Below, in pieces: positions 1-40,000 of a DNA stretch of 40,000 nucleotides. Under the pieces are notes generated by a model that worked only from the letters and a program-made list of their open reading frames with translations, did not search any database and had not been told where the DNA came from. Every line of letters starts with the position of its first letter. Position 1 is the first letter of the stretch. The stretch lies in NCBI GenBank assembly GCA_027622555.1, contig JAQBYJ010000051.1, positions 1-40,000 of the forward strand, read 5' to 3'. Position numbers and translations under genes: made by a program. This stretch comes from Verrucomicrobiota bacterium (GTDB lineage: Bacteria; Verrucomicrobiota; Verrucomicrobiia; Opitutales; UBA2995).

Positions 1-80
1 TGTTGTAAACCACATCAAAGAACTAATCTTCCACACATACAATAATACAAAGCTTCTAGCCTCTTGCACTTGTTAGTTGA

Positions 81-1424
81 ATCCGCGCATTCATAATCGA
101 AGGAGATTATGTTTTAGGGGCGAATATCATAAATCAAGATGTATCTGACGTATATTTTGTTATCGAAAAAGATGGAATTCTAAGTTCTAGAGCCTCACTG
201 GACGTAAGCATAGAACCTAATTTCTCTGTTGACTGGCAAAATGGTAAAGTTGTAGTTGAGAGATCAGGTATCCTCAGAGTTAAGAATCCGTACGTCGTGT
301 TTAAACCAGATGATAGTTCACTTATTAGTGGACATTGGGCCATTAAAGAAGACGCTCGGATTGTCTTAAAGAATGGCGAATCAATTACAACCTTAGGAAG
401 AGGTGTCACCGTCAATTTAGCTGCAGGCTCAAGCATTAACAATCTTCCGGTAGTGGAGGGTAATTTCACTCTAGAAGAAGGCGCTGAGCTCATACTAAAC
501 TCAGCGACGTTTACGACGAGTAATGACTTCTATGCTGGAGGCCGTCTAGGTGGACTAGATGGAACCATACAAGTCATTGGCACGCTATATAATGGAACAC
601 AAGGAGGGCTAACCAATGCAATTTTGACCGGAAACCTTACCATAAATGCCAATGGCGGCGTAGTAAGCACGGCATGGACCGCACCTGGTGATTCCCCCGG
701 TACGATCACTATCAATGGAGATTTCACACAAACAGACACAGGTACACTTCAAATAGAAGTCTTCGGAGCCGAGGCAGGAACGGAATATGACCAACTCATA
801 GTGAATGGAACAGCTACTTTAGGAGGTACCCTTCACATTATCCCCAATATAGATTTCCCTGACAGTTCACTCTTTGTACCTCTGGTTGCAACGACTGTTG
901 AGGGAGTTTTCGATCGAATCATTGTTGAAAACAAATCGGCTCGTGAGACCTACGATGTTTCTAAGATGGAGACCGGTATCCAAATATCACCCACAACGCT
1001 TTCTGTGAGTTCCTTCGCCGAATTCCAGAATGCCCTCTTCTCCGATGACGACATCATAGACGAAACTATAGGATTAACCACATCCGATCCCGACGGAGAC
1101 CAATTCTCCAACCTACTCGAATACGCTATGGACCTCAACCCCTGGGTAACCAATAAGAATCCGATGGAGGTGAACTTTGAACCGGCCGCAATCGAGGGAT
1201 TCAGCCGAGTAAAAGTAAAGTTCCCCTGGGCCAAGGACATGACGGATGTGGACTATGTGATCCAGATCTCCCCCGACATGACCGTGTGGTCGGACTTGTC
1301 ATCCACGGTCGAAGACACGATCGACGAAGGTACCCACGAACTGCTTACTGTGGGAGCAGACATCGATGTGGTTGTCACCGGAAGACTATTTGTGCGTGTG
1401 CTGGTCAACCAAAAAGAATTATAG
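81..1424 (+). pseudogene. 5'-truncated secreted beta-strand-repeat protein (C-terminal part)
   Basis: The frame is open from 81, just after a TGA at 78-80, to the TAG at 1422-1424. It contains no ATG, GTG or TTG before the GTG at 297, yet the 72 codons before 297 read as the same Val/Asn/Asp/Gly-rich beta-strand protein. The visible product is therefore a C-terminal fragment. The middle has autotransporter-type passenger features ('APGDSPGTITINGDF', then 'YDQLIVNGTATLGGTL'), which in known families form a right-handed beta-helix on the cell surface. The end carries 'FSNLLEYAMDLNP' followed by 'VDYVIQISPDMTVWSDL', a C-terminal arrangement common in secreted proteins of Verrucomicrobiota and Planctomycetota. 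No outer-membrane barrel or sorting signal is visible. The first 80 bases carry no convincing coding sequence in any frame, so this may be a decayed gene, a frameshift or an assembly junction. If expressed alone, GTG 297 gives 375 residues. Confidence 0.6.
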
Positions 1425-1591
1425 GAGTAGCATGTCCTGAGTTTGTCGATGGGCTTTACGCCCCGATGCAATGCCTAAAATGCCAATCTGGGGATTGGCG
1501 TTCCCAGGAAAATCGCCCTTACAGTTTAAAGACAAAGCAAGAGATTAAGTAAGAGGATCTGCCTACGCACAAGGCTACGGCATGACAAGCG

Positions 1592-1608
1592 AGGATAATT
1601 ATTATCCT
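1592..1608. terminator. Perfect 7-bp hairpin between convergent genes
   Basis: AGGATAA (1592-1598) and TTATCCT (1602-1608) are exact inverted repeats with a 3-nt loop. They lie between the end of the secreted-protein gene and the end of the convergent djlA-like gene. There is no clear T-run, so a bidirectional terminator is only an inference; it could equally be a small dispersed palindrome. Confidence 0.35.
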
Positions 1609-1635
1609 GACACCTGGAAAAAGAAACCTTGTCCA

Positions 1636-2421
1636 CTAAGAAAGTCCCCTCGCCTTTTTGATGGTTTCGTAGGCTTCGCTGACTTCCTTGAACTTTTCTT
1701 CGGCGAATTTCAGGAATTCTTCGGGGAGGCCTTTTGAGACAATTTTATCCGGATGAAACTCCATAACTTTTTCCCGGTAGGCTTTTTTGACTTCAGCATC
1801 CGTAGCTTCGGGGGTTAAGCCAAGAACAGAATAGGCAGGATCTGCGGACGGGGCGAGGCGAGCCTGTAATTCCTCAAAGAGATGAGGTGGGATGTTTAAG
1901 TAGCGGACCGCTTCTTCAAGCAGGCGTTTTTCCAGAGAATGGACGCTCCCGTCTGCTGCTGCGATTTGGAAAAGTATTTCGAAAAGCACCATGCGCATAT
2001 GGGTATCGCGATGGAAATGGCGGGCAAATTCAGAAGCGTATTGACTGAACGATGACGCGTCATCTTTTGCCCGATTGAAAATATTAACCGCGAACATGCG
2101 AGCTTGTTTATCCAGGCGGAGGTGATCGCGCATGAATCCGTCCACAATTTTGATTTCGGCCTGGGTTACTTTACCGTCGGCCTTTGCCATTTTTCCCAAC
2201 ATGGCAAAAGTTGTGGCAAAAAACACAGCTTGCTTCTGCTCTTGATTCGTAAATGTGGCTTGACGAGCTCGGCCAGTTCCCTGGCGGGCATCAGCGGACA
2301 CGCTTTCATCCAATTGAGAATCGACAAACAAGTGGCCTATAGATCCTCCGATTAATGCGCCAATCGGGCCGCCCATGAGCATTCCCATGCTTCCACCAAT
2401 AATTTTTCCTATCCAAGACAT
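1636..2421 (-). CDS. DjlA-like co-chaperone (TerB + C-terminal J domain)
   Basis: A 261-residue protein starting ATG at 2421. Residues 1-31 are Gly/Met/Ile-rich and hydrophobic, as in the membrane-associated N-terminus of DjlA-type proteins. Residues about 65-185 form a TerB-like helical domain with two acidic 'ADG' motifs (81-83 and 156-158). Residues about 195-260 form a J domain with the essential HPD tripeptide at 223-225 ('EFHPDK'). J domains stimulate ATP hydrolysis by DnaK (Hsp70); the HPD motif shows this one should be functional. In E. coli DjlA the J domain is also C-terminal, so the architecture fits, although the N-terminal anchor here is glycine-zipper-like rather than a classical transmembrane helix. 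It is monocistronic and divergent from the PPK2 gene. The family call is firm; the client is unknown. Confidence 0.88.
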
Positions 2422-2635
2422 ATACTCAAATTTCTAACAATTAAAACCTGAGGCTATTTGGAGTCGGGAGGAGGCCGCTGCAAGGTTCTTTTAATGAGAC
2501 AGAAAAACGCTCAGTAATGGATCAGCTTATTCCAATATCGATACGGGGTTGATTTCGGATATTTTCAGCCGTTTGGCTGGATATAAATTTTTAGGTAAAT
2601 CGGCAAAATACCATTGAAATGCGTCCATTGACCGT

Positions 2636-2640
2636 GGAGG
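2636..2640 (+). promoter_or_regulatory. Shine-Dalgarno site of the PPK2 gene
   Basis: GGAGG lies 9 nt before the ATG at 2650, one of the few canonical ribosome-binding sites in this window. It supports this start. The 228-bp gap 2422-2649 must also hold divergent promoters for the djlA-like gene; I could not assign -10/-35 boxes reliably. Confidence 0.6.
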
Positions 2641-2649
2641 CTTTTTCAA

Positions 2650-4122
2650 ATGCCCACTACCGAAAACCTACCTGGGGAAAGTGATATCAATAACCAGCTT
2701 CTTAGCCTCAATCAGGAACTAGGGAGACTGCAACGGCGGGCCATCCAATCAAATATACCCGTTGCCATAGTATTTGAGGGCGCTGATGGAGCCGGCAAAG
2801 GGAAACTAATCAATCAACTTCTATTGTCTCTCGACCCTCGAGGATTCAAAGTGTACCCAACCCATTCGGCAACTGACGAAGCCTTATTTAGACCACATTT
2901 GTGGCGATTCTGGTTAAAAACGCCCGCGCGAGGTCAAATGACGATCTATGATCGTTCCTGGTATCGGCATTTATTGGATGACCGGGTCGACGGCCTGGTA
3001 GCCGATGAGCGAGTTCCGGAAATCGCTCAAGAAATCACAGATTTTGAACGGCAACTTACAGCAGATGGGGTAGTACTTATAAAAATTTACCTGACTATTT
3101 CTGAAAAGAAACAGCATAAACGATTCAAAAAATTAGCGAAGAATCCTTCTACTTCATGGCGTGTAAGTAAAAAAGACTGGAAGCGCCATGAGCATTACGA
3201 GGATTACCGCGAAATGGTCGAAGACATGGTCAACTTAACGGACGCTGAAAACGCGCATTGGACAATGATTGATTCGAAGAAGATGAAATCGGCTTCTTTA
3301 GAGATAATGCAGCTGGTCAGAGACCAGCTTAATTCTGCCCTTGCGAGAAAAAAACTGGAAACAACGCCAAACATAACCCCCGATTTAAATTGGCGTTCCA
3401 ATTCCAAGAAAGGCTTTTCCCTCGATGCGGTTGATTTATCTTTGGCCATCGCGACCAGAGAGTACAATAAAAAGCAAAAAGCCCTTAGTCAGCGTCTTTA
3501 TGATCTTGGACATGAATTGCACCTGAGTCGCCGACCAGTAGTACTCGCCTTTGAAGGATGGGATGCTGCAGGTAAAGGGGGTGCGATTCGGCGCCTCGCA
3601 ATGAGCCTGGATCCCCGGAGTTACGAGGTTATACCGGTCGCGGCGCCAAATAAACTGGAGAAGAACCATCATTATCTTTGGCGGTTTTGGAGGGATTTCC
3701 CCAAAGGTGGGCACATCGGTATCTACGATCGCAGCTGGTATGGGCGGGTTACGGTAGAACGATTAGAAGGGTTTTGCAGCGAAGCGGAATGGAAACGCGC
3801 TTACGAAGAAATCAACGAAATGGAAAGACACTGGTCCAATCATGGATCCATAATCTTAAAATTCTGGATTCACGTAAGTAAAGACGAGCAATTGAGGCGA
3901 TTTGAAGCACGAAAGGAAAATCCGTACAAACAATGGAAAATCACTGAAGAAGATTGGCGAAATCGAGAAAAGTGGGATGCATACAAAATAGCCTTTGAAG
4001 ACATGATAGATCTTACAAACAAACCAAACGCACCCTGGATTACCGTCGAAGGAAATGACAAACAGTATGCAAGAATTAAGATTCTTGAATCGACTGTAAA
4101 AGCCTTGGAAGCTGTTTTGTAG
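2650..4122 (+). CDS. pap: Two-domain PPK2: polyphosphate:AMP phosphotransferase
   Basis: 490 residues containing two fused PPK2 kinase modules. Module 1 has a Walker A at 44-50 (GADGAGK) and a Walker B-type 'IYDRSWY' at 99-105. Module 2 has GWDAAGK at 303-309 and the same 'IYDRSWY' at 358-364. Each has a basic lid ('NPSTSW' about 165-170; 'NPYKQW' in module 2). Fused two-domain PPK2 proteins of about 500 residues are the class II type, which transfer phosphate from polyphosphate to AMP to make ADP; in characterised members the second module is the active one. Module 1 here keeps its Walker lysine, so degeneration is not obvious. Cytosolic. The protein links stored polyphosphate to adenylate charge. 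No ppk1 or ppx is nearby. Confidence 0.9.
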   Translation: MPTTENLPGESDINNQLLSLNQELGRLQRRAIQSNIPVAIVFEGADGAGKGKLINQLLLSLDPRGFKVYPTHSATDEALFRPHLWRFWLKTPARGQMTIYDRSWYRHLLDDRVDGLVADERVPEIAQEITDFERQLTADGVVLIKIYLTISEKKQHKRFKKLAKNPSTSWRVSKKDWKRHEHYEDYREMVEDMVNLTDAENAHWTMIDSKKMKSASLEIMQLVRDQLNSALARKKLETTPNITPDLNWRSNSKKGFSLDAVDLSLAIATREYNKKQKALSQRLYDLGHELHLSRRPVVLAFEGWDAAGKGGAIRRLAMSLDPRSYEVIPVAAPNKLEKNHHYLWRFWRDFPKGGHIGIYDRSWYGRVTVERLEGFCSEAEWKRAYEEINEMERHWSNHGSIILKFWIHVSKDEQLRRFEARKENPYKQWKITEEDWRNREKWDAYKIAFEDMIDLTNKPNAPWITVEGNDKQYARIKILESTVKALEAVL

Positions 4123-4180
4123 TGTTTCTTTATTAATTCCGGAACACTCTTCCCCATTCCGCTAACCAAACACTTAGTTA

Positions 4181-5131
4181 ATGAAACATACCCTTCTATT
4201 TATCCTGATCACATTCTACTTAAGCTCGATTCAACTAAGCGCTGAGATCGTTATCATCGAGCTCATGGATGGGTATTCCATTAAAGGAGAAGTTCTTCAG
4301 AAAAAAAGGGACACTTATTTTGTCGATCTTGGTTACAGTATTGTCCAAATCCCCGAAAGCGCAGTCATCAGTGTGGTCACGGTAACCGGCGAAGGTTCAA
4401 TCATTGAACTGGAGGCCGACACGCTTTTCAGTGAGAACTCCGGCAAACGTCCACAATCGGTTACAGAGCTCGTTGGGCAATACGGCGAAGGCGTTGTTCT
4501 GATTGAAACCAGTACGGGGTTAGGTTCTGGCTTCTTTATTCATGAAGACGGTTATCTCATTACCAACGAACACGTCATCAACGGTGAGCATGAGATTAAA
4601 GTCACTGTGTTCGAAGACAGGGAATCCGAGGGCAAAGAATTACAAAGAACCCTTTACGAAAATGTGGAAATTGTATCGGTTTCTCCAGAGTGGGACTTGG
4701 CACTGATCAAAATCCACAACACCGAAAAAACCTTTAAGGCATTGCCCATGGGTTCCGGCGGAGATCTTGAACAAGGACAAAGAGTCTTTGCTGTGGGAAG
4801 TCCTCTCGGATTCGAACGATCCGTGTCGGAGGGAATTGTAAGTCTTAAAAACCGGGTCATGCAGGGACGGCTGCTGATTCAAACAACGGCTGAAATCAAT
4901 CCTGGCAATTCGGGTGGGCCACTGCTCAATCTTTACGGAGAAGTAGTGGGCGTTAATAATCTAAAAATCGTAGCCTTCGGTGCTGAAGGTCTGGGATTTT
5001 CAATTCCGTCAGAAATGGTGAAACTCTTTATTCAAAACCGCGATGCATTCGCGTTTGATCCTCGCAATCCAAACAACGGATTTCGTTATAACAAACCTCC
5101 CATCACCGTGCCTACAGATGACAACAACTAG
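4181..5131 (+). CDS. Exported trypsin-like serine protease (S1C, DegP-type, no PDZ)
   Basis: 316 residues starting with a signal peptide (hydrophobic 4-20, probable cleavage near 'LSA|E' at about 21), so the protease acts in the periplasm or beyond. The catalytic triad is visible: His131 in 'TNEHVI', Asp172 in 'EWDLALIK', Ser244 in 'NPGNSGGPLLN'. The fold and spacing match the HtrA/DegP protease domain, but the protein ends soon after it, with no PDZ domain. Residues 24-70 ('DGYSIKGEVL...') precede the protease domain and look like a small beta-barrel module. The stop overlaps the start of the next gene by 14 nt, so the two are probably co-translated. Substrate unknown; it may process or guard the two exported proteins encoded downstream (inference). 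Confidence 0.88.
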   Translation: MKHTLLFILITFYLSSIQLSAEIVIIELMDGYSIKGEVLQKKRDTYFVDLGYSIVQIPESAVISVVTVTGEGSIIELEADTLFSENSGKRPQSVTELVGQYGEGVVLIETSTGLGSGFFIHEDGYLITNEHVINGEHEIKVTVFEDRESEGKELQRTLYENVEIVSVSPEWDLALIKIHNTEKTFKALPMGSGGDLEQGQRVFAVGSPLGFERSVSEGIVSLKNRVMQGRLLIQTTAEINPGNSGGPLLNLYGEVVGVNNLKIVAFGAEGLGFSIPSEMVKLFIQNRDAFAFDPRNPNNGFRYNKPPITVPTDDNN

Positions 5132-6938
5132 GAAGCTTCGGGTTTCATGCACCCTTATCGCATGCGTTTTATTAAACAACTTCAGCGCTGCCAGCCGGAA
5201 TGACTTCCCTGAACTGTACGGAGAAAACACGCTCCTTTATTTAGAAATCCCCAGCCTTCCAACGCTTCAGGAAAACTGGGATAAAAATCCGTTCAATGAG
5301 CTTTATCAGCGAGAGGATGTCCGTGAATTTATCGATGGATTGATGAAACAATTCCTTCCGGACATGGATAAAGAAAACGGCAAACCCTGGCTGGAAGATG
5401 AAAATGACGAGGCGATTTGGGAAGGCATGAAGGGTAGTCAGATTGTTCTCGGGATTTCACGTTTCGATTTGATATCCATGATCCCCAATCCCAAGACAGC
5501 AGAAGCAGATAAGGGCACAAAACAAAAGAAGGAGATCCCCGAACTGTGGCTGATTTTTGATTTCGAGGAGAAAGAACTTAAAGAAAGCCTTTTCGAAGAC
5601 ATGGAAGAGGAGGAGCATGAATATGTTGAATACGAAGGCTTCTACATCATGCTTTTGGAAGAAATGGTGGTCGCATATAACGATGATATCATTGGCATTA
5701 CGAACACCGAAGAATCTGCCAGGAGTCTGATCGATCGCTATCTCGGCGAAAGCTCACAGCCTTCGTTGGCAGACAATCAAAATTTCCAAAGAAGCTTTTT
5801 GCGGCTCTACGAAACCAGTGAGATATTTTTTTATATAGACCTTAGCTTCATCAATGAGCTGGCTACCGAGGCAGCTGCGAAATATGAAGACCTTTATTCC
5901 CCCTTGGTTCAGTCCGGCCAATTGGCTCCGACCGAGAACATATTAAGAGCATTAGGCCTGCAAGCACTTCAGGGATTTTCCTTATCCATCGACCTTGAAC
6001 CAACTCAAGAAAAGATGAGAAGTTTGATGCTCCTGGAGCCCAACGATGGATTCTTTGGCCGGATCATGGGGCACTATGGCAATTCCTTACCAGACACCAG
6101 TTTTCTTGGTGAGGATCTCAGCCAGGCAATGGCCAGCAGTTTTAATATCTCAGGCATGCTTCACGATTTTGAACAATTGGTGTTTTCCATTTCACCCTTT
6201 GGCGGACAAATTTACGCAGATCAAAAGTTGCAATACGAACAGAGGCTGAGCGTGCAATTCGATGAAGCCTTGATTGATAATTTTTCCAGCAGCTTATACA
6301 TGGTATCGGGAGAAACTCCCAATACTGGAGCTACAAATCTTGGTGAGGAGTTTCAGGGCATGGAGAGTATTTTCGATCAAGGGAATACCTATATTTTAGG
6401 CATCAATGATCGTGTATCTCTCGAAGCACTCTTCGATAGTTTTCGAGCCACTTTCGATCCTCAAGGGTTTTACCTGAAAGAGGAATTCCTTGGTGCCAGC
6501 TATTACTCGATCAAGACTCCGGGCATGCCCTTCGGACCATCACTCTTTATTAGCGATCAACACATGATATACGAGCAAACGAACCCGGACTTCGGCAAAT
6601 TGGTCATGTCGATGATGCAAAATCCGGGTGATCCCATTTTTGAACGGCGAGATGTGCGCGATGCCCTCAATGAATTGCCCTCCAATCCAATTGGGCTTAC
6701 CTACTCGGATGCTCAAAAAATGCTGACTACCTTCACCAAAACGATTTCAAGTCTGCTTCCCCTAATTGCACAACAGGCAGCCTTGGATTCGGAAAATGGA
6801 GAAGGTTCGGATGCCTCGCTGGAAGATCTTCCGGAGCCTCCGATCATTGAAGATTTCGGTTATTTCACAATCACGACAACCTACAAGGAAAACAATGATA
6901 TCTATCAAGAAGGCATTTTGCGCCCTAAAACCAAATAG
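5118..6938 (+). CDS. Exported protein of unknown function (DUF3352-like appearance)
   Basis: 606 residues from the ATG at 5118. An in-frame ATG at 5043 would extend the overlap with the protease gene to 89 nt and put residues before the signal peptide; 5118 gives a clean signal sequence (basic 'TTTRKLR', hydrophobic 'TLIACVLL', cleavage near 'FSA|AS'). The mature start 'NTLLYLEIPSLPTLQENWDKNP' is the pattern of large exported proteins common in Planctomycetota and Verrucomicrobiota, in which a beta strand is followed by 'xxWxxxPxxxLxxxxxVxxF'. An acidic stretch sits around 'EDMEEEEHEY'. No enzyme motif or membrane anchor was recognised. Its end overlaps the next gene by 44 nt. The resemblance to DUF3352 is a memory-based impression and should be treated as weak. 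Confidence 0.75.
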   Translation: MTTTRKLRVSCTLIACVLLNNFSAASRNDFPELYGENTLLYLEIPSLPTLQENWDKNPFNELYQREDVREFIDGLMKQFLPDMDKENGKPWLEDENDEAIWEGMKGSQIVLGISRFDLISMIPNPKTAEADKGTKQKKEIPELWLIFDFEEKELKESLFEDMEEEEHEYVEYEGFYIMLLEEMVVAYNDDIIGITNTEESARSLIDRYLGESSQPSLADNQNFQRSFLRLYETSEIFFYIDLSFINELATEAAAKYEDLYSPLVQSGQLAPTENILRALGLQALQGFSLSIDLEPTQEKMRSLMLLEPNDGFFGRIMGHYGNSLPDTSFLGEDLSQAMASSFNISGMLHDFEQLVFSISPFGGQIYADQKLQYEQRLSVQFDEALIDNFSSSLYMVSGETPNTGATNLGEEFQGMESIFDQGNTYILGINDRVSLEALFDSFRATFDPQGFYLKEEFLGASYYSIKTPGMPFGPSLFISDQHMIYEQTNPDFGKLVMSMMQNPGDPIFERRDVRDALNELPSNPIGLTYSDAQKMLTTFTKTISSLLPLIAQQAALDSENGEGSDASLEDLPEPPIIEDFGYFTITTTYKENNDIYQEGILRPKTK

Positions 6939-9228
6939 ATTCCTTGGACTTATCCTGCTTATCTTACCGGCAGCCAGCCTTGCGGTGCTATCGGGAGCAA
7001 CTGTGGAAAAACCAAACGTTGCTATCCTCAAAGGACCCCATGTTACTACCCTCGATTGGAATACGCGAGCACCTCGTTTCGCCGATATTAACGGCGATGG
7101 CAAACAAGATATTGCCCTGATCAACAACGGTAAGGCCAAAATCGAATTCTTAATTCAGAAAAATGAAGAGACTCAGGTCCGAAAAATTGGAAACGCAACC
7201 AGCAGCAACAAATGGGAACCAAAACTGGAAGACGACTGGTTTGAAAAACGCTTCTTGGTCATCGAACAAACTGCCTATGATTTGGCACTCAACGATTTCA
7301 ACAACGACGGACGCATAGACCTGGTTGTAACTGGCAACCGGGATTCCCTATCCATTTACCTTCAAGATAAAAAAGGTGAATTTGAACAGTCCTGGACTTA
7401 CGATGAATTCACCCCGAAACAAAGGGGAGAAACCATCGTAGTCAGTGATCTCAACCAAGACGGAGAGCCAGACATAATGACGATCGGCACCGAAAAGATC
7501 CTTATTCTTTTAAAGGCAAAAAAGTCTCTGAACTTCGAAATCACGGAATATTACGTAGGAGAAAATGCAGCCTGGAACCTGCAAACAGCAGACCTTAATC
7601 TGGATGGATTACCAGACCTGATTTATTACCACTCAAACCAATCCGCCCAATTTCTGGCTGTTCGTCTACAAACCGAACCAGGTAAGTTCGGGCCGGAAAT
7701 TCCAATAGACTTTGGTTCTGCCATCTTTAAACAATTACCGACCAGTAAGTCGGAAAAACCGAATTTTATTTTCTCCGAAAGTCGGACTGGTCAGGTCAAA
7801 ACATTCTCCATTTCCCAGGAGAATGTACAGCAAAGCGATCCATTCAACGCACTCCAGACCTATACGTATCCGTTAAATTCAACCATTCGAAAATCCGCAC
7901 TTTATACCTGGGGTGACTTGAATGGAGACAAGAGGACAGATTTGATTGTCGGAGATTCCGAAGGTGCCCAGATTCAGGTTTTCCTACAGGATAAATCGGG
8001 ACTATTTTCCACCCAAAAAAACTTTCCCTCTTTTGCATTTCTCGACGGCGTCTCTGTTCTTCAACATCCAAAAACGAAGAAACCGGTTATTTTCCAGATT
8101 AGTCAAAAAGAACGGCTAGCCGGAATTTCTCAAATGACCAAAGAGGGTGAACTACCCTTTCCCACGCTCTTGCCGCTTGAGGGAGAACCAATCGCCATTC
8201 TCAACAACCACGAGGCCAGTAAAGATTTCCAAGGCTTGATTCTCATCGAAAAGCTCAAACGGGAATATCATTTAACCGAATACAACCTGGATAATGAAGG
8301 TGAGTGGAAAGCAACCAGAATATTAATAAAGGAACTAAAAAACGAACCACGCGGACTCGCGCTGGCTTACTTCGAAAAAGATACACCTTTTCTGGTCGTA
8401 CTTGCTCAACGAGAAGGAGCAATTTTTCTTAAACAGGGAGAAGAAGGTTGGGAGGAAACCGGAACGGAATCGGCGCTACGCAAGACACTCCTCTACGATT
8501 TAGCATCAGACCGTATAAATTTTTCAGACATGAACGGTGATGGAATTGATGAGCTCTTTATCGCCGATACCGGATTCCTTCGTAAAATATCTTACGACAC
8601 GAAAAAGGCTGATTTCATAATCGAAGAACAATTCAACACACCGAAGCGCAAACAGGACGCGCGCCTCCCAATTCCATATAAGAAAGAAGACACTCAGGGC
8701 ATCGTTTACTTCGACCCCAAAGATGACCACATCTACTGGACGGGCAAAAGCGGAGTCTCACTCCTTCAAGGCAACAATCAAAAAGAGTTGCCACCATTGA
8801 CTCCAATCATCGGCAGGCATATCGACCTTGGGAAGGGAAAGTCTGCCCTACTAATTGGAGGTGAGAAACGATTTTATCTTATTCCCGACGAAGGAGAATT
8901 ATGGAATATCGACGTGGATAGTTCCTATTACGAACCAGAAACCGACGAAGTCCGGTACTCGTACCTGTTTGTTAGCAATCGGCTCGATAATGGAAAATCA
9001 GGTATCATTGGCATAGATCCTCAGGTTCACGTACTGGAGCTTTTTTCGCGGTCTCAAGAAAACGAATATTCTCAGGTGTTAGAATTTACCCTGTTCGATC
9101 AAACCGCCCAACGCGGAAACCAACAGGTAAATTACCAGCCAAGAGACGCCGGAATCAATGATCTCAACGGCGATGGCAGGGATGATATTGTTCTTTTGGT
9201 TCACGATAGGATGCTGATTTATTATTAG
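6895..9228 (+). CDS. Exported FG-GAP/VCBS-repeat protein
   Basis: 777 residues from ATG 6895, chosen because it directly precedes a signal peptide ('FLGLILLILPAASLA'); an upstream ATG at 6766 would give an implausible basic extension. At least seven calcium-binding-type repeats of the form D-x-N-x-D-G-x-x-D are visible: 'FADINGDGKQDIALI', 'LNDFNNDGRIDLVV', 'VSDLNQDGEPDIMTI', 'TADLNLDGLPDLIYY', 'WGDLNGDKRTDLIVG', 'FSDMNGDGIDELFIA' and, at the C-terminus, 'INDLNGDGRDDIVLL'. Such repeats form integrin-alpha-like beta-propellers used for binding at the cell surface. The first and last repeats sit close to the mature ends, as if one propeller closes on itself. No catalytic domain or anchor is seen. 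It is the third gene of an overlapping exported set and is followed at once by palindromic repeats. Confidence 0.88.
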   Translation: MISIKKAFCALKPNRFLGLILLILPAASLAVLSGATVEKPNVAILKGPHVTTLDWNTRAPRFADINGDGKQDIALINNGKAKIEFLIQKNEETQVRKIGNATSSNKWEPKLEDDWFEKRFLVIEQTAYDLALNDFNNDGRIDLVVTGNRDSLSIYLQDKKGEFEQSWTYDEFTPKQRGETIVVSDLNQDGEPDIMTIGTEKILILLKAKKSLNFEITEYYVGENAAWNLQTADLNLDGLPDLIYYHSNQSAQFLAVRLQTEPGKFGPEIPIDFGSAIFKQLPTSKSEKPNFIFSESRTGQVKTFSISQENVQQSDPFNALQTYTYPLNSTIRKSALYTWGDLNGDKRTDLIVGDSEGAQIQVFLQDKSGLFSTQKNFPSFAFLDGVSVLQHPKTKKPVIFQISQKERLAGISQMTKEGELPFPTLLPLEGEPIAILNNHEASKDFQGLILIEKLKREYHLTEYNLDNEGEWKATRILIKELKNEPRGLALAYFEKDTPFLVVLAQREGAIFLKQGEEGWEETGTESALRKTLLYDLASDRINFSDMNGDGIDELFIADTGFLRKISYDTKKADFIIEEQFNTPKRKQDARLPIPYKKEDTQGIVYFDPKDDHIYWTGKSGVSLLQGNNQKELPPLTPIIGRHIDLGKGKSALLIGGEKRFYLIPDEGELWNIDVDSSYYEPETDEVRYSYLFVSNRLDNGKSGIIGIDPQVHVLELFSRSQENEYSQVLEFTLFDQTAQRGNQQVNYQPRDAGINDLNGDGRDDIVLLVHDRMLIYY

Positions 9229-9231
9229 AGT

Positions 9232-9286
9232 ATTCTTATTAAAATAGTCGCTGATTCAGGTAGGGCGGTTTGGCCCAAACCGCCAA
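9232..9286. repeat. Dispersed element, copy 1 (half-element with GTAGGGCGG palindrome)
   Basis: Bases 9232-9271 match 32109-32148 without gaps at about 35 of 40 positions, by eye. The shared core reads TAGTCGCTGA, then AGGTAGGG, then GGTTT. It is followed here by a hairpin, GGCGGTTTGG (9264-9273) with CCAAACCGCC a few bases on. The element begins 3 nt after the stop codon of the FG-GAP gene, so it may act in 3'-end formation. Confidence 0.6.
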
Positions 9287-9373
9287 TTCCAAGACGGCTC
9301 GCTACCGCTACGCTCATCCGAGCTTCGCCGGACATGTCGGTCTCCGTGACTCGCAACGTTCCTGGACATGGCG

Positions 9374-9507
9374 TCGATGCAAGCATCGAGCCCTACGTAA
9401 TCGATTGTACGAACATCCACGATTTACCCGCCGTAGGGTCAGTTGCTTGCAACTCGACCACCCGTAGTTGCTCCCTCCATAGCATCGATGCAAGCATCGA
9501 GCCCTAC
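9374..9507. repeat. Two direct copies of a TCGATGC hairpin element
   Basis: An identical 23-nt unit occurs at 9374-9396 and 9485-9507. Each starts with the perfect hairpin TCGATGC-AA-GCATCGA and ends in GCCCTAC. Between them lies a related palindrome with GTAGGG and 'GTTGCTTGCAAC'. This is an array of REP-like hairpins placed between the convergent FG-GAP and SDR genes; short open frames running through it are not genes. Confidence 0.7.
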
Positions 9508-9510
9508 TCA

Positions 9511-10407
9511 CTAAATTAAATCTGCAAAACCTTCGCGAAAAGTTGGAAACGCTGGCTGCCAGCCGGTCGCCGCCTTCAACTTCGCATTAGAAATAATTCG
9601 ATGAGGCAATTTCCCATTGGGGAGATGGCGCTGCCGAATAGACTTCTCAGGATTGAAGCTCGGCATCGGTTGACCGGTCCTATTCGCAAGCCACTCAACC
9701 ACTTCGCTTTTCAATGCAGGTTGATCGTCGGCTACATTATAAATGGTGTTGAGCACTGAAGCATCCGCACTCCAAAGTTTCCAAATCGCAGAGCAAATAT
9801 CTTCGACCCGGATCAGGTTGAGGTAGTTTCCACCTTCGCCTGCTAATTCAGGTTCACCCGAAAGCACCTGATTCAACAGGTAGTGGCGATCCGGGCCATA
9901 GATGCCAGCAAGCCTAAGAATCGTCCAACCTGAAGGTCCGCTCAATTCCAACATTTCCTCCGCAGTTTTCAAAATCTCGGACGTTTCGGATTGAGCTTTA
10001 AAAGGAGTTTCCTCGTCAACCAGCTCACCATCAGTAAAGGGGTATACGCCGGTTGAACTGGTATAAATCAATCGGCCCTTGAAATCATCCGAACAAAAAT
10101 GGAGCAACGAGTGCATACCTTCTATGTAGGCTCTCACATAACCGGGCACTCCACCTCCACCGGCACTGACGGCATTGAGAATGAAATCCACCGGACCTGA
10201 AACACTGCCATACCACAATTGCTGAACCAGGTCGGCTACGATCATTTCGTAACCCTCCTTCCGAAGGGCCTCCGCTTTCTCTTCGGATCTGGTTAAAGCG
10301 GTCACACGCATACCACGGTCAAGCGCCTGCCTGGCAACCCGGGTTCCAAGGTATCCCATTCCGCACACCAACAAATGCTTTCCTTTAAATTCTGCCTCCT
10401 CCGACAT
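9511..10407 (-). CDS. Atypical SDR family NAD(P)-binding protein (YeeZ-like epimerase)
   Basis: 298 residues, ATG at 10407. The N-terminus carries a Rossmann dinucleotide-binding motif at 16-21 ('GMGYLG') after 'KHLLVC'. 'RLIYTSSTGVYP' matches the serine-containing active-site strand of nucleotide-sugar epimerase-like proteins, but the Tyr is not followed by the Lys of a Y-x-x-x-K pair; this is typical of the atypical SDR group that includes E. coli YeeZ. 'LRLAGIYGPDRHYL' and 'YNVADDQP' complete the family pattern. Substrate unknown. It points towards the palindromic array and is divergent from the DJ-1 gene, with 89 bp between their starts. The last residues ('FREGFADLI') form the usual end of this family, so the gene is full length. 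Confidence 0.8.
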   Translation of the reverse strand: MSEEAEFKGKHLLVCGMGYLGTRVARQALDRGMRVTALTRSEEKAEALRKEGYEMIVADLVQQLWYGSVSGPVDFILNAVSAGGGGVPGYVRAYIEGMHSLLHFCSDDFKGRLIYTSSTGVYPFTDGELVDEETPFKAQSETSEILKTAEEMLELSGPSGWTILRLAGIYGPDRHYLLNQVLSGEPELAGEGGNYLNLIRVEDICSAIWKLWSADASVLNTIYNVADDQPALKSEVVEWLANRTGQPMPSFNPEKSIRQRHLPNGKLPHRIISNAKLKAATGWQPAFPTFREGFADLI

Positions 10408-10496
10408 GGGGTTATGAAGGTGGAGTTTTTAAAAATCATCAAGTCCTACATGACCAAGCTTGAAAAGGCACCGTGTTTGAGTTGAAAATTCTACTC

Positions 10497-11060
10497 ATGG
10501 GAAAATCGGCACTCTTTATATTCACCGATGGAATCGAAGAACTGGAAGCAGTAGCTCCTCTGGACATCCTTCGCAGGAGTGGAGTCACTTGCACCAGCGC
10601 TTCTCAAACAGCCAATCTGGAGGTAACTGGCAGGAATCAGATCATCCTCAAAGCCGATTGTTTGTTGGAGGACATATTAAACCAGTCATTCGACCTCCTG
10701 GTAATTCCTGGCGGCCCCGGAGTGTTTACGCTGAGAAAGGATCCGAGGATTGTTCAAATAATCCAGAACCACTCGGAGTCGGGAAAACAAATAGCGGCAA
10801 TTTGCGCTGCTCCCACTTTATTAAAGGATGCCGGGATTTTGGAAAACAAAGCTTACACGGCGCACTTTACGGTCGCTGATGAATTGCCGGAAATCATCGA
10901 AGCAGCAGCGGTGGTCGTCGATGGTAACGTGATCACGTCCCGGGGAGCTGGAACTGCGATCGAGTTCGGGTTGAAGCTCGTCGAAATTCTTTGCGGAGTC
11001 GAGGTAGCCAACGACGTCGCTGAAAGTATCCATTTTCGCCCTGAATCGTCCGTCCGTTGA
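10497..11060 (+). CDS. DJ-1/PfpI family protein (YajL-like)
   Basis: 187 residues from ATG 10497; a GTG at 10473 would add eight residues before the conserved first beta strand and is not preferred. The DJ-1 active site is visible: Cys103 at the nucleophile elbow ('AAICAAP'), Glu17 in 'GIEELEAV', and a His in 'YTAHFTV'. 'LLVIPGGPGVFTL' and 'VITSRGAGTAIEFGLKLVEIL' match the DJ-1/YajL subgroup (the 'SRGPGTA' strand) rather than PfpI proteases. Known members act against oxidative or glyoxal damage, as chaperones or deglycases; the activity is debated. Cytosolic. No operon partner upstream; a repeat separates it from the prepilin genes. Confidence 0.87.
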   Translation: MGKSALFIFTDGIEELEAVAPLDILRRSGVTCTSASQTANLEVTGRNQIILKADCLLEDILNQSFDLLVIPGGPGVFTLRKDPRIVQIIQNHSESGKQIAAICAAPTLLKDAGILENKAYTAHFTVADELPEIIEAAAVVVDGNVITSRGAGTAIEFGLKLVEILCGVEVANDVAESIHFRPESSVR

Positions 11061-11078
11061 AAATATCGTTTCAAAATG

Positions 11079-11133
11079 TAGGAGCGGCTTTACGCCGCGA
11101 TTGCTCTCCGACGGAGAAATCAAAGCCTACAAT
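11079..11133. repeat. GTAGGAGCGGCTTTACGCCGCGA palindromic element
   Basis: The sequence beginning TGTAGGAGCGGCTTT (11079-) and continuing ACGCCGCGA is the same family as the elements at 22581 and 39723. A weak opposite arm is present (AAAGCCTACA about 11122-11131), with a perfect inner hairpin TCTCCG-A-CGGAGA at 11105-11117. Because this repeat lies here, the long open frame starting at TTG 11057 is unlikely to be coding in its first 30 codons. Confidence 0.6.
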
Positions 11134-11149
11134 CGCCACTGAACCATGT

Positions 11150-11842
11150 GTGCCAAATCTTTCCTACAGAGTCAGGCTTGATCGCGACCAGGTTCTCAAT
11201 CATCGCCACGGCTTCACCCTGGTCGAAATGATGGTAGCCATCACTATCATCGCCATTCTGTCAGGTGTTCTTTTTACAGCGTTCAATCAGAATCAAAATG
11301 CGCCGCGTCTGGACACCGCCCAAATGATCCTTAGTCAGGCGTTTTCAAATGCACGTTCTCAGGCAATCTTGAAGCAAAATAATGCACGCCTGATTATCTA
11401 CAGTTCGGAACCGACAAATGAAGAAGAGGCCGATAAGTTTCTGCGCTACTTCGGCGTGGTGGTCGAAACCGCACCCGGTTCCGAGCAATGGGAGATGTCG
11501 CTAAAAGGAGAATATCTTCCCGAAGGTATTTATTTTATCCCGGACAGCACTGGCGAAAAAATTGTTTGGAATGACGACCAACCGACTTCCAAAAACAATC
11601 ACCAATCCATGAATCTCCGGTTTCCATCCATTCAAGCTGAAGCAGTCGGGGACGGACCGGAATGGAATTACTTTGAGTTTAAAAGCACGGGCAGGATGAG
11701 TGGACTAAACAACAAAGTCGTATTGGCAGAAGGAAGTTCGCAGGAACTGAAACCAGAATTCCCCTCACCGACCGCTATTTTAGGTATGGTCTTTAACAGT
11801 TATGGTTTGCATTTCCCATTGGACGAGGAGGAATCACTTTGA
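11150..11842 (+). CDS. Prepilin-like protein, Verru_Chthon cassette protein D type
   Basis: A type IV prepilin signature, 'HRHG|FTLVEMMVAITIIAILSGVLF', is clear: a basic leader ending in Gly, then Phe, Glu at +5 and a long hydrophobic helix. Such proteins are cut and N-methylated by prepilin peptidase and assembled at the inner membrane. GTG 11150 is chosen as start (230 residues, 20-residue leader) because longer starts run through a repeat element; no good ribosome-binding site supports it. The globular part has 'YFGVVVET...W' and 'IYFIPDSTGEKIVWND', as in the D family of the cassette. The assignment to D rests on gene order and general form. Its stop overlaps the next start by 4 nt. No disulfide-forming cysteines are evident in the globular part. 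Confidence 0.75.
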   Translation: MPNLSYRVRLDRDQVLNHRHGFTLVEMMVAITIIAILSGVLFTAFNQNQNAPRLDTAQMILSQAFSNARSQAILKQNNARLIIYSSEPTNEEEADKFLRYFGVVVETAPGSEQWEMSLKGEYLPEGIYFIPDSTGEKIVWNDDQPTSKNNHQSMNLRFPSIQAEAVGDGPEWNYFEFKSTGRMSGLNNKVVLAEGSSQELKPEFPSPTAILGMVFNSYGLHFPLDEEESL

Positions 11843-12327
11843 AAAATCCCGGGTTCTCACTGGTAGAAGTTATTCTCTCCCTGGGAATTCTCTCGGTTGC
11901 TCTCCTGATAGTATTTGCGGTTCTTACCCCTTTTCTTTCACAGACAGGAGAAGTAGTTGAGGTCACCACTATAAATCGGATAACTGATCGCATTTCGGCC
12001 GAAGTAGAGCAGCTCTCATTTTCGGAACTCATTACTATTCTTAACCAAGAAACCGCGCTCTTCGCATCCAAGGAGGGAGATCGACTCACCCTCGCTAATG
12101 ACCCTGAGATTGAAACCTTACTTCCCGAGCCAGACCGGCAATTTGGAGTTACATTGAAAAGGAACCTGGACTTATCCCCTACCAGTAGAGACGCCACCGC
12201 TGGATACTTGGCCTTTCAGGTCAAAATCGAGCGCATTGTCCACGCCCCTGATGGAACTCGCATTGATAGTCCGCTGAATCATACACTGGCCGTGTTCAAT
12301 AAAGCCTTAACCCGGAAGCAGCAGTGA
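11839..12327 (+). CDS. Prepilin-like protein, Verru_Chthon cassette protein B type
   Basis: 162 residues beginning at TTG 11839, which overlaps the previous stop in TTGA. The leader is only five residues ('MKNPG'), followed by 'FSLVEVILSLGILSVALLIVF', so processing after Gly5 by prepilin peptidase is expected, with Glu at +5 retained. The rest is a short globular domain with 'LTLANDPEIETLLPEPDRQFGVTLKRN'. The size and its place second in the cassette fit cassette protein B; in type II secretion systems the equivalent minor pseudopilin would be GspI-like ('FSLVEVLLALGI'). Likely translated by coupling with the gene before it. Located in the inner membrane until assembled. Confidence 0.8.
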   Translation: MKNPGFSLVEVILSLGILSVALLIVFAVLTPFLSQTGEVVEVTTINRITDRISAEVEQLSFSELITILNQETALFASKEGDRLTLANDPEIETLLPEPDRQFGVTLKRNLDLSPTSRDATAGYLAFQVKIERIVHAPDGTRIDSPLNHTLAVFNKALTRKQQ

Positions 12328-13277
12328 AACAGATTCGTATTGCTTGCACTAAAGGGTTTACTGTTCTCGAACTGCTCGTAGCGAGTACTGTCTCGATTAT
12401 CCTTATTGGGCTATTCCTGACTGTTACAACCAACATACTGGATGCTTGGGGTCAAAGTAGAGACAGCCTTTCTTCCAACGCCAAAGCCCGCATAATTCTA
12501 AACACACTTTCCGTTGATTTAGAATCGGCTATCATGCGCGACGACAAGGGTGTATGGTTAGCTTGTGATTTATTAACGACTACGTCTGTTTCCGGGAAAT
12601 GGAATCAAGCAAGCAATCAAAAACCTGCCGACGATCGATCTTTGGAAATTGATTTTGAGGACGAAAGTTTAACCGCCAATGATTATCGCTTTGGAGTCGC
12701 TGGTAATTGGATACGATTTTTTGCAAGCGCAGCAGATGCTTCAGTATCGGGAGATTTTGGCGATGTGAATGCAATTGCCTATCAGTTGATTCGCCGTGAA
12801 CCGCGTAGCACATCAAGCAGCGCGGATGAGAGTTACAACTTCTACCGATCCATTGTTCGCTCCGATTACACCATGGAAGAAGTCGTCGAAGATGAGGGGT
12901 TTTTTATTGATGAATTCGACGGTTCCGAATTTGAGGGTCATCCTGGAGAAATCGTTTCTCCAAGAAACGATGCCAGCCTGCTGGCGCGGGATGTTGTCGA
13001 TTTCGGAGTTATCCTCTACGAGATCGACGATGCGGGCCAGAATCGTGTGTTATTCCCGAAACAAGGTGGAACAATGGAGTTCCGTGTGCCTGCTGACGGA
13101 ATACCTACCTCAGCTGATATTTTTGTGCGGATCCTGGATGAAGAAGGAGCAAAACAGATAAACGCATTCGAACGCGGATTGATTCCGAATGATGATCCAG
13201 ATTTCTGGTGGGATACCGTGATTAAGTTTTCCACCGTATACTCCAAACGAGTTTACTTTAAGGCTCAGCCACTGTGA
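12324..13277 (+). CDS. Prepilin-like protein, Verru_Chthon cassette protein C type
   Basis: 317 residues from GTG 12324, overlapping the previous stop in GTGA. Leader 'MKQIRIACTKG' then 'FTVLELLVASTVSIILIGLFL' gives a standard prepilin cleavage site with Glu at +5. It is longer than ordinary pseudopilins and resembles the GspJ position in type II secretion operons ('FTLLELLVAI', central 'RARIILNTLSVDLESAI'). 'NAKARIILNTLSVDLESA' after the helix is the usual J/C-family helix. Order B-C-A and size match cassette protein C. Its acidic middle ('EEVVEDEGFFIDEFDGSEFEG') would be exposed on the surface. Translationally coupled to both neighbours. Confidence 0.8.
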   Translation: MKQIRIACTKGFTVLELLVASTVSIILIGLFLTVTTNILDAWGQSRDSLSSNAKARIILNTLSVDLESAIMRDDKGVWLACDLLTTTSVSGKWNQASNQKPADDRSLEIDFEDESLTANDYRFGVAGNWIRFFASAADASVSGDFGDVNAIAYQLIRREPRSTSSSADESYNFYRSIVRSDYTMEEVVEDEGFFIDEFDGSEFEGHPGEIVSPRNDASLLARDVVDFGVILYEIDDAGQNRVLFPKQGGTMEFRVPADGIPTSADIFVRILDEEGAKQINAFERGLIPNDDPDFWWDTVIKFSTVYSKRVYFKAQPL

Positions 13278-16081
13278 ACACCGACAACACACATTCAGAA
13301 AAAATCAAAGAAAGAGGATTCGTTCTGGTACTCACACTTGCCCTGCTTAGTTTTCTACTACTACTGGTGGTAACTCTTGCGAGCACTCTACGCATAGAAA
13401 CACAAACCTCCTTCAATAACACACAATGGAACAACGCCCGACAAAATGCACTCCTCGGACTCAATGTGGCCCTGGGACAATTACAAGAGCTTGCGGGGCC
13501 TGATCAACGAGTAACTGCTACCGGTGGCATTGTGAGTAATAAATACAGCCTTCCTAATGGCCACGATTATTGGACCGGCGTTTGGGATGCTTCAAATGGA
13601 AATTTTAAGGGTTGGCTAACCAGTGACTTCATTGAATCCGAGCTCGAATCAGCAATAACCAAAACCGTTCCTGAACCTAACCCATCCAGCGTTTCAGTGT
13701 GGTTAGTTAATCGAAGCGTCTCAACGGAAGATTCCAAAAATGAAGATAAACAAATTTCGATAAACAAACAACCCATACATACCACCGACGTTCCCGGATT
13801 TTCTGAAACAGAGAGAGTCACCACAGGCAATTATGCCTATTGGATATCCGATGAAGGGGTTAAAGCGAGTGCCCTCAAAACAGAGCTACCCATTCCAGGC
13901 CAACTGAACGCGGCTGAGCGAAACCGAATACGCCAATTAAGCAATCGAATGACAGATTTGAAAAAAATATCCAGTCGAGTGGATGTAGATAAAACTCCTG
14001 AAATTGATTACCTGTTCACCTTCGATCAACTGGACGGCATTTTCGGTTTTTCAGAGAAATCTTTAAATGAGAACTTTCACAATTTAACCCCCTCTTCTCT
14101 TGGTGTTCATGCCAGCACTCTTAATGGTGACGGCGGCGGATTGAAGGACGATCTTTCTCAACATGAATCCATGATCGATGGGACCTTATCCGTAAATAAC
14201 GACCTGGCCGACTACTGGGAATTTCACGAGAAAAGTGACTATGTTGAAATCAGAGGCAGCTCGCTCGGTGGAGGAGAACCTCACTTTCCAATTCCATTGG
14301 TGGTACCTGAATTCTCTTTAAGATTGGGATTCGCAAGAAACAGCAGCGACAACGGACAAATATCCATTGATCTGAATATTCAAGCCGATCTCTGGAACCC
14401 ATTCACCCTACCCGTCCATTCAATTCCCGAAAATTCAACTGAAGAACCTGCACTGTTTTTTCAAATAACAGGTCTTCCTTCGTTTGAAGTGATTTACAGT
14501 ACGGACGATGGTATCGAACGAGCAACGTTCACCCTAAGTGCGACCGAGCCAGACAGTGATCCAGAGGATCCCCTTTCATTTAAGATCGTTCCACTTAGAG
14601 AATACCAAGCTGGAGAAATTTCACATGTCAGCCATACTTTTCGCTTCTTCAGTGAGGAGCGATTCATCGATGCAACGCCAGGTGATCCCACCGACGATCG
14701 TTTCACAATAACAACGTCCGCTTCCCATTTAAACGTAACGCTTTTTGATAAAGATGAATTGGTATTACAGGATTTCGTTCAGGTTCCCTTCTCGGAGATT
14801 CAATCAGCTGAAGAAATAGGAATGCCCAGGGTGGCTGCGGACGAAACACTCGCCGTTTCGGAAATGCCGATCCGTTTTTGGTTTCGTTTTTTAGATGAAG
14901 GGCCAGCGTTGGAAGATTGGTCCACCCAGCTGGACCCACGAGGACCAAGGTTTAATTTCGATAGTGATTCAGACGTTGGTTTTTTAATCGAGGTAGGTGC
15001 GGACATCTACTCAGGGTCTGATGCCGATGATTTTATTACTTCGGGTGAGTTTTTCTCCGCATCTGATAACTCAATTGAGACGAATGATCAGTATCGTTTT
15101 TTCGATTTACCAACACTTGAACCGATCTCAATCGCATCTTTGAGGCATCTAGCTTTTGACGAACAAAAAGCAAACTTTCTGGGCAACCCAGAGGCTGAGA
15201 ATCTAAACCGTGTGTTTGATGAATGGTTCGTCTCAACTCTGCCAAATACTCAAAGTGAGGCTGAGGATCTCATTGATAAAGCCGTCGGCATTAACAAACG
15301 ACCGTTCCTCAATCCCCATACTTTGATACCAGGCGATACGGAAGTAGCTGAACTTTACGGTTCAACCGAAATCGCGAAAGAGGCTTTGTTGTTCGGTGCG
15401 TTCAATATCAACTGCACTTCTCCGGAAGTCTGGGAAACGATTCTATCAGGTAATGACATTGATCCATGGGTGGACGCGGATAGCGATCTTGAGAATCCTT
15501 TCTTTCGGCATCCGTTCACGGCAGACCTTTACCATAAGAATCCGACCATTAGACGCAGCTGGTATAAAACTCACGGTGACATTGATTGGGTGGCGACCTA
15601 CACAGTTGGTGTTAGAGAAATTACAGACGATCAATTGAAAGATTTAGCCAAGGAAATCGTAGATCAAATTCTGTCCTGGGAATCGCCAGCCAAGTCAGTA
15701 TCTGAGTTTCTAAACCGGGGCATTCTGGCAAATGCTATTGATAAAACCAACATCAACACCACGACCAGTAGTACCTACGAAAACGCTACCAGCTCGACAC
15801 GTATTCCGAGGAACTCTTCAGCCTTCCTCAATCAAGCTGATATCCTAAACACCATCGCTCCCTTCATTCAGGCCCGTTCGGACACCTTTCGTATACGGGC
15901 TTATGGCGATGCCATCAATCCCGTAACGGGCAAACTTGAAGGTCGCGCCTGGTGCGAAGCTTGGGTTCAACGGACGCCCGAGCTTATCGATAATTCAAAG
16001 GACATTCGAAACTCCGCAGATGGCTTGGGAAGGAAGTTTAAGGTTGTTCATTTCAAATGGCTCGACGAATCACAAATCTGA
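13274..16081 (+). CDS. Large prepilin-like protein, Verru_Chthon cassette protein A type
   Basis: 935 residues from GTG 13274 (GTGA overlap). The N-terminus is 'KERG|FVLVLTLALLSFLLLLVVTLAS', a PilX/GspK-like class of prepilin helix that lacks Glu at +5, followed by 'NARQNALLGLNVALGQLQELAGPDQRVTATG', which is the recognisable start of cassette protein A. The remaining 850 residues are a large exported domain with no enzyme motif that I recognise; the end has 'SVSEFLNRGIL' and 'DTFRIRAYGDAINPVTGKLEGRAWCEAWVQRTPE', which is typical of this family. In type II secretion the Glu-less GspK caps the pseudopilus tip; a comparable tip role for A is an inference. The gene is about three times the size of GspK. 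Stop overlaps the following gene by 25 nt. Confidence 0.82.
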   Translation: MNTDNTHSEKIKERGFVLVLTLALLSFLLLLVVTLASTLRIETQTSFNNTQWNNARQNALLGLNVALGQLQELAGPDQRVTATGGIVSNKYSLPNGHDYWTGVWDASNGNFKGWLTSDFIESELESAITKTVPEPNPSSVSVWLVNRSVSTEDSKNEDKQISINKQPIHTTDVPGFSETERVTTGNYAYWISDEGVKASALKTELPIPGQLNAAERNRIRQLSNRMTDLKKISSRVDVDKTPEIDYLFTFDQLDGIFGFSEKSLNENFHNLTPSSLGVHASTLNGDGGGLKDDLSQHESMIDGTLSVNNDLADYWEFHEKSDYVEIRGSSLGGGEPHFPIPLVVPEFSLRLGFARNSSDNGQISIDLNIQADLWNPFTLPVHSIPENSTEEPALFFQITGLPSFEVIYSTDDGIERATFTLSATEPDSDPEDPLSFKIVPLREYQAGEISHVSHTFRFFSEERFIDATPGDPTDDRFTITTSASHLNVTLFDKDELVLQDFVQVPFSEIQSAEEIGMPRVAADETLAVSEMPIRFWFRFLDEGPALEDWSTQLDPRGPRFNFDSDSDVGFLIEVGADIYSGSDADDFITSGEFFSASDNSIETNDQYRFFDLPTLEPISIASLRHLAFDEQKANFLGNPEAENLNRVFDEWFVSTLPNTQSEAEDLIDKAVGINKRPFLNPHTLIPGDTEVAELYGSTEIAKEALLFGAFNINCTSPEVWETILSGNDIDPWVDADSDLENPFFRHPFTADLYHKNPTIRRSWYKTHGDIDWVATYTVGVREITDDQLKDLAKEIVDQILSWESPAKSVSEFLNRGILANAIDKTNINTTTSSTYENATSSTRIPRNSSAFLNQADILNTIAPFIQARSDTFRIRAYGDAINPVTGKLEGRAWCEAWVQRTPELIDNSKDIRNSADGLGRKFKVVHFKWLDESQI

Positions 16082-16776
16082 TACTGTTAACCTGCTTGGT
16101 CCTGGGATGTTGCTGGCAAGCAATTGCCCAACCCGGTTCTTCAACTACCCGGTCGCTCAACTTTTGGGCCTACCAAACCGGTGAGGCAAATTGGTCAAAC
16201 ATCCGATTCGAAATAAGTAATGGTGAGGTAGCCACCCTGAACCTGGGCAAATTCATCAAAAGCCGAGTTTACGAATATGAAGGACCTAATCAATTGGTGT
16301 TCTTTCGTGAAATCTCGGATCCTGTTCCACAAGATCCAACTCGAATAAAACGTATGCCCATCGGTGGCGTTACCATTCCAGCAAACGTCCAAGAAGCCAT
16401 TCTGGTTTTCGCGCCTTCGCCGACAAACTCCCCAGCCGAATTTTCCATAACGGTCATCGCGGCAGACGCCGAAGATTTCCCAAAAAACAGCTTGCGGGTT
16501 CTCAATAAAACGGGAGTACGATTGGCTGGAAAAGTCGGACAAGAAAACCTCTATTTTGAAAATGGCATTTCGAAACCGCTTGATTTTCGAGACTATTTTG
16601 ACGGAGGTATTCCTGTCGCATTTTTAGTTGAGACCGAAGAAGGTCCCAAATTCGTATTCGAAAAGAAACTGGAATACGCAGCTAACCGAAGAGTGATTCT
16701 TCTCCTCCAACCTCCGCTACGAAAAGGATCTTACAAGATACAAGTCACCAACCTGATTGAGGTGGTTGATAAATAG
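16057..16776 (+). CDS. Small exported protein downstream of the prepilin cassette
   Basis: 239 residues, ATG at 16057 inside the end of the cassette A gene (25-nt overlap), so co-expression is likely. The N-terminus has a basic start ('MARRIT') and hydrophobic 'NLILLTCLVLGC'. Cleavage could be by signal peptidase II at Cys18 ('LVLG|C', giving a lipoprotein) or by signal peptidase I after 'AIA' at about 24; both patterns are visible and I cannot choose. The mature part is beta-rich with 'LNFWAYQTGEANWSNIRFEISNGE' and ends 'KGSYKIQVTNLIEVV', like an immunoglobulin-type domain. I recognise no family for it. By position it is a candidate periplasmic or surface partner of the cassette. Confidence 0.75.
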   Translation: MARRITNLILLTCLVLGCCWQAIAQPGSSTTRSLNFWAYQTGEANWSNIRFEISNGEVATLNLGKFIKSRVYEYEGPNQLVFFREISDPVPQDPTRIKRMPIGGVTIPANVQEAILVFAPSPTNSPAEFSITVIAADAEDFPKNSLRVLNKTGVRLAGKVGQENLYFENGISKPLDFRDYFDGGIPVAFLVETEEGPKFVFEKKLEYAANRRVILLLQPPLRKGSYKIQVTNLIEVVDK

Positions 16777-16799
16777 TTTGGATATTGAGAAGGTGGAGG

Positions 16800-16915
16800 T
16801 AACCACAAAAAGCCTGATTCACTTGCGATAGACACTGCCAATCCAGAACTCAACGGTACTTCATAGAATCAATTTTAACCGGAGGGTTTTGTGAATCTTG
16901 TGCGTTTTGTGGTTA
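16800..16915. repeat. Inverted repeat TAACCACAAAA / TTTTGTGGTTA
   Basis: TAACCACAAAA at 16800-16810 and its exact reverse complement at 16905-16915 bracket a 94-bp interval without genes. The right arm lies in a stretch of GTG/TTGTG-rich sequence ('TTTTGTGAATCTTGTGCG') like the intergenic 'CCACAAAA' repeats seen in many PVC genomes. It occupies most of the 195-bp gap before the oxidoreductase gene. Confidence 0.5.
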
Positions 16916-16971
16916 ATCAAGAAACAGAATCAGGGATTGAAAGGTAAACCTAATCCGAGACACTAACCCCC

Positions 16972-18366
16972 ATGAATCCCAATCATTTTGACTACTTGGT
17001 AATTGGTGGAGGCAGTGCAGGTTATGCAGCTGCAAGAACGGCACGTGAAGTTGTTGACCGTGTAGCCATCGTAGATGGTTCCGAACACCTGGGGGGCTTG
17101 TGTATCCTAAAAGGCTGTATGCCTTCCAAAACGCTCATTTATTCGGCGGAGGTTTTGCATCATGCAAAACAGGGTAATCTATTCGGTTTGAATATCCCTG
17201 AAGCCAAGGTGGACATGAAGGCTCTGCATCAGAGAAAAGTGGATACCATCAAGGAATTTTCTGAATACCGGGTAGAGGGGATTGAAAGCGATCGATTTAC
17301 GCTTTTTAGAAATCGAGCCGAATTTACAGGTCCCAATTCCGTCAGGTTGGATGATGGCCGCGAGCTAACCGCAGACAAGATCATGATCTCGACAGGCTCG
17401 GTGGTTCAGGTTCCACCCGTTCCAGGTCTGGCAGATCTGGAAGGTGTTTGGACGAGTGACGACGTGCTGGATCTCGATTTTCTACCGGAATCAGTGACCG
17501 TCTTGGGCGGCGGAATAGTAGCCAGCGAGCTGACCCAGTTTCTTAATCGTGTAGGCTCCAAAGTCATTCAGATCCAACGCAGTGAACACATTTTGAAGGA
17601 AGTTTCACCCGAAGCTTCAACCGTTATTGAGAAAGTGTTTCGTAACGAAGGCATTGAACTATATACAGGAACGTCTATCCAATCGATCTGCAAATCGGAT
17701 GAAGGGTTTGAAGTTACGTTTGAGCAGAACGGAGAGGTCATTACCAGAACTGCCCGACACCTGTTCAACGCATTAGGCCGTGTTCCGAACACAAAAAACC
17801 TAAATCTGGAAGCAGTCGGCGTAAGCTTGCGGAAAACGGGTCACATCAAGACAGGTCCATTCAACCAAACCGATAACCCGAATGTGTATGCGGCAGGTGA
17901 TGTCGCTGGTCCGGTGGAGATTGTCCATGTCGCAATTATCCAAGGTGAGGCTGCGGCCAAACATGCAACTGGAAGAAAAGTGCGCGAACCTTCTGACTGG
18001 GATTTTCTCGGTGTTATATTTACTGATCCACAGATAGCTGTGGCTGGGAAAAATGAGGCCATGTTGAAAGCTGAAGGAATTGACTTTGTAAGTGCTGATT
18101 ATCCGTGGGACGATCATGGAAAATCCATCCTAATGGAAGCCAAGCATGGTTTTGTTCGGCTATTCGCAGACCGAAGCGGGAAAATTCTTGGAGCAGAAAT
18201 CGTGGGTAAAGATGCAGGCGAATTGATTCATGCGTTTTCGGTGGCCATCAGTTTGAAGGCAAGCGTAGTCGACCTCTTGAATGCACCTTGGTACCACCCT
18301 ACTCTATCAGAGATGGTGACCTATCCACTGGAAGAGATCGCGGAGGAATTGGGATTGGCGTACTGA
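16972..18366 (+). CDS. Class I pyridine nucleotide-disulfide oxidoreductase (dihydrolipoamide dehydrogenase/MerA-like)
   Basis: 464 residues, ATG 16972. FAD-binding motif 'VIGGGSAGYAAA' (10-21) is followed by the redox-active disulfide Cys44/Cys49 ('GGLCILKGCMPSK'). The NAD(P) motif is 'TVLGGGIVASELTQFL', the second FAD motif 'VYAAGDVAG', and the catalytic His-Glu is present near the C-terminus ('HPTLSEMV'). All catalytic parts of lipoamide dehydrogenase are therefore kept. There is no N-terminal metal-binding domain and no C-terminal Cys pair as in mercuric reductase. No E1/E2 dehydrogenase genes are nearby, so a stand-alone disulfide reductase is as likely as an E3 subunit. Soluble; probably a homodimer. 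The first helix has Ser in place of the third motif residue, which is common in the MerA-like branch. Confidence 0.82.
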   Translation: MNPNHFDYLVIGGGSAGYAAARTAREVVDRVAIVDGSEHLGGLCILKGCMPSKTLIYSAEVLHHAKQGNLFGLNIPEAKVDMKALHQRKVDTIKEFSEYRVEGIESDRFTLFRNRAEFTGPNSVRLDDGRELTADKIMISTGSVVQVPPVPGLADLEGVWTSDDVLDLDFLPESVTVLGGGIVASELTQFLNRVGSKVIQIQRSEHILKEVSPEASTVIEKVFRNEGIELYTGTSIQSICKSDEGFEVTFEQNGEVITRTARHLFNALGRVPNTKNLNLEAVGVSLRKTGHIKTGPFNQTDNPNVYAAGDVAGPVEIVHVAIIQGEAAAKHATGRKVREPSDWDFLGVIFTDPQIAVAGKNEAMLKAEGIDFVSADYPWDDHGKSILMEAKHGFVRLFADRSGKILGAEIVGKDAGELIHAFSVAISLKASVVDLLNAPWYHPTLSEMVTYPLEEIAEELGLAY

Positions 18367-18402
18367 TTTTATAGGCAGTTGCTTTTACAATACTTGCTCG
18401 AA

Positions 18403-18477
18403 AGGTAGGGTTGCGCCATGGTAGTACCGCCGGACCTGCCCTGATGTCGGCATAGCCGGAGGCTATGGCCCTACCCT
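18403..18477. repeat. GGTAGGG...CCCTACC palindromic element between convergent genes
   Basis: GTAGGG (18405-) and CCCTACC (about 18469-18475) flank a structured core. The core includes the perfect hairpin CATAGCC-GGA-GGCTATG at 18451-18467. It belongs to the same general family as the elements at 9261 and 32122. It sits between the ends of the oxidoreductase and binding-protein genes, where it could also end transcription in both directions. Confidence 0.55.
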
Positions 18478-18505
18478 AAAATAGCGGAATTATTTTAAAC
18501 ATAAC

Positions 18506-20140
18506 TCACTCCTCGAAATACATATACTTCAACTCACGCATATCCGTTGGAGTATCGGGCCAATTTTTCAACCTTGGATCTACCAGATAATTTCGTGTGT
18601 AAAAATAGATCGGCATGACAGGAAGCTCATCGAGCAATATAGCCTCAGCTTCCTGAATAATTTTCATCCGTTCCGAAGGTTCAATGGCAACGGTAGACAG
18701 TTGATAAAGCTGATCAAAAATTCTGTTCGACCACCCGGTTGGGTTGTTTCCTGAGTCACTGGTAAAGAGACTCATATAACCGCCGTAGTCGGTATCCGAT
18801 CCCCAGCCAGATCTTGCAATTTGAAAGTCACCGGAAGACCTGGTATCCAGAAACACCTTCCACTCCATATTGATGAGTTCAATATTCACACCCAATTCAG
18901 ATTTCCACATCTGCTGAATTGCCTCTGCAATTTTCTTATGATTATCAGCCGTGTTGTAGATGAGTTCCAATGTCGGAAGTCCCTCACCTCCAGGATAGCC
19001 AGCTTCGGCTAACAATCGACGTGCTTCATCCAAATCTTCTGACACTGAAGCAGTTGGAACATAATTGTTGGCCTTCGGTGGCACGTAGGAAAACGCAACC
19101 TGCTCTCCACCTTGTGTCACTTTCTCAACAATGTCTTTTCTATTAATCGCCATACTCAGAGCCTTTCTGATCCGCGGATCGTCCAAGGGTGGCTTGTTCA
19201 CATTGAAGACATAGAAGTAAATGGCGAAGATCATGTGGTTGTGATAATCGGGTGGCAGCGTTTTCTCGAGCTGCATGATTACGTGCAATGGAATGTGAAG
19301 CGCGACGTGCACCTGACCACTTTCATAGGCGCGGTACTGTGTTTCAGTATTCTCGATAGGATGAAAATGTACCTGGTTCAATCGAACCGTATCACGATCC
19401 CAGTAATGGGGATTGGGCTCCATGGAAACCACTGTGTTAACGCCCCACTTGGTAAGTTGGAATGCACCATTGCCGACAAAGTTTTCCGGTCTCATCCAGG
19501 CAGTGCCTCGTTCGTCATAGTCTCCGTGCGCTTCAACCGTATGTTTATGCATTGGATAAAAACTAGGTTGATCCAAATAGTTGAGGAGGACGGGATTAGG
19601 ATGATCCAAATGAATTTCAAAGGTAAAATCATTAGGCGAACTGAATCCCACTTCGCCAAAGTCAGTTATCTCCCCACTGTTATAAGCAATAGCGTTCGTG
19701 ACTGTTTGAAAGAAATACTCGATGTAGGTATTGCCCAGTTTGGGTGAAAGAACCCGCCGCATGGCATAATGAAAATCAAAAGCGGTTACTCTATCCCCAT
19801 TGGACCATTTAAGATTCTTCCGTAAATGAAACGTGTAGGTTTTCCCATCCTCACTGATATTCCAACTTTCAGCGGCAGCAGGAACCATTTTCAGACTGAC
19901 GGGATCCATGGCAACGAGTCCCTCAAACAGGTTTTGGAGAATTCTCATCTCAACAGTCCCGGTAACAATATGGGGATCGAGCGATTGAGGTTCTGCACCA
20001 CTAGCAATGTGAAGGACCTGATCTCTTACACCTGCTTCCACAGCCGTTTCTCGCGGCTTGCAAGCGATGAAAACTGTCAACCCTGCCAGACAAAGACTCA
20101 GTCGAAGAACAACTGATTTCAAAGTTTTAAAATTAATCAT
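18506..20140 (-). CDS. Oligopeptide-binding lipoprotein (SBP_bac_5/OppA family), copy 2
   Basis: 544 residues from the ATG at 20140, which overlaps the previous stop in ATGA; a longer start at 20194 would run into the upstream gene. The lipobox is 'VFIA|C' with Cys27 as the lipidation site. The family signatures are clear: 'SGAEPQSLDPHIVTG' at the mature start, 'KTYTFHLRKNLKWSNGDRVTAFDF', 'VFNVNKPPLDDPRIRKALSMAINR' and 'AEAGYPGGEGLPTLELIYNT'. It captures peptides outside the inner membrane for an ABC importer. It is a close paralogue of the gene directly upstream, with nearly the same motif order throughout. GGAGGA touches the ATG with almost no spacing, so initiation probably relies on coupling. 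No permease or ATPase gene is near. Confidence 0.88.
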   Translation of the reverse strand: MINFKTLKSVVLRLSLCLAGLTVFIACKPRETAVEAGVRDQVLHIASGAEPQSLDPHIVTGTVEMRILQNLFEGLVAMDPVSLKMVPAAAESWNISEDGKTYTFHLRKNLKWSNGDRVTAFDFHYAMRRVLSPKLGNTYIEYFFQTVTNAIAYNSGEITDFGEVGFSSPNDFTFEIHLDHPNPVLLNYLDQPSFYPMHKHTVEAHGDYDERGTAWMRPENFVGNGAFQLTKWGVNTVVSMEPNPHYWDRDTVRLNQVHFHPIENTETQYRAYESGQVHVALHIPLHVIMQLEKTLPPDYHNHMIFAIYFYVFNVNKPPLDDPRIRKALSMAINRKDIVEKVTQGGEQVAFSYVPPKANNYVPTASVSEDLDEARRLLAEAGYPGGEGLPTLELIYNTADNHKKIAEAIQQMWKSELGVNIELINMEWKVFLDTRSSGDFQIARSGWGSDTDYGGYMSLFTSDSGNNPTGWSNRIFDQLYQLSTVAIEPSERMKIIQEAEAILLDELPVMPIYFYTRNYLVDPRLKNWPDTPTDMRELKYMYFEE

Positions 20141-21750
20141 TCCTCCAAATAAACGTCCTTGAGAGACCTTTGATCGACCGCGTTGTCGTACCAATTTTTA
20201 ACCCGCGTATCTACCATATAATTACTCGTATAATGGTAAATGGGTGCAGCCGGCATTCCCTTTAACATGATCTCTTCAGCCTGTTGGATGGTTTTCATTC
20301 TCAACTCGGGATCCATCATTGAAAACGACTTTAGATACAGGTCTTCAAATTCCGGATTTGACCACCCGGAATCATTGTTGCCGGAGTAGTCGGAAAAGAG
20401 GTCCAGATAGCTTGCGTAGTCAATACCTCCAACCCATCCCTGTCGGGCAATTTGAAAATCGCCTTCATCTTTTGCGTCCAAATAAACCTTCCATTCCATG
20501 TTCACCAGCTCCACGTCTATGCCTAACGCTTTGTTCCACATTTGATGAATGGACTCAGCGATACGGCGGTGGTTATCAGCTGTATTATATAAAATGCTTA
20601 ACGATGGAAAATCTTTTCCCCCTGGATAACCAGCTTCGGCAAAGAGTTGACGCGCTTTCTCAATATTTTCTTCAACCTTGTATGCGGGAATGTAACCATT
20701 CGCGCCAGGAGGCACAAAGGAAAACGCAGGCTGCTCTCCACCTTGCGACACTTGCTCCACAATTGCTTTTCGATCAATCGTCATCGCGAGAGCCAACCGA
20801 ACCAGCGGATCATCGAGAGGTGGTTTCTTGGTATTAAAAATATAGTGATAGGTTCCCAAATAGAGATTGCTTCTGTAATCAGCTGGTCGTTTTTGCTCCA
20901 ATTCATGAATTACGTGTTGAGGTAAATCAGGAGCTACGTGAACCTGACCATTTTGATAGGCACGATAAGCGGTATCAAAACTCTCAATCGCGTAAAAATA
21001 AGCCTTGTTCAGTCGGACTGCTTCTCGATCCCAATAATACGGATTTGGCTCCAACAGGATGTGAGTATTAGTAATCCATTCTTTAATAATAAACGGACCA
21101 TTGTTAACCATGTTTTCGGAGGTAAACCAACTCGTGCCCCGTTCATCTATCTCACCAAAACGCTCAATATTTGCCTTCTGAACCGGGTAAAAAATGGGGT
21201 ATTCCATATAATAAAGGAGTACGGGATTCGGCGCATCCAAAAAGAGTTGAAAGGTAAAATCATCTACAACTTTCGCTCCAACTTCTGAAAAATCTGTTTC
21301 CTCACCTTTGTTGTATTCAATGGCATTGGTAATTCCCTTGAATTGCTGAATGTAGGGCGTCCCCAATTTAGGCGAAAGGACCCGCTTCAAACTGTAGTAA
21401 AAATCATGGGCGGTCATCTGTTCGCCATTGGACCACTTCAAGTTCTTGCGAAGAAAAAAAGTATAGGTCTTTCCATCGTCAGAGATTTCCCAACGTTCTG
21501 CCGAACCGGGAATTGGTTTTAGCGTCTGAGGGTCAATATCGACCAATCCTTCGAATAGGTTTTCGAGAATGCGGATTTCAGGGACACCACTCACCAAATG
21601 AGGATCGAGCGTCTGTGGTTCTGCTCCATTTGCTATATGGAAAATTTGGTCTCGAACCCCAGCATCGACGGCCTTTTCGCGCTTACCACAAGCAGTTATC
21701 AGAAAACAGGAAACCAGAAGGCCAAAGCACAGGCAGATGCGTGAGATCAT
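20137..21750 (-). CDS. Oligopeptide-binding lipoprotein (SBP_bac_5/OppA family), copy 1
   Basis: 537 residues from ATG 21750, preferred over a start at 21786 because it gives a normal lipoprotein signal: 'MISRICLCFGLLVSCFLITA|C' with Cys21. Mature start 'NGAEPQTLDPHLVSG', then 'KTYTFFLRKNLKWSNGEQMTAHDF', 'IFNTKKPPLDDPLVRLALAMTIDR' and 'AEAGYPGGKDFPSLSILYNT' are OppA/MppA hallmarks. Compared with copy 2, the framework residues are the same but pocket-lining stretches differ ('WVGGIDYASYLDLF' against 'WGSDTDYGGYMSLF'), suggesting altered peptide preference. It lies 51 nt after hisA on the same strand. Periplasmic face of a membrane, by lipid anchor. Confidence 0.88.
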   Translation of the reverse strand: MISRICLCFGLLVSCFLITACGKREKAVDAGVRDQIFHIANGAEPQTLDPHLVSGVPEIRILENLFEGLVDIDPQTLKPIPGSAERWEISDDGKTYTFFLRKNLKWSNGEQMTAHDFYYSLKRVLSPKLGTPYIQQFKGITNAIEYNKGEETDFSEVGAKVVDDFTFQLFLDAPNPVLLYYMEYPIFYPVQKANIERFGEIDERGTSWFTSENMVNNGPFIIKEWITNTHILLEPNPYYWDREAVRLNKAYFYAIESFDTAYRAYQNGQVHVAPDLPQHVIHELEQKRPADYRSNLYLGTYHYIFNTKKPPLDDPLVRLALAMTIDRKAIVEQVSQGGEQPAFSFVPPGANGYIPAYKVEENIEKARQLFAEAGYPGGKDFPSLSILYNTADNHRRIAESIHQMWNKALGIDVELVNMEWKVYLDAKDEGDFQIARQGWVGGIDYASYLDLFSDYSGNNDSGWSNPEFEDLYLKSFSMMDPELRMKTIQQAEEIMLKGMPAAPIYHYTSNYMVDTRVKNWYDNAVDQRSLKDVYLEE

Positions 21751-21801
21751 GGCGACAAATCCTAGGACTCTCACACAATCGATCAAGCTCAGACGAACTA
21801 T

Positions 21802-22536
21802 TTACCAGGCTTGAGGATATTTTGACAAAGCTTCGGTCAAATTGATCGCACCTTCGTATATGGCCTTGCCGGTAATAACCCCATCGAGGTTCGAATAACG
21901 GCTGCCCAATTCGGCGAGACTTGCTAGATCTTCCATGCGCGATACACCCCCACTGGCTATGATATTGGCGGAGCAATTATTTAGCATCTCCTCCTGGGCT
22001 TCCAGATTGGGACCCGTCATCATACCGTCTGTACTGATGTCGGTGTAAATGATCGTTCGTACGCCGAAGTCCGATACTTTTTTGGCTAATCCCAGGGCTG
22101 TGACGTCGGAGGTGTCCACCCAACCTTTGATAGCTACGAGGCCGTCTTTGGCGTCGATGCCTACGGCGATTTTATCTCCAAATTCCTGAACCAATTGTTC
22201 GACGAACTCAGGATCAGCACATGCCCGGGTGCCAATAACCGCCCGCGATACTCCTGCATCGAAGGCGGCACGAACCGAATCAAAATCGCGGAGACCTCCA
22301 CCAAGCTGAACTTTCAGCCCCAGAGCAGCTACTTCAGCAACATGCGCGAGATTGCTCGATGTGCCCGTGAACGCACCGTCAAGATCGACCATATGCATCC
22401 ATCTTGTGCCGGACTCGATCCAGACTTTTGCAGCATCCACTGGACGATCGTAATAGACGGTCTCTTGTTCAGCTTTGCCCTGAAGCAGACGAACCGCGCG
22501 TCCATTCCGGATATCGATAGCAGGATAAATAATCAC
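21802..22536 (-). CDS. hisA: HisA, phosphoribosylformimino-5-aminoimidazole carboxamide ribotide isomerase
   Basis: 244 residues, ATG 22536, the usual HisA length. Catalytic Asp8 ('YPAIDIRNG') and the second acid in 'AVGIDAKDG' (Asp128) are visible, as are the two phosphate-binding loops 'VQLGGGLRDFDS' (77-86) and 'NIIASGGVSRMED', which mark the half-barrel repeat of this (beta/alpha)8 enzyme. 'TDISTDGMMTGPN' carries the conserved Thr-Asp...Asp-Gly of strand 6. It converts ProFAR to PRFAR in histidine synthesis, in the cytosol. No other his gene is next to it, so the pathway genes are dispersed in this genome. It is first in a minus-strand set with the two binding proteins, which have no obvious link to histidine. 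Confidence 0.95.
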   Translation of the reverse strand: MIIYPAIDIRNGRAVRLLQGKAEQETVYYDRPVDAAKVWIESGTRWMHMVDLDGAFTGTSSNLAHVAEVAALGLKVQLGGGLRDFDSVRAAFDAGVSRAVIGTRACADPEFVEQLVQEFGDKIAVGIDAKDGLVAIKGWVDTSDVTALGLAKKVSDFGVRTIIYTDISTDGMMTGPNLEAQEEMLNNCSANIIASGGVSRMEDLASLAELGSRYSNLDGVITGKAIYEGAINLTEALSKYPQAW

Positions 22537-22580
22537 TACGAAATGGCTAAGCTGATTAAATACACATGCAACAGAATTTT

Positions 22581-22656
22581 AATTGTAGGAGGGGGTTTAT
22601 CCCCCGATTGTTATAAGGCCGAAAAGGAATAGGGGGATTAACCCCCTCCTACAATT
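22581..22656. repeat. 25-bp near-perfect inverted repeat (GTAGGAGGGGG family)
   Basis: The left arm 22581-22605 (AATTGTAGGAGGGGG...) and right arm 22632-22656 (...CCCCCTCCTACAATT) are inverted copies with one mismatch, separated by 26 nt. Each arm also contains its own inner palindrome, GGGGG-TTTAT-CCCCC. It lies in the 170-bp gap between the divergent hisA and M42 peptidase starts, where both promoters must also be. Confidence 0.8.
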
Positions 22657-22706
22657 CCTGGAACTCAGTACTTGAGCTGAAGCAATCCAACTCCACACTC
22701 CTCCCT

Positions 22707-23777
22707 ATGCCTAATAGTGAATATCAAGTACCCGACTTTCTATATCAACTGCTCGCCAGTCGATCTCCCTCCGGCCAGGAAGCTGAAGCACAAGCGGTTT
22801 TTGACGCATTTGTTGCACCTAAAGCAGACAGTTATGAAAAGGACGTACTGGGAAATCGAATCGCAACTTTGAATCCAGGTGGTGACCCATGCGTGCTTCT
22901 GGCCGGTCATCTTGACGAGCTCGGATTCATCATCAAATACATCGACGACCGCGGGTTCTTGTTTTTCGACACCATTGGCGGGCATGATCGCATCATGATT
23001 TCCGGACGACGGGTCCGAATTAATACCAAAAATGGAATCGTGACCGGGGTAACCGGAAAACGCGCCATTCATCTGATGGATACAAGCGAACGAGAAAAAG
23101 TGCCGCAAATCTATGGCATGTGGATTGATCTGGGAGTATCCTCAAAAGAAGAAGCGGAGAAACTGGTTCGAATAGGCGATACCGCTACTTACGATCATGA
23201 GTTTGAATTAATAAACGGATCTATTGGAACCGCCCGTGCGTTTGATAACAAAACAGGAGCTTACATTGCCGGAGAAACACTCCGACGCCTGGCAGGAGAT
23301 CCTAGTCTGGCCGCCAAGGTGGTAGCAGTAGGAACCGCTCAGGAAGAAATTGGAGTCCGCGGTGCCATGACCTCAACGCATGCGGTTGCACCTGACTATG
23401 GCATAGCCATCGATGTGGGGCACGCGACGGATTTTCCCGACGCTGACAACAAACGGTTTGGTTCATTCAAACTGGGAGGCGGTGTAATCATAACCCGCGG
23501 TCCCCAACTCAACCCCCTTGTAACCGAAAGCCTCATCGAAGTAGCAGAAGCTGAGAACATTCCTTACCAACTCGAAGCCGAACGAGGTATCATTTCCAAC
23601 GACTCGCGTTCTATCCAAGTTGCTGGCCCAGGTGTGGCCACTGGAACTATCGGATTAGCTCTCCGTTACATGCATACACCCAGTGAAATAGTGGATCTGG
23701 AAGACGTTGAAGCTTGCGTAAAATTATTGGTGGCCTGGATCAAAACGTTGAAAGCCGGTGACCGGGGAATTGTGTAG
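22707..23777 (+). CDS. M42 family metallo-aminopeptidase
   Basis: 356 residues, ATG 22707. The two-zinc site of M42 peptidases is complete: His68 with Asp70 ('AGHLDELGF'), bridging Asp180 ('ARAFDNKTG'), catalytic Glu213 and ligand Glu214 ('AQEEIGVRGA'), Asp236 ('AIDVGHATD') and His323 ('MHTPSE'). Members form large tetrahedral dodecamers in the cytosol that trim peptides from the N-terminus; some prefer Glu/Asp, others Leu or Lys. The sequence does not show which. The family was once annotated as endoglucanase M, which is misleading. Monocistronic; it could use peptides brought in through the nearby binding proteins (inference from position only). Confidence 0.92.
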   Translation: MPNSEYQVPDFLYQLLASRSPSGQEAEAQAVFDAFVAPKADSYEKDVLGNRIATLNPGGDPCVLLAGHLDELGFIIKYIDDRGFLFFDTIGGHDRIMISGRRVRINTKNGIVTGVTGKRAIHLMDTSEREKVPQIYGMWIDLGVSSKEEAEKLVRIGDTATYDHEFELINGSIGTARAFDNKTGAYIAGETLRRLAGDPSLAAKVVAVGTAQEEIGVRGAMTSTHAVAPDYGIAIDVGHATDFPDADNKRFGSFKLGGGVIITRGPQLNPLVTESLIEVAEAENIPYQLEAERGIISNDSRSIQVAGPGVATGTIGLALRYMHTPSEIVDLEDVEACVKLLVAWIKTLKAGDRGIV

Positions 23778-23792
23778 AATAATTGGAATTCG

Positions 23793-23809
23793 TCAGGCAA
23801 TACGCCTGA
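23793..23809 (+). terminator. Short hairpin after the M42 peptidase gene
   Basis: TCAGGC (23793-23798) and GCCTGA (23804-23809) form a 6-bp stem with a 5-nt loop, 16 nt after the stop. It is followed only by a mildly T-rich TCTTCAT, so a terminator role is tentative. Confidence 0.35.
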
Positions 23810-23870
23810 TCTTCATACACAAATTAGTCGTGGGCGACAAACCCAACACCATGATTTTGTTTTAAAACCC

Positions 23871-23900
23871 TGGTACTCTTGACAACCGTGACCAGTACCA
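23871..23900 (-). terminator. Possible terminator of the tig-clpP-clpX operon
   Basis: TGGTACT (23871-23877) and AGTACCA (23894-23900) pair around a 16-nt loop, about 100 nt beyond the clpX stop. On the minus strand the stem is followed by GGGTTTTAAAAC, a short T-run. The loop is long for an intrinsic terminator, so this is a weak call. Confidence 0.3.
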
Positions 23901-24000
23901 TCCTTCGCTCCTGCATCCGGTCAACCCATATTCCAAATCAGTCAAGCTATGTATAAGGCTCTGCCGATGGGGCCGTAGCGATGGGAATCTTCCGGTGACT

Positions 24001-25335
24001 TTAGGCCGCGTCTTGCGGTTCGGTTTCAGAAGCTGGAGAAGCAGGTGCCTTTTCACTAGGAACCTCCTCCTTTATGGCGAATCGCTTGAGCTGTGGTGAT
24101 CGGATTCCCTCGACGACACCCTTGGTGATTACGACCTCTTCAACATCGGTGTAGAGAGGGAGTTCAAACATAACTTCGAGCATGATTTTTTCCATGATCG
24201 AACGCAAAGCACGGGCACCTGTTTTCAGCTTTTTGGCTTGCTCAGCAATTGCTTTCAAAGAATCCGGACTAAAACGCAGTCCTACACCATCCAGCGCAAA
24301 CAGTTTTTCATACTGCTTGGTCAAGGCATTCTTAGTTTCTATCAAAATACGTTGAAGATCTTCCGAAGAAAGTTCTTCCAACACGGTCGTTATGGGGAGA
24401 CGACCAATAAACTCCGGAATCATACCAAACTTAACCAGGTCCTCCGGTTCAATATTCCTGACAACACTCTCGGCCGATTGAACCTCATCTTCGACTTTTT
24501 TAGATTGATTGTAGCCCAGGTAACGCTGCCCGACTCGTTTGTTGATGATCTCCTCAAGACCTACATACGCGCCACCGCAAATAAATAAAATGTTCTCAGT
24601 GTTTACCTGAACGTATTCTTGATTCGGGTGCTTTCGACCTCCCTGCGGTGGCACATTACAAACAGTTCCTTCCAAAATTTTAAGTAGGGCTTGCTGAACA
24701 CCTTCTCCGGATACGTCCCGTGTTATCGACACATTATCCGTCTTGCGTCCAATCTTGTCGATCTCATCAACATAGATGATTCCGCACTCCGCCTTTTTCA
24801 CGTCATAGTTGGCTGATTGAAGAAGCCTAAGCACAATATTCTCGACGTCTTCTCCGACATAACCGGCTTCAGTTAATGTGGTGGCATCAGCGATAGCAAA
24901 AGGAACATCAAGCAACTTGGCCAGCGTTCGAGCCAGGTAGGTCTTACCACTACCTGTCGGGCCGATCATCAGAATATTACTCTTCTCAATCTCTACATCA
25001 ATCAACGATTGATCGATCTTCTGATCGTGAGACTTCGTACGATACATCAAACGTTTGTAGTGATTGTAAACCGCAACAGAGAGAACTTTCTTGGCGTGCA
25101 CCTGACCAATAACATGCTGATCGAGTTCAGCACAAATCTGGGTGGGTTTAAGCAGCTTGAACGGAGCTTCTTCCTGAGGTTGCGAGGCTTTAACTTCTCG
25201 ATCAATAACCGTCTTACAAACATTGACGCAGGAGTCACAAATATAAACACCACCCGGTCCCGCAATCATTTTGCGGACTTCATTCTGAGATTTTCCGCAA
25301 AACGAGCAGAAAGTCAGTTTGGTGGATTTAGCCAT
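24001..25335 (-). CDS. clpX: ClpX, ATP-dependent unfoldase subunit of ClpXP
   Basis: 444 residues, ATG 25335. The N-terminal zinc-binding domain has Cys10, Cys13, Cys33 and Cys36. The AAA+ core has Walker A 125-132 ('GPTGSGKT'), pore loop 'GYVGED' (158-163), Walker B 'IIYVDEID' (Asp190/Glu191) and the sensor region '[17 protein letters not shown]'. It unfolds tagged proteins and feeds them to ClpP in the cytosol. The last 20 or so residues are an Ala/Pro/Glu-rich tail ('[17 protein letters not shown]') beyond the conserved core, which is variable in the family. The start lies 6 nt after the clpP stop, and no separate Shine-Dalgarno site is seen, so translation is likely coupled. Confidence 0.96.
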
Positions 25336-25341
25336 AAATAT

Positions 25342-25953
25342 TTAGGAAACTTTTGCTTTTGAAGCAATTTCGCGTGCAGCAATTACATTGTCTACAATAC
25401 CGTACGTTTTCGCTTCTTCAGCGGTCATATAATAATCGCGGTCTGTGTCCTTCTCAACTTGGGCTTCGGATTGTCCGGTGTGTTGTGAAATAACCTTATT
25501 CAAGGTATGCTTCCAGCGATTGATCTCACGAGCAGCGATGGTGATGTCTGATGTTTGGCCACCAGCACCACCAGAAGGTTGGTGAATCATCACCCGGCTG
25601 TTAGGAAGCGCAAATCGTTTACCAGGGGTACCGGCCGCTAAAAGAACCGTAGCCATACTCGCCGCCATTCCGACACAGTAGGTTACCACATCACAGCTGA
25701 GAAGGTTCATGGTATCATATATCGCCATACCACCAGTCACTACTCCTCCGGGGGAGTTGATATACAAATTGATATCTTTTTTGGGATCTTCCATTTCCAG
25801 GAAGAGGAGTTGGGCAATTACCAAATTGGCGATGATATCATCAATGGGTGTACCGATAAATACAATGCGGTCTTTGAGCAAGCGACTATAGATGTCCATG
25901 CTGCGCTCTCCGCGTCCTGTATTTTCAATGACATTTGGGACGTAAAAACTCAC
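25342..25953 (-). CDS. clpP: ClpP, serine protease subunit of ClpXP
   Basis: 203 residues, ATG 25953. The triad is Ser99 ('GMAASMA'), His124 ('MIHQPSGG') and Asp173 ('[12 protein letters not shown]'). 'YINSPGG' at 64-70 is the substrate-binding strand. It assembles as a double heptamer that degrades proteins unfolded by ClpX. The short N-terminus before '[16 protein letters not shown]' suggests only a brief propeptide. It lies between trigger factor and ClpX, the commonest bacterial arrangement, which links folding of new chains to their disposal. Confidence 0.96.
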
Positions 25954-25962
25954 TAAATAATT

Positions 25963-25969
25963 CTCCTCT
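25963..25969 (-). promoter_or_regulatory. clpP: Shine-Dalgarno site of clpP
   Basis: On the minus strand the sequence AGAGGAG overlaps the end of the tig stop codon and lies 9 nt before the clpP ATG, confirming the clpP start and tight coupling to tig. Confidence 0.65.
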
Positions 25970-27284
25970 AAGTTAAATCGATTTTTTCCGAGACGGTAGA
26001 TTGTTCCACCAAGAAATCAAGGGTCTTGTTAATCAGTATGGACTCATGCATGGAACGCAAGCGGCCCTGATCTTTTCTTAAATCTTTAGCAATTTGCTCT
26101 GGTTTTTGCTGAGTGTACATAGCTTCTTGAAAGATAATGGTTTGAAAATCCCGGTCTTCCGGTTTGATTTCCTCAAGCTCAGCTACTTTATTCAGGATCA
26201 AATTGATCTTCACACGACGCCGGGCTTGCTTGTCTGCCTCTTCCCGCATTTCAGCCAATGCCCCATCAGGATTATCCTGCGCAGCAGCGGCTTGAGCTTG
26301 CTGCCGAAGCATTCCCTGGAGGATGCGGCCTGACTCTCCATCGATGGCCGATTGCGGCAATGCGATCTCTGTTTTATCGGCGAGGAAATTCATGATTTGC
26401 TCTCGCTTGATCTGATTGGACTCAGACTGTTTGCGACTATTTAGATCGGCTTTCATTTTTTCACGAAGCTGCTCCTCGGACTCAACGCCCATAGCCTTAA
26501 AAAACGCTTCATCCATTTCAGGCAGTTTTTTCGCACGAACCTCGGAGATTGAAATCTTATAAAGAACAGATTTCCCTTGAAGCGCTTCCATATGGAAATC
26601 CGCGGGAAAATCTACAGTGATCTCTTTTTCATCTCCCTTTTTCAATCCAACGAGCTCTTTAGCTAAACCAGGAAAATCGGCCCTGTCCGTACCTGCTTCT
26701 TCCCAGGTCGAATTTTGTTTCGAAAACAGTGGTTGGTCAGTAATCGTCTCAGCAAGAGGTTTGTCGTCTAAGAAACCTTCGTAGCCCAGTTGAACATAGT
26801 CAGATGCTTCAGCCGGTTCTTCTTTTTCAACAAAGTCAGCTCGTTGAGATCGTAGGGTAAAGATGGTTTCATCAATCTCTTCCTCGGTCACCAAAACTTC
26901 GGGCACAGTGACAGCAACACCCTTGTATTTGGGAAGTTCAATGTTCGGATCAACATCCACTGTAAATTCAATAGAAGCATCCTTTCCTACTTCAATATCC
27001 CCTTCAACAAGATCGACGACATTGTAAATTTTGAAGCTTTCCTCCTTAGTGACCTGATCGTAAGCACCTGATACCAGCTTCTTCTTTAATTCATCGGCAA
27101 CATCCTTTTTGTATTTCTGAAGGATCATCGCTGCAGGAGCTTTGCCAGGTCGAAAACCGGGAATACGAACCTGTTGGGAAAACTGATTAATCAGCTTCTT
27201 TTGTTCATTTGCGATCTCGGCGGCTTCAATCACTACGGTGACTTTTTTCCGGGATTCACTGACTTCTTCTACTTGAATACTCAC
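25968..27284 (-). CDS. tig: Trigger factor, ribosome-associated chaperone
   Basis: 438 residues, ATG 27284, close to the normal 430-450. The ribosome-docking signature 'GFRPGKAP' is at 43-50 in the N-terminal domain. The middle (about 155-250) is the FKBP-like prolyl isomerase domain ('[18 protein letters not shown]', '[24 protein letters not shown]'), and the C-terminal helical arm domain follows ('[17 protein letters not shown]'-type helices and '[13 protein letters not shown]'). An Ala/Gln-rich stretch ('[17 protein letters not shown]') interrupts the C-terminal domain, a local low-complexity insertion. It binds at the ribosome exit tunnel and shields new chains. First gene of tig-clpP-clpX; divergent from tsaB. 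Confidence 0.95.
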
Positions 27285-27446
27285 AATAAATATCTGCGGT
27301 TGGCGATGGATAAAAAAGCGCTTTATGATTATTTCCTAAATGTCCGGGTCAATGCCTAAATAGACCTTACACGCATAATGAAAATAGCCTAAGCTTTGGC
27401 GTTGATTCCTTTTATTTGGGGCCATTTGCTCAAATCGATTCCCGAA

Positions 27447-28115
27447 GTGACTGAACAAAACAAGATAGTTTATCCACTCCTGGTGACTGACTGCAGTTGC
27501 CCGGGTGCCCGAGTAGGTATATTGGCAGAAACAGGCTGGCTGGCCTATCGAAACAAATCTGGCGAAACCGGAGCTACCCTGTTTCAGGCCGTTAAGGAGG
27601 TTCTTAATGAAAGCGGACTTTCGTTAAGTCAACTTGCAGGCTTAGCATATTGTGAAGGCCCGGGCTCGACACTGGGAATCCGAATTAACGCCATGGCACT
27701 GCGGACATGGATCAGCCTGGAGAAGCAACCGCCCTCGTTATTCTCCTTCAAAAGCCTTGAAGCTGCGGTTTGTTTGATTCGCGAGACTGAATCAAACGAA
27801 GAAGCGGTTGCCGTTTTCTCAGACTTCCGAAAAGAGTCCTGGAATGTTTGTTTTTCGGATCAAGTTGGACAGTTTTCTCCAATCGAAATCATTGACCTGG
27901 CCGACGTAGCATCCCTGCAACAGGATCAGTATTTTGTTCAACAGCGGATCCACTCTCCTGGACAACCGCCCCATTCAAGATTGATAAACTACGATCTCGA
28001 ACCACTGGCAACATCAGCTCAATTTATTCAACTTCTGGAACCGAGGGAACAACCGACCGTGTTCCAAACTTCCACAACCACTTTCAAAAAATGGGTCCCG
28101 GAAAGACACCGCTAA
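27447..28115 (+). CDS. tsaB: TsaB-like tRNA threonylcarbamoyladenosine protein
   Basis: The ASKHA-fold N-terminus is visible as 'YPLLVTDCSCPGARVGILAETG', where typical TsaB has 'LAIDTS...AL', and the family motif appears as 'YCEGPGSTLGIRINAMALRTW', a variant of the usual GPGSFTGLRIG. TsaB pairs with TsaD and TsaE to make t6A at position 37 of ANN-decoding tRNAs. The Phe-Thr in the motif is replaced by Thr-Leu, so this is a diverged copy. Start is uncertain: GTG 27447 (222 residues) begins just before the first beta strand and is preferred; TTG 27396 and TTG 27402 are possible and add about 16 residues without family counterparts. The stop is 4 nt before alr. The tsaB-alr link is known in other bacteria. 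Confidence 0.8.
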   Translation: MTEQNKIVYPLLVTDCSCPGARVGILAETGWLAYRNKSGETGATLFQAVKEVLNESGLSLSQLAGLAYCEGPGSTLGIRINAMALRTWISLEKQPPSLFSFKSLEAAVCLIRETESNEEAVAVFSDFRKESWNVCFSDQVGQFSPIEIIDLADVASLQQDQYFVQQRIHSPGQPPHSRLINYDLEPLATSAQFIQLLEPREQPTVFQTSTTTFKKWVPERHR

Positions 28116-28119
28116 TAAT

Positions 28120-29271
28120 ATGACATCCTTCCCTCAATATCCTGCCCGCTGCTGGGCAGAGATTGATCTCGCGGCTCTGGAGCGAAATCTGTATAAGATT
28201 CGGGCCGCACTCCCAAACCACATTCGCTACCTCGCTGTTGTAAAAGCAGATGCCTATGGACACGGACTCGCTCAAACAGCCACCCGGCTCATGCAGTGTG
28301 GGGCCGACATGTTTGCGGTGGCCAACGTTGCCGAAGCAACACGCCTGCGAGAAATTGGATCGGGTTGGCCCATTTTGATCCTTTCATCGGTGCTACCACA
28401 AGAGGATGAATTTCTTTTTACCCATAATCTGATACCAACCTTGTCTACGCTTAGGGAAGTTGAACGCTGGAACCAAAAGGCTGAAGAACGTGATACCACC
28501 CTGAAAGTTCATTTAAAAATAGACACAGGTATGGGTCGTCTTGGCGTCTGGTATGAAGACGCTCAAGCATTATTCGACGCCTTAAAACAAGCGAAGCACC
28601 TAAAGATTGATGGCGTGTTTACTCACTTTAGTTGCGCACCGACCAACCTGGAATTTACCGAACTACAACGAAGCCGTTTTCTAAGTACGCTGAAGATTTT
28701 GGAGAAGCAATTCGATCTGTCCGGTTGTTTGATCCACGCAGACAATAGCGCAAGCCTGGCGAGTTTTAATAGAACCAGTCCGTTCAACGCGGTCCGGGTG
28801 GGTCTTCTTCAGTTTGGAGCGGCCCCCTATCCGGATACCTTATTCGCTAAAGTAACTACTGAGCCGGTATTGAGTTTCCATGCGCGGGTGGCTCTGGTGA
28901 AAAAGTTGCCCGAGGGAAGCACCATCAGTTATAATCGATTAACGATCTTATCTCGACCAACGACCTTAGCCGTTTTGACCGCAGGATACGCGGACGGAAT
29001 TCCGATGCCATTTACCACACGCGCGGAAGTTCTGGTCTCAGGAAAACGATGCAAAGTCCTTGGCCGGGTAACCATGGACCAGTTGATCATTGATGTTACG
29101 GATCTCCCGGAAGCCCCCCTTGAAGGGGATACTGCCACTTTTATTGGATCACAGGAGAAGGAACATATTTCGATTTATGAGTTCAGCAATTGGGGAAATT
29201 CAATTCCATGGGAGTGTTTTTCCTCCATTTCCCAACGAGTAACAAGGATTTACAAAACCTTTCGGGAATGA
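28120..29271 (+). CDS. alr: Alanine racemase
   Basis: 383 residues, ATG 28120. The PLP-binding Lys42 is in 'VVKADAYGHG', the alanine racemase signature. The second catalytic base, a Tyr, is Tyr271 in 'STISYNRLT'. 'DTGMGRLG' (135-142) carries the Arg that contacts the cofactor side, and 'LTAGYADGIP' and 'GRVTMDQLIIDVT' are the C-terminal domain motifs. It makes D-alanine for peptidoglycan in the cytosol as a dimer. The protein is of normal length. It sits 4 nt after tsaB, so the two genes form a short operon. Confidence 0.95.
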   Translation: MTSFPQYPARCWAEIDLAALERNLYKIRAALPNHIRYLAVVKADAYGHGLAQTATRLMQCGADMFAVANVAEATRLREIGSGWPILILSSVLPQEDEFLFTHNLIPTLSTLREVERWNQKAEERDTTLKVHLKIDTGMGRLGVWYEDAQALFDALKQAKHLKIDGVFTHFSCAPTNLEFTELQRSRFLSTLKILEKQFDLSGCLIHADNSASLASFNRTSPFNAVRVGLLQFGAAPYPDTLFAKVTTEPVLSFHARVALVKKLPEGSTISYNRLTILSRPTTLAVLTAGYADGIPMPFTTRAEVLVSGKRCKVLGRVTMDQLIIDVTDLPEAPLEGDTATFIGSQEKEHISIYEFSNWGNSIPWECFSSISQRVTRIYKTFRE

Positions 29272-29330
29272 TTAAGTTGACTCACTTTGAAACCTTCCGA
29301 CGATTAAAGCCGTTATAGAAACACCCAATT

Positions 29331-30821
29331 ATGAATACCCTAAAAATTGATAACATTACCCCCAAGGACGCCTGGAAGCCATTAAAGTCAAGCGCTTGGA
29401 ACGAGCGCAATGCCAAGCACCTCCTGATTCGGATCGGATTTTCCGCCAGGCCAACTGAAATTGAGAAGAGCTTGGAAGCAGGCTTAGAGGCGACCATTAA
29501 GAAATCGTTCGCGAATGCCTCAATTGTACCTGCGCCAAACGATTTAAAAGAAGTCATTGAAAGTTATAAGGATATGCGGAAACGCCAGGAAGGATTGAGC
29601 GAACCGGAACGACGGAAATTGAGGCAGGCCCAACAAAAGAAGAACCGCGAATTGATCGTTGACCTAAACGTCAATTGGCTGGACCACGCGACTGACCCCA
29701 AGAACTCAGCATTCGAAAAATGGGGTTTATTCTGGGAAAATGTATTCGTGGTTACTGCGCAAAAGGTAAAAAACCCCGCTTTACTCTATCAATATCAGCT
29801 GATGCTTCGCAGCAACTCGTTCAAGGATTTTGGAACGATGGCCAAAGCGGTTACTAAAAACCCTGCCATGATCACTTTTCTGGATCTTCAACAAAACAAG
29901 AAAGGCAAGGCGAACGAAAATTTTGCGCGGGAGCTCTTTGAACTGTTTATGCTCGGTGAAGGAAATTACACCGAAGATGATATCAAGGAAGCCGCCAAAG
30001 CATTTACCGGATACCGGCAGATCGACGGCCAATTCCGCTTTCTACAAAACCAGCACGAATCAGGAAAGAAAACAGTCTTCGGAAAAACAGGCAACTGGAG
30101 GGGAGACGACATTGTTGATCTCGCTCTCGAGCAAGAGGCAGCCCGACTTTTCATTCCCAGAGAACTGTGCAAACATTATTTAAGTGACGAAATCATTCCA
30201 GATGAATTCCTCAAACCGTTGGGAGACGGTTGGGCGGCAAACGATTTCGATCTGTCATGGCTGGCATCAACATTCTTTTCATCTCAAATATTCTACCAAT
30301 CCCAATTTCAAGGTAACAAAATAAAAAGCCCCTTCGAATTTTTTATCGGACTCCTCCAAGACCTCGAACTTGACTTGGCACCGCTACCAAGATCCTTGCT
30401 ACCGGCAATGCGAAGCATGGGCCAGAGCTACCTCAATCCACCCAACGTTCGCGGATGGGTCGGAGGTAAACACTGGATTAATAGTGCCACCTTAATTCAG
30501 AGACGACAAATCGTTGAAGGTTTATTCAGTACTCCAACTACTAGAAGATTAAATGGCGATGAGGAGCGCGCACTCGAAACGGCTAAAGCAAGTGGCAAAA
30601 ATCAATTCTTTGTAAGCAAAGAAAAAGGAGATGAATGGGCCAGTTTACCACCTAAAGAAAGACTCACTCATTTTGCGAATGCCTGGCTCGTAAATCCCTT
30701 GGAGCCAAAAGTTGAGAAATCAATGCTTCAGTTCCTAATCAAAAATAAAAATAATCCGCTCCCAGCTACACGTTCTGTGGCTATCACCTTGCTTCAATCC
30801 CCCGAATATCAACTCGCTTGA
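29331..30821 (+). CDS. DUF1800 family protein
   Basis: 496 residues, ATG 29331. The DUF1800 hallmarks are 'AKHLLIRIGFSARPTEIEK' near residue 25-45 (the family's LL.R.GFG..P.E) and 'NENFARELFELFMLGEGNYTEDDIKEAAKAFTGYR' in the middle. 'LNPPNVRGWVGGKHWINSATL' is the usual late motif. The biochemical role of DUF1800 is not known; its genes very often precede DUF1501 genes in Planctomycetota, Verrucomicrobiota and other groups, and the pair is suspected to act outside the cell. No signal peptide is visible here, unlike the downstream partner. Stop is 12 nt before the DUF1501 gene. Confidence 0.9.
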   Translation: MNTLKIDNITPKDAWKPLKSSAWNERNAKHLLIRIGFSARPTEIEKSLEAGLEATIKKSFANASIVPAPNDLKEVIESYKDMRKRQEGLSEPERRKLRQAQQKKNRELIVDLNVNWLDHATDPKNSAFEKWGLFWENVFVVTAQKVKNPALLYQYQLMLRSNSFKDFGTMAKAVTKNPAMITFLDLQQNKKGKANENFARELFELFMLGEGNYTEDDIKEAAKAFTGYRQIDGQFRFLQNQHESGKKTVFGKTGNWRGDDIVDLALEQEAARLFIPRELCKHYLSDEIIPDEFLKPLGDGWAANDFDLSWLASTFFSSQIFYQSQFQGNKIKSPFEFFIGLLQDLELDLAPLPRSLLPAMRSMGQSYLNPPNVRGWVGGKHWINSATLIQRRQIVEGLFSTPTTRRLNGDEERALETAKASGKNQFFVSKEKGDEWASLPPKERLTHFANAWLVNPLEPKVEKSMLQFLIKNKNNPLPATRSVAITLLQSPEYQLA

Positions 30822-30833
30822 TCGAACACTGTC

Positions 30834-32069
30834 ATGAAAAACGAAATTCTAAATTTCCCAGCAACCCGTAGAGAATTCATAAGCACCTCCGCCAAAGGAG
30901 CAGGCTTATTGGCCTTCAGTCAATTTGTCCCGGGCTTCCTCAGCGATTCCTTGGCAGCCGGTGCTGCAACGCCCGAAGCAGATCGAAAAATATTGGTTCT
31001 GGTCCAACTCGCTGGAGGTAATGATGGACTCAACACCCTGATTCCCTACGAAGACTCCAACTATTACCGACTCCGCCCCACCTTGGGGATCAAGAAGAGT
31101 GAAGCTATTTCGCTGACAGATCAACTGGGTCTCCACCCCAGTTGCGAGGAATTAAGTCAGCTGTATAAAGAAGGTAAACTTTCCATCGTTCAAAACGTCG
31201 GCTACCCAAATCCGAACAGGAGCCATTTCCGTTCAACCGAGATCTGGGAAGGTGCCACCGATGCGAATGATTTTGGGGACTCCGGCTGGCTGGGTCGCTA
31301 TCTTGATAACAGTTGCAGCGGTGCACCCTCGTTGGGTGATCCAGAAGCAATCACGTTTGGAAACGAATTGCCACTTTCTGTTCAGGGGGAAGTCCCGCAC
31401 AATCTCTTCAGCATTAACAAAGGTCCCGGTAGAGTAAATCGTGGCGACTCCGGTTTGCTGGATAAGATGGTTGGTCCTTCATCCGCTCCAGACAATTCGA
31501 GTTTTCTGAAGCAAACCATGATGGATACCCTTATCACAGAGAAACGTATCCAAAAGCTATTCACACAATTCTCTTCGAGCGCAAAATACCCTGGAAATCG
31601 TTTGGCTGCCTCACTTAAAAACGTGGCTTCCCTGATAAGCTCAGGATTACCAACGCGCTTATATTTTGTGACTTTAGGAGGATTCGATACCCACCAAGGG
31701 CAAGCCGGCGCTCACCAACGATTACTACAAGAACTGTCTTCAAGTCTGGCAGCTTTTCAAAATGATCTAACGGAACGGGGTTTGTCTGATCAGGTACTGA
31801 CAATGACATTTTCTGAATTTGGTCGCCGCCCAAGTGAAAACCAAAGTGGTGGAACTGATCACGGCACAGCCGCACCTCTCTTTATTATGGGAAGCCAATT
31901 GAAGAACCAGATGGTCGGAAAAGCACCGGACCTAAATCTGACCAACAATAAGGACCTCAAGTTTTCTACGGACTTTCGACGGGTCTACTCCACTGTCCTC
32001 GACAAATGGTTGGAGTGTGACAGTGAACCAGTCCTGGGCCGGAAGTTTGAACACCTGCCCTTTATTTAG
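30834..32069 (+). CDS. DUF1501 family protein with Tat signal
   Basis: 411 residues, ATG 30834. A twin-arginine signal is visible ('ATRREFISTSAKGAGLLAFS', Arg12-Arg13, cleavage near 'AAGA|ATP' at about 44), so the folded protein is exported by Tat. The DUF1501 core has 'ILVLVQLAGGNDGLNTLIPY', 'QLGLHPSCEELSQLYKEGKLSIVQNVGYPNPNRSHF', 'VTLGGFDTHQGQ' and 'MTFSEFGRRPSENQSGGTDHGTAAPLFIMG'. These resemble the metal-binding pattern of alkaline phosphatase/sulfatase-fold proteins (Asp/His pairs), so a hydrolase is possible; this is inference. Forms a two-gene unit with DUF1800. Confidence 0.9.
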   Translation: MKNEILNFPATRREFISTSAKGAGLLAFSQFVPGFLSDSLAAGAATPEADRKILVLVQLAGGNDGLNTLIPYEDSNYYRLRPTLGIKKSEAISLTDQLGLHPSCEELSQLYKEGKLSIVQNVGYPNPNRSHFRSTEIWEGATDANDFGDSGWLGRYLDNSCSGAPSLGDPEAITFGNELPLSVQGEVPHNLFSINKGPGRVNRGDSGLLDKMVGPSSAPDNSSFLKQTMMDTLITEKRIQKLFTQFSSSAKYPGNRLAASLKNVASLISSGLPTRLYFVTLGGFDTHQGQAGAHQRLLQELSSSLAAFQNDLTERGLSDQVLTMTFSEFGRRPSENQSGGTDHGTAAPLFIMGSQLKNQMVGKAPDLNLTNNKDLKFSTDFRRVYSTVLDKWLECDSEPVLGRKFEHLPFI

Positions 32070-32108
32070 GCGCAGTTCGACCTACCGGTTTAATCGGAAT
32101 CCTTAAGC

Positions 32109-32221
32109 ATTTTTATTAAAAAAGTCGCTGAATTAGGTAGGGTGGTTTCGCCGTAAACCGCCGAATCGAAAACGGCTCGTTCGGCGATCAAACCCTACCA
32201 ATTTCAGGAAGTTTGCGACTT
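32109..32221. repeat. Dispersed MITE-like element, copy 2, with inverted ends
   Basis: The left end (AAGTCGC at 32122-32128, then TGAATTAGGTAGGG) and right end (complement of 32187-32221: AAGTCGC, eight extra bases, then TGAAATTGGTAGGG) are imperfect terminal inverted repeats. Between them lies a palindrome GGTTTCGCC...GGCGATCAAACC. The left 40 nt match 9232-9271. There is no open frame inside. Together with the region up to 32237 this fills the gap after the DUF1501 gene. Confidence 0.65.
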
Positions 32222-32237
32222 CCAATGATTAAGATAC

Positions 32238-32330
32238 CTAATATACCAGAACTCCTATCAGGCAGATAAGGAGCACAAGGGTCAGAATGCTCAAAGCGCG
32301 CTTCTCTTGTCTGGTTAACTTGAAGGGCAT
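32238..32330 (-). CDS. 30-residue single-span membrane peptide
   Basis: On the minus strand an ATG at 32330 opens 30 codons ending in TAG at 32238-32240. The product is basic at the N-terminus ('MPFKLTRQEKRAL') and then a hydrophobic span ('SILTLVLLICLIGVLVY') reaching the C-terminus, with positive-inside polarity. 'LTRQEKRAL' before a single span resembles short predicted peptides I associate with Verrucomicrobiota, but this is not verified. It lies 39 nt after the AAG glycosylase gene on the same strand. No clear Shine-Dalgarno site. Chance occurrence of such a short frame cannot be excluded. Confidence 0.45.
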   Translation of the reverse strand: MPFKLTRQEKRALSILTLVLLICLIGVLVY

Positions 32331-32369
32331 AGATCTACCAATGAGACACTGAACAAGTTTCTCAAGAAA

Positions 32370-32909
32370 TTACTTCCGCCGAGTATAGCCTCTTTTGAAA
32401 AACCTATAAGGCTTAGCTGCCCATTCTCCCGCATATCCCACTCCAATTCGGGAACTCGTTTCATACTCGTAATAACGGGATCGCTCGCTGTTAAACTCAA
32501 ACCAAAGTCCGTTTTCCGGCTTGGCAGACTGCCTGTTAAATCGCTTATCAATTCCGAGCATCCGGGTAAGAATACCAGGGCCTTTCCAATCCCCCACCCC
32601 GCGAATAAGGACGGCGGAAGGATAATCTACGGGACCGGTTACTATATTAAGAAGCCAGTGAACCCCATAACAAAGGTACACATACCAGGTTCCTGCTGGT
32701 CCATAAAGCACTTCAGTCCGGGCCGTACGTCCCTTTGAGGCATGGCAGGCTAAATCCATCGGACCATCATAGGCTTCGACTTCAGTGATTTCTACACGCA
32801 CCACTTTTTCCGCGAGCCTAATCACCAAATAATGTCCCAATAGTTCAGGGCATATTTCGAGCACCGGACGGTTAAAAAATACATTTGGAATAACTTTCGA
32901 TTCGTCCAT
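32370..32909 (-). CDS. 3-methyladenine DNA glycosylase (AAG/Mpg family)
   Basis: 179 residues, ATG 32909. Family motifs are 'ITEVEAYDGPMDLACHASKGRTARTEVLYGPAGTWYVYLCYGVHWLLNIV': the catalytic Glu in 'EVEAY', the 'HASKGRT.R' loop that contacts DNA and the 'YVYLCYGVHWLLN' strand, and later 'GPGILTRMLGID'. The enzyme removes alkylated and deaminated purines such as 3-methyladenine and hypoxanthine to start base excision repair. Length is slightly below the usual 190-200 because the C-terminus is short and basic ('RFFKRGYTRRK'). Third of a run of minus-strand genes; 34 nt after dtd. Confidence 0.92.
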   Translation of the reverse strand: MDESKVIPNVFFNRPVLEICPELLGHYLVIRLAEKVVRVEITEVEAYDGPMDLACHASKGRTARTEVLYGPAGTWYVYLCYGVHWLLNIVTGPVDYPSAVLIRGVGDWKGPGILTRMLGIDKRFNRQSAKPENGLWFEFNSERSRYYEYETSSRIGVGYAGEWAAKPYRFFKRGYTRRK

Positions 32910-32943
32910 GGGCGTAAATCTGAAGAATAAAACCGGAACGCGC

Positions 32944-33399
32944 CTAAAACCGTTTATCCTTTGAATCGATTACCAGGGTAACCGGACCATAATTGGTCAA
33001 CTCAACTTCCATCATCGCGCCAAACTGTCCGGTAACTACCGGTTTTCCCAGTTTATCTTCCATCCGTGAGATAAAGGATTCATAGAGTGGAATAGCCTGC
33101 TCCGGATCAGCAGAACGATTAAACGAGGGACGATTCCCTTTCCTTACATTACCGAAAAGCGTGAATTGGCTGACAACCGCCATACCTCCTAGCGCCTGAA
33201 GAATGTCTAAATTTATCTTACCATCCTCATCTTCAAAGACACGAAGCTGAGGGATTTTGTTAGTCATCCAAATGAGATCTTCCTCGGTGTCTTCGCGATC
33301 AATGCCAAGCAGGACGACCAAACCTGTTTCGATAGAACCTGCCAAGCTTCCTTCTACTCGAACGCTAGCCCGGGAAACACGCTGAATGACCACACGCAT
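32944..33399 (-). CDS. dtd: D-aminoacyl-tRNA deacylase
   Basis: 151 residues, ATG 33399, family length. 'MRVVIQRVSRASVRVEG' is the conserved start; Thr80 in 'VVSQFTLFGN' is at the position of the catalytic-site Thr; 'NYGPVTLVIDSK' near the end carries the cross-subunit Gly-cisPro motif that excludes L-amino acids. The enzyme removes D-amino acids (and glycine from tRNA-Ala) mischarged on tRNA, as a dimer in the cytosol. The ATG is one base after the stop of the SET-domain gene, so translation is coupled. Confidence 0.96.
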   Translation of the reverse strand: MRVVIQRVSRASVRVEGSLAGSIETGLVVLLGIDREDTEEDLIWMTNKIPQLRVFEDEDGKINLDILQALGGMAVVSQFTLFGNVRKGNRPSFNRSADPEQAIPLYESFISRMEDKLGKPVVTGQFGAMMEVELTNYGPVTLVIDSKDKRF

Positions 33400-33400
33400 T

Positions 33401-33973
33401 TTATTCTACCAACAGTTCCTCCAGTTCATCAGACAAATCTTTTTCAACCTTTATCCGGTTTCTCACTATAAAATTCGCCATTTTACGACTGCGCATTTTC
33501 TTCAGTTTAGCTCGTTCGTTTTCAGCGACAATAAATCCAACACAATTCCCAGCTCCACACCGACACGGGTGATCGGCAAAATACTCAAGCAGGTAACCGT
33601 AATCGATTAGTATTTCTTCCCCTGTTTTGACGGGCTTGCAGGTCTCATAAAAAATGCGACCATCCGTCTCGTAAGCTTCACAATTCTGGTCACAACTGTG
33701 GTTCGCGAATTTTGCAATGTTTTTGGCCACATTTCCGTCAATGTCCCATTTATCATTGAGATTAAAAATATAGACCGATCCGAGCGTATTGTCATGAGAA
33801 GCTTTTTCCATTTGCGCTGTCCCACGACGATAGGATTCATTTTTTGATATCCGTTCACCGAGGTATTCCATGATACGTTTACCATTGGGAATGTCGCGCT
33901 TTGCAAAGACTCCTTGTCCGTGAATACCGGAACGCTCCACATACACCCATTTGTTTCCAGAATCACTTTGCAT
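33401..33973 (-). CDS. SET-domain protein methyltransferase with post-SET cysteines
   Basis: 190 residues from ATG 33973. A longer start at 34066 has no family counterpart; 33973 has AGAGGTG 7 nt upstream. SET motifs in order: 'VERSGIHGQGVFAKRDIPNGKRIMEYLGE' (the start of the domain), 'FANHSCDQNCE' and 'ILIDYGY' (the pseudoknot that forms the AdoMet site and catalytic Tyr), then a post-SET zinc cluster 'PCRCGAGNCVG', which with the Cys of NHSC would bind zinc. The C-terminus is very basic ('RAKLKKMRSRKMANF'). SET enzymes methylate lysines; in Chlamydia, a PVC relative, one acts on histone-like proteins. The substrate here is unknown. Located between gpsA and dtd in one strand run. Confidence 0.9.
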   Translation of the reverse strand: MQSDSGNKWVYVERSGIHGQGVFAKRDIPNGKRIMEYLGERISKNESYRRGTAQMEKASHDNTLGSVYIFNLNDKWDIDGNVAKNIAKFANHSCDQNCEAYETDGRIFYETCKPVKTGEEILIDYGYLLEYFADHPCRCGAGNCVGFIVAENERAKLKKMRSRKMANFIVRNRIKVEKDLSDELEELLVE

Positions 33974-33980
33974 AACCACC

Positions 33981-33987
33981 CACCTCT
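33981..33987 (-). promoter_or_regulatory. Shine-Dalgarno site of the SET-domain gene
   Basis: On the minus strand AGAGGTG lies 7 nt before the ATG at 33973 and decides this start over the longer alternative at 34066. Confidence 0.55.
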
Positions 33988-34069
33988 TATAGAATAAATC
34001 GAGAAGGCAAAACTCTGGTAGGAGTCGGTGGCTAAGCAATCTTATTAATCTGTAGGAATCAACCAACTG

Positions 34070-35068
34070 TTACTCTGCTTTCAGGTCACGAAGCATAAGC
34101 GTTTTTAAAGCCCGTTCAGGCTCCAGACCTTCATACAAAACCGCATAAACCTGATTTAGAATGGGAGCTTCAATTCCCTTTTGTTCACACAGGCTGTGAA
34201 ACACCTTAGTCGCGGTCACCCCCTCGACGACCGTCTTACGGTCCGACATCAACGCTTCGAGTGTTTTGCCTGCCCCTAGTTCTTGGCCAAGCGTTCGGTT
34301 CCGACTCCAGGAACCATTACAGGTCGCAACCAGGTCACCAAAACCGCTTAAACCAAAGAATGTCTTGGCATCGGCTCCCAATGCAACCCCCAGGCGTATC
34401 ATCTCGTTTAACGAGCGAGTCATCAGCGCAGCTTTGGCGTTATCCCCGAATTGCAGTCCATCCACACAACCAGCCGCGATTGCATAAATGTTTTTGAGGC
34501 AACCACCTAATTCAACACCTTTCATATCTTCGGAAGTATATACGCGTAACGTTCCCCCACTCATGGCAGCCTGAACCATTTCAATAATGGAATTAACACC
34601 GTTGGAGCCCAGCGTGACAGCAGTTGGTTTTCCGGCCGCAACTTCCGCAGCATTGGTTGGACCCGATAACACAGCATGCTCTATTTCCGGCAACGCATCC
34701 CCTACCACTTGACCAGGCCGTAAGAATGTCTCCTCCTCGAGTCCCTTGCACAAGGTAACTATTAATTTGAGCGCTTGCGCGGAGCCGAGGTGTTGAGCGA
34801 TCGATTCACAAAGGGGTCGGAGCCCCTTACTCGGGCAAGCCAGAATGGCTACATCCGCTTCCATAAGAACTGGCTTCACTTCAAACCCGACCTGCAAATT
34901 CAACGGAAGGTGAAACCCTGGTAGATAATCTGTATTCTCGCGAGAGGATGCCAGGGCCAAAGCCATTTCAATCCGACGCGGAACGAGAGTGACCGAGTGG
35001 CCTTGACGAATAAGGTGAAGCGCCATGGCCGTTCCCCAGGCTCCGGCCCCCAAAACACAAAAATTCAT
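34070..35068 (-). CDS. gpsA: NAD(P)-dependent glycerol-3-phosphate dehydrogenase
   Basis: 332 residues from ATG 35068, so that the protein begins directly with the dinucleotide-binding strand 'MNFCVLGAGAWGTAMALHL' as in most GpsA proteins; a GTG at 35116 would add 16 residues without counterpart. Later motifs are 'VTLCKGLEEETFLRPGQVV', 'AVLSGPTNAAEVAAGKPTAV' (substrate site), the catalytic Lys in 'GGCLKNIYAIAAG', 'GLSGFGDLVATC' and 'SRNRTLGQELG'. The enzyme makes sn-glycerol 3-phosphate from dihydroxyacetone phosphate for phospholipids. First gene of the minus-strand run gpsA-SET-dtd-AAG; 96 nt before the SET gene. Confidence 0.95.
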   Translation of the reverse strand: MNFCVLGAGAWGTAMALHLIRQGHSVTLVPRRIEMALALASSRENTDYLPGFHLPLNLQVGFEVKPVLMEADVAILACPSKGLRPLCESIAQHLGSAQALKLIVTLCKGLEEETFLRPGQVVGDALPEIEHAVLSGPTNAAEVAAGKPTAVTLGSNGVNSIIEMVQAAMSGGTLRVYTSEDMKGVELGGCLKNIYAIAAGCVDGLQFGDNAKAALMTRSLNEMIRLGVALGADAKTFFGLSGFGDLVATCNGSWSRNRTLGQELGAGKTLEALMSDRKTVVEGVTATKVFHSLCEQKGIEAPILNQVYAVLYEGLEPERALKTLMLRDLKAE

Positions 35069-35185
35069 AGGTGAGTGAGACTTGTTAGAGAGCAGTTTAA
35101 AGGAGATTTTTTGCACAAGGAAAGGACCGATTACTGTTTCACCAAAATTGTGCCATGGAGAGTAACCTCACCTAGGCCATAGGGG

Positions 35186-35600
35186 ATTCCTTCAAAATGA
35201 CCTTGTTCGAACTTTAAGGCTTTGCGGATGCTTAAAACTCACCCTATAAATGCCCTACTTACCAAGCGAGATAAGAAACCTAGTTTGAAGCCGATCCTGC
35301 ATATCTTTTTAAAGCCATTTTACCTACGACAGAAACGACGCAGGCAGCTATGCTCTTCGAAATTCACAGCGAGAAGTAAGTTGGTAAATATTCCTTCAAA
35401 ATGGCTTTGTAGTCATTTTATAATTTTGCCGACGATGAAGCTCATCCTAATAAACTTTGCTTATCAAGCAAGATAGATAACTGAAATTGAAGAAGATCCT
35501 GCATATCGTATTAAAGCCATTTTACCTACGCCAGAAACGGCCTAAGCAGGTACGTTTTTCGCAACTCAATGTCCGGACCAAGCTGATAAATCCGCAGTTT
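35186..35600. repeat. Imperfect tandem duplication, period about 203 bp
   Basis: 'ATTCCTTCAAAATG' occurs at 35186 and 35390, and 'GATCCTGCATATC' at 35293 and 35495, with similar order and spacing of other matches between and after them ('TTAAAGCCATTTTACCTACG' in both). The period is 202-204 bp. The unit codes for related basic peptides ('ILHIFLKPFYLRQKRRRQ' and 'ILHIVLKPFYLRQKRPKQ'). In the first copy the frame (TTG 35222 to 35476) lacks the downstream membrane segment and seems decayed. This covers most of the 418-bp gap between gpsA and the next clear gene. Confidence 0.7.
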
Positions 35601-35762
35601 GTAACTTTTCTGAAAACAACCAGATTCAAAAGGCTCAATCTGGATAAGCATGAACGCCGCTTGAGACGAAAGACCGTTTGGGGCCGCATGGCTCTGCTGA
35701 TAGCCACCCTACTCTTTGGCTGGCTAATCATCGAAAGTGCGCAGGCGATCTCTCTGTTCTAG
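35487..35762 (+). CDS. Small basic membrane protein, unknown
   Basis: 91 residues from TTG 35487. The first 65 residues are rich in Lys and Arg ('YLRQKRPKQVRF', 'HERRLRRKTVWGR') and the end has one hydrophobic span ('MALLIATLLFGWLIIESAQA'). This gives a tail-anchored form with a cationic domain inside the cell. I do not recognise a family. A shorter, decayed copy of its N-terminal half lies about 200 bp upstream, which suggests the frame has been duplicated. It is in front of the LOG-family gene (98-bp gap). Being in duplicated AT-richer DNA and lacking a good start, it may not be expressed. Confidence 0.45.
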   Translation: MKKILHIVLKPFYLRQKRPKQVRFSQLNVRTKLINPQFVTFLKTTRFKRLNLDKHERRLRRKTVWGRMALLIATLLFGWLIIESAQAISLF

Positions 35763-35860
35763 TCTGTAGCTAGCACTAAAGTCCGTTGGCAGCTTTACAT
35801 CCGAGTATTACCCTCCCAGCATAGTCGGGGTTTCCAAGAACAACACTGCCCAAACTTACC

Positions 35861-36709
35861 ATGGATCCTTCCAATGATTCGTCTATTGAACGGCCTATTA
35901 AGGCTTATGATAACCCGGAGTTCCTCCACAGCATTCAAGCCAGAACCATTCGGGTTCAATGCGAATTGCTTGAACCGATGTACCGATTTCGAAAATACGA
36001 TGTCAAAAACACATTGGTCTTTTTCGGGTCGGCGCGAACCAAGGATCCTCAATCAGCTCAGAAGGAATTAGCGCAACTGGAAGCCGAGCTAGGTGACCAA
36101 AAATCGCTTTCTCCAGATGAATCGACTCAACTACAGTGCGCGAAAATGGCGGTTAAACAATCGGTTTACTACGCGGACTGCCGTGAGCTAGCCCGAAGAA
36201 TGGCCGATTGGGCAGAGAGCTTGGCCGTCGGGAAAAGTCTCCATATCTGCTCTGGAGGAGGACCGGGCATAATGGAAGCCGCCAACCGGGGCGCTTTCGA
36301 CGCAGGAGCCAAATCGGTGGGCATGAATATCTCCCTTCCTTTCGAACAGCACGCGAACCCGTATATACCTAAAGAGCTGAATCTGCAGTTCCATTACTTT
36401 TTCGTGAGAAAATATTGGTTCCTTTATCTAGCAAAGGGGTTGGTAGTGTTTCCAGGCGGCTTCGGTACTATGGACGAATTATTTGAATTCTTGACTTTGA
36501 TCCAAACCGGAAAGGCCAAGAAAGTAATACCCATTGTCCTCTATGGAAAAGATTACTGGACCCGCCTTTTCAATTTCGAAGCGCTCGTCGAATGGGGGTA
36601 TATTTCTAAAGATGATTTGGAGCTATTCGTGATTCTTGATTCGGTCGAGGCGGCGGAAAACCATCTGAAAACCCGCATTGATCAGGACAAGCTGAATCTG
36701 GAGTTTTGA
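35861..36709 (+). CDS. LOG family protein (TIGR00730-like nucleotide 5'-monophosphate phosphoribohydrolase)
   Basis: 282 residues, ATG 35861. Two nucleotide-binding/catalytic motifs are visible: 'SGGGPGIMEAANRGA' (131-145) and 'PGGFGTMDELFEF' (198-210), the PGGxGTxxE signature. LOG proteins in plants release active cytokinin from its ribotide, while bacterial members such as E. coli PpnN cut purine and pyrimidine nucleotides to base and ribose phosphate. The N-terminal 50 residues and the helical 'KELAQLEAELGDQKSLSPDE' insert are longer than in minimal 190-residue LOG proteins, as seen in the larger group. Often mis-annotated as lysine decarboxylase. Monocistronic. Confidence 0.87.
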   Translation: MDPSNDSSIERPIKAYDNPEFLHSIQARTIRVQCELLEPMYRFRKYDVKNTLVFFGSARTKDPQSAQKELAQLEAELGDQKSLSPDESTQLQCAKMAVKQSVYYADCRELARRMADWAESLAVGKSLHICSGGGPGIMEAANRGAFDAGAKSVGMNISLPFEQHANPYIPKELNLQFHYFFVRKYWFLYLAKGLVVFPGGFGTMDELFEFLTLIQTGKAKKVIPIVLYGKDYWTRLFNFEALVEWGYISKDDLELFVILDSVEAAENHLKTRIDQDKLNLEF

Positions 36710-36763
36710 TTTTTTTGTCCCTTGGAGTTGATTAGTTCCATTACTTAAATTTAGTTTCACTCT

Positions 36764-38323
36764 ATGGAAGTAACTCAGGCCGATACAAAGACCCGCACTG
36801 TCCTCATAATTGAGGATAGCGATGCAGATCGGCTAAAGTATCGGGAATTCATAGGCCAGCCAACAGCGTTTAATAAACGTTTCCTGGAGGAGGAATCGGG
36901 AAATGCCGGATTAAAACGGTACGCCGAAGAATCCATAGATTGCATCCTTCTGGACTTGCACCTCCCAGATATGAATGGGGTTGAGTTCCTCGGACTGTTC
37001 AAAAAACAGTATGGGGATAATACCTGCCCTATTATCATGCTAACTCGCCAAGGCAGTGAGGCGGATGCGGTGATGGCTCTGAAATCCGGCGCCCATGATT
37101 ATTTATCGAAAAACGGACTCACGCCAGAGGCTCTGAATCGCTCCGTTGAAAATGCGATTGAAAAAGTCAATCTGCATAAACGCCTTAAACAAAACAATTC
37201 GGATTTGGAAAACAAGAATCTCCAACTCCAATTAATGAAGGATCAGCTTGAAAAGCTGGTGGAAGATAGGACCAAAAACCTGATCGAATCCAATGAACGG
37301 CTGCTGGTAGAAATCGAAGAACGCCGAAAGGCCGAATCGCAAGTTCGTGAAAGCGCACGGTTTAATCGAATGATCATGGATGCTGCACCCGCATTCATAG
37401 CTTATATCGATGAAAACGACTGTTATCGGTTTGCCAATGAACACTACCAGAAGATTTTTCAATGCAGCGAAGAAGATCTTCTTGGAATATCCATGCAAAA
37501 CCACCTTGGAAATGCATTCGAAAATTATCGAAAAGCAGTTTTGAGCGGCGATCCTCAAGATTTCGAGCATCACCGTACCTATGAGCAGGGTTTATCAGAG
37601 TGGTTTCACATTCTGTTAACTCCTCACACCGGAGCGTTCGGCGAAATGCTGGGATACTTTATTGTTGGAATGGACATCACCCGGCAAAAAGAAAATGAAG
37701 ATTTCATCCAACGGTCACTAGATGAAAAACAGATTCTCCTGCGTGAAGTTCACCACAGAGTAAAAAACAACCTCCAGGTAATTCAGAGCCTCTTGCGCAT
37801 GCAGGGCCGGGAGTCTCAAAGTGCGGCCCTCGAACCCTTACTTCGAGAAAGTCAAAATCGCATTCGATCCATCGCCCTCATCCATGAGCAGCTTTATAAA
37901 CAGGAAGACGTTTCGGAAATCGATTTTGCCGATTACCTTAAGCTATTACTTCAACAAGTGTTTCGAACCTTCGAATTCGGATCAAAACGCATTTCCAGCC
38001 AGGTCGATTTCAAAAACATCTATTTAAGCCTGACCAAAGCGATTCCCTGTGCCCTGATTATTAATGAATTGGTCACTAACTCCATCAAATATGCCTTCCA
38101 GGACATGGATAGCGGTACTATTCGAATTCATGCCGCAACGGTCGGGGACAATCTCGTTCTCACCATTGAGGATAATGGTTGCGGATTTTGCGAAGAACTA
38201 AACATAGACGAGGTTGAAACTTTGGGACTAAAAATCGTCCGAACACTCACCCGTCAGTTAGGTGGTCAATTGGAAATCAGCTGCGAACAGGGTGCTCAAT
38301 TTCAACTCACCTTTGAACATTGA
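36764..38323 (+). CDS. Hybrid REC-PAS-HisKA_2 sensor histidine kinase
   Basis: 519 residues, ATG 36764. Residues about 12-130 form a receiver domain (acid pocket 'IIEDSD', phosphoacceptor Asp64 in 'CILLDLHLPDMNG', Thr/Lys region 'MLTRQGS' and 'YLSKNG'). Residues 135-195 are a coiled coil ('LQLMKDQLEKLVEDRTKNL'). Residues about 198-310 are a PAS domain. Then comes a HisKA_2 dimerisation domain with 'LLREVHHRVKNNLQVIQSLL' (likely phospho-His331) and a C-terminal ATPase with N box 'NELVTNSIKYAF' (Asn435) and 'EDNGCGF' (470-475). There are no membrane segments, so it is cytosolic and receives its input through REC and PAS. Its receiver is N-terminal, so it may be part of a phosphorelay. The next gene codes for a likely partner. 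Confidence 0.92.
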   Translation: MEVTQADTKTRTVLIIEDSDADRLKYREFIGQPTAFNKRFLEEESGNAGLKRYAEESIDCILLDLHLPDMNGVEFLGLFKKQYGDNTCPIIMLTRQGSEADAVMALKSGAHDYLSKNGLTPEALNRSVENAIEKVNLHKRLKQNNSDLENKNLQLQLMKDQLEKLVEDRTKNLIESNERLLVEIEERRKAESQVRESARFNRMIMDAAPAFIAYIDENDCYRFANEHYQKIFQCSEEDLLGISMQNHLGNAFENYRKAVLSGDPQDFEHHRTYEQGLSEWFHILLTPHTGAFGEMLGYFIVGMDITRQKENEDFIQRSLDEKQILLREVHHRVKNNLQVIQSLLRMQGRESQSAALEPLLRESQNRIRSIALIHEQLYKQEDVSEIDFADYLKLLLQQVFRTFEFGSKRISSQVDFKNIYLSLTKAIPCALIINELVTNSIKYAFQDMDSGTIRIHAATVGDNLVLTIEDNGCGFCEELNIDEVETLGLKIVRTLTRQLGGQLEISCEQGAQFQLTFEH

Positions 38324-38411
38324 TTTAGATTGAAACAATATTTCAAAAAACTTAGTTTACATATAAGAAACTCAGATCTCTCTTCTCACGATATCTCCAA
38401 TCCTTTAAATA

Positions 38412-39539
38412 ATGAAAGAAGCTAAAATCCTGATTGTTGAAGACGAAGGCATTACCGCCGAAGATATTAAAGATTACCTGAAAAGTCTCGGCCACGATGT
38501 AATTGGAATTTGTAGCACGGGTGAGGATGCGATCGAAAAGGCGCGAGAACTTGACCCGGACCTTGTCCTCATGGACATCATGTTGGCCGGAGTTGTAGAT
38601 GGTATTCAAGCGGCTGAAATCATACGCGAACAAGATGGCATCCCGGTGGTTTACCTGACTGCCTATTCGGATCCACAAACACTGCAACGTGCCAAAATCA
38701 CGGAACCTTATGGTTATATTCTCAAACCATTTGACCAACGAGATTTACAGATCGCGGTAGAAATTGCTCTGCACAAGCACATCATGCATCGTAAGATTGT
38801 GGAAAGCCAGCGTTGGCTTTCTACAACGGTAACTTGCATGCACGAAGCATTGATAACCGTCGATTCTTCTTACCGTGTCATTACCATGAACCAGGCGGCA
38901 GAACGATTAACAGGCTGGAAAGAAAAAGAGGCACATGGCCGCATTTACACACAGATATATGCTTCCTGCGACGCACATACCGGCGAAGATTTACCCACCC
39001 CAGTTCATTTGGCGCTTCAAAGTGGAGAATCGGTCACCAGGCAAGGCAAAGCACTTTTGATCGCCCGAGATGGAAACGTTCATCCCGTAGATGAAACAGC
39101 CTCGCTTATCGTAGATGAAATCACCGGAGTCCAGGGAGCTGTAATGGTCTTTAAGGATGCAACCAAGCGACTTGAATCAGAATCTGAATATCGGGATGAA
39201 ATGGTCCCGGCCGTTCTGGATTCAATTTCAGCGATGCTTGTAGTAACTGACGGTGAAGGAAAAATCATCCGCATAAACGAAAAAACGCGTTCCATTCTTG
39301 GGAAGGAAAACCAGGAAGTCTTAAACAAATATTTTTGGGACCTATGCGGCAACGAAGAAGACATTGAGTCCACTGCCAATGCATTTAAAACCCTTAACGG
39401 GGTTACCAATGAAATGAATTTTGATTGCTGCTGGCAGACCGAAACAGAAGGAAATAAAAATATCCGCTGGTGCAGTTCGGCTATCCGAGAGGAATCCAGT
39501 GAAATTGATTACATTCTTTGCACAGGAATCGGCCTTTAA
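38412..39539 (+). CDS. Response regulator, REC-PAS-PAS, no output domain
   Basis: 375 residues, ATG 38412. The receiver domain (1-118) has Asp11/Glu12, phosphoacceptor Asp55 ('LVLMDIML'), Thr84 ('YLTAYSD') and Lys106 ('ILKPFD'); it resembles the receiver type that often sits with HisKA_2 kinases. Two PAS domains follow (about 130-255, with 'AERLTGWKEKEA', and about 262-375, with 'RSILGKENQEVLNKYFWDL'). The protein ends 'DYILCTGIGL', that is, at the last PAS strand where kinases usually continue 'GxDITxxK'. No kinase, cyclase or DNA-binding domain follows. It is either a phospho-switch acting by protein contacts or a kinase that lost its catalytic half. 88 nt after the hybrid kinase. Confidence 0.88.
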   Translation: MKEAKILIVEDEGITAEDIKDYLKSLGHDVIGICSTGEDAIEKARELDPDLVLMDIMLAGVVDGIQAAEIIREQDGIPVVYLTAYSDPQTLQRAKITEPYGYILKPFDQRDLQIAVEIALHKHIMHRKIVESQRWLSTTVTCMHEALITVDSSYRVITMNQAAERLTGWKEKEAHGRIYTQIYASCDAHTGEDLPTPVHLALQSGESVTRQGKALLIARDGNVHPVDETASLIVDEITGVQGAVMVFKDATKRLESESEYRDEMVPAVLDSISAMLVVTDGEGKIIRINEKTRSILGKENQEVLNKYFWDLCGNEEDIESTANAFKTLNGVTNEMNFDCCWQTETEGNKNIRWCSSAIREESSEIDYILCTGIGL

Positions 39540-39665
39540 TTTTTGTCTAAAGGCAAAGAACTGACATAATCAACGCTAGCCTAATTGAGCCGCCAGTGCG
39601 GCTCCTATTATAAAATTAATTGGGCTAGCGGGATGTATTGGAAATAACGCGAATAATTCTCGGAG

Positions 39666-39810
39666 TGCGACAACTGTCCGGAATGGAAATTTTCCTGAAA
39701 CATGAAACGTCCAGAAATTGAAGGTAGGAGCGGCTTTAGCTGCGAACCTCATGGTAATACGATTCGCAGCTAAAGCAGCTCCTACCTAATTCAGAATAGT
39801 TGCGACAACT
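39666..39810. repeat. 24-bp inverted repeat within 10-bp direct repeats
   Basis: Arms 39723-39746 (GGTAGGAGCGGCTTTAGC...) and 39763-39786 are inverted copies with one mismatch around a 16-nt loop. The exact direct repeat TGCGACAACT occurs at 39666-39675 and 39801-39810. The right flank (complement: GTCGCAACTATTCTGAATTAGGTAGG) is like the right end of the element at 32122-32221. It lies in the 394-bp gap 39540-39933, which otherwise holds a partial element at 39590-39610 ('CCGCCAGTGCGG') and no gene. Confidence 0.75.
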
Positions 39811-39870
39811 TATCGTTAAACTGCTCTAAGTCTTATACCGATAGAAACTCAATAACTTGATATTCAATCA

Positions 39871-39898
39871 AAACCCTGTGGCAGAGACCACAGGGTTT
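39871..39898 (-). terminator. Strong 11-bp hairpin, probable terminator
   Basis: AAACCCTGTGG (39871-39881) and CCACAGGGTTT (39888-39898) pair perfectly around a 6-nt loop. On the minus strand the stem runs into TTTTGATT, a short T-run, which fits an intrinsic terminator for a gene coming from the right edge; on the plus strand it is followed by GAAAGG. The plus-strand gene ends 330 nt away, so the minus direction is preferred. Confidence 0.55.
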
Positions 39899-39933
39899 GA
39901 AAGGCTTAAAACATCCCACCAGATATTCGCTTT

Positions 39934-40000
39934 CTACTTATCATTTTCATTTTCTCCAAAAGACTGAGCGGACATCGTTGATGGTATGCTCGGCAGCAAG
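39934..40000 (-). CDS. Possible C-terminal end of a minus-strand gene (partial)
   Basis: One minus-strand frame is open from the window edge to a TAG at 39934-39936 and reads '...LLPSIPSTMSAQSFGENENDK', a plausible polar C-terminus. The hairpin at 39871-39898 follows 35 nt later. Another minus frame ('...AEHTINDVRSVFWRK') is open for a slightly shorter distance. With only 21 codons the call is weak and no function can be given. Confidence 0.3.
   Translation of the reverse strand, partial: LLPSIPSTMSAQSFGENENDK

Follow-up and report, generated by a model that had tools for sequence, protein, structure and literature searches.

The window, by which we mean the whole 40,000-nt stretch of Verrucomicrobiota DNA that was analysed, carries three overlapping genes of one orientation, laid out as follows.

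4181..5131, forward strand: protease gene; 316 aa, PDZ-less HtrA-type serine protease
5118..6938, forward strand: gene of a 606-aa protein; distant DUF3352 relative with a TP0453-like predicted fold
6895..9228, forward strand: FG-GAP protein gene; 777 aa, with a C-terminal HDR.L.Y motif
5118..5131, forward strand: overlap of the protease and 606-aa genes, 14 nt
6895..6938, forward strand: overlap of the 606-aa and FG-GAP genes, 44 nt

These ORF coordinates agree exactly with those of the original prediction, both overlaps included, and its claim that all three products are exported is in keeping with the hydrophobic, export-type N-termini seen by eye on each of them. Co-expression of the three genes is suggested by the overlaps. 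Scans for promoters (3 sites versus 7.8 in shuffled sequences, i.e. fewer than in the shuffles) and terminators (9 sites versus 6.7±3.0) were both uninformative.

The first product matches Trypsin_2 in Pfam (E=5.3e-31) and scores 168.5 bits against TIGR02037, below the cut-off of 416.2 for that model. No PDZ family was matched in the Pfam/NCBIfam search, and the chain stops ~35–40 residues past the catalytic domain, which bears out the predicted PDZ-less HtrA-type enzyme. Its parts are:

4247..4381, forward strand: small N-terminal beta domain, residues 23–67, from the secondary structure of the AlphaFold2 model
4493..5008, forward strand: HtrA catalytic domain, approximately residues 105–276, with the triad H131, D172 and S244
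5036..5101, forward strand: conserved tail NRDAFAFDPRNPNNGFRYNKPP, residues 286–307 (22 residues), where a PDZ domain would sit

The three triad residues stand in catalytic context and are invariant in a 37-row alignment; triad patterns were recovered in 142 of 145 distinct protease ORFs, the remaining three failing the Asp pattern only. The N-terminal beta domain contains a VDLGF..IP motif conserved in the alignment of relatives and has no plausible Pfam match. A loose pattern recovered the tail, consensus NRDAFAFDPRNPN.GFRY..PP, in 142/145 ORFs, the remaining three being recognized by eye, and a stricter pattern recovered it in 123/145; a longer, generic HtrA-type ORF at one locus (L089) does not have it. 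In the AlphaFold2 model of the protease (mean pLDDT 81.7, pTM 0.67) confidence stands at 88 for residues 281–290 and then drops to 64, 58 and 48 in the next blocks. A tail that is conserved yet modelled with low confidence in the monomer would fit a docking peptide, although the model may also have placed the tail poorly and missed how it packs.

No match to the second product, the 606-aa protein, was found in Pfam/NCBIfam at E≤1, and none to any DUF3352 model; DUF3352 (PF11832) was matched by 28 of the 71 aligned members of its family at E≤0.01 (best E=4.4e-15). The chain consists of two homologous halves (HHalign probability 97%, E=1.1e-10), delimited by HHalign of the halves:

5211..6077, forward strand: internal repeat 1 of the 606-aa protein, residues 32–320
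6078..6935, forward strand: internal repeat 2 of the 606-aa protein, residues 321–606

Structure prediction, which had been proposed at the outset as a check on this protein, gave a good model (mean pLDDT 87.8, pTM 0.86, from 71 sequences), and the nearest solved fold was that of TP0453 from Treponema pallidum (Foldseek E=6.3e-06). The match is partial, with Foldseek TM scores of 0.46 (target) and 0.22 (query), and the two structures align with a Z of 13.1 over 217 of the 247 residues of TP0453 (out of 606 query residues) at an rmsd of 5.0. None of the other folds (TM1622, TiME, RseB, DcrB, DNA clamps) exceeded a Z of 5.1, and we make no claim for these. Nothing significant was found in the PDB with the profile of the 606-aa family (best E=0.018), nor was there sequence similarity to TP0453. 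TP0453 is a proposed outer-membrane lipid carrier, this role itself being a proposal, and the type is marked by an alpha/beta/alpha fold, a lipidated N-terminus, lipid binding and membrane insertion. The 606-aa protein may thus possibly have a lipid-binding fold, as judged from the model; a fold common to the two proteins does not prove a common function. Inspection by eye showed no lipobox where the signal segment of the window protein ends; a crude lipobox pattern occurs in 15 of 145 relatives.

The third product matches FG-GAP_3 in Pfam (E=1.5e-34, 118.8 bits against a cut-off of 26.9) as well as the FG-GAP family (61.6 bits, cut-off 22.1). Six strict calcium-type motifs and a further one recognized by eye (DMNGDGIDE near residue 545) make up the seven FG-GAP repeats originally predicted, and degenerate-looking copies of the motif lie at profile positions 492 and 695. 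Judging from its length and the spacing of the motifs, the protein may form more than one propeller. At its C-terminus, the HDR.L.Y motif is almost invariant among relatives. An integrin-like propeller could be taken as a sign of extracellular adhesion or matrix processing, in which it would bind matrix or polysaccharide and bring the other two proteins to the surface, and in a profile search the propeller had weak hits that point that way, namely cartilage acidic protein 1, integrin alpha-V, a secreted esterase and a lectin. We regard such a role as improbable, given that these are short, repeat-level similarities and that Pfam/NCBIfam recognized neither a carbohydrate-active nor a sorting domain in any of the three proteins.

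Gene order around the 606-aa gene was compared in related genomes. A search with the 606-aa protein found a match in 13 of 53 such genomes, the window's own included. The trio stands side by side and in the same order in nine of 12 stretches outside the window, and a tenth (L018) has all three genes; in L016 the contig ends before the protease, and L019 carries the 606-aa gene alone. In these stretches, flanking genes of the PPK2, SDR and DJ-1 families are common only to members of the same genus. Outside the genus, identity to the window proteins is ~50% for the protease, 22–32% for the propeller and 15–20% for the 606-aa protein.

PPK2 was considered as a fourth member and rejected: it adjoins the protease in three same-genus relatives but not in the more distant stretches, and shows no association across 286 genomes of the class. 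Two other upstream neighbours are likewise not general: an Amidase_3-type gene occurs at five of 51 loci compared, with Pfam naming two of the five, and a MobA-type NTP transferase lies upstream in one subgroup. A defence role was likewise dropped, PADLOC having returned only protease-domain similarity for the protease (RT-Protease_XI, PDC-M35A, PDC-S45) and nothing for the other two proteins.

A wider survey probed one genome per species, across 84,980 species, with the C-terminal tail of the protease. The best 80 of at least 556 confirmed relatives were inspected; they were chosen by tail similarity, so that close relatives are favoured, and some of these loci share contigs with loci outside the set. 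By title, 79 of the 80 belong to Verrucomicrobiota (Opitutales, Puniceicoccaceae, Cerasicoccus, Coraliomargarita, Prosthecobacter, Brevifollis, Chthoniobacteraceae and others). The remaining one (L130) carries the title Deltaproteobacteria, possibly a wrong label. All three genes were found in order on one strand at 70 of these best 80 loci (of at least 556), two of the 70 having one gene split between frames. Culturable bacteria with the trio include Coraliomargarita sp. SDUM461004 (L135) and Cerasicoccus arenae (L106). The other ten comprise nine with protease and 606-aa gene and one with the protease only, and eight of the ten lie at a contig edge. At L116 and L159 no propeller is found at the locus beside the protease and 606-aa genes even though the contigs continue.

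Across the phylum, a strong match to the tail (E≤2.3e-10) was found in 39 of 387 genomes drawn and a weak one in eight, which indicates that the module is widespread yet patchy. Twenty stretches from this search were compared, 19 from other classes (19 of the 20 strong matches outside the class, with G453 omitted) and one (L220) from the order of the window, and 16 of them contain the trio in order. Two more show the permuted order propeller–protease–606: L216, and L223 (genome G538), where the 606-aa gene came from a separate search. In L207 (G334) the tail-bearing protease is followed by the 606-aa gene and the contig ends just after it; a genome-wide search of G334 found no propeller orthologue (best 34.8 bits). 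At L205 (G450) only the protease is present, and the 606-aa gene stands next to the propeller gene on a different contig. The propeller matches in G465 and G538 are weak, at ~70 bits. Gene-neighbourhood conservation, named in the original prediction as the way to check the trio, is therefore seen both among the close relatives favoured by the survey and in the other classes, and its recurrence in distant relatives with different flanks argues against a chance neighbourhood.

Gene presence was then scored independently of position in 286 genomes drawn from the class, each probed with the protease tail, the propeller and the 606-aa alignment, the probe alignments including some of the searched genomes. 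Tail matches at E≤4.4e-22 were counted as strong. Another 23 genomes, whose matches were weaker and for the most part partial (E=1.7e-5 or worse), were left out of the count; the dividing line lies in the gap in E-values between 4.4e-22 and 1.7e-5 and was placed after the values were known. The propeller search was run at E≤1e-20. With these settings, the set of genomes with the protease subtype is identical to the set with the propeller, 53 of 286 in each case. The probability of such an overlap, 10^-58, ignores kinship, and a sounder measure is given by the 12 families containing both carriers and non-carriers (f10, f13, f20, f21, f22, f30, f34, f38, f43, f53, f54 and f65), in all of which protease and propeller agree by hand tally. 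PPK2, the gene immediately upstream of the protease in the window, was taken as a control; it was present in 223/286 class genomes and, by hand count, in 40 of the 53 pair carriers, with no association.

The agreement extends to genomes in which the genes do not adjoin. The starts of protease and propeller lie no more than 8 kb apart in 24 of the 53 genomes; in the other 29 the two genes are apart in the assembly, five of which (G058, G144, G227, G256 and G284) have the protease at a contig end, with a nearby propeller possible beyond it. At least four genomes (G121, G195, G209 and G242) have each of the three genes on a contig of its own. Rather than being scattered singly, which the original prediction held would refute it, the protease and propeller orthologues are separated in 29 of 53 assemblies and yet always both present. 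No generally shared neighbour was found among 19 loci with propellers apart from the protease, where the widest shared neighbour family occurred at six of the 19, with the propellers themselves and antisense shadows excluded. Outside the class, the pairing of protease and propeller is less clean (G334, G465, G538).

The 606-aa family accompanies 51 of the 53 pair carriers at the set threshold, and 52 of 53 if a divergent gene downstream of the protease in G153 is counted; in G227, where the contig ends at the protease, none was found. The 606-aa gene mostly adjoins the protease gene. The family is also present in 49 class genomes that are without the protease–propeller pair. Taken together, conserved order, identical presence of protease and propeller, and co-occurrence when apart lend good support to the initial view of the trio as one set. 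In Verrucomicrobiota the three genes constitute an envelope module that is conserved, if patchily distributed.

HtrA proteases commonly perform envelope quality control, and the protease could be a PDZ-free housekeeping enzyme of this kind, with the propeller presenting substrates to it and the 606-aa protein having no particular connection with either. The best structural matches of its model, which include Deg5, HtrA, MucD and DegS without PDZ, agree with such a function in the catalytic domain. Two other proteases of the Do family, both above the family cut-off, are encoded elsewhere in the genome, making the window protease an additional enzyme. This, along with the near-constant company of the 606-aa gene, leads us to consider a general quality control function unlikely.

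Loss patterns bear on which component depends on which. In a tree of 53 606-aa sequences, ten copies from pair-less genomes are interspersed among trio copies; at least four label changes are forced by well-supported branches, and several long branches are unsure. The clearest case is seen at the level of the locus. L079 consists of a mobA-type gene, the protease, the 606-aa gene and a convergent propeller. L077 comes from a different genus within this family. It is colinear with L079 for several kilobases upstream, and its 606-aa gene (41% identity) adjoins the mobA-type gene with the protease absent between them; no propeller was found in its genome by the search at E≤1e-20. Similarly, compared with L018, L019 has kept the amidase neighbour and the 606-aa gene while protease and propeller are absent. 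The protease and propeller therefore behave as a pair accompanying the 606-aa protein and not the reverse, and the loss patterns favour the 606-aa protein as the part able to stand alone.

These observations also weigh on the initial suggestion that the three genes form a maturation or export set, in which the protease would cleave the propeller and/or the 606-aa protein, releasing or maturing surface proteins. The position of the protease as the first gene in the overlapping operon layout, its catalytic triad and the export-type hydrophobic N-termini of all three products would suit this arrangement. Several lineages, however, retain the 606-aa protein and lack the protease, so that its maturation there is independent of the protease, and we think this explanation unlikely.

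Instead, we tentatively propose, as a reading that falls a little short of an even chance, that the propeller is an adaptor or sensor of the PDZ-less HtrA protease and that the two act as a pair on a lipid-binding 606-aa protein. The propeller would take the place of PDZ by docking on the conserved C-terminal tail of the protease, and the assembled pair would switch, trim or clear the 606-aa protein. The latter would be a periplasmic, internally duplicated protein that, going by its predicted fold, is likely to bind lipid and to be in contact with the outer membrane. If the pair acts on the 606-aa protein in this way, then protease and propeller would be mutually dependent and both would need the 606-aa protein, which could persist without them. 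A more specific version, a new kind of envelope proteolysis unit, seems to us doubtful as a whole. In it an HtrA protease would have exchanged PDZ for a linear tail that docks on the separate propeller, making the two an obligate pair in control of a DUF3352/TP0453-like outer-membrane lipid-transfer protein. The unit would be ancient in Verrucomicrobiota, with repeated joint loss of the pair.

The recurring exported trio points to an undescribed cell-envelope system. The original prediction held the combination to be undescribed, and no account of the trio was found, broader topics having been covered among the matches listed, by titles and abstract starts. The literature searched likewise yielded no paper on a combination of FG-GAP and HtrA proteins in Verrucomicrobia and none naming DUF3352. 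Three unconnected annotations (trypsin-like peptidase, hypothetical or DUF3352 protein, FG-GAP protein) are thereby brought together into one testable envelope system, and DUF3352 gains a functional context. The module is patchily spread in a phylum with little cell-envelope genetics so far, and the lineages that have the 606-aa protein without protease and propeller provide a natural experiment.

Compared with known systems, the window protease has the catalytic domain and triad of the HtrA/DegP/DegS proteases (S1C) but differs from them in the absence of PDZ and the presence of an extra N-terminal beta domain and a conserved tail. Sequence relatives of DUF3352 (PF11832) lie within the 606-aa family, though the window member itself is unmatched. 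The predicted fold of the 606-aa protein resembles that of TP0453, whose solved chain has ~250 residues, as against 606 residues with an internal duplication in the window protein. With FG-GAP/VCBS and integrin-type propellers, the third protein has in common repeats scoring above curated cut-offs; it differs in its 777-residue length, its long stretches of degenerate repeats and its C-terminal HDR motif. Finally, trypsin and FG-GAP repeats are reported to be fused in one chain in NP_825221.1 of Streptomyces avermitilis (PMC2605481), which combines a protease with FG-GAP as in the window, but as a single protein and with no third component in the passages describing it. This fusion is an independent hint that such domains cooperate.

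Of 19 loci whose propeller gene stands separately from the protease gene, 6 carry a related exported-looking gene, of no assigned family, near the propeller gene, mostly directly upstream:

L239, 10060-12252: exported-looking gene near a separate propeller gene; also in L237, L240, L245, L247 and L248

In the related locus L062 (7929-11533), a tandem pair of 606-residue-family genes separates the protease and propeller genes. Five loci (L018, L019, L020, L021 and L055) have an Amidase_3-type gene, its identity backed by Pfam in L018 and L021, upstream of either the whole module or a 606-residue-family gene standing alone. A trio closely resembling those of Opitutales occurs in L130, from a record titled Deltaproteobacteria, and may reflect either a mislabelled MAG or transfer.

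Downstream of the propeller gene, the window contains two copies of a 30-nt repeat whose core is palindromic:

9367-9396: first copy
9478-9507: second copy

A search with a 23-nt core gave 10 occurrences across the genome and 0 in the reversed control, and the repeat is probably a REP-like intergenic element. Further along, 11057-11842 is probably a pseudopilin gene, as suggested by its relative in L017 (14640-15206), which starts with a prepilin-type motif, GFTVVELLVAI.

The protease itself has a small conserved domain in its N-terminal part:

4247-4381, plus strand: N-terminal beta domain (protease residues 23-67), VDLGF..IP motif

No Pfam family was found for this domain; it shows weak similarity (E 0.024) to a Leptospira N-terminal domain model.
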